A stretch of DNA of 64,000 nt from the NCBI RefSeq assembly GCF_021278965.1, contig NZ_CP065589.1:4283001-4347000 (forward strand). The letters run 5' to 3'. The position numbers were made by a program, and so were the translations under genes. Source of the DNA: Chryseobacterium capnotolerans (GTDB taxonomy: Bacteria > Bacteroidota > Bacteroidia > Flavobacteriales > Weeksellaceae). The notes beneath the pieces are model-generated. The model saw nothing but the letters and a program-made list of their open reading frames with translations, was not told where the DNA came from and searched no databases. Numbering within the stretch: position 1 is the stretch's first letter; each line of letters opens with the position of its first letter. Below are positions 1 to 64,000 of the stretch, piece by piece.

Positions 1-795
1 GCTAAAGCTAAACAAGCTACTGCAAGAAAGAAAATGATCGACAAATTAAATATTGATGATATTAAGCCTTCTTCAAGAAGATATCCAGCAATCATTTTTG
101 AAATGGAAAGAGAAGCGGGAGATCAGATTCTTGATGTAAAAGGTCTTGAAAAAACAAAAGACGGCGAATTATTATTCTCTAATATTGATTTAAATCTTAA
201 AAAGGGAGATAAAGTAGCGGTACTTTCTAAAAACTCTTTAGCAATTACAGAATTCTTCGAAATTTTAGCAGGAAATGTTGAAGCGGACAAAGGAACTGTA
301 GCTTGGGGAGTTACGACAAACCAGTCTCACATGCCTTTAGATAATACTAATTTCTTCCAGGAGGATTTAAGCTTGGTTGATTGGTTGAGACAATTCACTA
401 AGAATGATGAAGAGCGTCACGAAGAATTCGTAAGAGGATTCCTAGGAAGAATGCTTTTCTCTGGTGATGAAGCTTTGAAATCTTGTAAAGTACTTTCAGG
501 AGGTGAAAAAATGAGATGTATGTTCAGTAGAATGATGCTTCAGAAAGCTAATGTTCTTTTATTAGATGAACCTACCAACCACTTAGACCTTGAAAGTATC
601 ACAACATTGAACAACTCATTGTCTAACTTCAAAGGAAATCTTTTATTGGCATCTCATGACCACGAAATGTTGTCAACTGTCTGTAACAGAATCATTGAAC
701 TGACTCCTAACGGAATTATTGACAGAGAAATGACTTATGATGAATATCTTGCTGATAAAAAAGTAAAAGAATTAAGAGAAAAAATGTATTCTTAA
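1..795 (+). CDS. ABC-F family ATP-binding protein (5' end outside window)
   Basis: The reading frame is open from the first base, so this is the C-terminal part (about 264 residues) of a longer protein. It contains one ATP-binding cassette: signature LSGGEKMR, Walker B LLLDEPTNHLDLES and an H-loop region LLASHDHEM. The TNHLDLES wording is typical of ABC-F proteins, soluble twin-cassette ATPases that bind the ribosome and act in translation or antibiotic protection. No membrane segments are seen. The upstream cassette and linker lie outside the window, so the subgroup (Uup, EttA or YbiT type) cannot be decided. It converges on the M48 gene and shares a terminator with it. Confidence 0.92.
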   Translation, partial: AKAKQATARKKMIDKLNIDDIKPSSRRYPAIIFEMEREAGDQILDVKGLEKTKDGELLFSNIDLNLKKGDKVAVLSKNSLAITEFFEILAGNVEADKGTVAWGVTTNQSHMPLDNTNFFQEDLSLVDWLRQFTKNDEERHEEFVRGFLGRMLFSGDEALKSCKVLSGGEKMRCMFSRMMLQKANVLLLDEPTNHLDLESITTLNNSLSNFKGNLLLASHDHEMLSTVCNRIIELTPNGIIDREMTYDEYLADKKVKELREKMYS

Positions 796-816
796 TCTGA
801 TCATCAAATGAATATA

Positions 817-849
817 AAAATACCTCAAAGCAAGGCTTTGAGGTATTTT
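817..849. terminator. bidirectional hairpin terminator
   Basis: A perfect 14-bp stem (AAAATACCTCAAAG and its complement) with a 5-nt loop lies between the convergent ABC-F and M48 genes. A/T runs on both sides would let it work in both directions. Confidence 0.85.
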
Positions 850-872
850 CGTTTAAACAATAAATAAAATAA

Positions 873-1688
873 TTATTTTGTAAGTTTCGTTGTTGGAAGA
901 GCAACCGTTCCCGGATCTTTCCATAATCCGTCTTTTTCTGCTTTCTTTTTAATAGCCTGAGCTCTTTTTTCACTGTCCGGGTGAGAGTTAAACATTTTTT
1001 CAAAACCGGATTGTGTACTTCCTCCCGATAATAAAGCTAATTTCTTGAAAGCGGTATAAGCCCCTACTACATCATATTTATTAGCTTTCATAAAGTCATA
1101 AGAATAGGTATCTGCTTCAGATTCCTGCTTTTTACTGTGAGTCGCATCCAAAAATTCGTTTGCCATTTTTCCGATCTGGCTATCATTAAGAGTAGCTACT
1201 GCACCGGATGCTGATGATGCTGCATCTAATGCTGCCGCTTTTAAGTAGGCAGATTTCATGGCATCTTTTGTATCTTCATTTTTAACGTGACCGATTTCGT
1301 GGCCAATTACAGCCAATAATTCGTTATCTGTCATAAGATCCATCAAAGAGGAAAATACACGTACACTTCCATCTGCACAAGCAAATGCATTGATATCTTT
1401 TACTTTATATACTTTATAATTAAGGTTCAGACCGTCTTGTGATTTGTGTTTTCCAAACAGTTTATTCAATCGTACTGTATAAGGATCTTTTGGTCCTGCT
1501 ACTGGATTGTTTTTGTCCATCCAATCTACAGATTCCTTGGACAATTTAATAGCATCTTCGTTCGTGAACGTTAAAGCTTTTGCCCCTTTTGAAACAACCC
1601 CGGCAGCTTTTCCGAGATTAAATTGTGCATTCATTGAATTGATTGCGCCTAAAAAAGTAAGGCATACGATAATTTTTTTCATAGTCAT
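873..1688 (-). CDS. secreted M48 family metalloprotease
   Basis: A 271-residue protein with an N-terminal signal peptide (MKKIIVCLTFLGAINSMNAQ after a possible extra MT). The zinc site HEIGH is at about residues 130-134, followed by an ESEAD segment near residue 190 that supplies the third ligand, as in M48 peptidases (Oma1/HtpX/BepA type). There are no further membrane segments, so it is probably a periplasmic or lipid-free secreted peptidase in envelope quality control; that role is inferred from the family. The start may be residue 1 or residue 3. It is monocistronic, between two plus-strand genes. Confidence 0.9.
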   Translation of the reverse strand: MTMKKIIVCLTFLGAINSMNAQFNLGKAAGVVSKGAKALTFTNEDAIKLSKESVDWMDKNNPVAGPKDPYTVRLNKLFGKHKSQDGLNLNYKVYKVKDINAFACADGSVRVFSSLMDLMTDNELLAVIGHEIGHVKNEDTKDAMKSAYLKAAALDAASSASGAVATLNDSQIGKMANEFLDATHSKKQESEADTYSYDFMKANKYDVVGAYTAFKKLALLSGGSTQSGFEKMFNSHPDSEKRAQAIKKKAEKDGLWKDPGTVALPTTKLTK

Positions 1689-1791
1689 TTAAATTTGGAG
1701 CACGAAGGTAATCAATTTTTAACAATTATTAAGTCAAAACTTAGATCCCTATCCCATCAAAATGCTATTTTTTTTCCTTATTTTTGTGAGC

Positions 1792-3504
1792 ATGAGTCAA
1801 AAATGGATTTACAAGCCCGAACCCGATGAGGAAATTGTGGACGGACTAAGTTCGTCACTTGGTTTTGGTACTTTTGAATCTAAACTTCTCGTTCTAAGAG
1901 GAATTGACAATTATCAGAAGGCGAGAGAATTTTTCAAACCAAACCTTAACGATATACACAATCCGTTTTTAATGGCAGATATGCAAAAAGCTGTAGAGCG
2001 TATTGCCACTGCAATTGAAAATGGTGAAAAGATATTAGTATATGGTGACTATGATGTGGATGGAACTACCGCAGTTGCCTTAATGTACCTTTACCTCAGC
2101 AAAATTGTTGAGAAAAAATATCTGGATTATTATATTCCGGACAGGAATTCTGAAGGATACGGAATTTCTACAGAAGGAATTGATTTTGCCAAAGAGAATG
2201 GTTTTTCATTAATCATTGCTTTAGACTGCGGAATTAAGGCTCTCGATATGATTAATTATGCTTCCAGTCTGGAAATAGATTTTATCATTTGTGACCACCA
2301 CCTTCCTGGTGAAGAAATTCCTAATGCTGCTGCAGTTCTTGATCCTAAAAGAAGTGACTGCCGTTACCCGTTCAAGGAACTTTCCGGCTGTGGTGTTGGT
2401 TTTAAGCTTTGCCAGGGACTTAATACAATTTATAAACTTCCGGATGCCGAGCTATTTGAACTCACAGATCTCCTGGCTATTTCCATTGCCGCTGATATTG
2501 TTTCAATGACCGGAGAAAACAGAGTTCTTGCTAAAATGGGATTGAAAACCCTTAGAAAAACAAGAAACCTTGGGTTAAGATTATTAATCCCGGAAGATAA
2601 ACTGTCTCATTTTGAAATTTCAAATATTGTTTTTGAAATTGCTCCTAAAATAAATGCTGCCGGAAGAATTTCCCATGGAAAAGCAGCGGTAGAACTTATG
2701 GTTTCTGAAAATCTGAAACATGCCAACCAGATTGTGAGCGATATCATGAACCTCAACGATGAAAGGCGTGAACTGGACATGAACTCTACCCTTTCTGCTC
2801 TGAATCAGATTATAGAGTCTCAGCAGGAAACAAAACATACCACCATTGTTTACCATCCTGAATGGAACAAAGGAGTCATTGGAATTGTGGCATCCAGACT
2901 TATTGAAACCTATTATAAACCGACGCTGGTGTTTACAGATGGAAATAATGGGGAAATGGTAGCTTCTGCACGATCTGTTTCAGATTTTGATGTTCACGAA
3001 GCTCTTGATTTATGCTCTGAATATTTCCTTAAATTCGGAGGGCATCATGCTGCTGCCGGACTTTCAATGGAGAAGGATAAGTTTGAAGCATTTAAAGTAA
3101 AATTTGAACAAATTGTTTCTGAAAAAATTCAGGATCATCAAAAAGAGCCTTCTATCTCAATTGACACTGAAATTACCGTTGACGAAATTAACAGGGAATT
3201 TATCAATTTCCATAGAAAACTAGCTCCTTTTGGACCTCATAATATGAAACCCATCTTTACTTTATCTAACCAAAAGCTTTCTGGTTATGTAAAAACAATG
3301 GGTAAAGATAATAATCACCTGAAATTCTATATCAAGCAGGAATCTACAGGAAGAAATATTGAATGTGTAGGCTTTAAGCTCGGACAGTTTGTAGAAGATT
3401 TTAAAAATAAAAATTTTGATCTTGCTTTTACTTTGGAAGAAAATCACTGGAAAGGCAATGTTACTCATTATCTTAATATTAAAGACGTAAAGTTCAGGGA
3501 TTAG
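1792..3504 (+). CDS. recJ: single-stranded-DNA-specific exonuclease RecJ
   Basis: A 570-residue protein of the DHH family. The N-terminal half carries the metal-binding motifs YGDYDVDGTTA and ICDHH, and the C-terminal part has the DHHA1 motif GGHHAAAG followed by the RecJ oligonucleotide-binding domain. RecJ is a 5'-3' exonuclease on single-stranded DNA in recombination and mismatch/base-excision repair. The frame also has an ATG 30 nt upstream (1762), but the protein family begins near MSQKW, so 1792 is preferred. A TATTTTTG box at 1779-1786 overlaps the longer start, which also favours 1792. nadD follows after 40 nt. Confidence 0.95.
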   Translation: MSQKWIYKPEPDEEIVDGLSSSLGFGTFESKLLVLRGIDNYQKAREFFKPNLNDIHNPFLMADMQKAVERIATAIENGEKILVYGDYDVDGTTAVALMYLYLSKIVEKKYLDYYIPDRNSEGYGISTEGIDFAKENGFSLIIALDCGIKALDMINYASSLEIDFIICDHHLPGEEIPNAAAVLDPKRSDCRYPFKELSGCGVGFKLCQGLNTIYKLPDAELFELTDLLAISIAADIVSMTGENRVLAKMGLKTLRKTRNLGLRLLIPEDKLSHFEISNIVFEIAPKINAAGRISHGKAAVELMVSENLKHANQIVSDIMNLNDERRELDMNSTLSALNQIIESQQETKHTTIVYHPEWNKGVIGIVASRLIETYYKPTLVFTDGNNGEMVASARSVSDFDVHEALDLCSEYFLKFGGHHAAAGLSMEKDKFEAFKVKFEQIVSEKIQDHQKEPSISIDTEITVDEINREFINFHRKLAPFGPHNMKPIFTLSNQKLSGYVKTMGKDNNHLKFYIKQESTGRNIECVGFKLGQFVEDFKNKNFDLAFTLEENHWKGNVTHYLNIKDVKFRD

Positions 3505-3544
3505 ATAGATTCTTTTGTAATACTATCCTGCCTGTCTAACAAAT

Positions 3545-4129
3545 ATGAAAAAAATCGGTCTCTTCTTCGGATCTTTTAATCCGATTCATATCGGACATCT
3601 TATTTTGGCTAATTATATTCTGGAAAATTCGGATATGGATGAGCTGTGGTTTGTAGTAAGCCCACAGAACCCGTTCAAAGACAAAAAGTCTTTGTTGAAG
3701 GATCACAACCGATTGGATATGGTACAGCTGGCAGTGAAAAATTATCCGAATATGCGTGCTTCCAATGTGGAGTTTTCGCTTCCGAAACCGAGTTATACCA
3801 TTGATACGCTTACTTACCTGCATGAAAAACATCCGGACTATTCTTTCAGCCTGATTATGGGAGAAGATAATCTGGACAGCCTTCACAAGTGGAAAAATTC
3901 TGATGCTTTGATTAAAAATCATCATATTATTGTTTACCCAAGGGTATTTGAAGGGGAAAAGAAAGATTCTGAATATCTTCAGCATGAAAACATCTCTCTG
4001 ATCAAAGCTCCAGTGATCGAACTTTCTGCTACAGAAATTCGTAATATGATCAAAGATGATAAGAATGTAAGGCCAATGCTGCCACCTGAAGTTTTTGAAT
4101 ATTTGGATGGAAGTAACTTTTATAAGTAA
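3545..4129 (+). CDS. nadD: nicotinate (nicotinamide) nucleotide adenylyltransferase
   Basis: A 194-residue nucleotidyltransferase with the N-terminal GSFNPIHIGH motif that binds ATP phosphates and the C-terminal SATEIR motif (the ISSTxIR position). NadD joins nicotinate mononucleotide and ATP to give deamido-NAD in the common end of NAD synthesis. Length and motifs are normal for the family. It lies 40 nt downstream of recJ on the same strand and is probably cotranscribed with it. Confidence 0.95.
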   Translation: MKKIGLFFGSFNPIHIGHLILANYILENSDMDELWFVVSPQNPFKDKKSLLKDHNRLDMVQLAVKNYPNMRASNVEFSLPKPSYTIDTLTYLHEKHPDYSFSLIMGEDNLDSLHKWKNSDALIKNHHIIVYPRVFEGEKKDSEYLQHENISLIKAPVIELSATEIRNMIKDDKNVRPMLPPEVFEYLDGSNFYK

Positions 4130-4203
4130 TTTTGCAAAACCAGAAAATTAGAGGGCAAAAATGAGAAGTTCGAGAAAGTCTCTTACTTTTTAGCTTTCAA
4201 AAT

Positions 4204-4554
4204 ATGCTTATAAAAATGGACTTCATCGAAAAATTTTTCTCAAAATATTCTCAGGAAAAACTTATTAAATGGTTTAAACAGATTTGTCTTGCAGAGGCTA
4301 TTTCATGTGTTCTATTATATGGTGTAGCTATGATCTGGATTCGATATGATGAAAATCTATATTCTATTATTTTCATTAGTGTAATTGGCAGTTTACACGG
4401 ATTATTTTTTACCCTTTATCTTTTACTCTGTCTTCCTGCCAGAAAAATTTACAACTGGGATGATGAAGATTTTGTATTCGCCCTATTATCTGCTTTTTTT
4501 CCTTTTGCTACAATATGGGTAGATAAAAAACTGGCGAAATTCGACAGAGAATAA
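4204..4554 (+). CDS. DUF3817-type small membrane protein
   Basis: A 116-residue protein with three hydrophobic segments (about 27-45, 55-78 and 90-105) and a short charged tail. Its organisation and the motif around residues 20-35 (ICLAEAISCVLL) resemble DUF3817 membrane proteins, whose function is unknown. The start may be the ATG at 4204 or the one at 4216 (MDFIEKFF), which fits the family better. It stands 74 nt after nadD. Confidence 0.75.
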   Translation: MLIKMDFIEKFFSKYSQEKLIKWFKQICLAEAISCVLLYGVAMIWIRYDENLYSIIFISVIGSLHGLFFTLYLLLCLPARKIYNWDDEDFVFALLSAFFPFATIWVDKKLAKFDRE

Positions 4555-4714
4555 ATTATTTTTTCATAAAATTTCATGTTTTGTTGTAACAAAATTATTG
4601 TTACAGTTGTCTTATTATACAGAAAGGTCAAGCAATCAATATTTTAATTTAAATTTTTACCAACTGTAAATCAATGTTTTATATTTAATTATAAATATTT
4701 TTAAGTACTTTGTA

Positions 4715-4746
4715 TTGCATGATACTAAATTTATTATATATCTTTG
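4715..4746 (+). promoter_or_regulatory. Bacteroidetes-type promoter for the two barrel-receptor genes
   Basis: TTG at 4715-4717 and TATCTTTG (fits TAnnTTTG) at 4739-4746 are 21 bp apart, within the usual spacing. The start codon of the receptor gene is about 50 nt downstream. The rest of the 240-bp gap (4555-4797) is AT-rich without another visible gene. Confidence 0.6.
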
Positions 4747-4797
4747 TAATGTAAAATAACAAACCATACAAGCTATTAAACTAAAAATATAATAATC

Positions 4798-7074
4798 ATG
4801 AAAACTCAAATTCTCATTGCAGCTCTATTCTTCAGCGGACTGGTTGCCGCCCAACAGAAAAAAGATAGTTTGAAAGTAAATGCTATTGAGTCCGTCAATA
4901 TCAAGAAACAGGTTTTCAAAAAACAGGGAGACCGTCTTGTTTATGATGTGGCAGCTTCTCCTATTGCAAAAGGTACTAATACTTTTAACCTTTTAAAACA
5001 AACTCCTATGATTTCGAGTATTGACGGCAAAACGCTTAAAATTCTTGGTAAATCTGATGCTGTTATTTACATCAACAATAAAAAAAGCAATATGGATGCT
5101 GAGGCATTGATTGAAATGCTAAAGTCTACTCCCTCTGAAGATATCCAGAAAATTGAAGTGATTACGGTTCCCGGAAGTGAGTTTCAGGTTGAATCTAAGG
5201 AAGGGGTGATCAATATTGTAATGAAAAAGAACAAAAGCAATGGCTACAATGGGACGTTGAAAATGCAAAATGAGCAGGCTTACTACAACAACCCTAATGC
5301 AGGAGCTTCTTTTAACTTCAGACAGGGAAAATGGTCAGGAAATTCTAATTTCAGAATGGGAAGCTGGACGGAAAGACAAAATTATACCCTTTCCAATGGA
5401 GACCCTACCTTCAGAAATGAATCTTATGGTTCTAATGATGATCCTAATAAAAACTTTGGCGGCGGGTTTAATATTGATTATGAAATCAGTAAGAAACAAA
5501 ATCTGGGGCTTTCTTACAATATGAGATATAATAAGAGTTTCAATTCTATACTGGATATGACGAACTGGCAAAACGGAGTATTAATGGACAGAACGGTTAA
5601 TCATGAAGATGCCCAAACCAGAAACCATTCTTTCAATTTAAATTATGAGATTAAGACAGATTCTATAGGCAGTAAACTTACTACTAATGTTTCTTACTTG
5701 TGGTTTAACAGGGACAAAGTAAGTTTCAATGAAAGTATTCCATTTAATCTTGACCCTTCCAGTGAAGCCTATAAAAAGAGATACTCTGCTCTACAACAGT
5801 CAGTGCCTCAAATCATCAATAATTATGCTGCCAATATAGATTATTTGAAAAAAACAGCTAAAGGGGCAACCTGGTTAATGGGCGTGAGTTATAATTATAC
5901 CAATACGGATAATGATACCAGACAAGATAAATTAATGGATGACGAGTTTGTAATGGATCCAAAACAGACGAATCATTTCATCTATAAAGAAAATATTTTA
6001 GGTATTTATTTAAACTACGAAAGAAAACTTACCGAAAAATTATCCGGGAAAATAGGAGCCCGCTACGAAATGACCAAAAGTACCGGAGATATTCTTGGAA
6101 AAACAGGGTTTGAGAGAAATTATAATAATCTGCTTCCTTATCTGAATTTAAACTACGCCATCAATTCTGATCATAATCTAAGTTATACTTTCTCCAGTAG
6201 AATCAGAAGACCGAGATTCTGGGAACTGAATCCCTCCAGAACCTATTTTACTCCAACCAACTACACTCAAAATAATCCGTTTGTATTGGCTGCTAAATTT
6301 TATAATCAGGAGCTGAACTATATGTATAAAAATGCATTCTATGCTAATCTGAGTTATACAATGGTAGATGATGCGGCAGCTTCTGATCTGCTTCCTTTAC
6401 AGGGAATTTTAACCACTCCGCAAAAGGATGAAAATGGTAATTACGTATATGATGAAGCAGGTAATATGCTTATGGATAAAATAAGATTCCTGAGATACAT
6501 CAGAACCAATTATGGTAAGAACAGAGAAATCAGTTTGACGCTTGGAATGAACAAGTCCTGGTTTAAAGATATCTGGACCACCAACTATTCCGTGAATCTA
6601 GGATATATTACTTATACCGGCGGAGTATGGCAGGATCCAACTTCCCAACTTGGACCCTATGAAAGTGAAGAACTGGAGCCTTACATTGTAGATGTTAAAA
6701 ACTATAATATGTCTGCAACCATCAACAATATTATTCGTCTTTCTTCTAAAAAGGATTGGTTTCTGGGTGTTAATTACTTTTTTGGAAGCAAAGTAGCTAT
6801 GGAAGGTGGAACAATTGGGGTAAGACAAAGTTTTGATGTCAGTGTGAAAAAAATTATTGGTGACTGGACTATTGTTGCGGAAGGTAACGATTTATTTAAC
6901 CAGAGTTTCTATAGAGTAAATGGTGTACAGCCTAATGGAAAGTATAATAATATCACCAACTTCAATTATCCACGGTTAATAAGCATTGGCGTAACCTACA
7001 ATTTCGGAAATCAGAAACTGAAAAAAGCAAGGGAAATGAAATCAGCGAATGATGCGGTGAAATCAAGAACCTAA
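4798..7074 (+). CDS. outer-membrane beta-barrel receptor (TonB-dependent-receptor-like), paralogue 1
   Basis: A 758-residue protein with a signal peptide (cleavage near VAAQ, residue 19). A plug-like region of about residues 40-145 (FNLLKQTP, YINNKKSNM, IEVITVPGSEFQVES, GVINIVMKK) precedes a long barrel rich in alternating aromatic residues. This is the layout of the Bacteroidetes outer-membrane beta-barrel family related to TonB-dependent receptors (PF14905 type), but it lacks the N-terminal carboxypeptidase-like domain of SusC proteins. The substrate cannot be read from the sequence. The next gene is a close paralogue 44 nt downstream, so the two form an operon. Confidence 0.85.
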   Translation: MKTQILIAALFFSGLVAAQQKKDSLKVNAIESVNIKKQVFKKQGDRLVYDVAASPIAKGTNTFNLLKQTPMISSIDGKTLKILGKSDAVIYINNKKSNMDAEALIEMLKSTPSEDIQKIEVITVPGSEFQVESKEGVINIVMKKNKSNGYNGTLKMQNEQAYYNNPNAGASFNFRQGKWSGNSNFRMGSWTERQNYTLSNGDPTFRNESYGSNDDPNKNFGGGFNIDYEISKKQNLGLSYNMRYNKSFNSILDMTNWQNGVLMDRTVNHEDAQTRNHSFNLNYEIKTDSIGSKLTTNVSYLWFNRDKVSFNESIPFNLDPSSEAYKKRYSALQQSVPQIINNYAANIDYLKKTAKGATWLMGVSYNYTNTDNDTRQDKLMDDEFVMDPKQTNHFIYKENILGIYLNYERKLTEKLSGKIGARYEMTKSTGDILGKTGFERNYNNLLPYLNLNYAINSDHNLSYTFSSRIRRPRFWELNPSRTYFTPTNYTQNNPFVLAAKFYNQELNYMYKNAFYANLSYTMVDDAAASDLLPLQGILTTPQKDENGNYVYDEAGNMLMDKIRFLRYIRTNYGKNREISLTLGMNKSWFKDIWTTNYSVNLGYITYTGGVWQDPTSQLGPYESEELEPYIVDVKNYNMSATINNIIRLSSKKDWFLGVNYFFGSKVAMEGGTIGVRQSFDVSVKKIIGDWTIVAEGNDLFNQSFYRVNGVQPNGKYNNITNFNYPRLISIGVTYNFGNQKLKKAREMKSANDAVKSRT

Positions 7075-7118
7075 TCTATAAAAACTTATCTCTCTAACCA
7101 CTCTTTAAAAAAACAAAC

Positions 7119-9377
7119 ATGAAACGTATACTTTTGTCAATAGCTGTCATATTCGGGGCTTGTGCTTTTGCTCAGGAAAAGAAATCTGACTCGACAAAGA
7201 CTAAAAATATAGAAGGTGTTACCATCACCAAACAGGTTTTCAAAAAACAAAGTGACCGCCTGGTATATGATGTTGCATCTTCTCCTATAGCGAAAGGAAA
7301 TACAACTTTCGATATTCTGAAACAGACTCCACTGTTGTCTTCTACCGATGATAAAACATTAAAGATTGCAGGAAAAAACAATGTCCTTATCTATATCAAT
7401 GGAAGAAAATCCAATATGGATGCCGAATCGCTGGCTCAGTTCCTGAAAAATACTCCAGCAGAAAACATTCAGAAAATTGAGGTAATTACAGTTCCCGGAA
7501 GTGAATATCAGGTGGAATCTTCCGATGGGATTATCAACATTGTTTTAAAGAAAAAAATGAGTGATGGTCTTAACGGAAATATGAGATTCTCTAATACCCA
7601 AGGGAAATACAATGCCAGCCAGGCAAGCTTCTCTGCTAATTACAGAAAAGATAAACTGGGAATAAGTGCCAGCCTCAGTGGCGGAGAAAATATAGAAGCT
7701 CAAACCTACACTCTGAGAAACAGCAGTGATAGTGCATCTAATGAATCAACCGGTGATATCGATGATCCAAATAAGAACATTGGTGGCTATCTGAACATCG
7801 ATTATCAATTAAATGATAAAAGCAACTTAGCATTATCCTGGAATACGTGGGCCAATAAGAGCTATAATTCAACAGTAAGCCTGTTTAATACTATTATTAA
7901 CAAAAATGGCCCCAGCTATACATGGTCTAAAAATAAAGAGGACGCAAGAACTTATAATAATTCACTTAACTTAAATTATGAATTAAAAACAGATTCTTTA
8001 GGGAGTAAATTAAATTTAAATGCAGCTTACCTGAATTATAAAAGATTCCAGTTTACAGATAATATCACTTATAAGTCTGACATTAGCAGAAACATAGGAG
8101 ATAAATCTATACAAATGCTTCAGGATCTGCCACAGGTTATCAACAATTTCTCCGGAATGGTGGATTACATTCAAAAATTTAAAAATGATCTCACCATTTC
8201 CATTGGAGGAAACTATAATAAAACAAAAACGGACAACGATACGAAAAGCGACACTTATTTTATTGATCCTGAGAAACCAGCAAAATTAGCACCCAACCAT
8301 TTTATTTATGATGAAAACATCTATGGTTTCTATTTAACTGCTGAAAAGAAATTTTCGGATAAATTCTCTGGAAAAATTGGAACAAGATATGAAATCACCA
8401 ACAGCTTAGGAACTTCGGATAATCCCCCTGAAGGAGCAGAAGCTCTTAAAAGAATTGAAAGAAATTACAATAATTTTCTACCTTACCTGAGCCTAAACTA
8501 TGCCATTAATGAGAAGAACAATATTTCCTATTCATTTTCAAGCAGAATGAGAAGACCAAGTTTCTGGGAAATCAATCCGGTTGTGAATAAACTGACTGAT
8601 GATAATTATACACAAAACAACCCATTTGTAAAGGCTTCTTCGACTTATAATCAAGAGCTGATGTATATGTATAAGAATTCATATTTTGTCGTTTTAAATC
8701 ATTCTTATATTAAAGATGCTATCACTCAGGTTCCTCTACAGGGCTATCCAGAAAAACCTAATGGGGATACTGGTAAAAATCTAGCTTTAAGATATATAAG
8801 AACCAATTTTGGAGATAAGCAGGAAATGTCTGCAATGGTGGGAATTCAAAAATCATTCTTTAAACAGTACTGGACAACCAACTTCAGCATTGGTGTTCAA
8901 CATAACAGAAACAACGGAAGCTTGGATATGGACCCTACTACAGGAGACCGATTCAAAGATGAGTTTGGAAACTATGTAACTTATGTCAATGATATCAATT
9001 CTACCAGTCTTTTGATTCAGACCAACAATACCATTCGTCTTGATAAAGCGAAAACGTGGTTTCTTGGGGTAAATTTCTTCTACATAGATAAACAGCAGAT
9101 AGAATTAGGGATGTTACGAGGGTTATCAAGTTTAGATCTCAGCATCAAGAAAAACTGGAACGACTGGACATTTGCACTGAATGTAAATGATGTTTTAAGA
9201 ACCAATATTGTAGTAATTGATGATTACCAAAGCAACGGAAACTACAACTATATCCACCAGAATCAGTATAAAAGAAATTTAACAGTGAGCCTTACATACA
9301 ATTTCGGAAACAAAAAACTGAAAAAGGTAAGAGATATTGAAGGGGCATCCGATTCTATCAAAAGCAGAACCAGATAA
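7119..9377 (+). CDS. outer-membrane beta-barrel receptor (TonB-dependent-receptor-like), paralogue 2
   Basis: A 752-residue paralogue of the preceding gene. The similarity is strongest in the plug region (KKQSDRLVYDVASSPIAKG, IEVITVPGSEYQVES) and in the C-terminal strands and tail (NFGNKKLKK, then a basic tail ending SIKSRTR). It has a signal peptide ending near AFAQ. The extension after the last barrel strand, shared with paralogue 1, is unusual because barrel proteins normally end in an aromatic residue. The pair looks like a tandem duplication followed by divergence in the barrel loops. A hairpin terminator follows. Confidence 0.85.
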   Translation: MKRILLSIAVIFGACAFAQEKKSDSTKTKNIEGVTITKQVFKKQSDRLVYDVASSPIAKGNTTFDILKQTPLLSSTDDKTLKIAGKNNVLIYINGRKSNMDAESLAQFLKNTPAENIQKIEVITVPGSEYQVESSDGIINIVLKKKMSDGLNGNMRFSNTQGKYNASQASFSANYRKDKLGISASLSGGENIEAQTYTLRNSSDSASNESTGDIDDPNKNIGGYLNIDYQLNDKSNLALSWNTWANKSYNSTVSLFNTIINKNGPSYTWSKNKEDARTYNNSLNLNYELKTDSLGSKLNLNAAYLNYKRFQFTDNITYKSDISRNIGDKSIQMLQDLPQVINNFSGMVDYIQKFKNDLTISIGGNYNKTKTDNDTKSDTYFIDPEKPAKLAPNHFIYDENIYGFYLTAEKKFSDKFSGKIGTRYEITNSLGTSDNPPEGAEALKRIERNYNNFLPYLSLNYAINEKNNISYSFSSRMRRPSFWEINPVVNKLTDDNYTQNNPFVKASSTYNQELMYMYKNSYFVVLNHSYIKDAITQVPLQGYPEKPNGDTGKNLALRYIRTNFGDKQEMSAMVGIQKSFFKQYWTTNFSIGVQHNRNNGSLDMDPTTGDRFKDEFGNYVTYVNDINSTSLLIQTNNTIRLDKAKTWFLGVNFFYIDKQQIELGMLRGLSSLDLSIKKNWNDWTFALNVNDVLRTNIVVIDDYQSNGNYNYIHQNQYKRNLTVSLTYNFGNKKLKKVRDIEGASDSIKSRTR

Positions 9378-9417
9378 AACTATCTTTCATCATATTCAAT
9401 CAAATTATTTTGTACAG

Positions 9418-9446
9418 AAACCTGTTGGTTATTCAGCAGGTTTTTT
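9418..9446 (+). terminator. hairpin terminator of the receptor pair
   Basis: AAACCTGTTG pairs with CAGCAGGTTT (one G-U pair) around a 6-nt loop, followed directly by a T run. It lies between the receptor pair and the esterase gene. Confidence 0.75.
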
Positions 9447-9458
9447 ATCTTTAATTCT

Positions 9459-10313
9459 ATGAAAAAATACTTCATATTTATCATTTGTTTGATTTCCTTT
9501 TTATGGACAGCCTGTAAAGAGAACAAAATTATCCTTGGTGACAATATCAGCTTCAAAAAGGAGAAAAACGTTCATTATGGGAATCATCCGGAACAGGTTA
9601 TGGATCTTTATATGCCAAACCAAGGAGCATCTGATGAAAAAGAAGTTTTTATTATTATTCATGGTGGAGGCTGGCGTGGTGGAGACAAATCCCAGCTCTC
9701 TCTTTTCACTCTTTCTTTGATGAAAAAGTTTCCGGATCATGTCTTTGCCAATATGAATTACAGGCTTGCTTCTTCACATCAATATGCTATTCCCAATCAA
9801 ATAGACGATATTAAAAGTGTTCTTACGATTCTAAAAAAGAAATTCAACCATAAATCTAAGTTTATTCTGCTGGGAAACAGTGCAGGCGGACATTTATCTA
9901 TGCTTTATGCTTATCATTTTGATACTGATAAAAATGTAAAAGCAGTGATCAATATGGTAGGCCCTGCTGACCTTTCAGATAAAGGCTTCAGGAGCTATGA
10001 AGAATATTCTTTTGTAGAAAAGTACCTGGTTGATCCTAAAATACTGCCAGTAACAACCTCAGCAGTTAATTTTGCCAGTCCTATTCACTGGATAAATACA
10101 ACCTCTTCCCCTACTCTTTCTTACTATGGAAAAACAGACCGTGTGGTTCCTTTAAGTCAAAACAAAATCCTGGATTCTGTTCTGAATAAAAATAATGTTG
10201 TTCATGAGTCTTATGAGTTTAATAGCGGTCATTTGGATTGGGATAAGCAGCCCAACAATACTTTTCTTATTGATAAAATTGAAGCTTTTCTTAAAAAGGC
10301 AGACAAAAAATAA
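9459..10313 (+). CDS. alpha/beta-hydrolase lipoprotein (esterase-like)
   Basis: A 284-residue protein with a lipoprotein signal (hydrophobic segment then TAC at residues 18-20). It has the oxyanion-hole motif HGGGWRGG, the nucleophile elbow GNSAGG, an acid in GKTDRVVP and a final His in NSGHLDWD, which make a full catalytic triad in the BD-FAE/carboxylesterase type of alpha/beta hydrolase. It is probably an envelope-anchored esterase; the substrate is unknown. A terminator separates it from the upstream receptors, but its start is only 13 nt after that T run, so read-through is possible. Confidence 0.88.
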   Translation: MKKYFIFIICLISFLWTACKENKIILGDNISFKKEKNVHYGNHPEQVMDLYMPNQGASDEKEVFIIIHGGGWRGGDKSQLSLFTLSLMKKFPDHVFANMNYRLASSHQYAIPNQIDDIKSVLTILKKKFNHKSKFILLGNSAGGHLSMLYAYHFDTDKNVKAVINMVGPADLSDKGFRSYEEYSFVEKYLVDPKILPVTTSAVNFASPIHWINTTSSPTLSYYGKTDRVVPLSQNKILDSVLNKNNVVHESYEFNSGHLDWDKQPNNTFLIDKIEAFLKKADKK

Positions 10314-10337
10314 CACGTTCTGATGGCTCAAAACGTG
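10314..10337 (+). terminator. hairpin terminator after the esterase gene
   Basis: CACGTT and AACGTG pair, with an interrupted extension toward the loop, starting right after the stop codon; a T-rich stretch follows. Confidence 0.5.
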
Positions 10338-10362
10338 CTATACTTTTATTTTTTTATTTGAT

Positions 10363-12116
10363 TTACTCAGATTTTGTGACAGTTGTTCTTTCTGAAACGC
10401 CATTGGAGTTGAACGCTTCAATCTGAAAGTAGTATGCGTCTGTTCTGTCTGCACCTGTAAAGAAATATTCATTCTTCCCGTAAACCATGATGCTACCGTA
10501 CATTTTATCAGGAGATTTCCCCCAGTAGATTACATAGCCATCTGCTTCAGGATTCTGCTGCCATTTCATCCAGATACTTCTTCTTTCCCCATATTTTTTA
10601 GGATCTGCTCTTAAAGGGACAAAACCTTCTACTTTGGCAGGCTGTTTTCCGGCTCCTTTTCCAAACACTCTGAAACCACTTAATGCAAATTTTCCCGTAG
10701 GCATTTTCAGATTTTCCATTTTCAGGAAACGGGCTTTTGCAGGCTGCTCAAGTTCAATATAATCGTGAGGAACATCTTTTGTATTCTTACTTTTATCCAC
10801 AATCACATTCCATTTCTTTCCATCGTTGGAACCATAGATTTTATATTGGTGCATTTTCCCTAAGGTTTTTCCCATGAACTCAGCATCCTGATCGGCATAA
10901 TTAATCTGAATGGCATTGATGGTGGAAACTTCACCAAGATCAGTCTGGAACCATTCCCCGGACTTTCCTGTTTTAGCACTCCAATAGGTCTTGATATCTT
11001 CATCTACAGCATAATTGGGCTGATAACTTCCTAAAGTTGATGAAACCTGAACCGGTTTATTATAATTCAATAACATCCATCCGGCAAAAAGACCTTTTGA
11101 AAAGTCTTTCCCCTGTGCATACTGTGGAAGATAAGTAGGATAATCACCATACGCTGTATTACAATACATCACATCATCTTTATCAAAACCAGCAGGCCAG
11201 ATACCAAGTCTTCTTTCAAAATTATTTTTAGTAGAAATAAAGATCGTGGAAACGTGCCACCAGTTTTTATAATTGTCTTCAAAAGTAGCCCCATGTCCCG
11301 CTCCTCTTGCAAAACCTCCCGGTTTATAAGAGAACGGATTATGCTGCTGGTATTCGAAACCTTCCAAAGGGCTCTTACTTACATAAACTCCGTCGGAATA
11401 TCCACTGAATTCTGTTGCCGGAGCACCATACTGCATATAATATTTACCATTATGTTTGGTCATCCAGGCTCCTTCTACAAAAGGCTGCAGAAAAACATTA
11501 TCATTGTATTCCCCGAAACGTTCCCAACCGTGGTCTTCAGGCTTGAGTTTAATAATGGGTTTTACAAAACCTTCGGACTGAAGATTTTTTACTTTCACTT
11601 CTGTTCCCAGCAAGGGCCATTCATTACTGGATCCCCAATATAAATAGAGTTTATTCTTATCTTCATCATAATGAAATGCAGGGTCCCAAGCTCCTACCTT
11701 TAAAGTATCCACAGCAATTTTCCAGTCGTCTTTGGTTGGATTTGTGCTTTTCCAAATTGGAAAATCCTGTTCCCAGGTTGAACCATAAACATAGAGTGTA
11801 TCTTTCATAGCCCAGACAGCCGGAGCGTTAAGGTCGTGAATGTATTTATTGTCTCTTAGAAATTTTCTTTTTACAAACTTCCAGTCCAACATATCATCAC
11901 TGTACCAATATCCTTCCTGATTGGTAGAAAAAGAAAAAGCTTATTCTTAAAATTGACAATTACAGGATCTGCTGTAGCACGATGTTTTCCTTGTTTTGAA
12001 AAAACTTCAAAAGGGGTATATCCGTAATCTATATTGATTGGATTGCAAAACGTTTTCTGCTGCCCGCCCACCCATATTCCGAGGAGAATTGCTAAAGATA
12101 AAAAGTATTGTCTCAT
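10363..12116 (-). pseudogene. glycoside hydrolase family 43-like protein with F5/8-type C domain, frameshifted
   Basis: As given, the gene is split. 12116-11871 encodes a signal peptide and the blade start (CNPINIDYGY, ADPVIVNF). 11892-10363 encodes the rest: a five-bladed-propeller-like catalytic region (DPAFHYDEDKNKLYLYWGS), a discoidin/F5-8C domain near the middle (YWSAKTGKSGEWFQTDLGE) and a fibronectin-like C-terminus. Adding one A to the A5 run at 11928-11932 (plus strand) joins the frames into about 584 residues (FSTNQEGYWYSDDMLDW across the join). It probably acts on plant or microbial polysaccharide arabinose/xylose linkages; that is inferred from the family. Either a sequencing slip or a recent pseudogene. 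Confidence 0.8.
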
Positions 12117-12139
12117 TTTTAGATTTTAAACATTCCGGA

Positions 12140-12147
12140 CAAAGTTA
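12140..12147 (-). promoter_or_regulatory. TAnnTTTG -7 box upstream of the GH43-like gene
   Basis: TAACTTTG on the minus strand, 24 nt before the start codon and overlapping the last codon of the upstream membrane-protein gene. It suggests that the GH43 gene has its own promoter and is not part of the polyamine operon. No clear -33 TTG was found. Confidence 0.4.
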
Positions 12148-13170
12148 GCTAACTTTTTTCGGTCTTCTCCAGATAAATCCATCTAAGAGGTAATGAGTAA
12201 GCTGTGGAACAACCAATAAAGGAATCAAAAACTGAAGCAGGCTTTCTGAAACAGCCAGATTCATTGAAAAGTGTTCATTCCATACCAAGGTTTCCCATAA
12301 AAATTCTTCTAATAGAGCTAACCCTACAATGATAGCTACAAATAAAAAGATTCCTGAAAGCGGTTTAAAAACCTGCATCCAGTTGAGTTGCCGTTGATCT
12401 TTCTGTTTGATTTCACGGATATAGATCAGAGCGATATAAGGAATACCATGAGATACCACATTCAGAAAAGTAAAAAGAAGATCATTGTTAAAATATATGA
12501 TTCCAAAATACCAGGAAAGGAAAGTTCCAGCGATAAGTGCTACTTTAGGAATATTGATGGTTCTAGTTTTTATAGTTTCAACGATTGTTTTGATGATCCA
12601 AACTGTTACAATCAGAGTATAGAGAACTGTAAACCCTCCAATATAGTTAGGTAAGTTTTTAAGCCAGTCAAATTCATGATCCACAAACCAAGCAAAAGCG
12701 CGTGGGGTCTGAAACCAGTACAGCATTGGAAAAATGGTAGCAGCATACACGGCAACCTCATCTATTTTTTTACTCCAGTTATTCGGTTCAAAACGGGCAT
12801 AGATTCTCATAAACCCATACTGCTGACGGATAAAATGAAAAACAGCAATGAGTGCCAGCACAGACCAAAAGGTAAGGCTCCCCAACTGAAATAAAGCTAC
12901 TCCTAAGCACCAGCTTATGATGGGTACGCCAAAATACAGCAGCTTTCTTCTCTGCACCTCAGCCTTTACAAAATAGGTCTTGAACAATGTGGAATATACA
13001 TGGGCTACATCTACAAAAACAATCAGGAAAAGCCATGTATAAAAGGAATAATAATTTTCAAGTCCCTGAATCTGTTTCTGAAAAAGAAAAATTATTAACA
13101 ATACCAGGAAAGGTGGGGATAAAATAAACCACCAGTCTGTTTTTGCATTATGTATCCAGGGTTGTTTCAT
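12145..13170 (-). CDS. polytopic membrane protein with conserved His motifs
   Basis: A 341-residue protein with about nine transmembrane segments. His residues sit at helix ends in recognisable clusters: DVAH (near 54), FHFIRQQYG (near 131), SHGIPY (near 241) and THYLLDGFIWR (near 328). Such spacing is seen in integral-membrane metal enzymes, but I do not recognise a named family. It starts 9 nt after the FAD oxidoreductase gene and is the last gene of the polyamine-type operon, so a role in modifying a membrane or amine product is a reasonable guess only. Confidence 0.75.
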   Translation of the reverse strand: MKQPWIHNAKTDWWFILSPPFLVLLIIFLFQKQIQGLENYYSFYTWLFLIVFVDVAHVYSTLFKTYFVKAEVQRRKLLYFGVPIISWCLGVALFQLGSLTFWSVLALIAVFHFIRQQYGFMRIYARFEPNNWSKKIDEVAVYAATIFPMLYWFQTPRAFAWFVDHEFDWLKNLPNYIGGFTVLYTLIVTVWIIKTIVETIKTRTINIPKVALIAGTFLSWYFGIIYFNNDLLFTFLNVVSHGIPYIALIYIREIKQKDQRQLNWMQVFKPLSGIFLFVAIIVGLALLEEFLWETLVWNEHFSMNLAVSESLLQFLIPLLVVPQLTHYLLDGFIWRRPKKVS

Positions 13171-13179
13171 AAAACAATT

Positions 13180-14769
13180 TTATATCATTTGTTGGGCCGT
13201 CCTTATTCCCTGATAGAAAGCTTCTTCAAAAATAGAAATTCCTGAGAGATCAGAATGCGCAAAGAATACTTTTCCCTCAATAGGCTGTTTGGCCATTTTT
13301 GCAGCATCTCCAAAAATCTGTTCCGGAACAGGAGCAATCATTGCATGTCCTAATTTATGGAATTGCATTTCAAGGATAAAATCTTCAATCAGAGGATGAG
13401 CTTTCTTCAGATCTTCTAAAACTAAATTTTTAAGTTCAGCTTCTTTCATGGAATACAACTTCTTCCTTGCCTTTTTACAATCGTTGGTAGAAAAACTTTT
13501 ATAGTAAGTAATCACTTTCTCACCCATGATCTGATTAATATTCTGATGCTGGTCAAAAATATAACCTAATCCGGAGGATCCATAAATCACATTATCCCAT
13601 GCCAATTCTTCATCTCCTCCAAATTCATTCTTCAAAGTAATTGTGGTTAAAAGCCAGGGAACATAATGAAATGATGATGCTTTTCTGTTGTTAAAAATTC
13701 TTTCATTGACAAACTGTGGGGTAGCAAACAAAACTTTATCAGCAATGATTTTTCTGGTCTTCTTATGAGCATTGTCAAAACTTAAAACTTGAACCTTGTC
13801 AGTAACCTTAACATCAAAAACTAAATTCTTAGTTAATGATTTTCCTTTTGTATACTTTGAAAAATAATGAGTTAACCTTGCATTCCCTTCAGGCCATGTG
13901 AATACCTGATCTTTATATTTTTTACTCCAGTTGTTTTTTCTTCCTGCAAAATAATGAATCCCGGCCCATGCGGAAACGTAGTCAATTCCTAAACCATAAT
14001 CGTCTCTGCAGGAATAATCTAATACCCAAAGAAGTTCTTCAGACTTGAAGTTGTTCTGGTGAAGCCAATCATTGAATACAATTTTCTCAAGATTAAGAAC
14101 CTCATCTTCTCTGCTTGAATCATGAACCGGAATAGCAAACCAATAGTTTCCCTGAATATCTTTCTTTTGACGAAAGTCATCCATCATTTTGAAAAAACGG
14201 TCAAACTCTTTCTGAACTTCTGCTGATATTCCTTTTTGAGGAACAATATCATTCTGCCATGCATTTTTATAAAACAGTCTTTCCTGCTGTGGAAAGGTCA
14301 TCTGATACTCATCTAAAATGGGATCTCCATTTTCATCTAGCCCTTGGCAGATACCACATTCTGTAAGAAATTCTATGATCTCTGTATTTTCTTTATTGGG
14401 TAAAGGCAGATAGTGTGCTCCCAGCGGGAATTTTGAAAACTTGTTCTGACCATTGGAAGAATTTCCACCCAAATGATCTTCCATTTCCAACAAAAGGTAA
14501 TCATCTTCGTTATGCTGGCTGAAAAGCCTACAGGCCGAGAGCCCAGAGATTCCTCCGCCCACCACAAGATATTGAGTGTGGATAACTTCGGAAAATTGTG
14601 GAAAATCCTTTGCCCATAATTTATGCCCCAAAACATGATTGGTTCCTGTAATCTTCAACAACAATGATTTTACTTTCCTTCCACAGTATTGCAGAAAAGG
14701 AAGCATCAGCCCACCAAGCATTACTGTTTTCAGAAACTCTTTCCTACTGAACTTTTCCCCACTCTTCAT
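13180..14769 (-). CDS. FAD-dependent amine-oxidase-like oxidoreductase
   Basis: A 529-residue protein. The N-terminus has an SRKEFLK segment before a hydrophobic stretch, weakly like a Tat signal or membrane anchor. The dinucleotide-binding motif is VVGGGISGLSACRLF, followed by LLEMEDHLGGNSS as in flavin amine oxidases and phytoene-desaturase-like proteins. The C-terminal FAD contact appears in HSDLSGISIFEEAFYQG. It overlaps the spermidine-synthase-like gene by 26 bp, which argues for translational coupling and a linked function; oxidation of a polyamine or polyamine conjugate is inferred from that position. Confidence 0.85.
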   Translation of the reverse strand: MKSGEKFSRKEFLKTVMLGGLMLPFLQYCGRKVKSLLLKITGTNHVLGHKLWAKDFPQFSEVIHTQYLVVGGGISGLSACRLFSQHNEDDYLLLEMEDHLGGNSSNGQNKFSKFPLGAHYLPLPNKENTEIIEFLTECGICQGLDENGDPILDEYQMTFPQQERLFYKNAWQNDIVPQKGISAEVQKEFDRFFKMMDDFRQKKDIQGNYWFAIPVHDSSREDEVLNLEKIVFNDWLHQNNFKSEELLWVLDYSCRDDYGLGIDYVSAWAGIHYFAGRKNNWSKKYKDQVFTWPEGNARLTHYFSKYTKGKSLTKNLVFDVKVTDKVQVLSFDNAHKKTRKIIADKVLFATPQFVNERIFNNRKASSFHYVPWLLTTITLKNEFGGDEELAWDNVIYGSSGLGYIFDQHQNINQIMGEKVITYYKSFSTNDCKKARKKLYSMKEAELKNLVLEDLKKAHPLIEDFILEMQFHKLGHAMIAPVPEQIFGDAAKMAKQPIEGKVFFAHSDLSGISIFEEAFYQGIRTAQQMI

Positions 14770-16258
14770 CGAAATAACGAACTAATATCTGGTTATCCAG
14801 ACGGTTAACTTCTACCTCATTCACCTTCATATCTTTACTGAAATATGATATTTTCGAAAATTCATAATCATAATATTTCAGACCTGGAATTCTTCTGTAC
14901 ACTTTATTGTTAATGGGCTCAAATGAAGCCATTGAAAATCCCCATTCTCCAAATGATGGAACGTAGGTATGATATGCAGAAGTAAAAGGAAAAATCTGAT
15001 TAATGGTTTTCTCTATGCACCAAAAAGATTTTGGGGCAAAATAAGGAGAGGTTGTCTGTACTACAATTTTGGTATCAGGAGTAGTCAATCTTTCAAGTTC
15101 TTTATAAAACTGTAGAGAATATAGCTTTCCTAAGCTGTAATTGGACGGATCCGGAAAGTCTATGATGATGACATCAAATTTCTTTTTGTTTTCCTTTACC
15201 CAGATATAAGCGTCTTTGTTAATGACCTCTACCTTTGGATTGGACAATGAACTTTGATTCAACCTTTTCATGGTTTCATTGGTTTTGAAGAAATCTGTCA
15301 TTTCTCCATCCAAATCAACTAGCTCAATATTTTTTACTTCATTATATTTCAGGACTTCACGTACAGCAAAACCATCACCCCCACCTAAAATCAGTACATG
15401 ATCAATATTTTTAGCCATCGACATTGCCGGATGAACCAATGCTTCGTGATAGCGGTACTCATCTGTTGAGGAAAACTGCAGGTTATTATTCAAATACAGT
15501 CTGAATTCCCGGTTATTTCTAGTTAAAACAATTCTCTGATAGGGAGAACTCTTTGTATACACAACGTTTTCTCCATAAAGCTTCTCCTCAGAATAAGACA
15601 AAATTTTATCTGAAAAGATGAAAAGCCCAACCAATAAAATAAATGCTGCTATTGATTTTATTTTTAATGAGAAAGGTTTTGATAGTTCCTTTTTAAGATA
15701 AAAACATAAGAATATGGCAATTGAGATATTGATCAGCCCAAAGAATAAAGGTGTTTTTACAATTCCCAACTGCGGAATTAAAACCAAAGGGAAAAGAATA
15801 GATGCTAATAAAGCTCCAATATAATCAAAGGCAAAAACATTTGAAACCAAATCTTTAAACTGAACTTTATCTTTCAGAATATTCATCAGAATCGGAATTT
15901 CCACTCCTACCAAACATCCTGTAAAGAAAACAAAAAGGTAAAGTACACTTTCAAAATGTGCCAGTGTATTGAATAAAACAAATAGCACCACAGAACTTAC
16001 CCCACCAACAATTCCTACCAGAATTTCAATTTCTACAAACTTGTCGATAAGATTTCCCTTAATGAATTTAGCCAGATAGGAACCTACTCCCATAGAGAAG
16101 AGGTAAACTCCAATGATAAAAGAAAACTGCTTTACAGAGTCTCCTAAAAGATAACTCGCCAATGCTCCCGCCACCAATTCATAAATCAATCCACATGTCG
16201 CAATGACAAATACAGAAAACAATAAAAGCAGCTCAAGAGGAATCCTCTTCTTATCCAT
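14744..16258 (-). CDS. membrane-anchored spermidine-synthase-like (aminopropyltransferase fold) protein
   Basis: A 504-residue protein. The N-terminal 210 residues hold about seven transmembrane helices. The C-terminal half is a Rossmann-type spermidine synthase domain: AdoMet-type glycine motif LILGGGDGFAVREVLKY, ELVDLDGEM, and the acidic active-site loop IIDFPDPSNYSLGKLYS. Soluble spermidine synthases transfer an aminopropyl group from decarboxylated AdoMet to putrescine. The fused membrane domain suggests the acceptor is membrane-associated or the product is moved across the membrane; that is inference. The DUF350 gene overlaps its start by 8 bp. Confidence 0.9.
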   Translation of the reverse strand: MDKKRIPLELLLLFSVFVIATCGLIYELVAGALASYLLGDSVKQFSFIIGVYLFSMGVGSYLAKFIKGNLIDKFVEIEILVGIVGGVSSVVLFVLFNTLAHFESVLYLFVFFTGCLVGVEIPILMNILKDKVQFKDLVSNVFAFDYIGALLASILFPLVLIPQLGIVKTPLFFGLINISIAIFLCFYLKKELSKPFSLKIKSIAAFILLVGLFIFSDKILSYSEEKLYGENVVYTKSSPYQRIVLTRNNREFRLYLNNNLQFSSTDEYRYHEALVHPAMSMAKNIDHVLILGGGDGFAVREVLKYNEVKNIELVDLDGEMTDFFKTNETMKRLNQSSLSNPKVEVINKDAYIWVKENKKKFDVIIIDFPDPSNYSLGKLYSLQFYKELERLTTPDTKIVVQTTSPYFAPKSFWCIEKTINQIFPFTSAYHTYVPSFGEWGFSMASFEPINNKVYRRIPGLKYYDYEFSKISYFSKDMKVNEVEVNRLDNQILVRYFDEEWGKVQ

Positions 16259-16466
16259 GAATTGCTGCGCTTATAATCATTGAAATTCCGATGATAAAAG
16301 CCCCGAAAACAATAGCCAGCGCTATATTTTTATTTTGAGCAATCTCATGCCATGTTTTTTCCGGGGTAAGCTTTTCAATAATAAAATAGCAAATAAGCAG
16401 AATAGCGATTCCTAAGAATGAGTAAAGAACCGAATTTAATATTGGTAATAAATTGATATTGTCCAT
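16251..16466 (-). CDS. DUF350 family small membrane protein
   Basis: A 71-residue protein with two hydrophobic helices (about 10-28 and 46-66) joined by a polar loop containing KLTPEKTWHEIAQNKN. The pattern, including a charged TPEK/WxEI segment before a second Gly-rich helix (IVFGAFIIGISMII), fits DUF350 (YjfL-type). Function is unknown; from memory, members often sit next to polyamine-enzyme and DUF4178 genes. It overlaps the spermidine-synthase-like start. Confidence 0.85.
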   Translation of the reverse strand: MDNINLLPILNSVLYSFLGIAILLICYFIIEKLTPEKTWHEIAQNKNIALAIVFGAFIIGISMIISAAIHG

Positions 16467-16478
16467 AGTTTTTAATTT

Positions 16479-16670
16479 TTATTTATGATAGTATCTGTAA
16501 AATCCAGTTCTGGAGTGGCTCTTTGTAGTTCCGTCGCGATATTTTTCTGTTTTCACACAGTCACAGAATTGGTTTCCTGTAAACGTAAGATAAGCGAACC
16601 ACCCCATAAAAAATACCCCGATAGCTAATAACAGCCAGTTGCTTTTGATATAATTGATTATACTTTCCAT
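16479..16670 (-). CDS. small single-TM protein in polyamine operon
   Basis: A 63-residue protein with one transmembrane helix at about 10-31 (WLLLAIGVFFMGWFAYLTF) and a short polar C-terminus containing CDC and a Lys/Arg/Tyr-rich tail. I do not recognise the family. It is 3 nt from the DUF4178 gene and 12 nt from the DUF350 gene, so it is almost certainly translated as part of the operon. Confidence 0.7.
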   Translation of the reverse strand: MESIINYIKSNWLLLAIGVFFMGWFAYLTFTGNQFCDCVKTEKYRDGTTKSHSRTGFYRYYHK

Positions 16671-16673
16671 AAT

Positions 16674-18136
16674 TTAGTTATTAGCGTAAGGTGAATTGGA
16701 GCTATTGTTCCATTTTCCTGATTCGAAAACGCGTTTCATCCAATGGGTTACTACAGCAAATATGATGAGACAAACCAGAACAATTCCGAAGTTCCAGAAG
16801 GAAACCGGCAGCCAGGTTGCTGTAATATTTACGGCTGGGTTATTCTCATAACCTCTGGGATAGCTATACTCCTGAGGCATATTGAGAAGTATAGAATCTA
16901 ATTTTCCTGTTTCTTGTATCGTATTCTGAAGACCAGTTCTCAGGATGATCTCATTCTTCAAAATTTCTATATCATTATAGGTACTTACTGTTTGGTCTTT
17001 ATCATTTTTGAGAGAAAAACCTCCTTCATTATTTTTAAGAATTGAAAAGTCTGCATTCTGTGGTCTATAGCCAGATTTAAACGGATCTTTTGCACCGCCT
17101 TCTTTCTCAGCTGAAATCAGGAAATGGTAAGTTCCTCCGGGAATACCACACAAATTAAAATCTTCCGTCTGGCTTCCTTCACTCCAGCTTTCTCCCCCTT
17201 CATATCCGGAATATTGCTCAATATCTTTAGAAGCATACACTACTTCGTTGGTTTTTTCATTCACAAGACTAAGCCCTACATTTGCCCAGGAGTTATTCAC
17301 AGCAGAAAATGCACGTACTTTTAACGGTGCAGATCCACCTGAAAGGGTAAAGCTTTTACTCACCACTTCCTTATCCGCAACATCTGCAAAATTGATGCTC
17401 TGTTCAAAGACCGTCTGATTACTCCTTGAAGTCACCACATATAACTGCAGAATACATATCAATAAGGCTGTAATGGCCATAATATTGGTACATTGTTTAA
17501 CATTAAAGAAAAACGGCTGAACAATCCCTGTTCCAGAGCGGTAAGGCATATCTGTTATACCGAATGCTTTTTTGATTTCACCTCTTGAAATATGATTACC
17601 TTTGAAAAACTGTACTGATTTTCCATATTCTTCACGAGAAATCATTTCAGTACCATTTACATATTCTTTATAGTGAGCTAACCCAGATTGTAATTTCTCT
17701 TCAAAAAACCCGGCGGCAGCATGAACGTTACAAGGTGTGGTTTCATACCATCTGTATTTCTTACCATCTGCTTCAACATAATATTGGAATTCTTTAAAGG
17801 CAAAATCAACCTGACGAAGAAATACCCAATGTCCGTCACTTTCACTCAGATATACATTGTTTCCGGTACGGTCTTTCAGAGTATATTCTCGCCAAAAGGT
17901 ATCCGAGCCATATTTTTTAATAACAATATTAATCACCCAGTACTCTGTACCATAGAGTAAACCTTTCTGACCTACTGCTACAACAACGTTTTCCACAGGT
18001 TTTTTAACAATCCTCTTTTTGTAGACTCTCCTACTTTAACAAGGCTATCGCAGTGGCTGCAGATAAATTCTTCAATGGCAAAATCTATTGCCAGCTCGTT
18101 ATTATGGGTTTGGCAAATGGGACAAATGTGATCCAT
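16674..18136 (-). pseudogene. zinc-ribbon plus DUF4178 membrane protein, frameshifted near its N-terminus
   Basis: The long part (from a GTG at 17996) begins inside a DUF4178 domain (VGQKGLLYGTEYWVI) and continues through two transmembrane helices (about 154-172 and 402-422 of that part) around an extracytoplasmic Asn/Ser-rich region. An ATG at 18136 opens a zinc ribbon (CPIC and CSHC, residues 5-29) that stops at 17978. Adding one A to the A6 run at about 18000-18005 joins both into 487 residues, the zinc-ribbon-then-DUF4178 order usual for this family. The ATG is 2 nt from the speD stop. DUF4178 function is unknown; the context is polyamine chemistry. Confidence 0.8.
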
Positions 18137-18138
18137 TT

Positions 18139-18498
18139 TTATCTGTAAATTTTGTGTTTTTGAATGGTATTAGCTTTAAAATATTGAACAACCTCATCTG
18201 CAATCTGTTCTACTTTTTCTGTATTGTCCTGAGTATAATTACAAAGGAAAACATCAAAGGTAAGCTGCTTAAATTCCGGCCACGTATGAATACAGAGATG
18301 TGACTCTTTAAGACATACTGCCGAAGTAAAGCTTTGATTTTCAAAAATATGATTGGTAATTCCTACAATCTCTACGTCTTTGGTTTCCAGAATACGTTCT
18401 GTAAAAGCAAGAAAACCCTTGCTGTCTAATAACAAATCTTCTGACTCTGTTTCCAAAGTCAGAAGAATATGTAAACCTTTATTTGATAATGGGTTCAA
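18139..18498 (-). CDS. speD: S-adenosylmethionine decarboxylase proenzyme (prokaryotic type)
   Basis: A 119-residue protein with the self-cleavage and active-site motif KESHLCIHTWPE. Ser66 would become the pyruvoyl group, and a Cys follows in FDVFLC (about residue 86). The length is that of the short bacterial/archaeal proenzyme (also called SpeH). The product, decarboxylated AdoMet, is the aminopropyl donor for spermidine synthase, which fits the spermidine-synthase-like gene further down the operon. It starts 20 nt after the ctlX stop. Confidence 0.93.
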   Translation of the reverse strand: MNPLSNKGLHILLTLETESEDLLLDSKGFLAFTERILETKDVEIVGITNHIFENQSFTSAVCLKESHLCIHTWPEFKQLTFDVFLCNYTQDNTEKVEQIADEVVQYFKANTIQKHKIYR

Positions 18499-18518
18499 TT
18501 AATTTTTTCGTAAATATA

Positions 18519-19442
18519 TTATTTTTTTGGAAGAAAAACTTCTGCAAGCATACATCTTGCACTTCCGCCTCCATTTACTTCAATGGTATTTAAATCGGAA
18601 TAAATAATTTCACAGTATTTTTCAATAGCTGCTACCTGCTCCTGATTTAAAGACTGGTAAGCCGTTTGGCTCATTACAAGGAATTTTTCACCTTGTTTAT
18701 TCTGAACCTGAAGCATATTTCCTGCAAACTGCTGCATTTGCTCTTCTGAAATTTCAACAATTTCTTTTCCTGAATTCTTGATGGCTTCAATTACCTTTTC
18801 TCTTTCCAGCCCATCATCAATACAATCAAGGCAGATTACTACAAATTTATCTGCTACACACATCATAACATTGGTGTGATAAATTGGGAGTCTTTCCGTA
18901 CCTACAGTCTGATAAGAATGGAAAACCACTGGTGTAAAACCATATTTTTCACAGAATTCTCTGAATAAGTTTTCATCTAACCTCAAAGAAACAGAACCAT
19001 ATGCAATCTTATTATCGTGATCGAAGATCATACTTCCTGTTCCTTCCAGAAAATGACCTTGTGTTTCCGGAAAAGACCAATCGTCGATTTCAGTAATTTC
19101 GAAACCTTGATCTTTGATGCTTTCAAGAATATCATCTCTTCTTTCTACTCTTCTGTTGGAAGCGAACATCGGATATAAAACCACTTTTCCGTCTTTATGG
19201 AAACTTACCCAGTTATTAGGAAAAATGGAATCCGGGGTATGAGGATCTAATGTATCTTTTATAGTAATGACATTGATTCCTTTTTCTCTCAGCTTCCCAA
19301 CAAAGGTATTGAACTCCGCCAAAGCTTTTGACTGAATATCGGAACCTGTTTGTTCTACCTGAAAGTAATTGTTTTTCGCAGTTTCTGCGTTGTAGCCGAA
19401 TGCAATCGGCTCTATCATTAATACCGTATCTGTTGTTTGCAT
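18519..19442 (-). CDS. ctlX: citrulline utilization hydrolase CtlX-type (amidinotransferase/ADI fold)
   Basis: A 307-residue enzyme of the guanidino-group-modifying superfamily. FPNNWVSFH near residue 75, GTGSMIFDH near 151, YHTNVMMCV with the catalytic His near 188, and the nucleophile Cys in GGGSARCML near 297 are visible. CtlX hydrolyses citrulline to ornithine, which can feed putrescine synthesis. The speD gene begins 20 nt downstream, so the two are likely cotranscribed and this enzyme may supply the amine side of the pathway. The exact substrate is inferred from family resemblance. Confidence 0.88.
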   Translation of the reverse strand: MQTTDTVLMIEPIAFGYNAETAKNNYFQVEQTGSDIQSKALAEFNTFVGKLREKGINVITIKDTLDPHTPDSIFPNNWVSFHKDGKVVLYPMFASNRRVERRDDILESIKDQGFEITEIDDWSFPETQGHFLEGTGSMIFDHDNKIAYGSVSLRLDENLFREFCEKYGFTPVVFHSYQTVGTERLPIYHTNVMMCVADKFVVICLDCIDDGLEREKVIEAIKNSGKEIVEISEEQMQQFAGNMLQVQNKQGEKFLVMSQTAYQSLNQEQVAAIEKYCEIIYSDLNTIEVNGGGSARCMLAEVFLPKK

Positions 19443-19500
19443 GTTTTTTAAGTTTGAGGGTGTTAGTGTATGAGAGTTGGAGAGTTGTCAGCCTGGTTGA

Positions 19501-19905
19501 TCAATCCTTCTGTTCTGTATCAAAAGAAGAAAATGAGCACCATTTTTCTGACTGGTTAATCATATTAATTAACATCCCTATTATTTGATTATACTGATGC
19601 TGCAAATTGTTAAATTGCTCTTCATTGATATAGTTGCAGGCATAGGCAAACTGGCTCCATGTTTGGGTTTCCCTAGCCTCGCCTTCAGAGTCTGTAAGTT
19701 TAGCGATAAAAGATTTTTCATATCTTCTTTTTCCCCAAGCTTCACTTACATTAGCTGTTACAGATCTTGATGATCTTCGTATTTGATCAGTAAGAGAATA
19801 GAGTTTTTCTTTTGGAAAAGCTTTCGATAATTCGTAGATCTGTTGAGCCGTCTCAAAAGACTTTTGATATACTTTTAGATCCTGATGGAATTTAATCGTT
19901 GGCAT
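19501..19905 (-). CDS. four helix bundle protein (23S rRNA intervening-sequence type)
   Basis: A 134-residue all-helical protein of the TIGR02436/S23 type: KVYQKSFETAQQIYELSKAF, then LTDQIRRSSRSVTANVSEAW with the conserved Arg/Ser cluster, then SEGEARETQTW. Homologues are encoded inside 23S rRNA intervening sequences or as scattered free genes in Bacteroidetes; function is unknown. Here it sits alone between two guanidino-enzyme genes and is bracketed by GAGAGTT-type purine-rich stretches in opposite orientation, which looks like an insertion. Confidence 0.85.
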   Translation of the reverse strand: MPTIKFHQDLKVYQKSFETAQQIYELSKAFPKEKLYSLTDQIRRSSRSVTANVSEAWGKRRYEKSFIAKLTDSEGEARETQTWSQFAYACNYINEEQFNNLQHQYNQIIGMLINMINQSEKWCSFSSFDTEQKD

Positions 19906-19985
19906 AATTACTTATTTAAGATTAAAAAATTGCACTAAGACTTTCTCACTCTAAAACTCTCCTACCCTATAACTCTAATACTCAA

Positions 19986-20900
19986 CTAGTCTCTTACAAG
20001 TGGCATGGTAGAGCATCTCAGCAGACCTCCCATTTTAGAGATTTCTCTGTAAGGAATTTCTTCTACTGTCATTCCCCACACATCTCTTAGGTGGTTGTTC
20101 ATTCTGGTAAATGCTTTGTCTGAAACTACAACATCAGGAGAAATAGAGAAAATATTCGGGAACATTTCAAACATTTCTTCATCATTGATGTGGAAACAGT
20201 TTTCCTCTCCAAAAATATCGATGATAAGACGATAGTCGCTCTCGTCTACAAATCCGTTTTTGTAGATGATACATTTGTCTTCACCTACAGGATTGAAAGT
20301 ACAGTCCAGGTGTAAAATTCCTTCAAAAGGTACTTTATCATTTTTCTTCAGTTCAAGATCAATGATTCTTTTCTTAGGAAAGTATTCTTTTAAAATTTCA
20401 ATGGCATACTCGTTGGTTCTTGCCGTTTTATAGTTTCTGTAATCTTCGCTGAAGCAGGTCCCAATGAATATGAAGTCATTCCATACGATTACATCCCCTC
20501 CTTCAATATGTGCTGTTTCCGGAAGATTAATAATTTTTCTCCAGGCTACTTTTTCAAATACGCTTTTGTATGCTTCCTGCTCATCTGCTCTGTCTGCAAT
20601 TACGTTGGAAATAATCATTTTATCATCAATCACAAAAGCAACGTCTCTTGAAAAGACTTGATTGTAATCTTCAATGATGCTTGGGCGCAGGACTTCAACG
20701 TCATACTTTTTTAATACCGCTTCAAAAGCGTTCATTTCATTAATAATATCCTCTTCTTTAGGATAAATGTTGTGTTCGATTGAGTAATATGACTTAGCGT
20801 CATAACTTTCCTCTAGCGTGGGAACGGCTCCCAATGAATTAGGCTGGCCCAGAACTACTGATCTCAGCCTACCCGTTTCGTTTTTAATGTTTAGTCTCAT
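19986..20900 (-). CDS. amidinotransferase / dimethylarginine dimethylaminohydrolase-like protein
   Basis: A 304-residue guanidino-group-modifying enzyme. RSVVLGQPNSLG near residue 14, IEGGDVIVWND near 132, HLDCTFNPV near 198 and the catalytic Cys in GGLLRCSTMPL near the C-terminus match the arginine deiminase / DDAH / amidinotransferase fold. It could hydrolyse arginine or a methylarginine; this cannot be fixed from sequence alone. It is a distant paralogue of the ctlX product and probably once adjoined it. Confidence 0.85.
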   Translation of the reverse strand: MRLNIKNETGRLRSVVLGQPNSLGAVPTLEESYDAKSYYSIEHNIYPKEEDIINEMNAFEAVLKKYDVEVLRPSIIEDYNQVFSRDVAFVIDDKMIISNVIADRADEQEAYKSVFEKVAWRKIINLPETAHIEGGDVIVWNDFIFIGTCFSEDYRNYKTARTNEYAIEILKEYFPKKRIIDLELKKNDKVPFEGILHLDCTFNPVGEDKCIIYKNGFVDESDYRLIIDIFGEENCFHINDEEMFEMFPNIFSISPDVVVSDKAFTRMNNHLRDVWGMTVEEIPYREISKMGGLLRCSTMPLVRD

Positions 20901-20919
20901 AAAGATTTATGCAATACTA

Positions 20920-20927
20920 CAAATATA
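20920..20927 (-). promoter_or_regulatory. TAnnTTTG -7 box for the amidinotransferase gene
   Basis: TATATTTG on the minus strand, 20 nt before the start codon. No convincing -33 TTG at the expected distance. The remainder of the gap up to 21120 holds no gene I can support. Confidence 0.4.
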
Positions 20928-21118
20928 AGTAAAGGTCTCTATCTAGAAAATTTTTGGATTATTTTATGTCTGAAATTTGACCTTCTTAAACACCTCCTTT
21001 TAGCGAAATTCTCCCCCTATCCAACAAACCGTAGTATAAAGCATACAAAAACGTCTACAACCTACTACATTTCATCTACATAAGAACGGAAAAATAGATT
21101 TTTTTTACAATTTAACAT

Positions 21119-21153
21119 CCTACATTAGTGATATAATTTTCGCGGAATTATAT
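21119..21153 (+). promoter_or_regulatory. conserved palindromic upstream element, copy 1
   Basis: CCTACATTAGTGATATAATT followed by an inverted repeat ATATAATT / AATTATAT (21131-21153). The same element recurs at 21575-21609 before the second peptide gene. It is about 40 nt upstream of the start codon, and outside this element and the leader-coding part the flanks differ more, so it is probably the promoter/operator. Confidence 0.55.
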
Positions 21154-21192
21154 AGGCTGAAAACTTTATTATTAACATCAAAAATCAAAGTC

Positions 21193-21357
21193 ATGAACAA
21201 GAAAAATCCTGTGCTGAAAAATGCACGAAAATTAGAAAGAGACCAACAAAAAACTATTATTGGAGGTGAATTTACAGGACCTAGAAAATGCTGTGAGTGG
21301 GACGATGTAAGCGGGTCATGCTTCCTTTGGGTATGTAATAAATGTGGCTGCCCATAA
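21193..21357 (+). CDS. Cys-rich double-glycine-leader peptide 1 (bacteriocin-like)
   Basis: A 54-residue peptide. The leader MNKKNPVLKNARKLERDQQK ends at IIGG, a double-glycine processing site like those cut by C39 peptidase exporters. The predicted 29-residue core contains CCEWD, then single Cys, then CNKCGCP at the end: six Cys in the pattern CC-x8-C-x4-C-x2-C-x-C-P. Two tandem paralogues follow. It has its own upstream element and terminator. No exporter is encoded in the window. Similar leaders are annotated in Chryseobacterium as bacteriocin-like proteins; activity is unknown. Confidence 0.85.
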   Translation: MNKKNPVLKNARKLERDQQKTIIGGEFTGPRKCCEWDDVSGSCFLWVCNKCGCP

Positions 21358-21366
21358 AGTAGTAAG

Positions 21367-21400
21367 AAAGCCGTTTCATAAATTTTGAAATGGCTTTTTT
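21367..21400 (+). terminator. hairpin terminator after peptide 1
   Basis: AAAGCCGTTTCA pairs with TGAAATGGCTTT (one G-U pair) and runs into T6, 10 nt after the stop codon. Confidence 0.8.
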
Positions 21401-21574
21401 ATTATACGGTCACGAATTACATTCAGTTTAAAAATTTTCATTTTATACTACAGAACCATGATGGAATCTTCATATTTCACTTAAAAACATTCATATGTCT
21501 TTATGGATTTTAGCACAACTTATTATATTTCATACACATAATGATAAAAAATTCTTTTTAGAATAAAATAAATT

Positions 21575-21609
21575 CCTATATTAGTGATATAATTTCCATG
21601 AAATTATAT
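21575..21609 (+). promoter_or_regulatory. conserved palindromic upstream element, copy 2
   Basis: CCTATATTAGTGATATAATT followed by a perfect inverted repeat: ATATAATTTC and GAAATTATAT around a 3-nt loop (21587-21609). It matches copy 1 (21119-21153), about 40 nt before the second peptide gene. Confidence 0.55.
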
Positions 21610-21648
21610 TGTTTAAAACTTAACTATCAACATCAAAAAATCAAAATC

Positions 21649-21813
21649 ATGAACAAGAAAAATCCTGTGCTAAAAAATGCACAAAAATTAGGAAGAGAGC
21701 AACAAAAATTAGTAGTAGGTGGAATAGGAATCTCAACAGGCAAAAGATGCTGTGAATGGGATCCGTCAGGAAAATGCACGCTCTATACTTGTGATAGATG
21801 TCAATGTCCATAA
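21649..21813 (+). CDS. Cys-rich double-glycine-leader peptide 2 (bacteriocin-like)
   Basis: A 54-residue paralogue of peptide 1. The leader MNKKNPVLKNAQKLGREQQK is followed by LVVGG, and the core is KRCCEWD...C...CDRCQCP with the same six-Cys spacing. The frame is open for 17 more codons upstream, but the conserved leader starts at the ATG at 21649, so that start is chosen. There is no terminator before peptide 3, which starts 46 nt downstream, so the two are probably one transcript. Confidence 0.85.
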   Translation: MNKKNPVLKNAQKLGREQQKLVVGGIGISTGKRCCEWDPSGKCTLYTCDRCQCP

Positions 21814-21859
21814 AAAAATCAGAACTTAACTATCTATTAACATCAAAAACAACAAAATC

Positions 21860-22021
21860 ATGAACAAGAAAAACCCGGTGCTTAAAAACGCACAAAAACT
21901 AGGAAGAGAGCAGCAAAAATCAGTAATCGGAGGAATTATTACAAGACCAAAATACTGCTGTGAGTGGAATGACGACGGAAGCTGCAGAATCTGGACATGT
22001 GGTAACTGCGTTTGCCCTTAA
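21860..22021 (+). CDS. Cys-rich double-glycine-leader peptide 3 (bacteriocin-like)
   Basis: A 53-residue paralogue. The leader MNKKNPVLKNAQKLGREQQK is identical to that of peptide 2, the cleavage site is SVIGG, and the core has YCCEWND, then C, then CGNCVCP. It lacks the palindromic upstream element but keeps the short TATTAACATCAAAAA leader stretch before the ATG, consistent with a tandem duplication of the gene plus its ribosome-binding region. A shared bidirectional terminator follows. Confidence 0.85.
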   Translation: MNKKNPVLKNAQKLGREQQKSVIGGIITRPKYCCEWNDDGSCRIWTCGNCVCP

Positions 22022-22031
22022 TAAAAATAAT

Positions 22032-22060
22032 AAACCTGCTTTCCTAAGCAGGTTTTCTTT
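22032..22060. terminator. bidirectional terminator between peptides and receptor
   Basis: AAACCTGCTT and AAGCAGGTTT form a perfect 10-bp stem with a 4-nt loop, flanked by A-rich and T-rich runs. It serves peptide 3 on the plus strand and the receptor gene on the minus strand, whose stop codon touches its edge. Confidence 0.85.
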
Positions 22061-24234
22061 TATCTTGTCCTGTTTTCTTCCTCTGTTCTCTGAGATTCTT
22101 TTGCCTGATATTTTGAGCTACCAAAACTATAGCTCAGTGAAAAATAGAACCGGCTGTTATCCCACCAATGTCTAAAGCGATTGTCCATAATTTGTTTATG
22201 TCTGAACTCTAAACTCAAGTCATAAGAATCAAAAATATTATTATACCCAATCTTTGTGCTAAGTTTATTATCCAGCCACGATTTTTGAAGAGATAGGTCT
22301 ACACTGTAACGTGGTTTAATAATATAAAGACTGTTTCCGGTTCTGGATTCATAATTAGCAAACAGATTAGCCGTATATCCTTTGGGTAAAGTAAATACCT
22401 GGTTTAGCCTGATTTCATAGTTATAAATATCCAGTGCAAAAACCTGATCAAGATAAGGTCTGAACTCATAATTGTAATATCCTGCAATCTGGCTTGTCAT
22501 ATTCCACCATTTTGTAATTTTCACAGGAAAACTTGTTTCCAGAACTGCAAATTTACGGTACGGAAGATTGCTTCCCAGATATTCCAATACATTGGTTTTC
22601 GGATTATATATAGGATAGCGGGCCATAACATCTTTTTCTTTTCCTATCGTAAAACTTGTGATCCAATTTTTGTATCGATAGGTTGCTTTGATCTGGCTTG
22701 TAAAAGAAGGCTGCAGATAAGGGTTTCCTATCGAGTAATTCAAAGGACTGAAGTAATAGCGAAATGGATTAAGCTGTGAAAAAACAGGCCTTGTTATTTT
22801 TCTGCTATAAGAAAGCGAAAACTCATTAGATTTATTGAATGCATAGCTTGCACTGAAAGATGGTAACCACTCCAGATAATTTCTTGAAACAATAGAATCT
22901 AAAGTAACCGCATCAGAAACACTATTTGTATTTTCAAGTCTTAGCCCTGCATTGATCTGAAGTTTTCCAAATTTTTGTTTATACGACAGATAACCTGCCA
23001 ATATTTTCTCTTTGTAGGAAAACAGATTACTTCTATCGGGATCGAATACAAACTGGTTATTCACAGATAGCGTATCATACCTGATATTATTATTGGTATT
23101 GGACTGGCTATATTTAAGCCCTGCCTCTACTTCTGCATCTCCTATTTTTTGAGAGGCATCAATCTGTCCTGTATAAATATCAATCTTATTAACAAGATCA
23201 GATTTCCAATAGGACAATAATTCGGAGGAAGGCTTATCTCTATTAATAAAATTGTCTTGCTGTTTGTTTTTCACAGAAAGAAAGTTGCCTAAAAAATTAA
23301 TTTTAAATCCTTTATTTTGAAAAGAATAGTCAGTGGTAATCCCGTAATTGTCCTGGGAATAGTGCATTGGATTTTCATTTTCCGTATTAAAAACAACTTG
23401 TGTTTCATTTTCATTAGTAGTATATAATGAGCCTGAGCGCATCCGGTCAATCTCCCTGGAACTCCCCCTTAGGTTCAATCTTAGTCTGTTTTTATCATTC
23501 AATCTGAAATCGAATCCTGTCTGAATGTTGTATACATTGATCTGATCTTCCTGATAGGTTCTGGTCCTCATTACATTGGTATTCGCCAGCCGTTGTAAGG
23601 CATTGTATCGGTAAACTGAAATTCCATCGTTATATCCTGCCTGTAAACTGTATGCTACTTTTTCTGTGTTATACGTAAGGTTCACAGTATTCTCCCGGGA
23701 ATTGAATTTATATACATACAGATTTCCGTTATAACTTCCTTTCCAGCCCAGATTGGTATTCTTTTTCAGCTTAATGTCGATAATTCCTTTAAACTCTGCA
23801 TCATATTTTGAAGACGGATTGGTATTTACTTCGAGAGATTCTACCATTTCCGGTGATAAAGACCGTAAATAAGCCTGTAATTCCTGATTACTCATTACAA
23901 TGGGTTTGCCATCAATAAATATGGCAGGAGTCACTCTTCCTCCAATAAAGATTCCGTCTTCCTGATCGATAGTCACTCCAGGTGTTTTTCTTAAAACATC
24001 AAGCAAATGGGTAGAAGTTTTAAAATCCTTATTTCCGGAAACAGCCATCGTCAAATTTCCGTCATTCAATTTAACATTTCGTGGAGCAGATTGGATAACA
24101 ACTTCCGAAATATTTGTCGTTGGAGATTTTTGTTGAGTTAAAGAATCAGATCCATTCTTTCTTGTGGCTTCCTGTGCTTTTCCAAAAACTGACATACATA
24201 GCAGTAACAGAAATACCCATAATTTGATCATCAT
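22060..24234 (-). CDS. outer-membrane beta-barrel receptor (TonB-dependent-receptor-like), paralogue 3
   Basis: A 724-residue protein with a signal peptide ending near FGKAQ. A plug-like region follows (VLRKTPGVTIDQEDGIFIGG, FIDGKPIVM, VNTNPSSKYDAEFKGIIDIK), then a long aromatic-rich barrel. It is the same family layout as the genes at 4798 and 7119 but clearly divergent from both. The C-terminus ends in a charged tail after SYSFGSSKYQ. It converges on the Cys-rich peptide genes and follows an AraC-type regulator gene, which may control it. Confidence 0.85.
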   Translation of the reverse strand: MMIKLWVFLLLLCMSVFGKAQEATRKNGSDSLTQQKSPTTNISEVVIQSAPRNVKLNDGNLTMAVSGNKDFKTSTHLLDVLRKTPGVTIDQEDGIFIGGRVTPAIFIDGKPIVMSNQELQAYLRSLSPEMVESLEVNTNPSSKYDAEFKGIIDIKLKKNTNLGWKGSYNGNLYVYKFNSRENTVNLTYNTEKVAYSLQAGYNDGISVYRYNALQRLANTNVMRTRTYQEDQINVYNIQTGFDFRLNDKNRLRLNLRGSSREIDRMRSGSLYTTNENETQVVFNTENENPMHYSQDNYGITTDYSFQNKGFKINFLGNFLSVKNKQQDNFINRDKPSSELLSYWKSDLVNKIDIYTGQIDASQKIGDAEVEAGLKYSQSNTNNNIRYDTLSVNNQFVFDPDRSNLFSYKEKILAGYLSYKQKFGKLQINAGLRLENTNSVSDAVTLDSIVSRNYLEWLPSFSASYAFNKSNEFSLSYSRKITRPVFSQLNPFRYYFSPLNYSIGNPYLQPSFTSQIKATYRYKNWITSFTIGKEKDVMARYPIYNPKTNVLEYLGSNLPYRKFAVLETSFPVKITKWWNMTSQIAGYYNYEFRPYLDQVFALDIYNYEIRLNQVFTLPKGYTANLFANYESRTGNSLYIIKPRYSVDLSLQKSWLDNKLSTKIGYNNIFDSYDLSLEFRHKQIMDNRFRHWWDNSRFYFSLSYSFGSSKYQAKESQRTEEENRTR

Positions 24235-24255
24235 AATTTTTTAATTTTATGAGAT

Positions 24256-24263
24256 CAAAAGTA
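24256..24263 (-). promoter_or_regulatory. TAnnTTTG -7 box for receptor paralogue 3
   Basis: TACTTTTG on the minus strand, about 22 nt before the start codon in the 80-nt gap after the AraC-type gene. It suggests separate transcription from the regulator. Confidence 0.45.
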
Positions 24264-24314
24264 TTGTCTTGTTGCAAAAATGAGGTTTTGAAATTAAAAT
24301 TCCGCAGTACGAAA

Positions 24315-25379
24315 TTATAAATTTGAACTTTGAAACCCAGTATCAGTAACGGTTTGCGACTGCTTATATAAAAGGGGTGTTGTATTCTTTATTTTCTTGA
24401 ATGTTGAAAAGAAAGTTGATTTTGAGTTAAATCCTACCTCATAACCGATCTCTTCAATTTTTAAATAAGTGCCATTTTCTATTTTTCCACAGGCTTCACC
24501 AATTCTGTATTCATTGATATATGTGGAAAAACTTTTACCTAAGTTATCATTCAGCAGCTGAGAAAGCTGATGGGTTGAAATATTCATGCTGGAAGCTAGA
24601 TCACTTAATTTAAGATTCGGATTTTTATAAAGCTCTTCCGCATTCATCAGTTTTTCTAATCTGGAAACAAAATTATCTGCTCGCTCTTCGGAAATCTTTT
24701 TATTGGAATATCTGTTGTTCGGACCTTTTACCGGGACCTGCTGATCTTTTTTATTGAATACAATTAAAAAGTTAGCATACAGAACGAATGAAAAAACCAA
24801 ACTTCCTCCTGCACAATAGATCGGTAACCAACCTGTAGAAACCAATTGATAGGTTAAAAAGATAATTACATTACTGATGAGAACCGGAAGAACAAATTTG
24901 TTAGGACTCCTGATACGATGTTTTGTATATAAATAAAACTGGTATATGGTAAGAAATACAAATATAGACCAGATAGCATAAATAAAGGTTCCAAAATAAT
25001 GATCCCAGGTCAACGGAAAGAATAGGTACAATAGGCCAACACCCCCTAATATCAATGTAAGGATTCCAAATAATTTACGGCAATTTTTAAAATCAAAATT
25101 TTCCTGCTGAAATGAAGATTTAATGTAATAATATAAAGCGGGACCTGCAAAAAACAATGCAGACAATCCCAAATGTGGAATGATCCTTGGCAATTCCGGA
25201 TAAAAGTAAATACATACCGAGATCCCTACTCTTGTACTTAGCATAAGTAGAAGAAGTCCGAGGAAAAAGTTGGGCAGATATTTCAGTTTTTTAAAAAACA
25301 GCAAATAAATACCTAGCAACAACCCATTAAAGGCTCCTACTGTACTGAAGAAAAATAGCATCTGTTCTCCGAAGGTCAT
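24315..25379 (-). CDS. membrane-anchored AraC-family transcriptional regulator
   Basis: A 354-residue protein. The first 210 residues hold about seven transmembrane helices. The last 110 residues are an AraC-type double helix-turn-helix (LSDLASSMNISTHQLSQLLN, then IEEIGYEVGFNSKSTFFSTF). This 7TM-AraC layout is common in Bacteroidetes and suggests direct signalling from the membrane to DNA. Its position upstream of receptor paralogue 3 makes that gene a plausible target; the link is inferred from context. Confidence 0.9.
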   Translation of the reverse strand: MTFGEQMLFFFSTVGAFNGLLLGIYLLFFKKLKYLPNFFLGLLLLMLSTRVGISVCIYFYPELPRIIPHLGLSALFFAGPALYYYIKSSFQQENFDFKNCRKLFGILTLILGGVGLLYLFFPLTWDHYFGTFIYAIWSIFVFLTIYQFYLYTKHRIRSPNKFVLPVLISNVIIFLTYQLVSTGWLPIYCAGGSLVFSFVLYANFLIVFNKKDQQVPVKGPNNRYSNKKISEERADNFVSRLEKLMNAEELYKNPNLKLSDLASSMNISTHQLSQLLNDNLGKSFSTYINEYRIGEACGKIENGTYLKIEEIGYEVGFNSKSTFFSTFKKIKNTTPLLYKQSQTVTDTGFQSSNL

Positions 25380-25420
25380 GGCTTATTTATTTTTTCTAAT
25401 ATCAATTGTTCTATCAATAG

Positions 25421-25600
25421 AAACGGACTAAAGTCCGTTTAATCGATAAATATCATTCATTTGGCTTTAGCCGAAACTTATCTTTTTACAAGAGTAAATT
25501 TAATAAATTATTGAATTGAATTTCAGACAGCTGGAATGTTTTTTTAGGTTTTGGCTAAAGCCAATGGATTTCTTTTATTTCTAAACGGGCTAAAGCCTAG
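25421..25600. repeat. cluster of short palindromic (REP-like) repeats
   Basis: Several related hairpins with a GGCTAAAGCC-type core: AAACGGACT/AGTCCGTTT (25421-25440, perfect 9-bp stem), TTGGCT/AGCCGA (25461-25474), TTGGCTAAAGCCAA (25551-25564) and AAACGGGCTAAAGCC (25583-25597), the last broken by the IS. Similar units are common between flavobacterial genes. No open reading frame is supported in this stretch. Confidence 0.6.
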
Positions 25601-26930
25601 TGATGGTCGGAAGATTTTTTCTTCCGATTTTCATTTTGGGTTACTTAAGTTTTATCTTTGATAAGTATACTTATTAATATGTCCATTTTTAGCGAGCACA
25701 AAATTTCAGTTTCCCAGTTGTTAAGCTTTATTCCTGAAGCCCTCTTATCTCATCTTTCAGCCAATACCAAAGTAGATCATTATTCTAAAGTACTTCAAGG
25801 CAGAAAGATGTTTTATCTTCTGTTATTTGCCATTACCAGCAATGAAAAATTAAGCCAGCGAACACTGGAAGACACATTTAAAGATCCTGTATTTAAGGCT
25901 TTATTCAATCTTGATGAAACTGAAACTGTAAGACGCAGTTCTATTTCTGAGAGGCTTTCAAAAATCGATTCAAGATACTTTAAAGAAATCTACGATTGTA
26001 TCTATAATATGTTCTGTGATTCCTATAACCCGGCAGAAAGAGAAAAATATGATCTAATCAGAACAGATAGCACTGTTATTGGTGAAGCAGCTGGAAAATT
26101 AAAGGAAGGCATTGCTCAAAACGGAGGTAAGAAATTTATTAAGTATAGTGTCTTATTTGATGGGCTGCTTCCTTGCGGAGTTGAAATTTACAATACTCCT
26201 AAATACTGTGCAGAAGATAATGCTCTTTCTGAAGCTGTATTGCAACATGTGAAAAGAGAAAAAGAACATGCCAATATTTATATTATAGATAAAGGATTGG
26301 GTTCTGCCCAAAGAATGAAAGAATTTGATGATAAAGGGGTGTTTTTTGTTATAAGATCTAAAGAAAATAGAAAACATGAAGAAATAAAGTCTTTTATTGA
26401 AAAAGATCAGAATATCGACTTAGGAGAAATTGTACTCATAAAAGATAGTTTAGTAAAGTTATATTCGTCAAAACCTGTCCCAACTCAAAAGGGAAAACTT
26501 ATAATAAGGAGGAGCAAATTGAAACACATTTCAGATTGGTTGTAGTAAGCAGCAAACAGCAACCTGAAAAAGAATTTTGGTTTCTAACCAATGACTTTCA
26601 AATCTCTGCAAAAGATATTGCGGATTATTATCGGAAAAGATGGGACATTGAAGTGTTTTTTAGATTTCTAAAACAGGAACTTCATGCTAGTCATCTTCTT
26701 TCACTCAATAAAAATGGTATAGAAGTAATGATTTACATGACTCTTATTACAGCTATGCTCATTCTCATCTATAAAAAAGCAAATAATATAGGATATAAAA
26801 CAGCCAAAAGAAGATTTGCTATGGAGATAAGGAACCTTGCCATATCTATATTAATAATAGGGGCAGGGGGAAATCCTGATAAAGTTTTTAAAACTTAAAA
26901 TAAAATGGTCGGATATTCTTCCGACCACCA
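25601..26930 (+). mobile_element. IS4-type insertion sequence, about 1.33 kb
   Basis: Terminal inverted repeats TGATGGTCGGAAGA (left) and TGGTGGTCGGAAGA (right, reverse complement) border the element. CTAG occurs at both outer edges (25597-25600 and 26931-26934), consistent with a 4-bp target duplication. Each end also folds internally (GTCGGAAG...CTTCCGAT on the left; GGTCGG...CCGACC on the right). Joining the flanks recreates a near-palindrome AAACGGGC...GCCCGTTT centred on CCTAGG, so it jumped into a REP-like repeat. One transposase gene is inside, with a -7 box TATCTTTG at 25653-25660. Confidence 0.85.
25679..26898 (+). pseudogene. IS4-family DDE transposase, in two frames
   Basis: The first frame (from ATG 25679) holds the first two catalytic Asp residues, in RTDSTVIG and IIDKGLG. 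It then drifts out of frame near 26490 and stops at 26545. The -1 frame continues with EEQIETHFRLVVVSS and the third catalytic residue in YRKRWDIEVFFRFLK, a full Y-x2-R-x3-E-x6-K signature of IS4-type enzymes. Joined, the protein is about 406 residues. The switch region contains GGGAAAA in the right phase (G GGA AAA) for -1 slippage, so programmed frameshifting, an assembly slip or true decay are all possible. Confidence 0.8.
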
Positions 26931-26955
26931 CTAGGCTAATGCCCGTTTCTATTGA
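26931..26955. repeat. right half of the IS-split palindromic repeat
   Basis: CTAGGCTAATGCCCGTTTC, followed by TATTG, mirrors the left half ending at 25600 and the CAATAGAAACGG unit at 25415-25426. Confidence 0.55.
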
Positions 26956-27012
26956 ATAATAAGCGTTGTGGAAATATTGTGGATAACGTTGTTCGGGTAA
27001 TTATAATACCCG

Positions 27013-27105
27013 ATATCCCTAGCCCCGATAGAAACGGTTACCCCGCAGAGTGGCTGGAGAAGCATAGGCGCGAGGAGTAAAAGTGGATAGCGGGAAATAG
27101 CTCCT
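27013..27105 (+). ncRNA. flavobacterial intergenic repeat, possibly a structured RNA (Flavo-1-like)
   Basis: The block opens with ATCCCTAGCCCCGATAGAAA and closes with GGATAGCGGGAAATAGCTCC. These two conserved ends with a variable GC-richer middle are familiar from many intergenic regions of Flavobacterium and Chryseobacterium. I associate it with the Flavo-1 RNA motif, but that assignment is from memory and needs a covariance search. It is preceded by a hairpin TCGGGTA/TACCCGA (26994-27014) and followed by the gltA terminator. No gene is supported between 26956 and 27167. Confidence 0.45.
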
Positions 27106-27114
27106 CATCACAAA

Positions 27115-27148
27115 AAACAAAAAATCCCAAAGCAAGCCTTGGGATTTT
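27115..27148 (-). terminator. terminator of gltA
   Basis: On the minus strand AAAATCCCAAGG pairs with CTTTGGGATTTT and is followed by a TTTTTTG-rich run, 20 nt after the gltA stop codon. Confidence 0.8.
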
Positions 27149-27167
27149 GATATGGTATAAGCAAATA

Positions 27168-28454
27168 TTATCTGCTTGCGATATCGATATAGTTTCTTTC
27201 CTGAGCACCTTGGTAAACCTGTCTTGGTCTTCCGATTGGGTCTCCTTTCAATCTCATTTCTTTCCATTGAGAGATCCATCCTGGTAGTCTTCCTAATGCA
27301 AACATTACTGTAAACATTTCTGTAGGAATTCCTAACGCTCTGTAGATGATTCCTGAATAGAAATCTACGTTTGGATATAGTTTTCTTTCTACGAAGTACT
27401 CATCCTCAAGTGCTACTCTTTCTAACTGCATTGCAATATCAAGAGCTTTATCCTGGATACCTAATGCTTTAAGGATATCGTCAGCAGCTTTCTTGATGAT
27501 TTTTGCTCTTGGGTCGAAGTTTTTGTAAACTCTGTGTCCGAATCCCATTAGACGGAAGCTATCTCCTTTATCTTTAGCTTTAGCAACATATTTAGATACG
27601 TCACCACCATCTTTTTCGATAAGCTCAAGCATTTCGATTACAGCCTGGTTAGCACCACCGTGAAGTGGTCCCCAAAGAGCTGATACTCCAGCAGAGATAG
27701 AAGCGAAAAGACCTGTGTGAGCAGAACCTACCATTCTTACTGTAGAAGTAGAACAGTTTTGCTCGTGGTCAGCGTGAAGGATTAATAATTTATCTAATGC
27801 ATTTACTACTACCGGATCGATTTCGAAATCTGCGTTTGGTAATCTGAATGCCATTTTGTAGAAGTTCTCTACATAGTTTAGGTTGTTATCACCGTGATTT
27901 AATGGTAAACCTTGAGTTTTTCTGTACGTCCAAGCACAAAGGTGAGAGAACTTAGCGATCATAAGCTCAGCAGCGTGATCCATTTCTTCTTTAGAGTTTA
28001 CGTTAACTGCCTTCGGGTTGAACGCTGTTAAAGCAGAAGTCATAGAAGAAAGAACTCCCATAGGGTGAGCAGAACGAGGAAAAACATCGATGATCTTTTT
28101 CATCTCATCTGCGATGAAGTTATATTTTTTAATGTTGTTGTCGAAAGAAGTAAATTGATCCTGAGTAGGTAATTCTCCATGTAATAAAAGATACATTACT
28201 TCTGTGAAGTTAGATTTCTCAGCAATTTGCTCGATTGGATAACCTCTGTAGAATAATTCTCCTTTATCTCCGTCTAAGTAAGTGATGTCGCTAATAGTAG
28301 CTCCAGTATTTTTGTAACCTAAATCCAGAGTGATCAAACCTGTCTGGTCTCTTAATTTCGAAATATCAATCCCTCTGTCTCCGATAGTACTATCCACGAT
28401 TGGATATTCATATGAATTACCGTCGTAATTCAATATTACTTTGTTGTCTGACAT
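27168..28454 (-). CDS. gltA: citrate synthase
   Basis: A 428-residue type II citrate synthase. The catalytic His residues are in LHADHEQNCSTSTVR (about 243) and GFGHRVYKNFDPRA (about 308), and the catalytic Asp is in LYPNVDFYSG (about 366). It condenses acetyl-CoA and oxaloacetate to citrate, the first step of the TCA cycle. It lies downstream of eno on the same strand, but a probable terminator and a promoter separate them. Confidence 0.97.
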   Translation of the reverse strand: MSDNKVILNYDGNSYEYPIVDSTIGDRGIDISKLRDQTGLITLDLGYKNTGATISDITYLDGDKGELFYRGYPIEQIAEKSNFTEVMYLLLHGELPTQDQFTSFDNNIKKYNFIADEMKKIIDVFPRSAHPMGVLSSMTSALTAFNPKAVNVNSKEEMDHAAELMIAKFSHLCAWTYRKTQGLPLNHGDNNLNYVENFYKMAFRLPNADFEIDPVVVNALDKLLILHADHEQNCSTSTVRMVGSAHTGLFASISAGVSALWGPLHGGANQAVIEMLELIEKDGGDVSKYVAKAKDKGDSFRLMGFGHRVYKNFDPRAKIIKKAADDILKALGIQDKALDIAMQLERVALEDEYFVERKLYPNVDFYSGIIYRALGIPTEMFTVMFALGRLPGWISQWKEMRLKGDPIGRPRQVYQGAQERNYIDIASR

Positions 28455-28471
28455 TATTTATTTATTTTTTT

Positions 28472-28502
28472 TAAATATACCACTTTCCATAAAATACGGC
28501 AA
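28472..28502 (-). promoter_or_regulatory. probable gltA promoter
   Basis: On the minus strand TTG (28500-28502), 20 bp, then TATATTTA (28472-28479), which differs from TAnnTTTG only in the last base. The start codon is 17 nt downstream. Confidence 0.45.
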
Positions 28503-28523
28503 ACAAAAATTATCGCTTGCCGT
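28496..28523 (-). terminator. possible terminator of eno
   Basis: ACGGCAA and TTGCCGT pair around a 14-nt loop just after the eno stop codon; the T run is weak. It overlaps the presumed -33 element of gltA. Confidence 0.4.
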
Positions 28524-28538
28524 TATTTATAAATTCAA

Positions 28539-29834
<1,296 letters not shown>

Positions 29835-29853
29835 TTATTTTTTTTAGTTTAGA

Positions 29854-29861
29854 CAAATTTA
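29854..29861 (-). promoter_or_regulatory. TAnnTTTG -7 box of eno
   Basis: TAAATTTG on the minus strand, 22 nt before the start codon. No -33 TTG at the usual distance. The rest of 29862-29999 holds no gene I can support. Confidence 0.5.
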
Positions 29862-29999
29862 ATCAAAATTTAACTTTTGGGGGTACTTCGGGGAATCTTT
29901 TTGAAATAATTCGGAGTTAAATTTTAGTTAATTTATATTATGATAACCGGGGAAAATTCTTTGCCTTACATCAGAAAATGAATGAGTACGATTTACACT

Positions 30000-30033
30000 A
30001 AAAAACTCCCCAGATCTTATCATACTGGAGAGC
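30000..30033 (-). terminator. terminator of the YEATS-like operon
   Basis: On the minus strand CTCTCCAG pairs with CTGGGGAG (one G-U pair) and is followed by T6, about 27 nt after the stop codon of the last operon gene. Confidence 0.7.
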
Positions 30034-30059
30034 TATTTGTGTTTTACCTTTTAAATAAA

Positions 30060-31097
30060 CTATCTGTTTCTAAAATCGTCCGGAAAATGTTTTAATTCTG
30101 TGATATCACATTCCAGATAGGTAGTTCCGTTATCTACAATTGCCCCTATTGTAAAGGCTCCATACGAAACTACATCATAAGAAACTTCTGTTTTCCCTTC
30201 AGCTTCAATTTTAATTAAAGATTTAGGAAATGAATCATGCAGAAAAAGATATAGATATCCTTTCAGTTTATTTTCCTGATGGTCCGCAGTAACCCGAATA
30301 ATCAAGTCAAGAAACCCTGGGATATTGGAGTCCCGATAGCTAACAGAAAGAGTACGCCCATTCATATGATTTCTCCCACCAAATCTCCCTTTTTGAGGAT
30401 CATCGGGATTAGTTATAGGAGGAAGCTTTGGTAGAATGATGTCTGACATTATCTTTCCATCGGTTTTAGACCCTTCTGATACGGTTTCAAACTCTAATCT
30501 CTCATTCGCTATAATGTGTTGAATTTTCTTTTCATCTTTTTTTGCGATTTCACCTTCCAGATTTTCTTTCTCATGCACTGCAACATTTTTGGCTTCTTCT
30601 ACTTTGTTGATATATTCCTGTGTCAAAAATTTATTAATTAGCAGGTCTATAAATCTCATTCCTGCTGCTGCTGCCAGCATACAATAGGCAATCCATAAAA
30701 GATAATCTCTTGCTGCAGTTTCTGTATACAGTTTCTCATTCTGCTTTACAGATCCCTTTTGGTTAGCAATTGGACTGCTATTTTTTATAGTATCTACTTT
30801 TATTGTCTTTCCGGTGCTATCTATTTTATTATATACATTATACAAGTGAATTTCCGCTTTATTTTTTTTAATTAAATTTTCAGCAGGAATCTGAATGTTT
30901 TCAATGAGTTTACTATCTGCAATTTTTAAAAATAAAGGAACAATAAGGGTTGCAGCAATACCCAATAATAAACATTCCAGAACAGGCCTTTTTTTCACTT
31001 GGGTTTCGGTTACTTTATTGGTATCGGAATAATAATTAACAATCCCTCCTAAAATGCCCGTAACGAACATGATCTTTAAAATATCTATTAAATACAT
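30060..31097 (-). CDS. two-TM protein with YEATS-like (pYEATS) C-terminal domain
   Basis: A 345-residue protein. Transmembrane segments lie near residues 5-22, 40-62 and 130-150. A charged helical linker spans about 160-200. The C-terminal 100 residues contain LYLFLHDSFP, YGAFTIGAIVDNGTTYLECD and a final FPDDF. The LHDSFP and GAFTIGA...LE.D wording is what I know from prokaryotic YEATS (pYEATS) domains, immunoglobulin-like modules described in predicted conflict and signalling systems. It ends a three-gene operon with an outer-membrane-like protein and a small unknown. The function is unknown and the domain call is by eye. Confidence 0.7.
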   Translation of the reverse strand: MYLIDILKIMFVTGILGGIVNYYSDTNKVTETQVKKRPVLECLLLGIAATLIVPLFLKIADSKLIENIQIPAENLIKKNKAEIHLYNVYNKIDSTGKTIKVDTIKNSSPIANQKGSVKQNEKLYTETAARDYLLWIAYCMLAAAAGMRFIDLLINKFLTQEYINKVEEAKNVAVHEKENLEGEIAKKDEKKIQHIIANERLEFETVSEGSKTDGKIMSDIILPKLPPITNPDDPQKGRFGGRNHMNGRTLSVSYRDSNIPGFLDLIIRVTADHQENKLKGYLYLFLHDSFPKSLIKIEAEGKTEVSYDVVSYGAFTIGAIVDNGTTYLECDITELKHFPDDFRNR

Positions 31098-31115
31098 GGT
31101 TATTAGTTTTTATAT

Positions 31116-32426
31116 TTACTTTCGAACAGTCCTCCTTGATCCAATTCCACTCAAAAAGGATAATCCCGCTATAACATTGCCACTTTTCATAAAGCTGTTA
31201 TCAAAGTCTTTCCCTAATGACAATGTGAGGTGTTGGTTAGGAAATAGAGCATAATCTAAATTCAAAACACATTTCCAGGTAGGCTTTAAATCTGATCCTG
31301 AGATAAAACTTCTATATAGCCCTTCCAAGCTTGCTGTGAACTTTGAGTCTTTTGGAGAGAATTCATATTTTATCCCTGCATCAAATGTTGAGAAATTGCC
31401 TTGGGGTTTGAAATCTTCAACCGTCATCCAATCACTTTTAGGGTTATACATATAGCGCAAAAGAAGAAGCGGAGTTCCCAATTTTTGGGATGCATATCCT
31501 AGAACAGTCCACAAACCTGCATTGTATATTCTTGAGTTATTAAATTGTTTGTCTTTAAACTGAATGCTTGTACCTCCTGCAAAATCCCATAGGAAACCAA
31601 TCCTATTGATCTTAAAAGCTACATTTTTTATTTTTTCTGCATTAGCTTTAAGAGTTTCATTATTTTCATAAACCAAAATGTTTATCTTTTGAGTCTTCCA
31701 AATGGTTAATTGGTTTTCTGCCAACAGATACATTGGAGCATTTAAGATGCTATACTTTTCTTCAGCTGTAAGTTCAGGCTCTTTTTTATTAGGATATTTA
31801 TCCTTAGCTATTTCTGAAAATACCTGATTTCGTTGATTAGATAACTTTTTGTATTCTTCACTATTCTCAACTTCACGTCTGATCTCATCTAATGGTTTCT
31901 TACGGTCATTTAATAGCTTTTTAATGGCATCAAATTTAGCTATTGTAGTACTATCTGGTTTTCCCCTGTTTATCGAGAATTTAAATCCTACTGCGGTAAA
32001 AAAGGAATTTGCTGGTATCTTTTCTTCTTTTGAATCAGTATTTCTTACAGCGAATGAAAATACCAGTGTTTGTGGAAGTGTATATTTTATATTATCATTC
32101 AACATTTGATTAACTGATTTATCTCTTTTTTTGCTTGGAAATAGCCAATAGGGGGCAATGTCTATAGCATATCCACCCTCATTAGCAAAATTTAACGGCA
32201 GGTTCATAACATTAATCATTAAACTAGACAAGTCTGTTGGCTTATTAATATCACTATTAGCAATACTTATAAGGTTCGATGCTGGTGATGCTGGTGCTTT
32301 TAAAATATCAGTATCAACACTAAGTGCTGGATCTTCTTTTTTATTTTCTAATGAATTTTGTGAGTATGAAAAAATAAAAAAATGAACACAACACAATATC
32401 AAAAAAGATGTTCTATTTGAGTACAT
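31116..32426 (-). CDS. secreted/outer-membrane protein of unknown function
   Basis: A 436-residue protein with a signal peptide (hydrophobic FLILCCVHFFIFSYS, cleavage near residue 23). The last 150 residues are rich in alternating aromatic strands (GLWTVLGYASQKLG, FDAGIKYEFSP, NLDYALFPNQHLTLSLGKDF), as in small outer-membrane barrels; a helical Lys/Glu-rich region lies near 150-220. I do not recognise the family. It is 2 nt downstream of the 140-residue gene and 18 nt upstream of the YEATS-like gene, so all three are surely one operon. Confidence 0.7.
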   Translation of the reverse strand: MYSNRTSFLILCCVHFFIFSYSQNSLENKKEDPALSVDTDILKAPASPASNLISIANSDINKPTDLSSLMINVMNLPLNFANEGGYAIDIAPYWLFPSKKRDKSVNQMLNDNIKYTLPQTLVFSFAVRNTDSKEEKIPANSFFTAVGFKFSINRGKPDSTTIAKFDAIKKLLNDRKKPLDEIRREVENSEEYKKLSNQRNQVFSEIAKDKYPNKKEPELTAEEKYSILNAPMYLLAENQLTIWKTQKINILVYENNETLKANAEKIKNVAFKINRIGFLWDFAGGTSIQFKDKQFNNSRIYNAGLWTVLGYASQKLGTPLLLLRYMYNPKSDWMTVEDFKPQGNFSTFDAGIKYEFSPKDSKFTASLEGLYRSFISGSDLKPTWKCVLNLDYALFPNQHLTLSLGKDFDNSFMKSGNVIAGLSFLSGIGSRRTVRK

Positions 32427-32428
32427 GG

Positions 32429-32851
32429 TTATATAAATTCTATTGTTCCTAAAAAATCTAACGTTCCCGAACTACCAATTTTAGTAGTTAAATGAAAAGG
32501 AATATTTTTATATCCTCCCTTTATATAGACTGTTACTACGCAAGGTTCATCTGCACTTCCGCTAACCGATTTTGTAATTATAAGTTTTCTCCCTTTAATA
32601 CTTGGGTTATTACCAATAACATTGGTTTGATCTAAATTTATTGTAGTACCATTGATCTCAGCAAATGTATCACCAGATATAACATTACCCATAACGGTAA
32701 CAGAAACCGTTACATCATTATTATTATCCGCACAGACATATTTTGTATCCAAAACATTTCCTGGGATATCACTTGCTTTAAATGTGTTTAAGCGTATATT
32801 CACAAAGTTTTTGGTTCCTAACTTTGCTGAAATATTTTTAATTCTATTCAT
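32429..32851 (-). CDS. small beta-rich protein of unknown function
   Basis: A 140-residue protein without a signal peptide, predicted mostly as beta strands (VTVSVTVMGNVISG, GRKLIITKSVSG, CVVTVYIKGG, GTLDFLGTIEFI), with two or three Cys. I do not recognise the family. It is the first gene of the operon, and a 16-bp inverted repeat resembling the one before the response-regulator gene lies 57 nt upstream. Confidence 0.65.
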   Translation of the reverse strand: MNRIKNISAKLGTKNFVNIRLNTFKASDIPGNVLDTKYVCADNNNDVTVSVTVMGNVISGDTFAEINGTTINLDQTNVIGNNPSIKGRKLIITKSVSGSADEPCVVTVYIKGGYKNIPFHLTTKIGSSGTLDFLGTIEFI

Positions 32852-32908
32852 GGCTGTAATTTTTAAAGTTTATACTTCAAAGGTCCCACTAAAAGAAACA
32901 CTTGTCAA

Positions 32909-32924
32909 TTACACAAAAGGGTGA
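32909..32924 (-). promoter_or_regulatory. inverted repeat, possible response-regulator site (degenerate copy)
   Basis: Plus-strand TTACAC-AAAA-GGGTGA resembles the perfect TTACAC-CTTT-GTGTAA at 35825-35840 and is at a similar distance (57 versus 48 nt) from the start codon of its gene. A near-consensus GACCTTTG lies between it and the gene. Confidence 0.4.
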
Positions 32925-32933
32925 TTATAAAAG

Positions 32934-32958
32934 GCAGCACCATTTCTAATGGTGCTGC
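32934..32958 (-). terminator. terminator of the two-component operon
   Basis: GCAGCACCAT and ATGGTGCTGC form a perfect 10-bp stem with a 5-nt loop, followed on the minus strand by CTTTTATAA, 20 nt after the histidine kinase stop codon. Confidence 0.8.
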
Positions 32959-32978
32959 TCATAAAATTTAGATAATCA

Positions 32979-33750
32979 TTAAAGTCTTACTTCAAAAGTC
33001 AGGCAAGTTCCTGAGCTTTTGTATAGGATCTTACACGCTCCTTCTGCTTCATTCATCCTTCGTTTCATATTCCGGAGTCCGTTTCCTTCGGATTGTCCAT
33101 CCGGAATACCGATTCCATTATCCTGAATTTTCATAAAAAAATCATTCTGATTTTGAGAAAATGAAAGTTTTAAATTATCTGCCTGGCTATGTTTATACAC
33201 GTTATTAACTGCTTCTTTTAAGCATAAAAACAGATTACGTCTCAGCTCTGTAGAAATAGGAGTATCAGAAATAATATCTTCACATTCTGAATGAAGTTTT
33301 ACTTTTGTTTTCTTTAAAAAATTTCCAGTATATAATATCGCATAATCAACAAAGCTTCCTAGTGTATCATTTCCTGAATTTAAGCTCCAAAGCATTTCCC
33401 GCATAGAGATATTCATTTCTTCAGAGGTTTTCAGCAATTCATCTATGTCATTCTGAAGTCCACTGTCTTCAATTTTATATTTTAAAAACTCAGCCTGAAG
33501 TTTTAATGCAGAAATCCCTGCACCAAGATCATCGTGCATATCATGGGAGATCCGCTCTCTTTCCTTCTCAATAGACTTTTGTTGTTCTAGTTCTTTCTGG
33601 AGAAGCTGGTTCTGGTATTCCGCTTCTTTGAGTTGTTGCTCTTTTAAATATAGAAGCTGTTTACGATTATACACTATTACTACAAAAATAACGAACAGAA
33701 TGATTAAGATCAGAATACAAAAAAGATGGTATAAGTTAGTTTAACTTCAT
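32979..33750 (-). CDS. sensor histidine kinase (HisKA_3 type), single-TM; N-terminus disrupted by one base
   Basis: The kinase core is intact: H-box ERERISHDMHDDLGAG, N-box AVNNVYKHSQ, and G-boxes DNGIGIP and GNGLRNMKRRM. It belongs to the NarX/LytS-like HisKA_3 group that pairs with LuxR-type regulators. The true start is probably the ATG at 33750, whose ATGA overlaps the stop of the upstream gene. Removing one T from TTT at 33740-33742 restores MKLTNLYHLF and a transmembrane helix that leads into the coiled coil. As given, translation could only start downstream (for example GTG 33674). It is the fourth gene of the operon, next to its regulator. Confidence 0.85.
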
Positions 33751-34405
33751 AGGGTAGATTTTTCATTTTCATCAAATGTTTTTTTTGATTTCAAAAGCGC
33801 TACAAAAAATAAAATGTAAAATACAATATTTACGATATAAAACAGGGCACGAAGCATTTTTTGAAATTCTTCATCAATGGTTTCAAAAAGATACATAGGA
33901 ATTGATCTCAGGATAAAAAAGAGCTCCATACTATCAGCCCTACTGATATCCAAAACTTAGGATGTTCTGTTATTTTTCTGTTGTCAACATTTACAATTCT
34001 ATTACCCATCCAGAACAAAGCTGTACATATATAAAATAAAGAAAGTACAATTCCTATTTTATAGTCATATTTAAGTTCCAAAAGATTTGTAAATATGATG
34101 ATATATCCCAGTGCCAGACAAAAGGCTCCCAGAAAGATATATTTACTTTTTTGGACAAAAGACCCGCGATAAAAAAAGTAGAAAAAACAAAGACAAAACA
34201 GGGAATAACAATTATAAATGACCCCATTAGTTGATAAGTCCAGATATGAACTTCCCATTAAAGATACTAATTCAATGGTATTGGTCACCAACAGGTATAT
34301 AAAAATAGATTTTTGGATGGCATTCTTAGAGATGCCACCCAAAAATAAGCTGTATAAAAATAGTACTATTATTTCTATCTGGTAAATAATTGCTAAGGTT
34401 TCCAT
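33747..34405 (-). pseudogene. polytopic membrane protein next to histidine kinase, frameshifted
   Basis: Repaired length is 219 residues with about six or seven transmembrane helices and no recognised domain. As given, the first 165 residues end out of frame at 33908 after GLIVWSSFLS. Adding one T (minus strand) to the T6 run at about 33915-33920 continues the frame as FFILRSIPMYLFETIDEEF to the stop at 33747. The stop overlaps the histidine kinase start. It may sense or modulate the signal for the kinase, which has only one helix of its own; this is inferred from position. Confidence 0.7.
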
Positions 34406-34407
34406 GC

Positions 34408-35138
34408 TTATGGATAAAGATGTCCCATATTAAAAAAGTAATATCCATTTTCTGAAGGATCAAACACAACTATATCAACACATTTTTCCTGAATTTTGAG
34501 TATCAAATTGGGTCTATTAATATTTTTACCATATGGTAGAGCACCAACCAAAATTTCCGTTATATCTTCAAAGCTATTAAAGTTTCTATTGATTAAGTCC
34601 ATAGTATAAATGATGTATTTGGTGAGTTTACTCGTCCCATATTCTTGTTGAAAGAAGGATTCAAAATCTATAACGGCATTTCTAATTTTAGGATATTCAG
34701 CTTCTGATTGTAAGGTCAATTCATTATTTCTGAGAACATATAAAGCTTCTCCCTCGGAAATACTAAATAAGTTTCCTGTATAAAAATCATTCTTAAAAAG
34801 AAAAGCGATATTAACATCCCCATTTTCAAAGAGAAAATAAACATATAAATATTTTATACTCTTACGATATTGGTCAATGATACTCCCGATTTTTTTAATG
34901 ATAAACTTTTCAGGAAAAAGACTGAATATTTCTCCGGCGGCAGTAACCTGTCCATTTTTACTCTCAGGTGATATTGGATGATCACCTAAAGGATCTAAGA
35001 TGAAAACTTCATTGATAAAAATTTTTTTTCTTTTTCAAAAATTAACAGATCATTACAATCCATACTTTCAATTTTTGCAATTAGCCTCTTTTTAGTTTCT
35101 TCGCAAGCCAAAGTTGTTGCGGATGCTTGTTTTCCCAT
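34408..35138 (-). pseudogene. cytoplasmic protein of unknown function, frameshifted
   Basis: Repaired length is 243 residues. The N-terminus (MGKQASATTLACEETKKRL) runs from ATG 35138 and stops early near 34998. One added A in the A8 run at about 35024-35031 continues it as INEVFILDPLGDHPI and on to the C-terminus GYYFFNMGHLYP. There is no signal peptide or membrane helix and I do not recognise the fold. It lies 6 nt after the regulator gene and 2 nt before the membrane-protein gene. Coupling suggests a role in the same signalling system. Confidence 0.65.
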
Positions 35139-35144
35139 GATTTC

Positions 35145-35776
35145 TTAGTTTTTAAAATGGTTAAATTTATTAATAGCCTCCACTTTATTATTGACGTGGA
35201 GTTTTCGATAAATATTTCCGACATGTTTTTTCACAGTATCCATACTGATGCAGCTTTTATCAGCAATTTCTTTGTATAGAAGTCCCTGTGAAAGAAGCTC
35301 AAGAATTTCCTTTTCCCGGTCTGTAAGTTCATCGAAACCTTTAATCTCAGGAAGTTTTTTTTCAAAATGCTGCAAGACTTTTCGGGCAATAGAAAAACTC
35401 ATAGGAGCACCACCGTTATACACATCCCTGATAGAAGAAAGTATTTTATCCATGCTTTCTCCTTTCACAAGATATCCCATTGCACCGGCTTTTAAAGAAT
35501 TAAAGATCTTCTCATCATCTTCAAAACTGGTACACATGATGAACTGGGTTTCGGGCATATCTTTTTGAGTTTTTCAATGATTTCAATGCCAAGCATATTC
35601 TGGAGCTGAATATCCATCATGACAACATTGGGAGAAATATCTGGAAGGTTTTTTAAGGCATCATTACCATCAAAGAACTGGGCAACAACTTTCATATCCT
35701 GCTGATAATTGATCACCTTCTTCAACGCATTGTTGTAGTTCTTTTCGTCTTCTACTATGGCGATGGAAATGCTCAT
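35145..35776 (-). pseudogene. LuxR/NarL-type response regulator, frameshifted between receiver and output
   Basis: The receiver begins at MSISIAIVEDEKNY (ATG 35776) with the phosphoacceptor in VVMMDIQLQ. After IIEKLKK the frame breaks at an A5 run (about 35564-35568). One added A gives KKDMPETQFIMCTSF and continues through the YLVKG lysine to the HTH (LTDREKEILELLSQG, SMDTVKKHVGNIYRKL). Repaired length is 210 residues. It pairs with the HisKA_3 kinase three genes downstream. A perfect inverted repeat 48 nt upstream may be its own binding site. Confidence 0.85.
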
Positions 35777-35824
35777 GTCTTTTTTATTTGAAACAAATTT
35801 CAACAGAAAACAAATGAGAATCAA

Positions 35825-35840
35825 TTACACCTTTGTGTAA
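35825..35840 (-). promoter_or_regulatory. inverted repeat TTACAC-N4-GTGTAA, possible response-regulator site
   Basis: A perfect 6-bp inverted repeat with a 4-nt spacer, 48 nt before the regulator start codon. A degenerate copy precedes the next operon at 32909-32924. The rest of the gap from 35841 to 36019 is AT-rich without a gene. Confidence 0.45.
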
Positions 35841-36019
35841 TATTAAAAGTTTGAATTTAGAAGTTAGTTTTTTAGTCCTATTAAAATTAATTATTTTTCT
35901 ACTTCAAAACCTTATTTTTTTAATAAATTTTAACAAATCTAAGCAGGCAGTACATTGGTAATGATTCCTTTACTAATAACCGGAAATAATTTCTGTATTA
36001 TTAAATGAGAAATGGGCTT

Positions 36020-36027
36020 TAATTTTG
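36020..36027 (+). promoter_or_regulatory. TAnnTTTG -7 box before the lipoprotein gene
   Basis: TAATTTTG, about 90 nt before the start codon; no clear -33 TTG. Weak support. Confidence 0.3.
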
Positions 36028-36118
36028 TAAAAAGCAACAAAAATTCATCATATTGCAAGGCATGATTTTTGTAAAATTAAAAAGTAAAAAATCATATTGA
36101 ATATCAAATAATATAATC

Positions 36119-36553
36119 ATGAAAAAAAGTCTTTTAGCACTTGGTGCTGTCCTTACATTAACGGTAATCAGCTGCAAAAAAAGTGAAAGCGGAAACAAAA
36201 GTGTCATTAAAACAGACAGCACAGAAACAGTAGTTACTGATCACAACGGAAAGATTGATTCTGTAAGCCAGAGTTCATCAACGGTTGACGTTAATGGGCA
36301 GAAAACTGAAAAAACAGATTTCGTCTATAAAGCAATGGATGGAACATTGGTAAAAGTAGTATTCAAAAACGATCCGAAAGAAAATACTCTAACCATTACC
36401 AGCAATAAAAAAACATTTGTTCTTACTAAGGCAGAGACCAAAGGAGATGAAACTGTCTATAAAAAAGATGATATGACTGCAAAAGTAAAAGGTGACAGCC
36501 TTCACCTGGAACAAGGAAATAATATCATTCCGCTCAAAAGAACTAAAATCTAA
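36119..36553 (+). CDS. small lipoprotein of unknown function
   Basis: A 144-residue protein with a lipoprotein signal (MKKSLLALGAVLTLTVISC; the lipobox Cys is residue 19). The mature part is Lys/Thr/Asp-rich and beta-prone (DGTLVKVVFKNDPKENTLTI). I do not recognise a named family; it is the type of small envelope lipoprotein frequent in this group. It stands alone, with its own terminator. Confidence 0.75.
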   Translation: MKKSLLALGAVLTLTVISCKKSESGNKSVIKTDSTETVVTDHNGKIDSVSQSSSTVDVNGQKTEKTDFVYKAMDGTLVKVVFKNDPKENTLTITSNKKTFVLTKAETKGDETVYKKDDMTAKVKGDSLHLEQGNNIIPLKRTKI

Positions 36554-36559
36554 AACATA

Positions 36560-36586
36560 AAACCCTCATCTTGAATGAGGGTTTTT
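36560..36586 (+). terminator. terminator of the lipoprotein gene
   Basis: AAACCCTCAT and ATGAGGGTTT pair around a short loop and run into a T stretch, 7 nt after the stop codon. Confidence 0.8.
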
Positions 36587-36616
36587 CATTTCACCTAATC
36601 TCCACTTTTAAGTAAT

Positions 36617-36648
36617 AAAAAAAGCCACCCGTATCCGGATGGCTTTCA
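36617..36648 (-). terminator. terminator of the ribosomal protein cluster
   Basis: On the minus strand AAAGCCATCCG pairs with CGGGTGGCTTT (one mismatch or G-U), followed by T7, 20 nt after the rplQ stop codon. Confidence 0.8.
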
Positions 36649-36666
36649 TTTATATCTGAATGAATA

Positions 36667-37188
36667 TTATTCTTCAGTTTTTTCTTCAGTAGTGTCAGCT
36701 TTAGCTTCTTCTACTTTCTCTTCTACTGCAGGAGCATCAGCTACTACAGCTTCAGCTTTTTTAGGTGCAGCAGTTGATCTTCTGCTTCTTCTTGTAGCTT
36801 TTTTCTCCTCAGCATTCGGGTTGTAAAGCTCGTTGAAATCTACCAATTCGATAAGAGCCATATCAGCAGCATCACCTGGTCTGAAACCTGTCTTAATGAT
36901 TCTTGTATAACCACCGTTTCTTTCAGCGATTTTAGGAGCTACAGTTCTGAATAATTCAGCAACCGCAAATTTATTTTGAAGGTAAGAGAATACTACTCTT
37001 CTGTTATGTGTAGTATCTTCTTTTGCTTTTGTTAATAGAGGCTCAACATATACTCTTAAAGCTTTAGCTTTAGCTACAGTAGTGTTGATTCTTTTATGCT
37101 CAATTAGAGAACAAGCCATATTAGAAAGTAAAGCGCTTCTGTGAGAAGCTGTTCTTCCTAAGTGATTGAATTTTTTACCGTGTCTCAT
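36667..37188 (-). CDS. rplQ: 50S ribosomal protein L17
   Basis: A 173-residue protein. The first 115 residues are the conserved L17 fold ([20 protein letters not shown], then LEHKRI-like [10 protein letters not shown] and GGYTRI). A charged Lys/Arg then Ala/Glu-rich tail of about 50 residues follows, as in other flavobacterial L17 proteins. It binds 23S rRNA domain III near the exit tunnel. It ends the cluster and starts 6 nt after rpoA. Confidence 0.96.
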
Positions 37189-37194
37189 TATTAA

Positions 37195-38190
37195 TTATTT
37201 ATCAGCGTCTAACTTATATTTTGCAACGTCGAAACCGAAGTTAAGACCTTTTGAATGCACTAATTCTTCTAGTTCTGTCAAAGATTTTTTACCAAAATTT
37301 CTGAATTTCATCAAATCAGACTTACTGTAAGAAACAAGTTCTCCAAGAGTTTCTACTTCAGCTGCTTTCAGACAGTTAAGGGCTCTTACAGAAAGATCCA
37401 TATCTGCTAATTTAGACTTAAGTAGTTGTCTTGTATGAAGCGTCTCTTCGTCATATTGGATAGATGCTTTTACAGCTTCAGTTTCAAGCGTGATTCTCTC
37501 ATCAGAGAATAGCATGAAATGATAAATTAATATCTTAGAAGCTTCTGTTAAAGCATTCTGAGGGCTGATAGACCCATCAGTTTCTATATCTAATACAAGT
37601 TTTTCGTAGTCTGTTTTTTGCTCTACACGATAATTTTCAATGCTATACTGTACTTTCTTGATCGGCGTGAAAATAGAGTCAATTGCAATAGTACCTACAG
37701 GTGCATTGTTTGACTTATTTTGTTCAGAAGGAACATATCCTCTTCCTTTTTCAATATTGAAAGTAATTTCGAAAGTTACATCAGTATTTAGGTTACAAAT
37801 CACTAAATCCGGGTTTAAAACCTCGAATCCGTTGATCGATTTTCCTAAATCACCAGCAGTAATAATCGTTTGACCTGAAACTTTAGCAACAACCTGCTCG
37901 TTAGCCTGGCCTTCTGCTGCAGCTTTTAATCTAACCTGCTTTAGGTTAAGAATAATTTCGGTAACGTCTTCGATTACTCCTGGAATAGTTGAAAATTCGT
38001 GCTCTACACCTTCTATTTTGATAGATGAAATAGCATATCCTTCCAGAGAAGAAAGCAACACTCTTCTCAAAGCATTACCGATTGTAAGCCCGAAACCTGG
38101 TTCTAAAGGTCTGAATTCAAATTGACCTTTAAATTCATCAGAGTTAAGTAAAATTACTTTATCGGGTTTTATGAATTGTAAAATTGCCAT
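37195..38190 (-). CDS. rpoA: DNA-directed RNA polymerase subunit alpha
   Basis: A 331-residue alpha subunit. The N-terminal assembly domain has [21 protein letters not shown], and the C-terminal domain (about 255-320) has the DNA/activator-binding helix-hairpin-helix motif [13 protein letters not shown]. The subunit dimerises to start core RNA polymerase assembly. It sits in the usual rpsD-rpoA-rplQ order. Confidence 0.97.
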
Positions 38191-38223
38191 ATTATTGGGT
38201 TGAGCAAAAATTTGATTAAAAAA

Positions 38224-38832
38224 TTATTTAGAGTAAAGTTCGACGATAAGGTTCTCCTTAATGTCCTCCGGAATTTGGATTCTTTCAGGAGCAGAAATGA
38301 AGGTACCTTCTTTCTTCTCATCGTTGAATTGTAACCACTCATAGTTTGACTTAGAAGCCAATGCATTGGTAACAACTTCAAGAGACTTAGACTTTTCTCT
38401 TACAGCGATTACATCACCAGCTTTTACCAAGTAAGAAGGAATATTAAGAATTTCTCCGTTCACAGTGATGTGTCTGTGAGAAACTAATTGTCTTGCTCCA
38501 GATCTAGTTTTAGCAAAACCTAATCTGAAAACAACGTTATCCAATCTTGATTCACAAAGTTGTAATAGAACTTCACCTGTTACTCCTTTGCTTCTGTGTG
38601 CTTTTTCAAATAAGTTAGCAAACTGTCTTTCTAAGATACCGTAAGTATATTTAGCTTTTTGTTTTTCAGCTAACTGAACTGCGTATTCTGATTTCTTAGC
38701 ACCTCTTCTTTTGTTAGGACCGTGTTGTCCTGGCGGTTGGTTTTTTCTTTTTTCGAAGTTCTTATCATCTCCGTAGATTGCAGCACCAAACTTTCTAGCA
38801 ATCTTAGTTTTAGGTCCAATATATCTTGCCAT
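38224..38832 (-). CDS. rpsD: 30S ribosomal protein S4
   Basis: A 202-residue protein with the S4 RNA-binding domain at about 93-155 ([26 protein letters not shown]). The N-terminus has no CxxC zinc site, so this is the C-minus form. S4 starts 30S assembly on 16S rRNA and often regulates the alpha operon in other bacteria; no such site is visible here. Confidence 0.97.
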
Positions 38833-38851
38833 AATGGGTAAATTCTAAAAA

Positions 38852-39241
38852 TTAAACTCTTCTTCTTTTTGGTGGTCTACATCCGTTGTGTGGCATAGGC
38901 GTCACGTCAACGATTTCTGAAACTTCAATTCCTGAATTGTGGATAGATCTGATAGCAGATTCTCTACCTGCACCTGGACCTTTCACAAACACCTTTACTC
39001 TTCTTAAACCAGCTTCGTGAGCTACAGCAGAGCAATTTTCAGCTGCCATCTGAGCAGCAAATGGAGTATTCTTTTTAGAACCTCTGAAACCCATTTTACC
39101 GGCAGAAGCCCAAGAGATAACCTCTCCGTTTTTATTTGTTAAAGAAATGATGATGTTATTGAAAGAAGCTTGAATATGTGCTTCACCAATAGCTTCAACT
39201 TTTACTTTTCTTTTCTTAACTACTTTAGTTTGTTTTGCCAT
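38852..39241 (-). CDS. rpsK: 30S ribosomal protein S11
   Basis: A 129-residue protein with the S11 signature near the C-terminus ([18 protein letters not shown]). It lines the 30S platform near the E site. Normal length, 12 nt after rpsM. Confidence 0.97.
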
Positions 39242-39253
39242 AATTCCTAACGA

Positions 39254-39631
39254 TTATTTACTAGCTTTTTTCTTGTTAGCAACAGTTTTTCTCTTTCCTT
39301 TTCGGGTTCTAGAGTTGTTTTTCGTTCTCTGGCCTCTTAAAGGTAATCCAAGTCTGTGACGTATTCCTCGTTGGCATCCTATGTCCATCAATCTCTTGAT
39401 GTTCAATTGCACTTCAGATCTTAATTCTCCTTCAACTTTTACGTTGTCTAAGATATAAGTTCTGATGGCAGCCAATTCATCGTCATTCCATTCGTTGACT
39501 TTTTTGTCTTCGCTGATACCGGCAGCTTTAAGGATTTCAGAAGAAGTACTTCTTCCAACTCCGTAGATGTAAGTTAAACCGATAACTCCTCTTTTGTTTT
39601 TTGGTAAATCAATACCTGCAATTCTCGCCAT
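39254..39631 (-). CDS. rpsM: 30S ribosomal protein S13
   Basis: A 125-residue protein ([40 protein letters not shown]) with the basic tail [15 protein letters not shown] that reaches toward the P-site tRNA. It follows rpmJ by 7 nt. Confidence 0.97.
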
Positions 39632-39638
39632 AATTTAA

Positions 39639-39754
39639 TTAACCTTGTCTTTGTTTAAATTTTGGGTTCTTCTTGTTGATTACGAACAGTACACCTTTTC
39701 TGCGTACGATTTTGCAATCAGCGCTTCTTTTTTAATTGATGCTCTTACTTTCAT
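39639..39754 (-). pseudogene. rpmJ: 50S ribosomal protein L36, one base missing in the given sequence
   Basis: From ATG 39754 the frame reads MKVRASIKK and then goes wrong at an A6 run. With seven A the frame continues as [20 protein letters not shown] and ends in FKQRQG at the stop 39639-39641, a 38-residue L36 of the C-minus type (only one Cys). The 116-nt length is one short of the 117 needed. Since L36 is present and intact in practically all relatives, this is most probably a base-call error and the gene is real. Confidence 0.85.
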
Positions 39755-39780
39755 TTTGATAGTATTTATTTTTTACAAAT

Positions 39781-39808
39781 GCCAAATGGAATGAGAATTC
39801 CATTTGGC
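39781..39808 (-). promoter_or_regulatory. strong hairpin between infA and rpmJ
   Basis: GCCAAATGGAAT and ATTCCATTTGGC make a perfect 12-bp stem with a GAGA loop. There is no T run right after it on the minus strand, so it is more likely an RNA processing or stability site at the spc/alpha boundary than a full terminator. Confidence 0.55.
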
Positions 39809-39817
39809 TAAATGTTT

Positions 39818-40033
39818 TTAATATCTAAATGTGATTCTCCCTTTCGTTAAATCATAGGGAGACATTTCTAGTTTCACCTTATCACCAGGTAAAAGTTTAA
39901 TATAGTGCATTCGCATTTTACCAGAAATATGAGCAATAAGAATATGCCCATTTTCAAGTTCTACGCGGAACTGAGCGTTCGAAAGTGCTTCCGTTATAAC
40001 GCCGTCTTGTTCAATATGTTTTTGTTTTGCCAT
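39818..40033 (-). CDS. infA: translation initiation factor IF-1
   Basis: A 71-residue OB-fold protein ([49 protein letters not shown]). It binds the 30S A site during initiation. It is 3 nt after secY and in its usual place before rpmJ. Confidence 0.97.
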
Positions 40034-40036
40034 AAA

Positions 40037-41416
40037 TTAATATCCAGTCGTTCTAGACAGTTTAGACTGCATTAAGCCATCATAATGATGATTCAGCAGA
40101 TATGTATTAATCTGTTGAACTGTATCTAAAATTACACCTACCATAATTAATAGTGACGTTCCCCCGAAAAATAGGGCAAACGCATCTGTCTGAACAAAGC
40201 TTCCATGCACAATTGCTGGAAGAACTGCAAAGATAGATAAAAAAATCGCACCTGGCAAGGTAATTTTTGATAAAATATCATCTAAGTAATCTGCTGTCTC
40301 TTTTCCGGGTCTTACTTTCGGTACTAAACCTCCATTTCTCTTTAGATCATCAGCCATTTGGTTTACCGGAATTGTAATTGCAGTATAGAAAAACGAGAAG
40401 ATAATAATTAATAGCGCAAACAATACATTGTACTGCCAGCTAAAAACATTCTTGAAACCTGCAAGAAAAGTGTTGGACTCATCGAATTTTGTTAATAATC
40501 CTGGTACGAACATCAATGCCTGAGCAAAGATAATTGGCATTACACCAGCAGCATTTACTTTCAATGGAATCCATTGTCTTGCGCCCTGCATAAGATTCTT
40601 GTTTACACCTCCTCTTGCTTGAGCTCTGCTTACATACTGAATAGGAATTTTTCTAACAGCAACTGATAAAATCACTGCTAAAAGAACTACCAACATCCAG
40701 AATAATACTTCGATAAGGATCATGATAGATCCCATTCCTCCTTTTCCGTTCTGCACGGCCATCTCCTGTACGAATGCCTCAGGCAATCTTGAAAGGATCC
40801 CCACCATAATAAGGATAGAGATACCATTTCCGATTCCCTTATCGGTAATCTTTTCACCTAACCACATTGCAAACACTGAACCACCTACCAAGATTACAAT
40901 ACTTGGCAACCAGAACATGATTGAATTTGGTTCTACAAAATATGCAGATTGGAATTGAGCATATGGTAAGAATAATTGAGTAATAGAAGTTAAGTAAGAA
41001 GGTGCCTGTACCAGACAAACCCCGATCGTTAACCATCTTGTAATTTGGTTCAATGTATTTCTACCTGACTCTCCATCTTTCTGAAGCTTCTGAAGATAAG
41101 GAATAGCCATCCCCATCAACTGAACAATAATAGAAGCAGAAATATAAGGCATGATTCCCAACGCCATTACGGAAGCGTGGCTGAAAGCTCCCCCCGTAAA
41201 CGACGAAAGCAAGCCAAGGAGACCTGCTCCTTGCTTGTTACCGCCTTGATTTTTATAATGCTCTAAGAGATCTCCCACCTCTGCAAGGTTAATTGCCGGA
41301 AGTGAGATATAAGATGCGAATCTATACACAAGGATAATCCCTAAAGTGAAGAGAATTTTATCTCTTAATTCTTTAAGACTCCAAATATTTTTAAGTGTTT
41401 GTATAAATTCTTTCAT
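40037..41416 (-). CDS. secY: protein translocase subunit SecY
   Basis: A 459-residue protein with ten transmembrane segments. The plug and pore-ring region is in GLLGLLSSFTGGAFSHASVMALG, and the cytosolic loops near 250-270 (RKIPIQYVSRAQ) and 355-370 bind SecA and ribosomes. It forms the SecYEG channel. The first periplasmic loop is longer than in E. coli and contains GGNKQGAG. It lies between rplO and infA as usual. Confidence 0.97.
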   Translation of the reverse strand: MKEFIQTLKNIWSLKELRDKILFTLGIILVYRFASYISLPAINLAEVGDLLEHYKNQGGNKQGAGLLGLLSSFTGGAFSHASVMALGIMPYISASIIVQLMGMAIPYLQKLQKDGESGRNTLNQITRWLTIGVCLVQAPSYLTSITQLFLPYAQFQSAYFVEPNSIMFWLPSIVILVGGSVFAMWLGEKITDKGIGNGISILIMVGILSRLPEAFVQEMAVQNGKGGMGSIMILIEVLFWMLVVLLAVILSVAVRKIPIQYVSRAQARGGVNKNLMQGARQWIPLKVNAAGVMPIIFAQALMFVPGLLTKFDESNTFLAGFKNVFSWQYNVLFALLIIIFSFFYTAITIPVNQMADDLKRNGGLVPKVRPGKETADYLDDILSKITLPGAIFLSIFAVLPAIVHGSFVQTDAFALFFGGTSLLIMVGVILDTVQQINTYLLNHHYDGLMQSKLSRTTGY

Positions 41417-41425
41417 TAGTAAGTA

Positions 41426-41875
41426 TTATAAGGTAATTGCTTTTCCACCTGCCTTAGCAATAAGCTCTTCAGCAGATTTCGTGAATTTATCAGCAGAGAT
41501 TGAAACCGCAGATTTCAATTCTCCTCTACCCATAATTTTCACTAATTCGTTTTTAGAAACGATACCATTTGCTACTAAAACTTCTTTCGTGATCTCTCCA
41601 GTGATGGATTTGTTCTCGATTAAAGTCTGGATAGTATCAAGGTTCACACCTCTAAACTCTTTTCTGTTTACGTTTTTGAATCCGAATTTAGGTAATCTTC
41701 TTTGTAAAGGCATCTGTCCACCTTCGAAACCGATTTTCTGAGAATAACCAGCTCTAGCTTTCTGACCTTTGTGTCCTTTTGTTGAAGTACCTCCTTTTCC
41801 ACTACCTTGACCTCTACCAATTCTTTTTGAGTTGAAAGTAGATCCTGCAGCAGGTTGTATATTATTTAAATTCAT
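41426..41875 (-). CDS. rplO: 50S ribosomal protein L15
   Basis: A 149-residue protein with the Gly/Lys/Arg-rich N-terminal extension (KRIGRGQGSGKGGTSTKGHK) that threads into 23S rRNA, followed by the globular L15 domain. 9 nt before secY. Confidence 0.97.
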   Translation of the reverse strand: MNLNNIQPAAGSTFNSKRIGRGQGSGKGGTSTKGHKGQKARAGYSQKIGFEGGQMPLQRRLPKFGFKNVNRKEFRGVNLDTIQTLIENKSITGEITKEVLVANGIVSKNELVKIMGRGELKSAVSISADKFTKSAEELIAKAGGKAITL

Positions 41876-41896
41876 TTTAATTTCTCTTTTATAAAA

Positions 41897-42073
41897 TTAT
41901 TTTTGAACTTCTAGTAAGTGGCCTACAGCAGCGATCATTCCTAAGATAGAAGGAGTAGCTTCGTGCTCTACAACTTGGTGAAGTTTTTTTAATCCTAATG
42001 CTTCAAGCGTTCTCTTTTGGGTTTTTGTTCTACCAATAGCGCTTCTTACTTGCTTTACTTTAATTGTTGCCAT
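41897..42073 (-). CDS. rpmD: 50S ribosomal protein L30
   Basis: A 58-residue protein, MATIKVKQVRSAIGRTKTQK at the start and HLLEVQK at the end, with the L30 core LEALGLKKLHQ. It binds 23S rRNA near the 5S rRNA. It lies in the normal rpsE-rpmD-rplO order and its frame is intact. Confidence 0.95.
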   Translation of the reverse strand: MATIKVKQVRSAIGRTKTQKRTLEALGLKKLHQVVEHEATPSILGMIAAVGHLLEVQK

Positions 42074-42084
42074 TGTTTTATTTA

Positions 42085-42606
42085 TTAACCGTTAAACACT
42101 TTACTTAGAGAAACTCCTCTCATTCTAGCAATCTCTTCAGGTCTTCTGATGTCTAATAACGCTTTGAAAGTAGCTTTCACCACGTTGTGAGGGTTAGAAG
42201 ATCCTTTAGATTTTGAAAGGATATCGTGAATACCAGCTGATTCCAATACCGCTCTTACCGCACCACCTGCAATAAGTCCTGTACCGTGAGAAGCAGGTCT
42301 TAAGAAGATATCTGCACCACCGTATCTAGCAGTAGTTTGGTGAGGAATAGTGTGGTTCATTACTGGAACTTTAACAAGGTTTTTCTTAGCGTCTTCAACT
42401 GCTTTAGCAATTGCAGAAGCAACCTCTTTAGATTTTCCTAAACCAAAACCGATAACACCTTCTTCATTACCTACTACAACAATAGCAGAAAATCCGAAAG
42501 CTCTACCTCCTTTAGTTACTTTTGTTACTCTGTTAACAGCTACGAGACGATCTTTTAATTCTAATCCTCCCGGTTTTACTCTTTCTATATTATCTAGTCC
42601 TAACAT
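42085..42606 (-). CDS. rpsE: 30S ribosomal protein S5
   Basis: A 173-residue protein. The double-stranded-RNA-binding N-domain contains [19 protein letters not shown], and the C-domain has the Gly-rich loop [22 protein letters not shown]5 takes part in decoding accuracy and mRNA unwinding at the entry tunnel. Confidence 0.97.
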
Positions 42607-42625
42607 ATTTTCCGAAATTTAATGA

Positions 42626-42979
42626 TTAGAATTTAAGTCCACCTTCTCTCGCACCATCAGCTAGAGCTTTTACTCTACCGTGGTATACGAAACCGTTTCT
42701 GTCAAATACAATACTTTCGATTCCTGCAGCGATAGCTTTAGCAGCGATAGCTTTACCAACAGCAGCAGAAACTTCAGTCTTAGTACCTTTAGCGTCTACA
42801 CCTTTCTCTCTTGAAGAAGCTGATGCTAAAGTTTTACCATTTTTATCGTCGATTAACTGAGCGTAAATTTCCTTATTACTTTTGTATACAGATAATCTTG
42901 GCAATTCAGAAGATCCAGAGATTTTCCCTCTTACTCTTCTTTTGATTCTTATTCTTTTTTCTAATTTACTTAATGCCAT
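42626..42979 (-). CDS. rplR: 50S ribosomal protein L18
   Basis: A 117-residue protein ([40 protein letters not shown]). It carries 5S rRNA onto the large subunit together with L5. Normal length. Confidence 0.97.
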
Positions 42980-42994
42980 AATACTTATAATTTA

Positions 42995-43540
42995 TTAAGC
43001 AGATTTACCAGCTTTACGTCTAACAATTTCTCCTACGAATCTTACACCTTTTCCTTTGTATGGCTCAGGCTTTCTGAAAGATCTGATCTTTGCAGCAACC
43101 ATTCCTAGAAGTTGGTTATCGTGAGACGTTAAAGTAATAATTGGGTTTTTACCTTTTTCAGTCAATGTATCAACTTTTACTTCGCTTGGAAGTTCTAGTA
43201 CAATACCGTGAGAGAATCCTAAAGCTAACTCAAGTTTTTGACCTGCGTGTGAAGCTCTATATCCTACCCCTACTAGTTCTAGTTTCTTTTCGAAACCATT
43301 TGAAACACCAACAATCATGTTGTTGATTAACGCTCTGTATAAACCGTGAAGCGCTTTGTGTTGTTTAGTATCAGATGGTCTGTTTACGTTCAGTTCCCCA
43401 TCTTTTTGTTCTATAGTAATTCCTGCTGTAAGCTCCTGAGAAAGTTCTCCTTTTGCTCCTTTTACAGTTACTACACCGTTGTTTTCAGTGATGGTAACTC
43501 CAGCTGGAATTGTTATAATTGCTTTACCAATTCTTGACAT
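42995..43540 (-). CDS. rplF: 50S ribosomal protein L6
   Basis: A 181-residue protein of two repeated domains, with the signature near the C-terminus PEPYKGKGVRFVGE. It lies near the sarcin-ricin loop and the factor-binding site. Normal length. Confidence 0.97.
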   Translation of the reverse strand: MSRIGKAIITIPAGVTITENNGVVTVKGAKGELSQELTAGITIEQKDGELNVNRPSDTKQHKALHGLYRALINNMIVGVSNGFEKKLELVGVGYRASHAGQKLELALGFSHGIVLELPSEVKVDTLTEKGKNPIITLTSHDNQLLGMVAAKIRSFRKPEPYKGKGVRFVGEIVRRKAGKSA

Positions 43541-43557
43541 TTTCCTCTGATTAAAAA

Positions 43558-43956
43558 TTAATAAACATAGCAGATTACTTCACCGCCTACTTTCTCTTCT
43601 CTAGCTTTCTTGTCAGTCATTACTCCTTTAGAAGTAGAGATGATAGAAATACCCAAACCGTTTAGTACTCTTGGAAGTTCAGTAGAACCTTTGTACTGTC
43701 TTAAACCTGGTCTTGAAGCTCTTTGAATAGACTTAATAGCAGGTTTGTTAGTTTGCTTATCGTACTTTAAAGCGATTTTGATCACTCCTTGAACAGCGTT
43801 ATCTTCAAACTTGTAGTTTAAGATATACCCTTGATCAAATAGGATCTTAGTAATCTCCTTTTTGATTTTCGATGCAGGAATTTCCACCACTTTGTGGCCT
43901 GCGCTTTGTGCGTTCCTTACTCTTGTTAGGAAATCTGAAATTGGATCTGTTACCAT
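43558..43956 (-). CDS. rpsH: 30S ribosomal protein S8
   Basis: A 132-residue protein (DPISDFLTRVRNAQSAGHK; the C-terminal signature GISIISTSKGVMTDKKARE). It binds the central domain of 16S rRNA. In E. coli S8 represses the spc operon at rplE; a comparable site cannot be shown here, but a hairpin lies just upstream of this gene. Confidence 0.97.
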   Translation of the reverse strand: MVTDPISDFLTRVRNAQSAGHKVVEIPASKIKKEITKILFDQGYILNYKFEDNAVQGVIKIALKYDKQTNKPAIKSIQRASRPGLRQYKGSTELPRVLNGLGISIISTSKGVMTDKKAREEKVGGEVICYVY

Positions 43957-44014
43957 TTTTCTTTTATAAATTATTGGTTAAAGAACAATCAGTTTTGAAA
44001 AGACTTGAAGAGAA

Positions 44015-44050
44015 AAATATCAGACGTCAGAAAACTTCGGTCTGATATTT
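44015..44050 (-). promoter_or_regulatory. hairpin in the rpsN-rpsH gap
   Basis: AAATATCAGAC and GTCTGATATTT form a perfect 11-bp stem with a 14-nt loop inside a 146-nt gap, far longer than the other gaps of the cluster. It could be an attenuator, a processing site or a regulatory protein site. Confidence 0.5.
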
Positions 44051-44102
44051 ATTCTTTAGTATCTTGACAACTTAATTGTCCCGATTTTTTATCTAGTAAT
44101 TA

Positions 44103-44372
44103 TTACCAGCTAGCTTTTCTTACACCTGGGATAAGACCGTTGTTAGCCATTTCTCTGAAAGTTACTCTGGAAATACCAAACGTTCTCATGTATCCTCTTG
44201 GTCTACCTGTTAATTTACATCTGTTGTGTAATCTTACAGGAGAAGCATTTTTAGGCAATTTTTGAAGTCCTTCGTAATCACCAGCTTCTTTAAGAGCTTG
44301 TCTTTTAGCAGCGTATTTAGCAACTAGTGCTTCTCTTTTGCGCTCACGCGCTTTCATTGATTCTTTAGCCAT
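44103..44372 (-). CDS. rpsN: 30S ribosomal protein S14
   Basis: An 89-residue protein of the long, zinc-free (C-minus) type: one Cys only, with [19 protein letters not shown] and the C-terminus GVRKASW. It joins the 30S head late in assembly. It begins 3 nt after rplE. Confidence 0.97.
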
Positions 44373-44375
44373 TTC

Positions 44376-44927
44376 TTAGTTCTTTTTAAATGGTAAACCG
44401 AAGTGAGTTAATAATGCTTTAGCTTCTTTATCTGTTTTCGCTGTTGTAACGAAAGTGATGTCCATCCCTTGGATTTTTTTCACTTTGTCAATTACGATTT
44501 CAGGGAAGATAATTTGCTCAGTAATACCTAAGTTGTAGTTACCTCTACCATCGAAACCATCAGCTTTGATTCCAGAGAAATCTCTGATACGAGGCAAAGC
44601 AGAAGCAGTAAGTCTGTCTAAGAATTCATACATTTGGTTTCCTCTTAGGGTAACTTTCGCACCTACAGGCATACCTTTTCTCAATTTGAAAGCAGCTTCG
44701 TCTTTCTTAGAGATTGTACCAACAGCTTTTTGACCTGTGATATTCGTAAGCTCTTCTACAGCATAATCAATGATTTTTTTGTCTGCAGTAGCATCACCTA
44801 AACCTTGTGATACAACGATTTTCTCTAATTTAGGTACTTGCATTACTGACTTGTACCCGAATTCTTCCATCATTGCAGGAACAATTGTCTCTTTATATGC
44901 TTTTTTGGGTCTTGCTATATATTCCAT
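44376..44927 (-). CDS. rplE: 50S ribosomal protein L5
   Basis: A 183-residue protein ([40 protein letters not shown]). It binds 5S rRNA and contacts the P-site tRNA. Normal length. Confidence 0.97.
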
Positions 44928-44940
44928 GTGTTATTTAAAA

Positions 44941-45267
44941 TTATAAAGTTTCACCCGTTTTTTTGTTGATTCTTACTTTCTTATCTCCTTCGATTTTGTA
45001 ACCGATTTTGATAGCTTTTCCGTCTTTACCAACTAAAGCTACGTTTGAGATGTGGATAGAAGCTTCTCTTTCAACGATTCCTCCTTGAGGGTTTGAAGCT
45101 GAAGGCTTAACGTGCTTTTTGATGATGTTAAGTCCTGCAACAATTACTCTTGGGTCTCTTCCTTCTTTTTTGATCACTTCAATAACTTCACCAGTCTTAC
45201 CTTTGATATCTTTCTTACCAGTAGTAATGATTACGTTATCTCCTCTTTTTATTTTTAACTTTGACAT
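44941..45267 (-). CDS. rplX: 50S ribosomal protein L24
   Basis: A 108-residue protein with the KOW motif near the N-terminus (IKRGDNVIITTGKKDIKGKT). An early assembly protein that binds the 5' end of 23S rRNA. Confidence 0.97.
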   Translation of the reverse strand: MSKLKIKRGDNVIITTGKKDIKGKTGEVIEVIKKEGRDPRVIVAGLNIIKKHVKPSASNPQGGIVEREASIHISNVALVGKDGKAIKIGYKIEGDKKVRINKKTGETL

Positions 45268-45288
45268 TTCTTTAAAAAATTTTAAAAA

Positions 45289-45657
45289 TTAAAGTACTTC
45301 AGGAGCTAATGAAATGATTTTCATATATTCTTTGTCTCTCAACTCACGAGCAACCGGTCCGAAAACACGTGTTCCTCTCATTTCTCCTGCTGCGTTTAGT
45401 AATACACAAGCATTGTCGTCGAATTTGATGTATGAACCATCTTTTCTTCTTACTGCTTTTTTAGTTCTTACTACTACAGCTTTAGATACCTGACCTTTTT
45501 TTGCGTTTCCTGATGGTGTAGAATCTTTGATCGTAACAACGATTTTATCACCAACTGAAGCATATCTTCTTCTGGTTCCTCCCAGAACTCTAATAACTAG
45601 TACTTCTTTAGCACCTGTGTTATCAGCAACTTTTAATCTTGATTCTGTTTGTAACAT
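45289..45657 (-). CDS. rplN: 50S ribosomal protein L14
   Basis: A 122-residue protein ([20 protein letters not shown]; the signature [20 protein letters not shown]). It is at the subunit interface and touches 16S helix 14. Confidence 0.97.
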
Positions 45658-45659
45658 TA

Positions 45660-45914
45660 TTACTTAGCTTTTTCAATGATTCTTACTAATCTCCATCTCT
45701 TGCTCTTGCTCAAAGGTCTAGTTTCTTGGATCAAAACTGTATCACCTTCTGTGCATTCGTTGTTCTCGTCGTGTGCAGTATATTTTTTCGTTTTCAAAAC
45801 GAATTTACCGTACATCGGGTGCTTTACTCTTGTAGTTTCGCTAACAACAATAGTTTTTTCCATTTTATTGCTGGAAACCACTCCGATTCTTTCTTTTCTT
45901 AAATTTCTATCCAT
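45660..45914 (-). CDS. rpsQ: 30S ribosomal protein S17
   Basis: An 84-residue OB-fold protein ([19 protein letters not shown]; signature [20 protein letters not shown]). Primary 16S rRNA binder. 2 nt before rplN. Confidence 0.97.
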
Positions 45915-45926
45915 TGTAAAATGAAA

Positions 45927-46121
45927 TTATTGTTTGTTAGTTAACTCAGTATTTAGTCTAGCGATTGTTCTTCTCAAATCTTTGATTTGAATCGGGTTTT
46001 CAATTGGGCTGATTGCATGAGCCAATTTCAATTTAGAATATTGAGCTTTTGCTTCAGTTAATTGAGCTTGAATATCACCCGCGCTTAAATTTTTAATATC
46101 AGCATTTTTCATTGTACTCAA
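45927..46121 (-). CDS. rpmC: 50S ribosomal protein L29
   Basis: A 64-residue helical protein (KNLSAGDIQAQLTEAKAQYS; KDLRRTIARLNTEL). It lies by the exit tunnel and helps form the docking site for trigger factor and SRP. Confidence 0.96.
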   Translation of the reverse strand: MSTMKNADIKNLSAGDIQAQLTEAKAQYSKLKLAHAISPIENPIQIKDLRRTIARLNTELTNKQ

Positions 46122-46124
46122 AGA

Positions 46125-46550
46125 TTATAAAGGTTTAACAAAATCGTTAGCAACGATGAATTTAGTAACTACTGGTAATTTTTGTGCAGCAAGTCTAAGA
46201 GCTTCTTTCGCAACTTCGTAAGGAACTCCACCTACTTCAAACATAATTTTACCTGGTTTTACTACAGCTACCCAGTATTCAACAGCACCTTTACCTTTAC
46301 CCATACGTACTTCCGCTGGTTTCTTAGTAATTGGCTTATCTGGGAAGATTTTGATCCATAGTTGACCTTCTCTCTTCATATATCTTGTCGCAGCAATACG
46401 AGCAGCTTCAATTTGTCTTGCAGTGATCCAAGCACCCTCAGTTGCTTTGATCCCAAAAGTTCCGTAAGCAAGTTGACTACCTCTTTGGGCATTCCCCTTC
46501 ATCTTCATCTTGTGAACTCTACGGAATTTGGTTCTTTTTGGTTGTAACAT
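46125..46550 (-). CDS. rplP: 50S ribosomal protein L16
   Basis: A 141-residue protein ([20 protein letters not shown]; signature [20 protein letters not shown]). It organises the A-site region of 23S rRNA. Its start follows an unusual repeat-filled gap after rpsC. Confidence 0.97.
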
Positions 46551-46560
46551 AATCTCTAAA

Positions 46561-46588
46561 TTTTAGATTTTAGATTTTAGATTTTAGA
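46561..46588. repeat. tandem heptamer repeat in the rpsC-rplP gap
   Basis: Four perfect copies of TTTTAGA followed by T8, with a reverse-complement copy (AATCTAAAA) at 46638-46646 near the rpsC stop. In the RNA these could pair with each other. Confidence 0.85.
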
Positions 46589-46648
46589 TTTTTTTTAATT
46601 TTAAAAAAGTAACGGTAATTTAAAATTCAAAATTTCTAATCTAAAATT

Positions 46649-47398
46649 TTAATTATTATTGTTATTGTTGTTGTTTTTTCTAGGTCTTCTGTTGTCTCTG
46701 TCTCCTCCTCTGTTTCCTCTGTCTGACTGACCTCCTTTTTTCTGTTGTCCCACTAGTGGAGAAAGTTCTCTTTTACCGTAAACTTCACCTTTCATGATCC
46801 AAACTTTCACTCCTAATCTACCGTAAGTAGTGTGAGCTTCTGCCCAGTGGTAATCGATATCAGCTCTGAAAGTTGACAATGGAATTCTTCCTTCTTTGAA
46901 AGATTCTGATCTTGCCATTTCAGCTCCGTTCAATCTACCAGAGATTTGAACTTTGATACCTTCAGCACCCATTCTCATAGTACTTGCCATTGCCATTTTA
47001 ACAGCTCTTCTGTAAGAAATTCTGTTTTCAATTTGCTTAGAAATACTATCAGCAACTAGTACAGCATCTAATTCAGGTCTTTTGATTTCGAAGATGTTGA
47101 TTTGAATATCCTTACCTGTAAGTTTCTTCAATTCTTCTTTCAATTTATCAACTTCCTGGCCTCCTTTACCGATGATCAGTCCCGGTCTAGCAGTAGTGAT
47201 TGTAACTGTTACTAATTTAAGTGTTCTTTCAATATAGATTTTTGAAATACCACCTTTAGATAATCTAGCCTCAAGGTATCTTCTGATTTTGTAGTCTTCA
47301 GCGATTCTGTCTCCATAATCGTTTCCACCAAACCAGTTAGAATCCCATCCTCTGATGATACCTAATCTATTACCAATTGGATTTGTCTTCTGTCCCAT
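46649..47398 (-). CDS. rpsC: 30S ribosomal protein S3
   Basis: A 249-residue protein. A KH domain ([20 protein letters not shown] near 75) and the S3 C-terminal domain ([20 protein letters not shown]) are normal. After about residue 212 there is a flavobacterial-style extension rich in Gly/Arg/Asp ([20 protein letters not shown]) ending in eight Asn, encoded by an AAT/AAC repeat that could vary in length. S3 sits at the mRNA entry tunnel. Confidence 0.96.
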
Positions 47399-47405
47399 AC
47401 CTTGA

Positions 47406-47804
47406 TTAATTTTCTTTATTACCTAAGATTAATGTAACGTGGTTAGATCTTTTTCTGATTCTATACCCTCTACCTTGTGGAGCTGGTCTTAGTCTCTTCA
47501 ATTGTCTTGCACTATCCACGAAGATTTCTTTAACGATAAGGTTAGCTTCTTCAATATCCGCACCTTCGTTTTTAGTCTGCCAGTTTGCCATAGCAGAAAG
47601 AAGTAATTTCTCTAACTTGTTAGATGCATCCTTCTTAGAATATTTTAGGATATAAAGAGCTTTATCTACCTGCTCTCCTCTAATGATATCAGCAACTAAT
47701 CTCATTTTTCTTGGAGAAGACGGGCAATTATTTAATGAAGCTTTTACAACGTCTTTGTTAGCTTCTTTTCTTGCGATTGAACTATCTTGTTTTCTTGATC
47801 CCAT
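47406..47804 (-). CDS. rplV: 50S ribosomal protein L22
   Basis: A 132-residue protein ([20 protein letters not shown]; the beta-hairpin tip [20 protein letters not shown] that lines the exit tunnel). Slightly longer at the N-terminus than in E. coli. Confidence 0.97.
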
Positions 47805-47806
47805 GA

Positions 47807-48085
47807 TTATCTGCTTCCTTTGTTTTTGTTACCACCATGACCTCTGAAAGATCTTGTTGGAGAAAATTCGCCTAACTTGTGACCAACCATGTTTTCTGTA
47901 ACATAAACCGGGATAAAAGATTTCCCGTTGTGTACTGCAATAGTTTGTCCTACGAAGTCCGGAGAGATCATCGATGCTCTAGACCAAGTTTTGATAACTG
48001 TCTTCTTACCAGACTCTATATTTGCCTGAACCTTCTTATCTAAAGTATGATGAATGAACGGTCCTTTTTTAAGTGATCTTGCCAT
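47807..48085 (-). CDS. rpsS: 30S ribosomal protein S19
   Basis: A 92-residue protein ([20 protein letters not shown]; signature [16 protein letters not shown]). It is on the 30S head next to S13. 2 nt before rplV. Confidence 0.97.
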
Positions 48086-48087
48086 AA

Positions 48088-48909
48088 TTATTTTCTTTTA
48101 GATACGATGTAACGGTTAGACACTTTGTTTTTCTTTCTAGTTTTGTAACCTTTAGCTGGTTTACCGTTTCTAGATCTTGGGTGACCTCCTGAAGAACGTC
48201 CTTCACCACCACCCATTGGGTGATCTACTGGGTTCATTACAACCGCTCTTGTTCTTGGTCTTCTACCTAACCATCTGCTTCTACCAGCCTTACCTGATAC
48301 AGTTAATTGGTGGTCTGAGTTAGAAACTGATCCAATCATTGCATAACATTCAGTAAGGATCATTCTTGATTCTCCTGAAGGCAATTTGATGATTGCATAT
48401 TTTCCATCTCTAGATGTTAATTGAGCTGAAGAACCAGCACTTCTTGCTAAAATTGCACCTTGACCAGGCTTCATTTCAACACAAGAAATTACAGTACCTA
48501 AAGGAATGTTTTTCAACTTCATTGCGTTCCCTACATTTGGTTCTACGCTTTCACCAGAAATTACTTTCTGATCAACTTTGATACCGTTTGGAGCGATGAT
48601 ATATCTCTTCTCTCCGTCAGCATACTCAAGTAATGCGATAAATGCAGTTCTGTTTGGATCGTATTCTACAGATTTTACAGTTGCTTCAACGTTTGCTTTG
48701 TTTCTTTTGAAGTCAATAATTCTGTATTTCTTTTTGTGTCCACCTCCGGTGTAACGCATGGTCATTTTACCTGTTTGGTTACGTCCACCTGACTTTTTAA
48801 TACCAACTGTTAGAGATTTCTCTGGTTTGTTGGTAGTAATTTCCTCAAAATTGTTTACAATTCTGAATCTCTGTCCCGGGGTGATAGGTTTTAATTTTCT
48901 AACAGACAT
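48088..48909 (-). CDS. rplB: 50S ribosomal protein L2
   Basis: A 273-residue protein with the C-terminal signature [20 protein letters not shown] close to the peptidyl-transferase centre. Needed for subunit joining. Normal length. Confidence 0.98.
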
Positions 48910-48931
48910 TACTATTATTTATAATTAATAA

Positions 48932-49222
48932 TTAATTTACAGCAAAAATATCGATAACCTCACCTTCAGCAAGTTTGATTACCGCTTTTTTCAATTTGTT
49001 TGTCTTTCCTACTTGAAGACCTTTTTTAGTGTATTTTGAAGAAACCTTCGGAGCATAAATCATTGTATTAACGTCTGCTACTTTTACACCGTAAGCTGCT
49101 TCAACAGCCTTTTTGATCTCGATCTTATTCGCCTTAGGGTTAACTAAGAAAGAATAAGTACCTCTTAAATCTGTAAGGTAGTTAGCCTTTTCTGAAATAA
49201 CTGGTTTAATAATAACTGACAT
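48932..49222 (-). CDS. rplW: 50S ribosomal protein L23
   Basis: A 96-residue protein (IIKPVISEKANYLTDLRGTY; KIEIKKAVEAAYGVKVADVN). Main docking protein at the exit tunnel for trigger factor and SRP. Confidence 0.97.
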   Translation of the reverse strand: MSVIIKPVISEKANYLTDLRGTYSFLVNPKANKIEIKKAVEAAYGVKVADVNTMIYAPKVSSKYTKKGLQVGKTNKLKKAVIKLAEGEVIDIFAVN

Positions 49223-49225
49223 GAC

Positions 49226-49855
49226 TTATTTCTTTAAATTTTCCTGGAATTTTTCAACTGCACCTTCGAAGAAAATGATCTCACCAGCGTTAACTAAGTC
49301 GTAAGAACTGATCTCGTTGAAGTTCATTACTTTAGTTTTAGGTAAGTTTCTTGAAGATAAATACACATTCTTGTTAGCTTCAGGAAGAACGAATAAAGAT
49401 TTTTTACCGTTAAGTTCCAATGCGTTTAATACATTGATAAAATCTTTAGTCTTAGGAGCAGCAAAGCTCACATCTTCTAAAACTTTAATGCTGTTGTCTC
49501 TCATTTTCTGAGATAAAACAGATTTTTTAGCTAATCTCTTAAGAGCTTTATTCAATTTGAATCTGTAGTCTCTTGGTTTTGGTCCGAATACTCTACCTCC
49601 ACCTCTGAAAGTTGGAGATTTAATATCACCATATCTAGCAGATCCAGATCCTTTTTGCTTCTTAAGCTTTTTAGTAGAAGCAGTAATTTCGCTTCTTTCT
49701 TTTGCTTTATGAGTTCCTTGTCTTTGTGCAGCAAGGTACTGTTTAACTTCTAAGTAAACCGCGTGCTGATTTGGCTCAATTCCGAATACTGTTTCGTCTA
49801 GAGTTACTTTTCTTCCGGTCTCTTTTCCTGATGTATTTAATACTACTAGTTCCAT
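49226..49855 (-). CDS. rplD: 50S ribosomal protein L4
   Basis: A 209-residue protein with the tunnel loop [20 protein letters not shown]. Overlaps the end of rplC by 10 nt, so translation is probably coupled. In E. coli L4 also represses the S10 operon; whether that holds here is not known. Confidence 0.97.
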
Positions 49856-50469
49856 TTTCTGATAATTACATAAGAATTTTTAGCTCCCGGAACAGCACCT
49901 TTTACTACTAAAAGATTTTGTTCTTGATCAACTTTTAACACTTGAAGGTTTTGAACAGTTACCTGCTTACCTCCCATTCTTCCAGCCATTCTCATCCCTT
50001 TGAATACTCTTGAAGGGTCAGATCCAGCACCGATAGAACCTGGAGCTCTAAGTCTGTTGTGCTGACCATGAGTTGCCTGCATTACACCTCCAAATCCGTG
50101 TCTTTTAACAACACCTTGGAAACCTTTACCTTTTGAAGTTCCTGTTACGTCTACATATTCACCTTCGATGAATAGTTGAACATTTACTTCCTCTCCTACT
50201 TTAGCATCTGTGAATCCATCGTGGAATTCTACCAATTTAGCTTTAGGAGCAGAACCAGCCTTTTTAAAATGGCCAGCTAACGCTTTACCAACGTTCTTCT
50301 CACTCTTGTCATCGAAACCTAACTGCACAGCTGTATAACCGTCGTTTTCTAAGGTTCTGACCTGTAAAATCGAGCATGGACCAGCTTGAATAACTGTACA
50401 AGGAATGTTTTTCCCTTCTTCGTTAAACAAAGATGTCATACCGATTTTTTTACCAATAATACCTGACAT
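49846..50469 (-). CDS. rplC: 50S ribosomal protein L3
   Basis: A 207-residue protein ([20 protein letters not shown]; signature [20 protein letters not shown]). It starts 23S assembly and reaches the peptidyl-transferase centre. It is the first gene of this cluster; rpsJ (S10), which usually precedes it, is absent, and a promoter lies about 107 nt upstream. Confidence 0.97.
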
Positions 50470-50548
50470 TGTTTATATTATAATAAAATTTATCCTTTAT
50501 TTTTTCCCATTTTTCGGAAGTCTGAAGTGATTTCTACTTTTGATATAG

Positions 50549-50576
50549 GCACACTACGCTCCTAAAATGAGTGTGC
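50549..50576 (-). promoter_or_regulatory. inverted repeat across the predicted start of the ribosomal transcript
   Basis: GCACACT and AGTGTGC (7 bp, 14-nt spacer) overlap the last base of the -7 box. Because the first arm lies at about the transcription start, a DNA operator is more likely than a leader RNA hairpin. Confidence 0.4.
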
Positions 50577-50605
50577 AAATTTATGAATAATTTTGTAACC
50601 GACAA
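50576..50605 (-). promoter_or_regulatory. promoter of the S10/spc/alpha cluster
   Basis: On the minus strand TTG (50603-50605), 19 bp, TAAATTTG (50576-50583): an exact match to the Bacteroidetes consensus with optimal spacing. The leader to rplC would be about 100 nt. Nothing else is recognised in the 300-bp gap up to the TPR gene. Confidence 0.75.
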
Positions 50606-50770
50606 ATATTTTAAGTAAAATATTTTGATTTTTAATCATTTAGACATTTTCATATTTTCAAAATAGAGAAAACACTTACCATTTTTTATTCTCAATCTGT
50701 TATTTTTTTATACTTTTAAAATGAAAAGGATATATAAATCTTTTTAATATTCAACCTAAAAAACAAAAAC

Positions 50771-51790
50771 ATGAATAAAAAATTATTAATCATCATCGGA
50801 TACATTCTCCTTACTCCATTCATGTATGGACAGGGAGATACAAAAGATGAAAAAGTAAGACAGCTTTTCTTATCTGCATGGCAAACATTCCAGAAACAGG
50901 ATTACAAAGCTTCCATAAAAAGTTTGATAGAAGCGACACAATTAAAGCCAACGGATAGTATTTATAATCTTTTAGGAACTGCCTATGCTTACAATGAAGA
51001 ATATGACAAGAGTATAATTGCTTATGACAAAGCCATTGAAATGAATCCCAAATACGCCAGTGCATACCGTGGAAAAGGCCTGGTTTATACAAAAAAACAA
51101 AATCAGGAAGAAGTATTTAAAAATTTTTCGAAGGCCATAGAAGCAGACCCACAATATACAGAAGCCTATATTGACAGGAGCACTTACTATATAACCATAA
51201 ACCAACCAGAGAATGCTCTAGCAGACATTAATAAAGCGATTGAACTCAACAGTAAAAATAGCTCAGCCTATTATGGACGCGGAACTATTTATGCAGCACT
51301 GAACCGTTTTGATGAAGCTTTCAAAGATGTAGACAAATCCATAGAGTTAAATCCAAATAGCGATAATGTAGAAGCCTATAAAGTAAGAGGCAATCTTTAT
51401 TTCCTTAAAAAGGATTTGAGCAATGCTATTAGTGATCTTTCCAAAGTTATAGAGATGAATCCAAAAGATCCGGGAATTTATAACAACAGAGGAGGTCTTT
51501 ATTATCACAATGGAGAATACAAAAAGGCAATTCAGGATTTCAATAAGGATCTTGCCGATAATAACCAAAACATGGGAAGCTATTTCTTGCGGGGAAGTTC
51601 TTATATGAAATTAAAAATGTATAAAGAGGCATTAGCTGATTTCAATAAGGCCATAGAAATTTTCCCGGAATATAAAGGCGCTTATTACAGCAGAGCAGAT
51701 TTGTATAAGTTATTAAAAAAAGAAGATCTCGCCAATGCCGATATGAAAAGAGCCAAAGAACTTGAAATGAATGAACCTGAGAAACAATAA
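50771..51790 (+). CDS. secreted tetratricopeptide-repeat protein
   Basis: A 339-residue protein with a signal peptide (LLIIIGYILLTPFMYGQ). About eight consecutive 34-residue TPR units follow, with the typical Y-N-P pattern (YNLLGTAYAYNEEYDKSIIA; YYGRGTIYAALNRFDEAFKD). TPR arrays hold protein complexes together; the partner is not known. Its stop codon abuts the stop codon of the convergent glpR with no gap. Confidence 0.9.
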   Translation: MNKKLLIIIGYILLTPFMYGQGDTKDEKVRQLFLSAWQTFQKQDYKASIKSLIEATQLKPTDSIYNLLGTAYAYNEEYDKSIIAYDKAIEMNPKYASAYRGKGLVYTKKQNQEEVFKNFSKAIEADPQYTEAYIDRSTYYITINQPENALADINKAIELNSKNSSAYYGRGTIYAALNRFDEAFKDVDKSIELNPNSDNVEAYKVRGNLYFLKKDLSNAISDLSKVIEMNPKDPGIYNNRGGLYYHNGEYKKAIQDFNKDLADNNQNMGSYFLRGSSYMKLKMYKEALADFNKAIEIFPEYKGAYYSRADLYKLLKKEDLANADMKRAKELEMNEPEKQ

Positions 51791-52555
51791 TCAACCATTT
51801 AGCACTCTAACTCCCGATTCTTCTAATATAGTTTTATCTTCATCCGTTATAGCATTATCAGTTATCAGGTAATCTATCTTATCCAATGAAGCTATTTTAC
51901 CAAACCCCTTCTTGTTAAGCTTTGATGAATCCGCAAGGATAACAGTCTGATCAGCGCATTCAATCATCACCTGATTAAGATGGGCTTCTGCAGCATTGGA
52001 AGTACTAATCCCAAATTCAGGGTCTATGCCATCCACTCCAAGAAAAAGTTTATTACAGGAAAATTGCTTAAGGATCCCTTCTGAAATAGATCCTACAATT
52101 GAAGTTGAGCTTTTTCTCACCTCACCTCCTAACTGGATTACATTAATATTAGGATTATTACAAAGTTCAATAGCTACCCTCAAAGAGGAAGTTAAGACCG
52201 TAAGCGGACCGAAGTTCAGCAACATTCTTGCCAGGTAGTGCATGGTAGTTCCGGATGCCAAAATAATACAATCGTTTTCCTGAATCAATGAAAGCGCTGC
52301 TTTGGCAATAGCCTGCTTGGCTTCTACATTAATATTTTCTTTCTCTACCACATTTTTTTCGTAAGCATATCTTACCTGCTTGCTCGCTCCTCCGTGATTT
52401 CTAAAAAGAAGACCTAAACTTTCGAGATAGTTCAAATCCTTTCGTATCGTAACTGAAGAGACATTCAGTTTTTCACATAGATCCTGAACAAGAACATGTC
52501 CTTTTTCGTCCAGTTCTTTCAATATTTCATCCTGCCTTGGAATTAGCTTCTCCAT
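51791..52555 (-). CDS. glpR: DeoR-family transcriptional regulator, probable glycerol regulator GlpR
   Basis: A 254-residue protein with a DeoR winged helix (LIPRQDEILKELDEKGHVLV, then LNVSSVTIRKDLNYLESLGL) and the sugar-phosphate sensor domain (DCIILASGTTMHYLA; SCNKLFLGVDGI). It is divergent from glpD-glpK-glpF with a 290-bp gap between, so repression of that operon with glycerol 3-phosphate as inducer is the obvious reading. Direct repeats of AAACGAAAC at the glpD start are the likely operator. Confidence 0.88.
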   Translation of the reverse strand: MEKLIPRQDEILKELDEKGHVLVQDLCEKLNVSSVTIRKDLNYLESLGLLFRNHGGASKQVRYAYEKNVVEKENINVEAKQAIAKAALSLIQENDCIILASGTTMHYLARMLLNFGPLTVLTSSLRVAIELCNNPNINVIQLGGEVRKSSTSIVGSISEGILKQFSCNKLFLGVDGIDPEFGISTSNAAEAHLNQVMIECADQTVILADSSKLNKKGFGKIASLDKIDYLITDNAITDEDKTILEESGVRVLNG

Positions 52556-52792
52556 TTTATTCGTTCCTTCAGTTGTTTTCTTATTTTTTCTTTATTGCCT
52601 TCAGCAACCTCCACTAACGTGACATATAAGTTTATACTTTTCCTACAGAGGTTTCATCAAAATTACCGATTTTTTTTCACATATGGGTCTTTATTCTTTT
52701 TATAAGGCCATATACAATTATTTCATCTTCAAGAACAAAGGTACTTATAAATCATAATAATAGGAGATTATAAAATTTCATTTATTTTCTTT

Positions 52793-52820
52793 TTGCTTTC
52801 ATTTTTAATTTATATATTTG
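52793..52820 (+). promoter_or_regulatory. glpD promoter
   Basis: TTG at 52793-52795, 17 bp, TATATTTG at 52813-52820, matching the Bacteroidetes consensus; the start codon is 25 nt downstream. The remaining gap (52556-52790) has no gene I can support. Confidence 0.75.
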
Positions 52821-52821
52821 A

Positions 52822-52860
52822 AAACGAAACATAAACGAAACATTTATGAAACGAAACGAA
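52822..52860 (+). promoter_or_regulatory. probable GlpR operator: repeated AAACGAAAC
   Basis: AAACGAAAC occurs at 52822-52830, 52833-52841 (11 bp apart, one helical turn) and 52849-52857, with a further overlapping AAACGAA to 52860 inside the first codons of glpD. The block begins right after the -7 box, where a repressor would stop initiation. TTCGTT-type half-sites are known for DeoR-family regulators. Confidence 0.6.
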
Positions 52861-54444
52861 GAACTCAGTAAATTAACCAATGTAAAAGAATGGGACTTTA
52901 TAGTCATAGGAGGGGGAGCCAGTGGTTTAGGTTCAGCATTAGACGCAGTAAGCAGAGGATTCAAAACTTTATTGCTTGAATCTCATGACTTTGCGAAAGC
53001 AACTTCCAGCAGAAGTACCAAACTGGTACATGGCGGAGTAAGATATTTAGCACAAGGAGATGTAGGTTTAGTGAAAGAAGCATTGAAGGAAAGAGGGCTG
53101 TTGGCCAAAAATGCAGCACATATTGTAAAGAATCAATCTTTCATTATTCCTAATTATACCTGGTGGGGCGGAATCTATTATAAAATAGGTTTATCTGTAT
53201 ATGATTTCCTTGCCGGAAAATTAAGTTTGGGTAAAACGAAATACATCAGCAAATCAAAAACCATTGAAAAACTACCTACTATTGAACAAAATCACTTAGC
53301 AAGTGGCGTTGTTTACCAGGACGGACAGTTTGATGATGCAAGACTTGCGATCAACTTAACCCAGACCATTATTGAAAAAGGAGGAAGTGCAGTCAACTAT
53401 GTAAAGGTTGTCAATCTTCTGAAGGATGGCAAGAATAAAATCATTGGTGTAGTCGCTGAAGATCAGTTCTCTAAGCAGCAATACCAAATTCATGGAAAAG
53501 TAGTCATCAATGCAACCGGTGTTTTCACGAATGACATCCTAAACATGAACAATCCTAAACATGGCAAAATGGTAGTACCAAGCCAGGGGATACACCTTGT
53601 ATTGGATAAATCATTTTTGAAAAGTGATGATGCCATTATGATCCCAAAAACTTCTGATGGAAGGGTTCTATTTGTTGTGCCTTGGCATGACAGAGCATTG
53701 GTAGGAACTACAGATACTCTTTTGGAAAGTGAGAGCTTTGAACCTCGTGCTTTAGAAGAGGAAATCAATTTTGTTTTAAACACAGCAAGACAATACTTGT
53801 CTAAAAAACCAACCCGCGAAGATGTAAAATCTGTTTTTGCCGGGCTCCGTCCTCTTGCTGCTCCGAAAGATGGAAGTAAGAACACCAAGGAAGTTTCCCG
53901 AAGCCATAAAGTGATTGCTTCCGATACAGGATTGGTTTCCATCATCGGCGGAAAGTGGACCACTTACCGTAAAATGGCTGAAGATACTATTGACAAAGCC
54001 ATGCAGGTACACAAACTAGGTAATACCACTTCTAAGACAGAAAATATGTCTATTCACGGAAATGTAAAACCAGAGCAAGTAGACAGAACCAATCATTTAT
54101 ATGTATACGGATCTGACATTCCTGCTATAAAAGCTTTACAGGAAAGTAATCCACGTTTTTCACAAAAAATACATCCAGACCATCCATTCACCGTAGCGGA
54201 AGTAGTTTGGGCAGCGAGAAATGAAATGGCGGAAACCATTGAAGATGTACTGGCAAGAAGAGCACGCCTGTTATTCCTGGATGCAAGAGCAGCTATAGAC
54301 AGTGCCCATAATGTAGCAAGAATTATTGCTGAAGAGAAAGGATATTCTGAAGAATGGGCTCAGGAACAGGAAAATGAATTCATCGAATTGGCAAAAGGAT
54401 ATTTACTAACTCCTTATTCACCTAAAGTTATCAACCTTAATTAA
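52846..54444 (+). CDS. glpD: aerobic glycerol-3-phosphate dehydrogenase
   Basis: A 532-residue FAD enzyme. The dinucleotide motif [20 protein letters not shown] is followed by the GlpD signature [15 protein letters not shown], and the substrate-binding region includes GLRPLAAPK. It oxidises glycerol 3-phosphate to dihydroxyacetone phosphate and passes electrons to quinone at the membrane. First gene of the glp operon; glpK follows after 7 nt. Confidence 0.96.
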
Positions 54445-54451
54445 TCACCAT

Positions 54452-55948
54452 ATGAATGAAAAGTTAATCCTCGCTTTGGATCAGGGAACTACTTCCTCCA
54501 GAGCGATTCTATTCAACCATAGCGGAGAGATCAAATATGTATCTCAAAAAGATTTCAGACAAATCTTCCCTACTCCAGGCTGGGTAGAACATGATCCGAA
54601 CGAAATCTGGTCATCACAGATCTCTGTTGCTGCAGAAATTATTGCCAAAGCAGGCATTTCCGGACTGGAAGTAGCGGCTATTGGAATTACCAACCAGCGT
54701 GAAACAACAATAGTTTGGGATAAAGAAACCGGAGAACCTATTTATAATGCTATTGTATGGCAAGACAGAAGGACCTCCAAATATTGTGATGAACTGAAAG
54801 AACAAGGCCACGCAGAAATCATCAAAGAAAAAACAGGTCTTGTATTAGATGCTTATTTCTCGGCAACCAAATTAAAATGGATCCTGGACAATGTTGATGG
54901 AGCAAGAGAAAAAGCGGAAGCCGGAAAATTATGTTTTGGAACTGTTGATACTTGGCTTGTATGGAAGTTAACCCGCGGGAAAATGTTCATTACGGATGTT
55001 TCGAATGCCAGCAGAACCATGCTTTTGAATATCCATACATTGGAATGGGATAATGATCTATTGGAACTATTCAATATTCCTAAAGCGATTCTTCCTGAGG
55101 TAAAACAAAGCAGTGAAGTATACGGTGAAACAGCTACTACTCTATTCTCTACCAAAATTCCGATTGCGGGAATTGCAGGAGATCAGCAGGCAGCCTTATT
55201 CGGACAAATGTGCATCAATCCAGGAATGGTAAAGAATACTTACGGAACAGGATGCTTCCTATTAATGAATACAGGAAAAGAAGCTGTTTCTTCAAAGAAC
55301 AATCTTTTAACAACAGTTGCCTGGAAAATCAATGGAGAGGTTAACTATGCCTTAGAAGGAAGTGTATTTGTAGGTGGTGCTGCTATTCAATGGCTGAGAG
55401 ACGGCCTTAAACTTATTCATTCTTCTGATGAAGTGAATAATCTGGCTGCATCTGTTGAAGATAACGGCGGTGTTTACTTCGTGCCTGCCCTTACAGGCTT
55501 AGGTGCTCCACACTGGGACCAATATGCCCGAGGTACTATCGTAGGAATTACCCGTGGTACGACTGATGCCCATATTGCAAGAGCTACTTTGGAAGGCATT
55601 GCATTTCAGGTATATGATATTGTAAAATCTATGGAAGCAGATTCCGGAAGAGCGAGTCTTGAACTGAGAGTAGATGGTGGTGCTTCAGCAAGCAACTTGT
55701 TGATGCAGATACAGTCTGACCTTTTCGGGTTTAAAATCACAAGACCAAAAACATTAGAAACAACAGCATTAGGAGCAGCTTATTTAGCAGGCCTTGCAGT
55801 AGGATATTGGAAAAATATTGACGAAATCCAGGAACAATGGATTGTAGACAAAGATTTCCATCCTCAATTGGAAAAAGAAAAAGTAGATGCCATGGTTCAT
55901 TCATGGAACAAAGCGGTATCCCGTGCTCAAAGCTGGATAGAAGATTAA
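54452..55948 (+). CDS. glpK: glycerol kinase
   Basis: A 498-residue FGGY-family kinase: phosphate-binding [20 protein letters not shown] (first 20 residues shown from residue 6), ITNQRETT for glycerol, and [13 protein letters not shown] with the second FGGY signature. It phosphorylates glycerol to glycerol 3-phosphate. Normal length. Confidence 0.97.
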
Positions 55949-55972
55949 TTCACTGACCTTAAAAATACACAT

Positions 55973-56704
55973 ATGACTCCATTTATCGCAGAAGTGATCG
56001 GAACGATGCTTCTAATTTTGTTAGGCAACGGTGTTGTAGCCAATGTTGTCTTGAAGGATACCAAAGGAAATAATTCCGGTTGGATTGTTATTACCACTGC
56101 CTGGGCATTAGCCGTTTTTGTAGGGGTAACTGTTGCGGGGCCTGTAAGTGGCGCTCATTTGAATCCGGCTGTTACCATTGGGTTAGCTGTTGCAGGAAAA
56201 TTTTCCTGGGATCTGGTTCCGTCTTATATTGCGGCTCAGATGATTGGAGGTATGTTGGGAGCATTCTTAGTTTGGCTTTTTCATAAGGATCATTTTGCTA
56301 TTACGGAAGACGAAGGAGCAAAACTGGCTTGTTTCAGTACAGGTCCTGCTATCCGAAAAGTTTCATCGAACCTTATCAGTGAAATTATCGGAACATTTGT
56401 ACTGGTATTTGTTATTTTCCACTTTTCAGATCCAAGCATTAATTTACAGGCGGATCCTCATGCAAAAGTTGGATTAGGTTCAGTGGGAGCCATTCCTGTA
56501 ACATTTCTTGTATGGGTGATCGGGCTTTCCTTGGGAGGAACTACTGGCTATGCCATTAACCCTGCCAGAGATCTTGCTCCAAGAATCATGCATGCCATTC
56601 TTCCGGTAAAAGGAAGCAGTGATTGGAGCTATGCGTGGATTCCAGTGATAGGTCCTGTTGTAGGTGCTGTTATTGCTGCGTTATTATTCATAACATTAAA
56701 ATAA
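55973..56704 (+). CDS. glpF: glycerol uptake facilitator (aquaglyceroporin)
   Basis: A 243-residue MIP-family channel with six transmembrane helices and both NPA loops, HLNPAVTIGLA (near 64) and AINPARDLAPR (near 190). The Asp after NPAR is typical of glycerol-conducting members. It starts 24 nt after glpK. Confidence 0.95.
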   Translation: MTPFIAEVIGTMLLILLGNGVVANVVLKDTKGNNSGWIVITTAWALAVFVGVTVAGPVSGAHLNPAVTIGLAVAGKFSWDLVPSYIAAQMIGGMLGAFLVWLFHKDHFAITEDEGAKLACFSTGPAIRKVSSNLISEIIGTFVLVFVIFHFSDPSINLQADPHAKVGLGSVGAIPVTFLVWVIGLSLGGTTGYAINPARDLAPRIMHAILPVKGSSDWSYAWIPVIGPVVGAVIAALLFITLK

Positions 56705-56712
56705 AAATACAG

Positions 56713-57522
56713 ATGATGAAAATAGTAAAAGGAATCCTTCTGCTTACATTAGGTACAGGAAGGTTATTTTCTCAGGAAAGCAGTGAAGCTAAGGAAACCA
56801 AAGAAGGAAGGCTGGATTTTACCGCAAACATTCAAAACAACCACTTGTGGAGAGGTTTGATTATTACAGATAAACCTGTTGTAATGGGAAATCTTTCTTA
56901 TGCTTTGGATGCGGAAAAGAAATGGAAAGTGGGTATCTGGGGAGCCTCTGCTCTTGCAGATGATAAAGACAACACCCATTATAAAGAGATCAATTATTAT
57001 GTTCAGTATTCTAACGGACGTTTTTATATTGGATTATGGGATCTTTATAATTCAAGAAACATCAATACTGCTGTTGCTGCGGATGACATTTTCAGTTATT
57101 CACAAAGAAGAACAGCTCATATTATTGATTTAAGAACCAATTATACTTTTGGACCTGCATTCCCAATCAATATTGAAGCAGACATCATGTTATATGGAGG
57201 AGCTAATGCCGGAGAAGTGATTCTGGAACCTGATGGAAGTTATAAAAAGAACAGATACTCTACCTATGTTCAGGCTAGTTATCCTGTTATCAGCGGACAG
57301 AAAGTTAATCTGGATGCTTTTGTTGGAGCAGGATTCTCATTGAATGGCAACACCTTTTTGTATGGGAATGGAAAAAACAACTTCGATATTGTCAATATAG
57401 GTGTAAAAGCAGGAAAAGTTCTTAAGATTACAGAACATTATAGCTTACCTGTTTCTATGATGGCTATGTGGAATCCTTCTAATAAGTATGCAAGAATTCA
57501 GTTGGCTGCGACTGTTTTTTAA
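56713..57522 (+). CDS. outer-membrane beta-barrel-like protein of the glp operon
   Basis: A 269-residue protein (268 if the second ATG at 56716 is used) with a signal peptide ending near RLFSQ. The rest is beta-rich with many aromatic positions (NNHLWRGLIITDKPVVMGNL; INYYVQYSNGRFYIGLWDLY) and it ends in LAATVF with a terminal Phe, typical of outer-membrane barrels. The frame is open upstream into glpF, but the signal peptide fixes the start. Being fourth in the glp operon, it may help glycerol or glycerophosphodiester cross the outer membrane; that is inference. Confidence 0.8.
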   Translation: MMKIVKGILLLTLGTGRLFSQESSEAKETKEGRLDFTANIQNNHLWRGLIITDKPVVMGNLSYALDAEKKWKVGIWGASALADDKDNTHYKEINYYVQYSNGRFYIGLWDLYNSRNINTAVAADDIFSYSQRRTAHIIDLRTNYTFGPAFPINIEADIMLYGGANAGEVILEPDGSYKKNRYSTYVQASYPVISGQKVNLDAFVGAGFSLNGNTFLYGNGKNNFDIVNIGVKAGKVLKITEHYSLPVSMMAMWNPSNKYARIQLAATVF

Positions 57523-57551
57523 TGTTAATAATTAACTAAATTATATATAAG

Positions 57552-57576
57552 CCACTCCTTTTGGGGTGGTTTTTTG
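57552..57576 (+). terminator. terminator of the glp operon
   Basis: CCACTCC and GGGGTGG pair (one G-U) around TTTT and run into T6. Confidence 0.75.
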
Positions 57577-57594
57577 TTTATTGGATAAGAAAAA

Positions 57595-57654
57595 ACCACC
57601 CCGTCAAAAATTTTTTAATTTTTGCCACCCCTTCTGTGGAGGAAAATGGCTATA
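57595..57654. repeat. dispersed repeat, copy A
   Basis: AACCACCCCGTCAAAAATTT, then a partly self-complementary AT stretch, then GCCACCCCTTCTGTGGAGGA. It matches copy B at 58247-58310, and both follow a similar GCCAyTCC hairpin. From memory, such CACCCCGTC...GGAGG units are frequent in flavobacterial intergenic DNA. 57655-57750 holds no gene I can support. Confidence 0.6.
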
Positions 57655-57772
57655 CGAATGAGGAGTAGAAAGTAAAGAAGGCTGGATAATTCTAATGATG
57701 AGTGCTTAGACGATTACCGGGATTTTACGGTTTAAGGATTGAGAATATATTTTTAAATTTGAAGAAAAAAAT

Positions 57773-58192
57773 ATGAAAAAGATTTTCAGTCTAGTGGTCT
57801 TATGCATCAGCATTTTCACTCTTGCACAGGTAAAGGTTCCTTTTACCGGGCACAGAAGTTTTGATATTCTGGAGGGATACAGCGGTACGGGTACTCCTCA
57901 ATATTATTTGGATGTTAAAAAGAATGGTGATGTCCTCTTTGGGTATGTTCAGGTAAACCAAGCTAACGGAAAAGAAACTACAGAAGAAATTAATGCTGGG
58001 AAATATGCCCCCAGTAAGGTAATGAAGGTACAATTCAAAAAATATGATGAAACTTTCTTTGTGAAATTTGATAAAAATAAAATCTACCTTACAGATGAAA
58101 AGGGAAATATTCAAAATCTTGAAGGCTGCTGTTCTGCCAGAGAGAGTATAGATAAAGAGACCTGTTCTTGTGAAAGTGAGTTCTATGAATAA
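57773..58192 (+). CDS. small secreted protein of unknown function
   Basis: A 139-residue protein with a signal peptide (MKKIFSLVVLCISIFTLAQ). The beta-rich body (GTPQYYLDVKKNGDVLFGYV) ends with a Cys-rich C-terminus (CCSARESIDKETCSCESEFY) containing four Cys. I do not recognise the family. A TAAATTTG -7 box is at 57754-57761, so the gene is probably transcribed alone. Confidence 0.75.
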   Translation: MKKIFSLVVLCISIFTLAQVKVPFTGHRSFDILEGYSGTGTPQYYLDVKKNGDVLFGYVQVNQANGKETTEEINAGKYAPSKVMKVQFKKYDETFFVKFDKNKIYLTDEKGNIQNLEGCCSARESIDKETCSCESEFYE

Positions 58193-58207
58193 CAAGATAT
58201 AAACACA

Positions 58208-58232
58208 GCCATTCCTTTGGGAGTGGCTTTTG
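58208..58232 (+). terminator. terminator of the small secreted protein gene
   Basis: GCCATTCC and GGAGTGGC pair (one G-U) around a short loop, followed by CTTTTGTTTG. It resembles the glp operon terminator. Confidence 0.65.
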
Positions 58233-58246
58233 TTTGTGGGTAGAAA

Positions 58247-58310
58247 ACCACTCCGTCAAAAAATTTAAAGAATTTTTGTCACCTCCTCCACTGAAGGAGA
58301 ATGGTTATAC
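58247..58310. repeat. dispersed repeat, copy B
   Basis: AACCACTCCGTCAAAAAATT ... GTCACCTCCTCCACTGAAGG, the counterpart of copy A at 57595-57654. No real gene is supported in the remaining stretch up to 58444; a TACTTTTG -7-like box is at 58411-58418. Confidence 0.6.
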
Positions 58311-58444
58311 TAATTATAAGAATTGGATGAAAGAGACATTTGAGATTATGGAATTTGTCAGGAATAAAAAATCCCGGGATTTCGCGATGAAGGGTTTGTG
58401 TAAATATCTTTACTTTTGATGAATCAATTATACAACACCAAAGT

Positions 58445-59416
58445 ATGAAAATACTGAATATATTATGGGTTTTCCTTTTCATGGTCTCATGCAGTAAGAA
58501 AGAAAACCACCCTTACACCTTTTATTATTGGAAAACGCATCTAAAACTGGATCAGGAAGAGAAGAAAACTTTAGATCAGGCAACTGTTCCTTACTTATAT
58601 ACAAGATTTTTTGATGTTGATAAAGCCGGAGGAAAATTTCAGCCTGTTGCTGCTATTACAAAAGACCAGAGTTTTCAGACCGATAAGCAAATTGTCCCTA
58701 CGGTTTTTATCACGAATTCAACTTTACTTGGCATTACTCAGGAAGAAATCAAGTTCCTTGCGCAGAGTATCCATCATTTGGTTCAGAAAAAAGCAGAGGA
58801 ATATCATTTAAAAATCAACAATGAAATTCAAATTGACTGTGACTGGACTTCTGGCACACGGGATGATTATTTTAAATTTTTAAAAGAACTCAAAAGAATT
58901 TCCGGAAAGGATGTTACCTGTACTTTACGGCTTCATCAGGTCAAAGATAAAAAGCAAACAGGTACTCCACCTGTAAATAAGGTATATCTGATGTGCTACT
59001 CCACCTCTTCTCCATTGGAAAAGTCAGACAAAAATTCTATCCTGGATGTGAATATTCTGAAAAGTTATCTTTCGAAGCTGGAAGACTATCCTATTCAGAA
59101 AATAGAAGTTGCCCTGCCTATCTATTCATGGGGAATTATAACGAATCATCTCGGCAAGCATAAACTCATCAATGCTTTATCTAAAAAAGACCTAGAAAAT
59201 CCCAACTTTAAAAAGATCTCCGATCATGAAGCTGAAGTCCTGAAAGACGGGTTCTACTTTGGCAGCTATCTCAATAAAGGCTTCAAAATAAAAGTGGAAG
59301 AAATCTCGGAAGAACAATTAACTGATGTGGTTATTTTCCTTCAGAAAAAAATACCGCATTTTAATATCATTTATTATCAATTAGATAGTAAATTTGTGTT
59401 AGATCGAAAATTTTAA
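58445..59416 (+). CDS. lipoprotein with TIM-barrel-like, possibly glycosidase-related, domain
   Basis: A 323-residue protein with a lipoprotein signal (LWVFLFMVSC; Cys is residue 16). Features such as YFYYWKT-like YTFYYWKTHL, IDCDWTSGTRDDYFKFLKEL, VTCTLRLHQ, VYLMCYS and EVALPIYSWG follow the strand order of TIM-barrel glycosidase-like proteins (DUF3142 style). No certain catalytic pair can be named. It is followed by a large secreted protein gene 114 nt downstream, possibly cotranscribed. Confidence 0.65.
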   Translation: MKILNILWVFLFMVSCSKKENHPYTFYYWKTHLKLDQEEKKTLDQATVPYLYTRFFDVDKAGGKFQPVAAITKDQSFQTDKQIVPTVFITNSTLLGITQEEIKFLAQSIHHLVQKKAEEYHLKINNEIQIDCDWTSGTRDDYFKFLKELKRISGKDVTCTLRLHQVKDKKQTGTPPVNKVYLMCYSTSSPLEKSDKNSILDVNILKSYLSKLEDYPIQKIEVALPIYSWGIITNHLGKHKLINALSKKDLENPNFKKISDHEAEVLKDGFYFGSYLNKGFKIKVEEISEEQLTDVVIFLQKKIPHFNIIYYQLDSKFVLDRKF

Positions 59417-59530
59417 ATCTATCATAGATTAAGACAGAGAATAGTAATTCTACATCTTATGCTATTTTCTGCCCGCACCATTAATTACAAAAAACAACTC
59501 TATAAAAACTAAAAAAACACTACAAACCCT

Positions 59531-62269
59531 ATGAAAAAGTATATTCTTTCACTTGCGGTTGTATCTCTTTTCTATACGAATTCCAACGCTTGTGCGTGGT
59601 CGGATCCGGATTATGAATACTTCAATCTTTTTACACAGAGCATCATTAAGGACAAGTCTTACCTTCCTTTCCTCCACACTTATTCTTCAAGATTCTACGG
59701 TGAATACAATCCCTCATTGATTCCTGATGATAATATTGAAACATGGAAGAAATATTTTAACAATCAGCTTAATTATGCCGAGACCCAGAGTCTAGTATAT
59801 AAATTAAGTATGAATGATTTGAATGCTCTTAAAAACGGAACTCCTACCCACCCTCTTTTACAAAAGCTAGGAACAGGATTTTACCAGAAATATAAAGAGG
59901 GAATTGATTATTTAATTGAAGCTAAATATCTGGAACCTTATATGAGCATCAATTACGTTGAAAGTGAAAATTCTTTCTATTATAACAGAGATGAGAACAG
60001 AAAAAATGCCACCTCTCTTGATTATAATAAAACAATTGCAGCCTTAACATCTTTGTATCATGCCTCCAGAAATCCTGAGATCAAACAACGTTATGGATAC
60101 CAATTGGTTCGTTTGAACCACTATACCAGAAACTATGACTCTGCACTTCAGGCTTTCAAAAGCTATATTGAACCTATCAAATTAAAGGGTACTGTATATT
60201 ATATGGCTTTAGACCAATTGGCAGGTGCTCAACGAGGATTGGAAATGAATAGTGATGCCAACTGGAATTTTTTCCAGGTATTCATGAACAGTAAAGATCG
60301 TAAAGAATCTTCTTTTGTTTCTATGAAACTTTCGGATACAGCTTCTTTCAGTAATATTATGAAAAGAGCCAACACGAATGAAGAAAAGAACATGGCCTAT
60401 TTCCTTTTAGGATATGAAGATTTCAACAACCCTATTCCCATTATGGAAAAGATGTTTGACATCAATCCGGATTCTGAAATCTTAAAAGTAATGGCAGTAA
60501 GAAGTATCAATGAACTGGAAAGAAGCTACCTTCCGATCTATTATTATACTTCTGATGCTTACGGGAGAGTATCTGTCTACAGGGGAAATACTGAAACCCA
60601 TAATTCAAAAGATGCTGCCTCTGATAAGAAAACAACGGAAGTAAAAGAAGTGAAAGAAGAAAAAGTATCTTTCTGGCAGAAAATTGTAAGGTTCTTCAAA
60701 AATCTTTTCGGAGGTTCAAAATCTGAAGCATCCGGTAATGGAAATAAAGCTGATCAGAGTGATGATGAATTGCTGAACAATCCGAACAGAATTCCTTTTT
60801 ACACCACCGGATATAGCGGGTACGATGATAATACCAAAAATTATCTTGATGACCTTGAAAAATTTACTTCGAAGGCAAAAGAGAAATCCAAAGACGAATA
60901 CTGGCAGATTGCAGATGCGTATCTTAAGTTTTTAAAGAAAGATTATAAGGAAAGTACTGAAATTCTGAATGACATCAAGACAACCAATCCGGAATATCTG
61001 GAGGAAATTAAAAGGATGAAAGTTCTTAATGACATTGTTTCCCAACCAAAAGTGGATGCCGCTTTTGAAGATCATCTCATGAAGGATTATGCTGAATATT
61101 TTGTAGAGAAAGAAGTAAAAAAAGATACTGCCAATGTCAATAATGATTACGATTATTATGGCAGTGCACCTTCCACTGCAGATTTCTTAAAAGATGTAAT
61201 GGCCAACCGTTATTTCCTTCAGGGAGAAGACGGAAAATCATTCCTGATGAACAATACCCTTTCTGACCTTCAGTATAATCCAAACTCAAGTCTTGTAAAA
61301 AGTGTTGAGGAGTTCTACAGAAAACCTAACAAAACTCAATTTGAACAACAAATTATTGCAAAGAATATGGATAGTGTTGGAAATATTGAGGCTTTCTTCA
61401 ATACCATTTATGGTGACAGAGCAATGAGACTTGCTGATTTTGAAAAGGCTAAATCATATTATGAAAAAGTAAAGAAGTTCGGTGGAATTCCAAGAGAAAA
61501 TTATGACTGGAGTGAAAAAAGCGGCCAAACTATTACTTCAAAGCAATATGCATCTTCTGAATACAATGGCTTTAATAATATTTCAAGTCTTGTTTTTGGG
61601 CATAATGTGTGGGAAAGCTACCAAAGTCCTGATACTGAATCTATGAAGTCTGAAGGCTACACTGAGTTCCCTTTCATTAAAGACAATATGAATAAACTGG
61701 ATTTAACTGATGCTCTGATCCAGCTTAAGAAAATCGGAAATGGTAAGGATGAAAAGGCGGCAAGAGCTAACCAACTTATCGGAAACCTGCTATACAATAC
61801 TTCCATTTTAGGATATTACAGACACCTTTTCGTTATGGATATTGATAACAGCAATGGCGGAAAATATTACTTCTGGAATAATGACAAAGGAAATCCTTAC
61901 AAGTATTATTATAAAAACTTCCTAGATACGTCTTATATTGAACCTGATAATTTCGATTTAGTGATCAACTATTATCAAAAAGCCCTTACGCTTTCCAATA
62001 ATAAAGAAGAAAAGGCTCGAATTCTGTTCCAGATGGCAAGTGCCGAGCAAGGTAAATATTACCAGTATGAAGCTAAAGCTCCAAAAGATTTTGATTATTC
62101 TGATCCGAAATGGTCTGAAAAAGAAGATGCCCGTCAAAAGGAAATGGACAACCTGAAGAATCAAAAATACAGAACCTATTTTGCTCAGCTAAAGGCACAG
62201 TATTCAGATGCTGAAACTACAAAAAGCCTGATGGGAAGCTGTAGTTATTTCAGCTATTTCATGAGATAA
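59531..62269 (+). CDS. large secreted helical-repeat protein of unknown function
   Basis: A 912-residue protein with a signal peptide cut near SNA (residue 20) just before CAWSDPDYEY. Long helical stretches with TPR-like spacing are seen at about 170-290 and 600-860 (YESAL-like YDSALQAFKSYIEPIK; DFEKAKSYYEKVKKFGG; YYQKALTLSNNKEEKARILF). A charged linker with an amphipathic FWQKIVRFFKNLFG segment is near 378-395. The mature N-terminal Cys could make it a lipoprotein. Function unknown; it may belong with the preceding TIM-barrel-like lipoprotein. Confidence 0.75.
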   Translation: MKKYILSLAVVSLFYTNSNACAWSDPDYEYFNLFTQSIIKDKSYLPFLHTYSSRFYGEYNPSLIPDDNIETWKKYFNNQLNYAETQSLVYKLSMNDLNALKNGTPTHPLLQKLGTGFYQKYKEGIDYLIEAKYLEPYMSINYVESENSFYYNRDENRKNATSLDYNKTIAALTSLYHASRNPEIKQRYGYQLVRLNHYTRNYDSALQAFKSYIEPIKLKGTVYYMALDQLAGAQRGLEMNSDANWNFFQVFMNSKDRKESSFVSMKLSDTASFSNIMKRANTNEEKNMAYFLLGYEDFNNPIPIMEKMFDINPDSEILKVMAVRSINELERSYLPIYYYTSDAYGRVSVYRGNTETHNSKDAASDKKTTEVKEVKEEKVSFWQKIVRFFKNLFGGSKSEASGNGNKADQSDDELLNNPNRIPFYTTGYSGYDDNTKNYLDDLEKFTSKAKEKSKDEYWQIADAYLKFLKKDYKESTEILNDIKTTNPEYLEEIKRMKVLNDIVSQPKVDAAFEDHLMKDYAEYFVEKEVKKDTANVNNDYDYYGSAPSTADFLKDVMANRYFLQGEDGKSFLMNNTLSDLQYNPNSSLVKSVEEFYRKPNKTQFEQQIIAKNMDSVGNIEAFFNTIYGDRAMRLADFEKAKSYYEKVKKFGGIPRENYDWSEKSGQTITSKQYASSEYNGFNNISSLVFGHNVWESYQSPDTESMKSEGYTEFPFIKDNMNKLDLTDALIQLKKIGNGKDEKAARANQLIGNLLYNTSILGYYRHLFVMDIDNSNGGKYYFWNNDKGNPYKYYYKNFLDTSYIEPDNFDLVINYYQKALTLSNNKEEKARILFQMASAEQGKYYQYEAKAPKDFDYSDPKWSEKEDARQKEMDNLKNQKYRTYFAQLKAQYSDAETTKSLMGSCSYFSYFMR

Positions 62270-62295
62270 AATAAATAAAATTATCAACTTCAAAT

Positions 62296-62327
62296 AAAAA
62301 AAGGAATCATTGTGATTCCTTTTTTTG
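62296..62327. terminator. bidirectional terminator
   Basis: GGAATCA and TGATTCC pair around a 3-nt loop, flanked by A7 and T8, between the 912-residue gene and the convergent iron-permease-like gene, whose stop lies in it. Confidence 0.85.
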
Positions 62328-62810
62328 TTGTTCCTGTTTTTGAAGCCATTCTTCATGTTTCCTTTTAAAGAATTCATGCTTATAATTTTGGTTGATCTGT
62401 GCAACATCTATGGAATGGGAAGTATGAATATCTATATCTTTTTTAGCAAATTGGGCCAGATTTTCATAATAATGATGAAGCTGATCTAATTCTGCTTCAG
62501 TAAGGTCTTCAATATCTACAATCCTGTTGCTTGCCTTTTCATGGGCTGCAATGAGTTCGTTAAGTTTAATCTGTATAGCTTTTGAATCTTTATTCTGAGC
62601 TTTCTGAATGAGAAAAACCATGAGAAAGGTAATAATGGTAGTTCCCGTATTGATAACCAACTGCCAGGTTTCTGAATAATTAAAAAAAGGTCCCGTAACC
62701 GCCCAGGCCAAAACCACAAATGTTGCTCCAATAAAAGCATACTGGCTACCTGTAAATTTAACAGCCCAGTTCGAAAATTTTTCAAAAAGATTATTATTCT
62801 TGTGATCCAT
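62307..62810 (-). CDS. low-affinity iron permease family protein
   Basis: A 167-residue protein with two transmembrane helices (about 27-46 and 55-73: GATFVVLAWAVTGPFF, INTGTTIITFLMVFLIQKAQ). The motif NTGTTIITFLMVFLIQ is the hallmark of the FET4-like family PF04120, followed by the conserved KLNELIAA stretch and a long charged C-terminal helix. Bacterial members are short and their transport role is not proven. It stands alone. Confidence 0.88.
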   Translation of the reverse strand: MDHKNNNLFEKFSNWAVKFTGSQYAFIGATFVVLAWAVTGPFFNYSETWQLVINTGTTIITFLMVFLIQKAQNKDSKAIQIKLNELIAAHEKASNRIVDIEDLTEAELDQLHHYYENLAQFAKKDIDIHTSHSIDVAQINQNYKHEFFKRKHEEWLQKQEQQKKESQ

Positions 62811-62898
62811 AGGTCAGATTATTTTATATTAAATGTATAAAATTAACCTGAACGTGTGAAAGAAATATTGAAATAAAGATAGAAGAGTATATAACAAA

Positions 62899-62931
62899 AA
62901 ACATTAAGATGATTGATTCATCTTAATGTTT
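62899..62931 (-). terminator. strong terminator 3' of the barrel-like remnant
   Basis: AAACATTAAGATGA and its complement form a perfect 14-bp stem with a 5-nt loop, followed on the minus strand by a T6 run. Confidence 0.8.
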
Positions 62932-62956
62932 ACAAAATTAATTTGATATGAATAAA

Positions 62957-63100
62957 TTAAAAGTTAATACAAATTTGAGAAAGGAATCTGTAGTAATTCC
63001 TCCTTTCTAAACCAGTATTAATATCGTTATTTCTTACTTTGAATCCGAATGAATACTCTCCTTGAGCAGCTGCTTTTCTCTGCAAATCTAAAATCACTTC
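62957..63100 (-). pseudogene. possible 3' remnant of a barrel-type gene
   Basis: A minus-strand frame open from the stop at 63101-63103 to TAA at 62957 encodes LQRKAAAQGEYSFGFKVRNN and on to RNYYRFLSQICINF. The end has alternating aromatic residues and a terminal Phe like the last strands of an outer-membrane barrel, and a strong terminator follows. No ATG is present (a GTG is at 63097), so this looks like the tail of a gene whose 5' part was lost. It lies 66 nt downstream of the receptor gene. Confidence 0.4.
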
Positions 63101-63168
63101 TCATATTCTTTAGTAAGAACATTTTTTATTGTATTTCATCAACATTTTTTTCAACTTTTCCATTGGGT

Positions 63169-64000
63169 TTAAAAGAAATAGTTTGCTCCGAACTGATATC
63201 TGATTCCATCGATTCTGAAACCAAAATTGGCAGCAGGATCACTGGTATCATTACGGATATCTTTATCTAATAGATTGTACACACCAAATGTGAAACGAAC
63301 ATGTTTATTCAGTCTGTATACAGTTCCTAAATCTAATAGGAAATAAGATGGGATTGGGTATTCCTGTGCTTTCCCTCTGCTTACTCCCGGCTGGCTCTCA
63401 CTTCTGTAGTTTCCTCTTGACCAGAATTCAAAGCTGTCATTGGCTTTCCATGATAGGTTTACATTGGCCATATGCTTAGGGATTCTAGCGTAGGGTTTAT
63501 TGTAAAGTGCAGGAATTTCATCAGATTTAATCTTTGTATCTGTATAAGTATAGTTTGCTTTTAATACAATATCCTTCGATACGTTTACCCCAAGATTAGC
63601 TTCAAGCCCCATGCTGTTTGCCTTACCAAGATTTTCTCTTGTAGAGATAAAATCATAAATATGATTATATAAAGCTTCAAACTGTTTGCATTCTTCGGTA
63701 TTGTTACATTTTCTAACTTCAACCAGTTTGTTTTTAAAGTCTGTGTTAAAACCTGTTACACTTAGGTTAATCACTTTCTTATTATCTTCAAACATTACGG
63801 TTAATTCCTGGTTAAAGCTTTTCTCCGGTTTAAGATCTTTATTTCCAATGATTACTCCATCCTGAGTTCCACCACCGGTTACCTGTCCCCATCCTGGATT
63901 TACAGCTCTTAGGCCTGGAGCTTTATATCCCCATGATGCACCTCCTTTAAAAGTAAAGTTGTTGGTAGCGCTCCATACTAAATATCCTCTTGGAGTAAAG
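63169..64000 (-). CDS. TonB-dependent outer-membrane receptor (5' end outside window)
   Basis: The frame is open to the right edge, giving the last 277 residues of a TonB-dependent receptor. GGASWGYKAPGLRAVNPGW is the strand motif of siderophore/colicin-type receptors (the ATP... YKAPxLR barrel motif), NQELTV and ANYTYTDTK are further strands, and the protein ends in GANYFF with the terminal Phe needed for barrel insertion. A short loop contains two Cys (CNNTEECKQF). The N-terminal plug is outside the window, so the ligand cannot be named; iron-siderophore uptake is likely. Confidence 0.9.
   Translation of the reverse strand, partial: FTPRGYLVWSATNNFTFKGGASWGYKAPGLRAVNPGWGQVTGGGTQDGVIIGNKDLKPEKSFNQELTVMFEDNKKVINLSVTGFNTDFKNKLVEVRKCNNTEECKQFEALYNHIYDFISTRENLGKANSMGLEANLGVNVSKDIVLKANYTYTDTKIKSDEIPALYNKPYARIPKHMANVNLSWKANDSFEFWSRGNYRSESQPGVSRGKAQEYPIPSYFLLDLGTVYRLNKHVRFTFGVYNLLDKDIRNDTSDPAANFGFRIDGIRYQFGANYFF

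Follow-up and report, generated by a model that had tools for sequence, protein, structure and literature searches.

A conserved polyamine-type operon in Chryseobacterium capnotolerans with a candidate lysine-ended acceptor for a membrane-anchored aminopropyltransferase

The window analysed here is a stretch of 64,000 nucleotides from Chryseobacterium capnotolerans, in which a tightly packed group of minus-strand genes connects an AdoMet decarboxylase with a membrane-anchored relative of the spermidine synthases. The gaps of 2, 3, 12 and 9 nt and the overlaps of 8 and 26 bp between these genes agree with a preliminary description of the locus, and the features are as follows.

18139–18498, minus strand: speD, with a TTG start
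17978–18136, minus strand: zinc-ribbon ORF of 52 aa, the N-terminal piece of a frame-broken ZnR-DUF4178 gene
16674–17996, minus strand: DUF4178 ORF of 440 aa (DUF4178, TM segment, large domain, TM segment), the remainder of the broken gene
16479–16670, minus strand: single-TM tail protein of 63 aa, the proposed acceptor
16482–16577, minus strand: hydrophilic tail of the 63-aa protein, ending in FYRYYHK-COOH, its terminal Lys being the proposed aminopropyl acceptor
16251–16466, minus strand: short membrane protein of the DUF350 (YjfL-type) family, 71 aa, 2 TM segments (PF03994)
14744–16258, minus strand: 7-TM-anchored aminopropyltransferase, 504 aa (NF002956)
15599–16258, minus strand: membrane part of this synthase, residues 1–220, with seven hydrophobic segments and a Pfam MFS_1 match below cut-off at 17–201
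14744–15586, minus strand: catalytic SpdSyn domain of the synthase, residues 225–504, predicted to lie outside
13180–14769, minus strand: FAD amine-oxidase-like protein, 529 aa (PF01593), with a Tat-like signal (RK variant) and Cys29
12145–13170, minus strand: polytopic membrane protein, 341 aa, with conserved His57, His112, His241 and His326

The families named earlier for these genes, AdoMet_dc, DUF4178, DUF350, aminopropyltransferase and Amino_oxidase, were all recovered above the Pfam and NCBIfam cut-offs. The zinc ribbon and DUF4178 had been described as one ORF, and both pieces are indeed present, but here they lie in two frames with a 19-nt overlap. In 16 of 16 Chryseobacterium loci, a single ORF of 419–530 aa matches both pieces, and the copy in this assembly is therefore frame-broken. 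The DUF4178 ORF (PF13785, 38.2 bits against a cut-off of 25) has hydrophobic segments at residues 172–190 and 398–416, and the DUF350 protein scores 53.2 bits against a PF03994 cut-off of 26. The last protein of the operon, by contrast, does not deserve the label “His-rich” that it had been given, because it has 7 His among 341 residues.

The block of seven genes is genuine, and its conservation is strong. When loci were collected around the oxidase and the best 80 of the 573 relatives found were kept, the synthase was present in 80/80 loci and all seven families together in 64, and this co-occurrence is more than chance. The oxidase also adjoins the synthase in all three matches among 148 genomes, one of which is the source genome; a scattering of the oxidase away from the block, which had been considered beforehand, was thus not observed. 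The 341-aa protein is less constant, being present in 74/80 loci, and one of the six gaps (L117) coincides with a contig end.

SpeD is a protein of 119 aa that scores 70.5 bits against PF02675 (AdoMet_dc; cut-off 25). Residues Ser66 (in LKESH), His67 and His71 are kept in 75/75 sequences. At position 86, 57 of these, including the one in the window, have Cys, 17 have Ser and one has Tyr. We take Ser66 to be the pyruvoyl serine, and His71 and Cys86 to be catalytic positions. The score of 64.1 bits against TIGR03330 falls under the equivalog cut-off of 75.65, which leaves room for another substrate; judged by its sequence, SpeD thus appears to be a class 1b-like AdoMet decarboxylase that may conceivably decarboxylate something else. 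In the genome, SpeD and the spermidine-synthase domain are each matched once, in either case inside the operon, and there is no match over the cut-off for a carboxy(nor)spermidine decarboxylase. No soluble spermidine synthase that could account for speD was found in the genome, the sole SpdSyn domain being the operon's own. These observations back the earlier suggestion that decarboxylated AdoMet (dcAdoMet) is probably destined for an envelope target rather than solely for the production of free spermidine.

The synthase scores 640.8 bits (cut-off 472) with the polyamine aminopropyltransferase family NF002956, the solved relatives closest to it being thermospermine and agmatine/triamine aminopropyltransferases. 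In the GGG(D/E)G motif, the acidic position, Asp295 in this protein, is D in 79/79 oxidase-type sequences (the window and 78 loci), and the motif has D or E in 20/20 other synthases. According to passages on the fungal enzyme NHMT, the acidic residue in GxG(D/E)G binds dcAdoMet (PMC10349129); with Asp295, the synthase lacks the non-acidic residue in the motif that marks the NHMT type.

The mean number of K+R in the successive loops of the membrane part is 2.39/0.77/2.59/0.29/3.16/0.66/4.48, and the loop charges favour an N-in/C-out orientation in 79/79 and 20/20 sequences. In an AF2 model, residues 134–187 form one helix; if this helix were a single pass, the protein would have six TM segments, with its catalytic domain on the inner side. 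Against this, the helix covers two 19-residue hydrophobic segments, and a single pass would put the charged loop that follows outside. The flanking charges of the TM segment in the tail protein are +1.07 on the N side versus −0.77. The catalytic domain, the oxidase and the tail are thus all predicted to be located outside the membrane.

The oxidase is a predicted flavin amine oxidase (PF01593, 38.3 bits against a cut-off of 19.8). A Tat-like motif was identified in 78/80 of its relatives and a Cys after the motif in 77/80, Cys29 itself being present in 7/7 aligned sequences. For the 341-aa protein, in which His57, His112 and His241 are invariant and His326 is kept in 98%, there was no Pfam match up to E = 1 and no NCBIfam match. 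Its AF2 model has a pLDDT of 87.7 and no convincing fold match. Some relatives are named Brp/Blh-like carotene oxygenase, a name for which neither Pfam nor the fold comparison gave a convincing match. Weak partial relatives (three matches, one genus) lie apart from any such synthase.

The 63-residue protein was listed in the preliminary description as a further TM protein, and its possible role as an acceptor was overlooked. We propose it here, for the first time, as the best candidate acceptor of the synthase. Its last two residues are His-Lys in 75/75 aligned tail proteins (the window and 74 loci), which were found with an HMM that is partly driven by HK itself. The tail proteins otherwise diverge, with a hypervariable linker, a median pairwise identity of 36% (5th percentile 18%) and variable codons for the two terminal residues (CAC/CAT and AAA/AAG). 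When the longest ORF in the interval from DUF4178 to DUF350 was taken by position alone, its end was HK in 85/94 and any K in 88/94 cases, compared with K in 24/203 other-frame ORFs in the same gaps; among 1617 ORFs of at least 100 aa, 15.7% end in K and 0.12% in HK. Where a separate tail gene is lacking, the helix and an HK-ended tail are fused onto the DUF4178 protein (L099, L103, L039), and in two further loci (L118, L122) a short ORF that the HMM had missed likewise ends in HK. A fixed C-terminus is no proof of a substrate on its own, since SpeD ends in Arg in 74/74 sequences and the DUF350 protein in HG in 70/76.

Furthermore, the ending of the tail follows the type of enzyme in sister operons. 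In synthase-anchored loci, the membrane-linked tail ends in Lys in 35 of 37 cases, 8 of the 37 having been found through a filter that demanded K or GG; the Lys-ended tails comprise 27/29 Bacteroidota loci and 8/8 fetched plasmid loci (of 13 matches). The two loci without Lys, from one genus, have an ATP-grasp ligase and a tail ending in Gly-Gly. Of 17 loci with a tail beside an ATP-grasp ligase, 14 had a readable tail, and in all of these the last residue is Gly, Ser or Ala; the tails were chosen by eye, and one of the loci (L198, identical to G064) is counted also among the two Gly-Gly loci. Likewise, YjfM and YgiB of E. coli end in GG, and their partners are called peptide-spermidine ligases in RefSeq. 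The tail in the window, ending in HK, is unlike the small uncharged ends of such YgiC/YjfC-type tails, and no GspS-like ATP-grasp enzyme (PF03738) was matched in the source genome. The HK ending was observed in 19/20 loci with the oxidase versus 2/15 without it (Fisher 9e-7 on hand-entered counts uncorrected for kinship); the link between oxidase and tail is one of co-occurrence, with three exceptions in 35.

We hypothesize that the operon encodes a system that modifies a protein tail at the outer side of the cytoplasmic membrane. In this proposal, dcAdoMet is used to aminopropylate the terminal Lys of the tail, and the resulting product is the substrate of the oxidase; from the sequence data, we consider the chances of this being correct to be about even. 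SpeD would produce dcAdoMet in the cytoplasm, and the membrane half of the synthase and/or DUF350 would hand it to the catalytic domain predicted to be outside, which is the weakest step. The proposal requires dcAdoMet to cross the membrane, which it is not known to do. The acceptor would be the flexible tail of the 63-residue protein with its invariant His-Lys end. The side chain of Lys is an aminobutyl group resembling one arm of putrescine, and transfer would therefore yield N-epsilon-(3-aminopropyl)lysine (+57.06 Da, C3H7N), a peptide-bound analogue of spermidine. The Tat-exported oxidase may then oxidise the new amine or recognise the His-Lys end, and the 341-aa protein, where present, may carry out a further step. 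In sister operons, a lipoprotein or TM tail, mostly with a Gly-Lys end, could serve as acceptor, and in the operons with GspS-like ATP-grasp enzymes the equivalent reaction on the Gly/Ser/Ala tail would be an amide bond to the terminal carboxylate. More tentatively, and with rather less confidence, we suggest a general bacterial polyamination of C-terminal tails, in which each operon would carry the gene for a tail, either membrane-anchored or a lipoprotein, with a last residue that suits the enzyme: Lys for the 7-TM aminopropyltransferase, giving N-epsilon-aminopropyl-lysine outside, oxidised if the end is His-Lys, and Gly/Ser/Ala for the ATP-grasp ligase.

We also considered that the tail protein may belong to the membrane complex as a small subunit with a structural or regulatory role. 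Its His-Lys end would then serve for docking to DUF350, the synthase or the oxidase, while the substrate of the enzyme would be something else. Short single-TM subunits are common, the termini of DUF350 and SpeD are conserved as well, and the tail is at times fused to the DUF4178 protein. However, a docking peptide should keep more than two residues, yet the linker is hypervariable; the lipoprotein, TM and fused carriers have little in common beyond the terminal Lys, and the switch to Gly/Ser/Ala beside ATP-grasp enzymes is not what docking would lead us to expect. We therefore regard this explanation as unlikely.

It is more improbable still that the synthase aminopropylates an envelope lipid, a glycan or another small envelope amine, as first suggested for this locus, with the oxidase and the 341-aa protein processing the product. 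The membrane anchoring would fit, as would the prediction that catalytic domain and oxidase both lie outside, and passages of a survey of the PSP system mention an aminopropylation of further substrates that alters membranes (PMC11237479), but Pfam and NCBIfam identified no lipid-handling family in the operon and the Lys-ended tail would be left unexplained. Least probable in our view is an ordinary membrane-tethered synthase that makes free spermidine or related polyamines from putrescine or agmatine, despite the conserved aminopropyltransferase active-site positions among those checked, the nature of the nearest solved relatives and the absence of any other SpdSyn domain from the genome. The predicted C-out topology argues against it, and the operon partners would have no explanation. 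Such fusions, as described by Li and co-workers in 2019, reportedly also fail to complement a spermidine synthase mutant and occur in hosts without spermidine.

That work is said to have described MFS-SpdSyn fusions with AdoMetDC and DUF350, the same enzyme pair, and to have inferred a substrate other than putrescine. The acceptor was reportedly left unnamed; one is proposed here. Aminopropylation of something other than putrescine by a membrane-bound synthase is in itself an already published idea, as passages of the PSP survey refer to Li et al. (2019) for further substrates that are aminopropylated, and propose a polyamine-linked envelope role for an operon with a 7-TM synthase, DUF350, DUF4178, PspA, CesT-Tir and a lipoprotein (PMC11237479). 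The operon studied here shares the first three of these, but differs in having SpeD, the FAD oxidase, the 341-aa membrane protein and the HK tail protein. No PspA or CesT/Tir was identified in a Pfam scan of 20 operon and neighbouring proteins, and no lipoprotein HMM matched the ORFs of at least 60 aa in the window. The survey's passages on this operon do not mention a C-terminal lysine; in our set, locus L042 (with PspA, CesT/Tir and DUF4178 by Pfam) and loci L040, L043 and L044 encode a lipoprotein-like protein ending in FGK.

Deoxyhypusine synthase, acting on eIF5A, also attaches a chain derived from a polyamine to a lysine of a protein, but this unrelated enzyme transfers an aminobutyl group from spermidine to an internal lysine in the cytosol. 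The peptide-spermidine ligases YgiC/YjfC with their possible substrates YgiB/YjfM, for which Pederick et al. (2023) is cited, resemble our proposal in combining an operon-encoded low-complexity tail and a fixed end with a polyamine-type enzyme, and DUF350 is present in the yjf operon too, but an ATP-grasp amide ligase and a Gly-Gly end take the place of the aminopropyltransferase and the Lys end. Diatom silaffins, a precedent for the proposed chemistry, have lysines with aminopropyl units, for which a bacterially derived AdoMetDC and an aminopropyltransferase are suspected; these proteins are eukaryotic, with long polyamine chains on many lysines along the chain and a role in silica deposition, and the relevant passages mention neither a C-terminal rule nor a 7-TM enzyme (PMC3820600). 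The fungal N-terminal histidine methyltransferase NHMT, a further precedent, combines seven TM segments with a SpdSyn-like domain, the TM part being needed, and has the His at the end of secreted proteins as its target, but according to the same passages as above it transfers a methyl group from AdoMet to the N-terminus in the ER, with Ile replacing the acidic residue that binds dcAdoMet (PMC10349129).

Membrane-bound SpdSyn relatives that occur with an AdoMet decarboxylase and DUF350 are a puzzle, as their substrate is seemingly not putrescine. If true, an acceptor that is conserved and encoded in the operon itself would be the missing target of a known enzyme family, and would make the question directly testable with one peptide and a mass spectrometer. 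To our knowledge, an aminopropyl-lysine at the terminal residue of a bacterial protein, made by a membrane-anchored relative of spermidine synthase, would be new. If correct, the proposal would also join the aminopropyltransferase and ATP-grasp types of operons under a single logic, hint at a reason for the repeated association of DUF350 and DUF4178 with polyamine enzymes, and provide a first lead to the roles of the FAD oxidase and the 341-aa membrane protein. A catalytic domain on the outside would, if confirmed, point to an unsuspected extracytoplasmic use of dcAdoMet.

The operon under study lies in a genome of 5.36 Mb, assembled as a single contig, whose proteins find their best named matches in Chryseobacterium. 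The operon has the following content:

12145-18498, minus strand: eight ORFs for SpeD, a zinc-ribbon protein, a DUF4178 protein, a single-TM tail protein (63 aa), a DUF350 protein (71 aa), a 7-TM aminopropyltransferase (504 aa; the synthase), an FAD amine-oxidase-like protein (529 aa; the oxidase) and a membrane protein (341 aa)

The gaps and overlaps between these genes have the same values as in the preliminary description, and its family assignments were confirmed by family searches. The 341-aa protein had no family match or clear fold match in Pfam, NCBIfam and structure comparison. The zinc-ribbon and DUF4178 ORFs are separate and in different frames, and because a single ORF of 419-530 aa spans both parts in all 16 Chryseobacterium loci, the gene is frame-broken in the window; intact copies are present in relatives. 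The break, located at 17978-17996 between the two parts, looks like a homopolymer-type indel, either natural or created in the assembly. A gene for an F5/8 type C domain protein (10363-12116) is apparently broken as well, into pieces of 81 and 509 aa whose frames overlap, which suggests more frame errors in the assembly. A SpeA-like decarboxylase match (L179 and L180; G000:C1:773232-774506), with scores below the speA cut-off, consists of two overlapping pieces, one with an internal stop, and is possibly another frame break. Immediately before speD and in the same orientation, two genes (18519-20900) resemble those for citrulline hydrolase (CtlX) and arginine deiminase. Three consecutive small ORFs at 21193-22021 share an almost identical leader (MNKKNPVLKNA..QQK..GG), have ends rich in Cys and are likely precursors of bacteriocin or RiPP-like peptides.

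A profile search of genome contigs with an oxidase alignment recovered 573 relatives, of which the best 80, all Bacteroidota by name, were kept and searched with iterated HMMs whose seeds came from three operons, or from two in the case of the tail and 341-aa proteins. In these best 80 of 573 loci, the synthase was found in 80, DUF4178 in 78, DUF350 in 76, and SpeD, the tail protein and the 341-aa protein in 74 each; the complete set of seven families was present in 64, and part of the missing families is due to contig ends (e.g., L061, L097, L117, L123). In 148 Bacteroidota genomes drawn independently, the oxidase had three matches (E <= 1e-15; one in the window's genome), each adjoining a synthase. 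For the 341-aa protein there were two strong matches (one in the window's genome), both inside the operon, and three weak partial matches in a single genus, away from it. The synthase is present in 29/395 Bacteroidota genomes, and Novosphingobium (Alphaproteobacteria) has consecutive genes for DUF4178, a 48-aa protein, DUF350, synthase, oxidase and SpeD. Since the synthase accompanies the oxidase in all of the loci kept and all three matches of the draw, the oxidase is not scattered without the block, a pattern that the preliminary description had set as counting against its reading, and the operon is one conserved unit. No DUF350 was detected in the operons of two related Bacteroidota MAG loci (L107, L112), so that this protein may be dispensable. 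Solitalea agri (L106) has a tandem duplication of the DUF4178, tail and DUF350 genes, with both tails ending in YYHK.

In an alignment of 75 tail proteins (the window and 74 loci), conservation reaches 93% in only three columns, Gly32 (97%) and the terminal His62 and Lys63 (100%), at a median pairwise identity of 36% (5th percentile 18%). The tail itself is 22-47 residues long (median 31) with abundant Ser, Gly, Thr, Arg and Tyr, and the His-Lys (HK) end is encoded by different codons (CAC or CAT, AAA or AAG), with TAA or TAG as the stop. HMM detection was possibly biased toward the ending, and the count was therefore redone by position alone, using the longest ORF in 94 gaps between DUF4178 and DUF350 (leaving out nine loci missing one flanking family and two with no gap). 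The end was HK in 85/94 gaps and any Lys in 88/94; as controls, other-frame ORFs of these gaps end in Lys in 24/203 cases, and ORFs of at least 100 aa (n = 1617) end in Lys in 15.7% and in HK in 0.12%. Four of the six misfit gaps (L054, L055, L084, L115) contain a shorter ORF with an HK end, and the tails of the other two (L171, L164) were located by a search demanding K or GG. Among loci with no separate tail gene, an additional helix and tail are part of the DUF4178 protein in L099, L103 and L039 (G002), ending in SGHK, SNHK and GSHK, and the tail is a short ORF with the end GYHK in L118 and YNHK in L122; these five were sought after the pattern was already known. An HK tail is missing only from L061 and L123 among the best 80 oxidase loci, both cut by contig ends. 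Fixed ends also occur in other operon proteins (SpeD Arg 74/74, DUF350 HG 70/76), which calls for caution in taking a fixed end by itself as the mark of a substrate.

The tail endings were also compared between enzyme types. In 29 Bacteroidota synthase loci, the tail ends in HK in 17, in Gly-Lys in 10 and in YGG in two. Gly-Lys carriers are lipoprotein-like, as judged by eye from a signal and Cys, in G005, G066, G087 and G088 (..FGK) and in G184, G373 and G345 (..GGK or ..FGK); they are TM proteins in G328 and G231 and a DUF4178 fusion in G312. By Pfam, the G087 locus (L042) has PspA, CesT/Tir and DUF4178, an operon type described in the PSP survey (PMC11237479), and the G066 locus (L043) has PspA. 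In G064 and G158, of the same genus, SpeD occurs with a GspS-like ATP-grasp enzyme and a YGG tail, and the synthase is encoded by the other strand. Eight of 13 synthase-bearing plasmid records were sampled (Ensifer, Burkholderia arboris, three Novosphingobium, Tritonibacter, Gemmatirosa, Alteromonas), and all eight loci have a Lys-ended tail (HK 4, GK 3, VK 1). The tails of L151, L164, L165, L169, L171, L173, L175 and L176 carry less weight because the search required K or GG; that of L171 is also an annotated gene (48 aa).

GspS-like ATP-grasp genes are present in 31/395 Bacteroidota genomes. The surroundings of the 17 strong matches (L182-L198) were inspected by eye, and 14 of them have a recognizable tail protein of low complexity upstream. 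Seven of these tails end in Ser, five in Gly, two in Ala and none in Lys; the L191 tail is separated from the enzyme gene by one ORF, and L198 is the G064 locus and so counted in both groups. In E. coli, YjfM (WGG) and YgiB (MGG) adjoin YjfC and YgiC, whose RefSeq name is peptide-spermidine ligases, the subject of a 2023 paper by its title (Pederick et al.). One genome, G166, has both systems, with HK in one operon and GG in the other. Thus, among the tails readable here, the ending tracks the enzyme type, Lys with the synthase versus Gly, Ser or Ala with ATP-grasp. In seven genomes of the window's genus, the synthase operon was found in G000, G210, G265 and G308, ATP-grasp in G095 and G277 and neither in G012, with both together in none of this small sample. 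The penultimate His follows the oxidase: of the 35 synthase-anchored loci whose tail ends in Lys, 20 have an oxidase, and the end is HK in 19 of these (all but Gemmatirosa, with HGK) versus 2/15 with no oxidase match on either strand (G257, G289; Fisher P = 9e-7, kinship ignored).

In the synthase, Gln241, Tyr270-His271-Glu272, Asp317, Asp349, Asp367, Asp370 and Tyr380, which we take to be aminopropyltransferase active-site positions, are invariant, and 295 and 315 are Asp or Glu. Among solved structures, the synthase is closest to thermospermine synthase and agmatine/triamine aminopropyltransferase. According to PMC10349129, the acidic residue (here 295) separates aminopropyltransferases from a fungal 7-TM N-terminal histidine methyltransferase, which resembles the synthase in architecture and acts on secreted proteins. 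SpeD retains the pyruvoyl Ser and His in 75/75. Residue 86, the presumed catalytic Cys, varies (Cys 57/75, Ser 17/75), and the protein falls short of the AdoMetDC equivalog cut-off, so that AdoMet is a likely rather than a certain substrate.

Mean K+R in the synthase loops is, in order, 2.39, 0.77, 2.59, 0.29, 3.16, 0.66 and 4.48, with even loops exceeding odd ones in 79/79 (the window and 78 oxidase-anchored loci) and 20/20 other cases. With seven helices, this alternation predicts a cytoplasmic N-terminus and a catalytic domain on the outer side of the membrane. In the AF2 model (mean pLDDT 86.5), residues 134-187 form a single helix, which as one pass would leave six TMs and the catalytic domain inside, although this helix spans two hydrophobic segments and seven TMs are also counted in the PSP survey (PMC11237479). 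A simple pattern search, in which chance matches are possible, found a Tat-like RR/RK motif in 78/80 oxidase relatives and a Cys after it in 77/80 (best 80 of 573). The tail flanks have a net charge of +1.07 on the N side versus -0.77 on the C side, and the carriers in lipoprotein-type operons themselves look exported. Loop charges, Tat motif, flanks and carriers, all of them predictions from sequence, place the tail outside.

The operon is real, conserved and partly known. A non-putrescine substrate was reportedly inferred by Li et al. in 2019. The PSP survey, which cites that study, describes operons that combine the 7-TM synthase, DUF350, DUF4178 and a lipoprotein with PspA and CesT/Tir, as well as relatives with ATP-grasp, and it mentions that other substrates may be aminopropylated (PMC11237479). 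As both already raise it, the idea of an unusual aminopropyl substrate is known. Lysines of diatom silaffins carry aminopropyl units, for which AdoMetDC and an aminopropyltransferase are suspected (PMC3820600), a precedent that makes the proposed lysine chemistry more plausible and less new. Among the matches listed in open-licence literature, no paper assigned the role of acceptor to a tail protein or to a C-terminal lysine. Our data establish the gene order, the conservation of the tail end and the way this end differs between enzyme types, and they provide the topology predictions. Decarboxylated AdoMet would be produced and then passed outward, and its aminopropyl group would be transferred to the tail lysine and then oxidized; these steps, like any physiological role, are inferred. 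What is new is a specific, testable candidate acceptor and a rule in which the terminal residue is matched to the enzyme.
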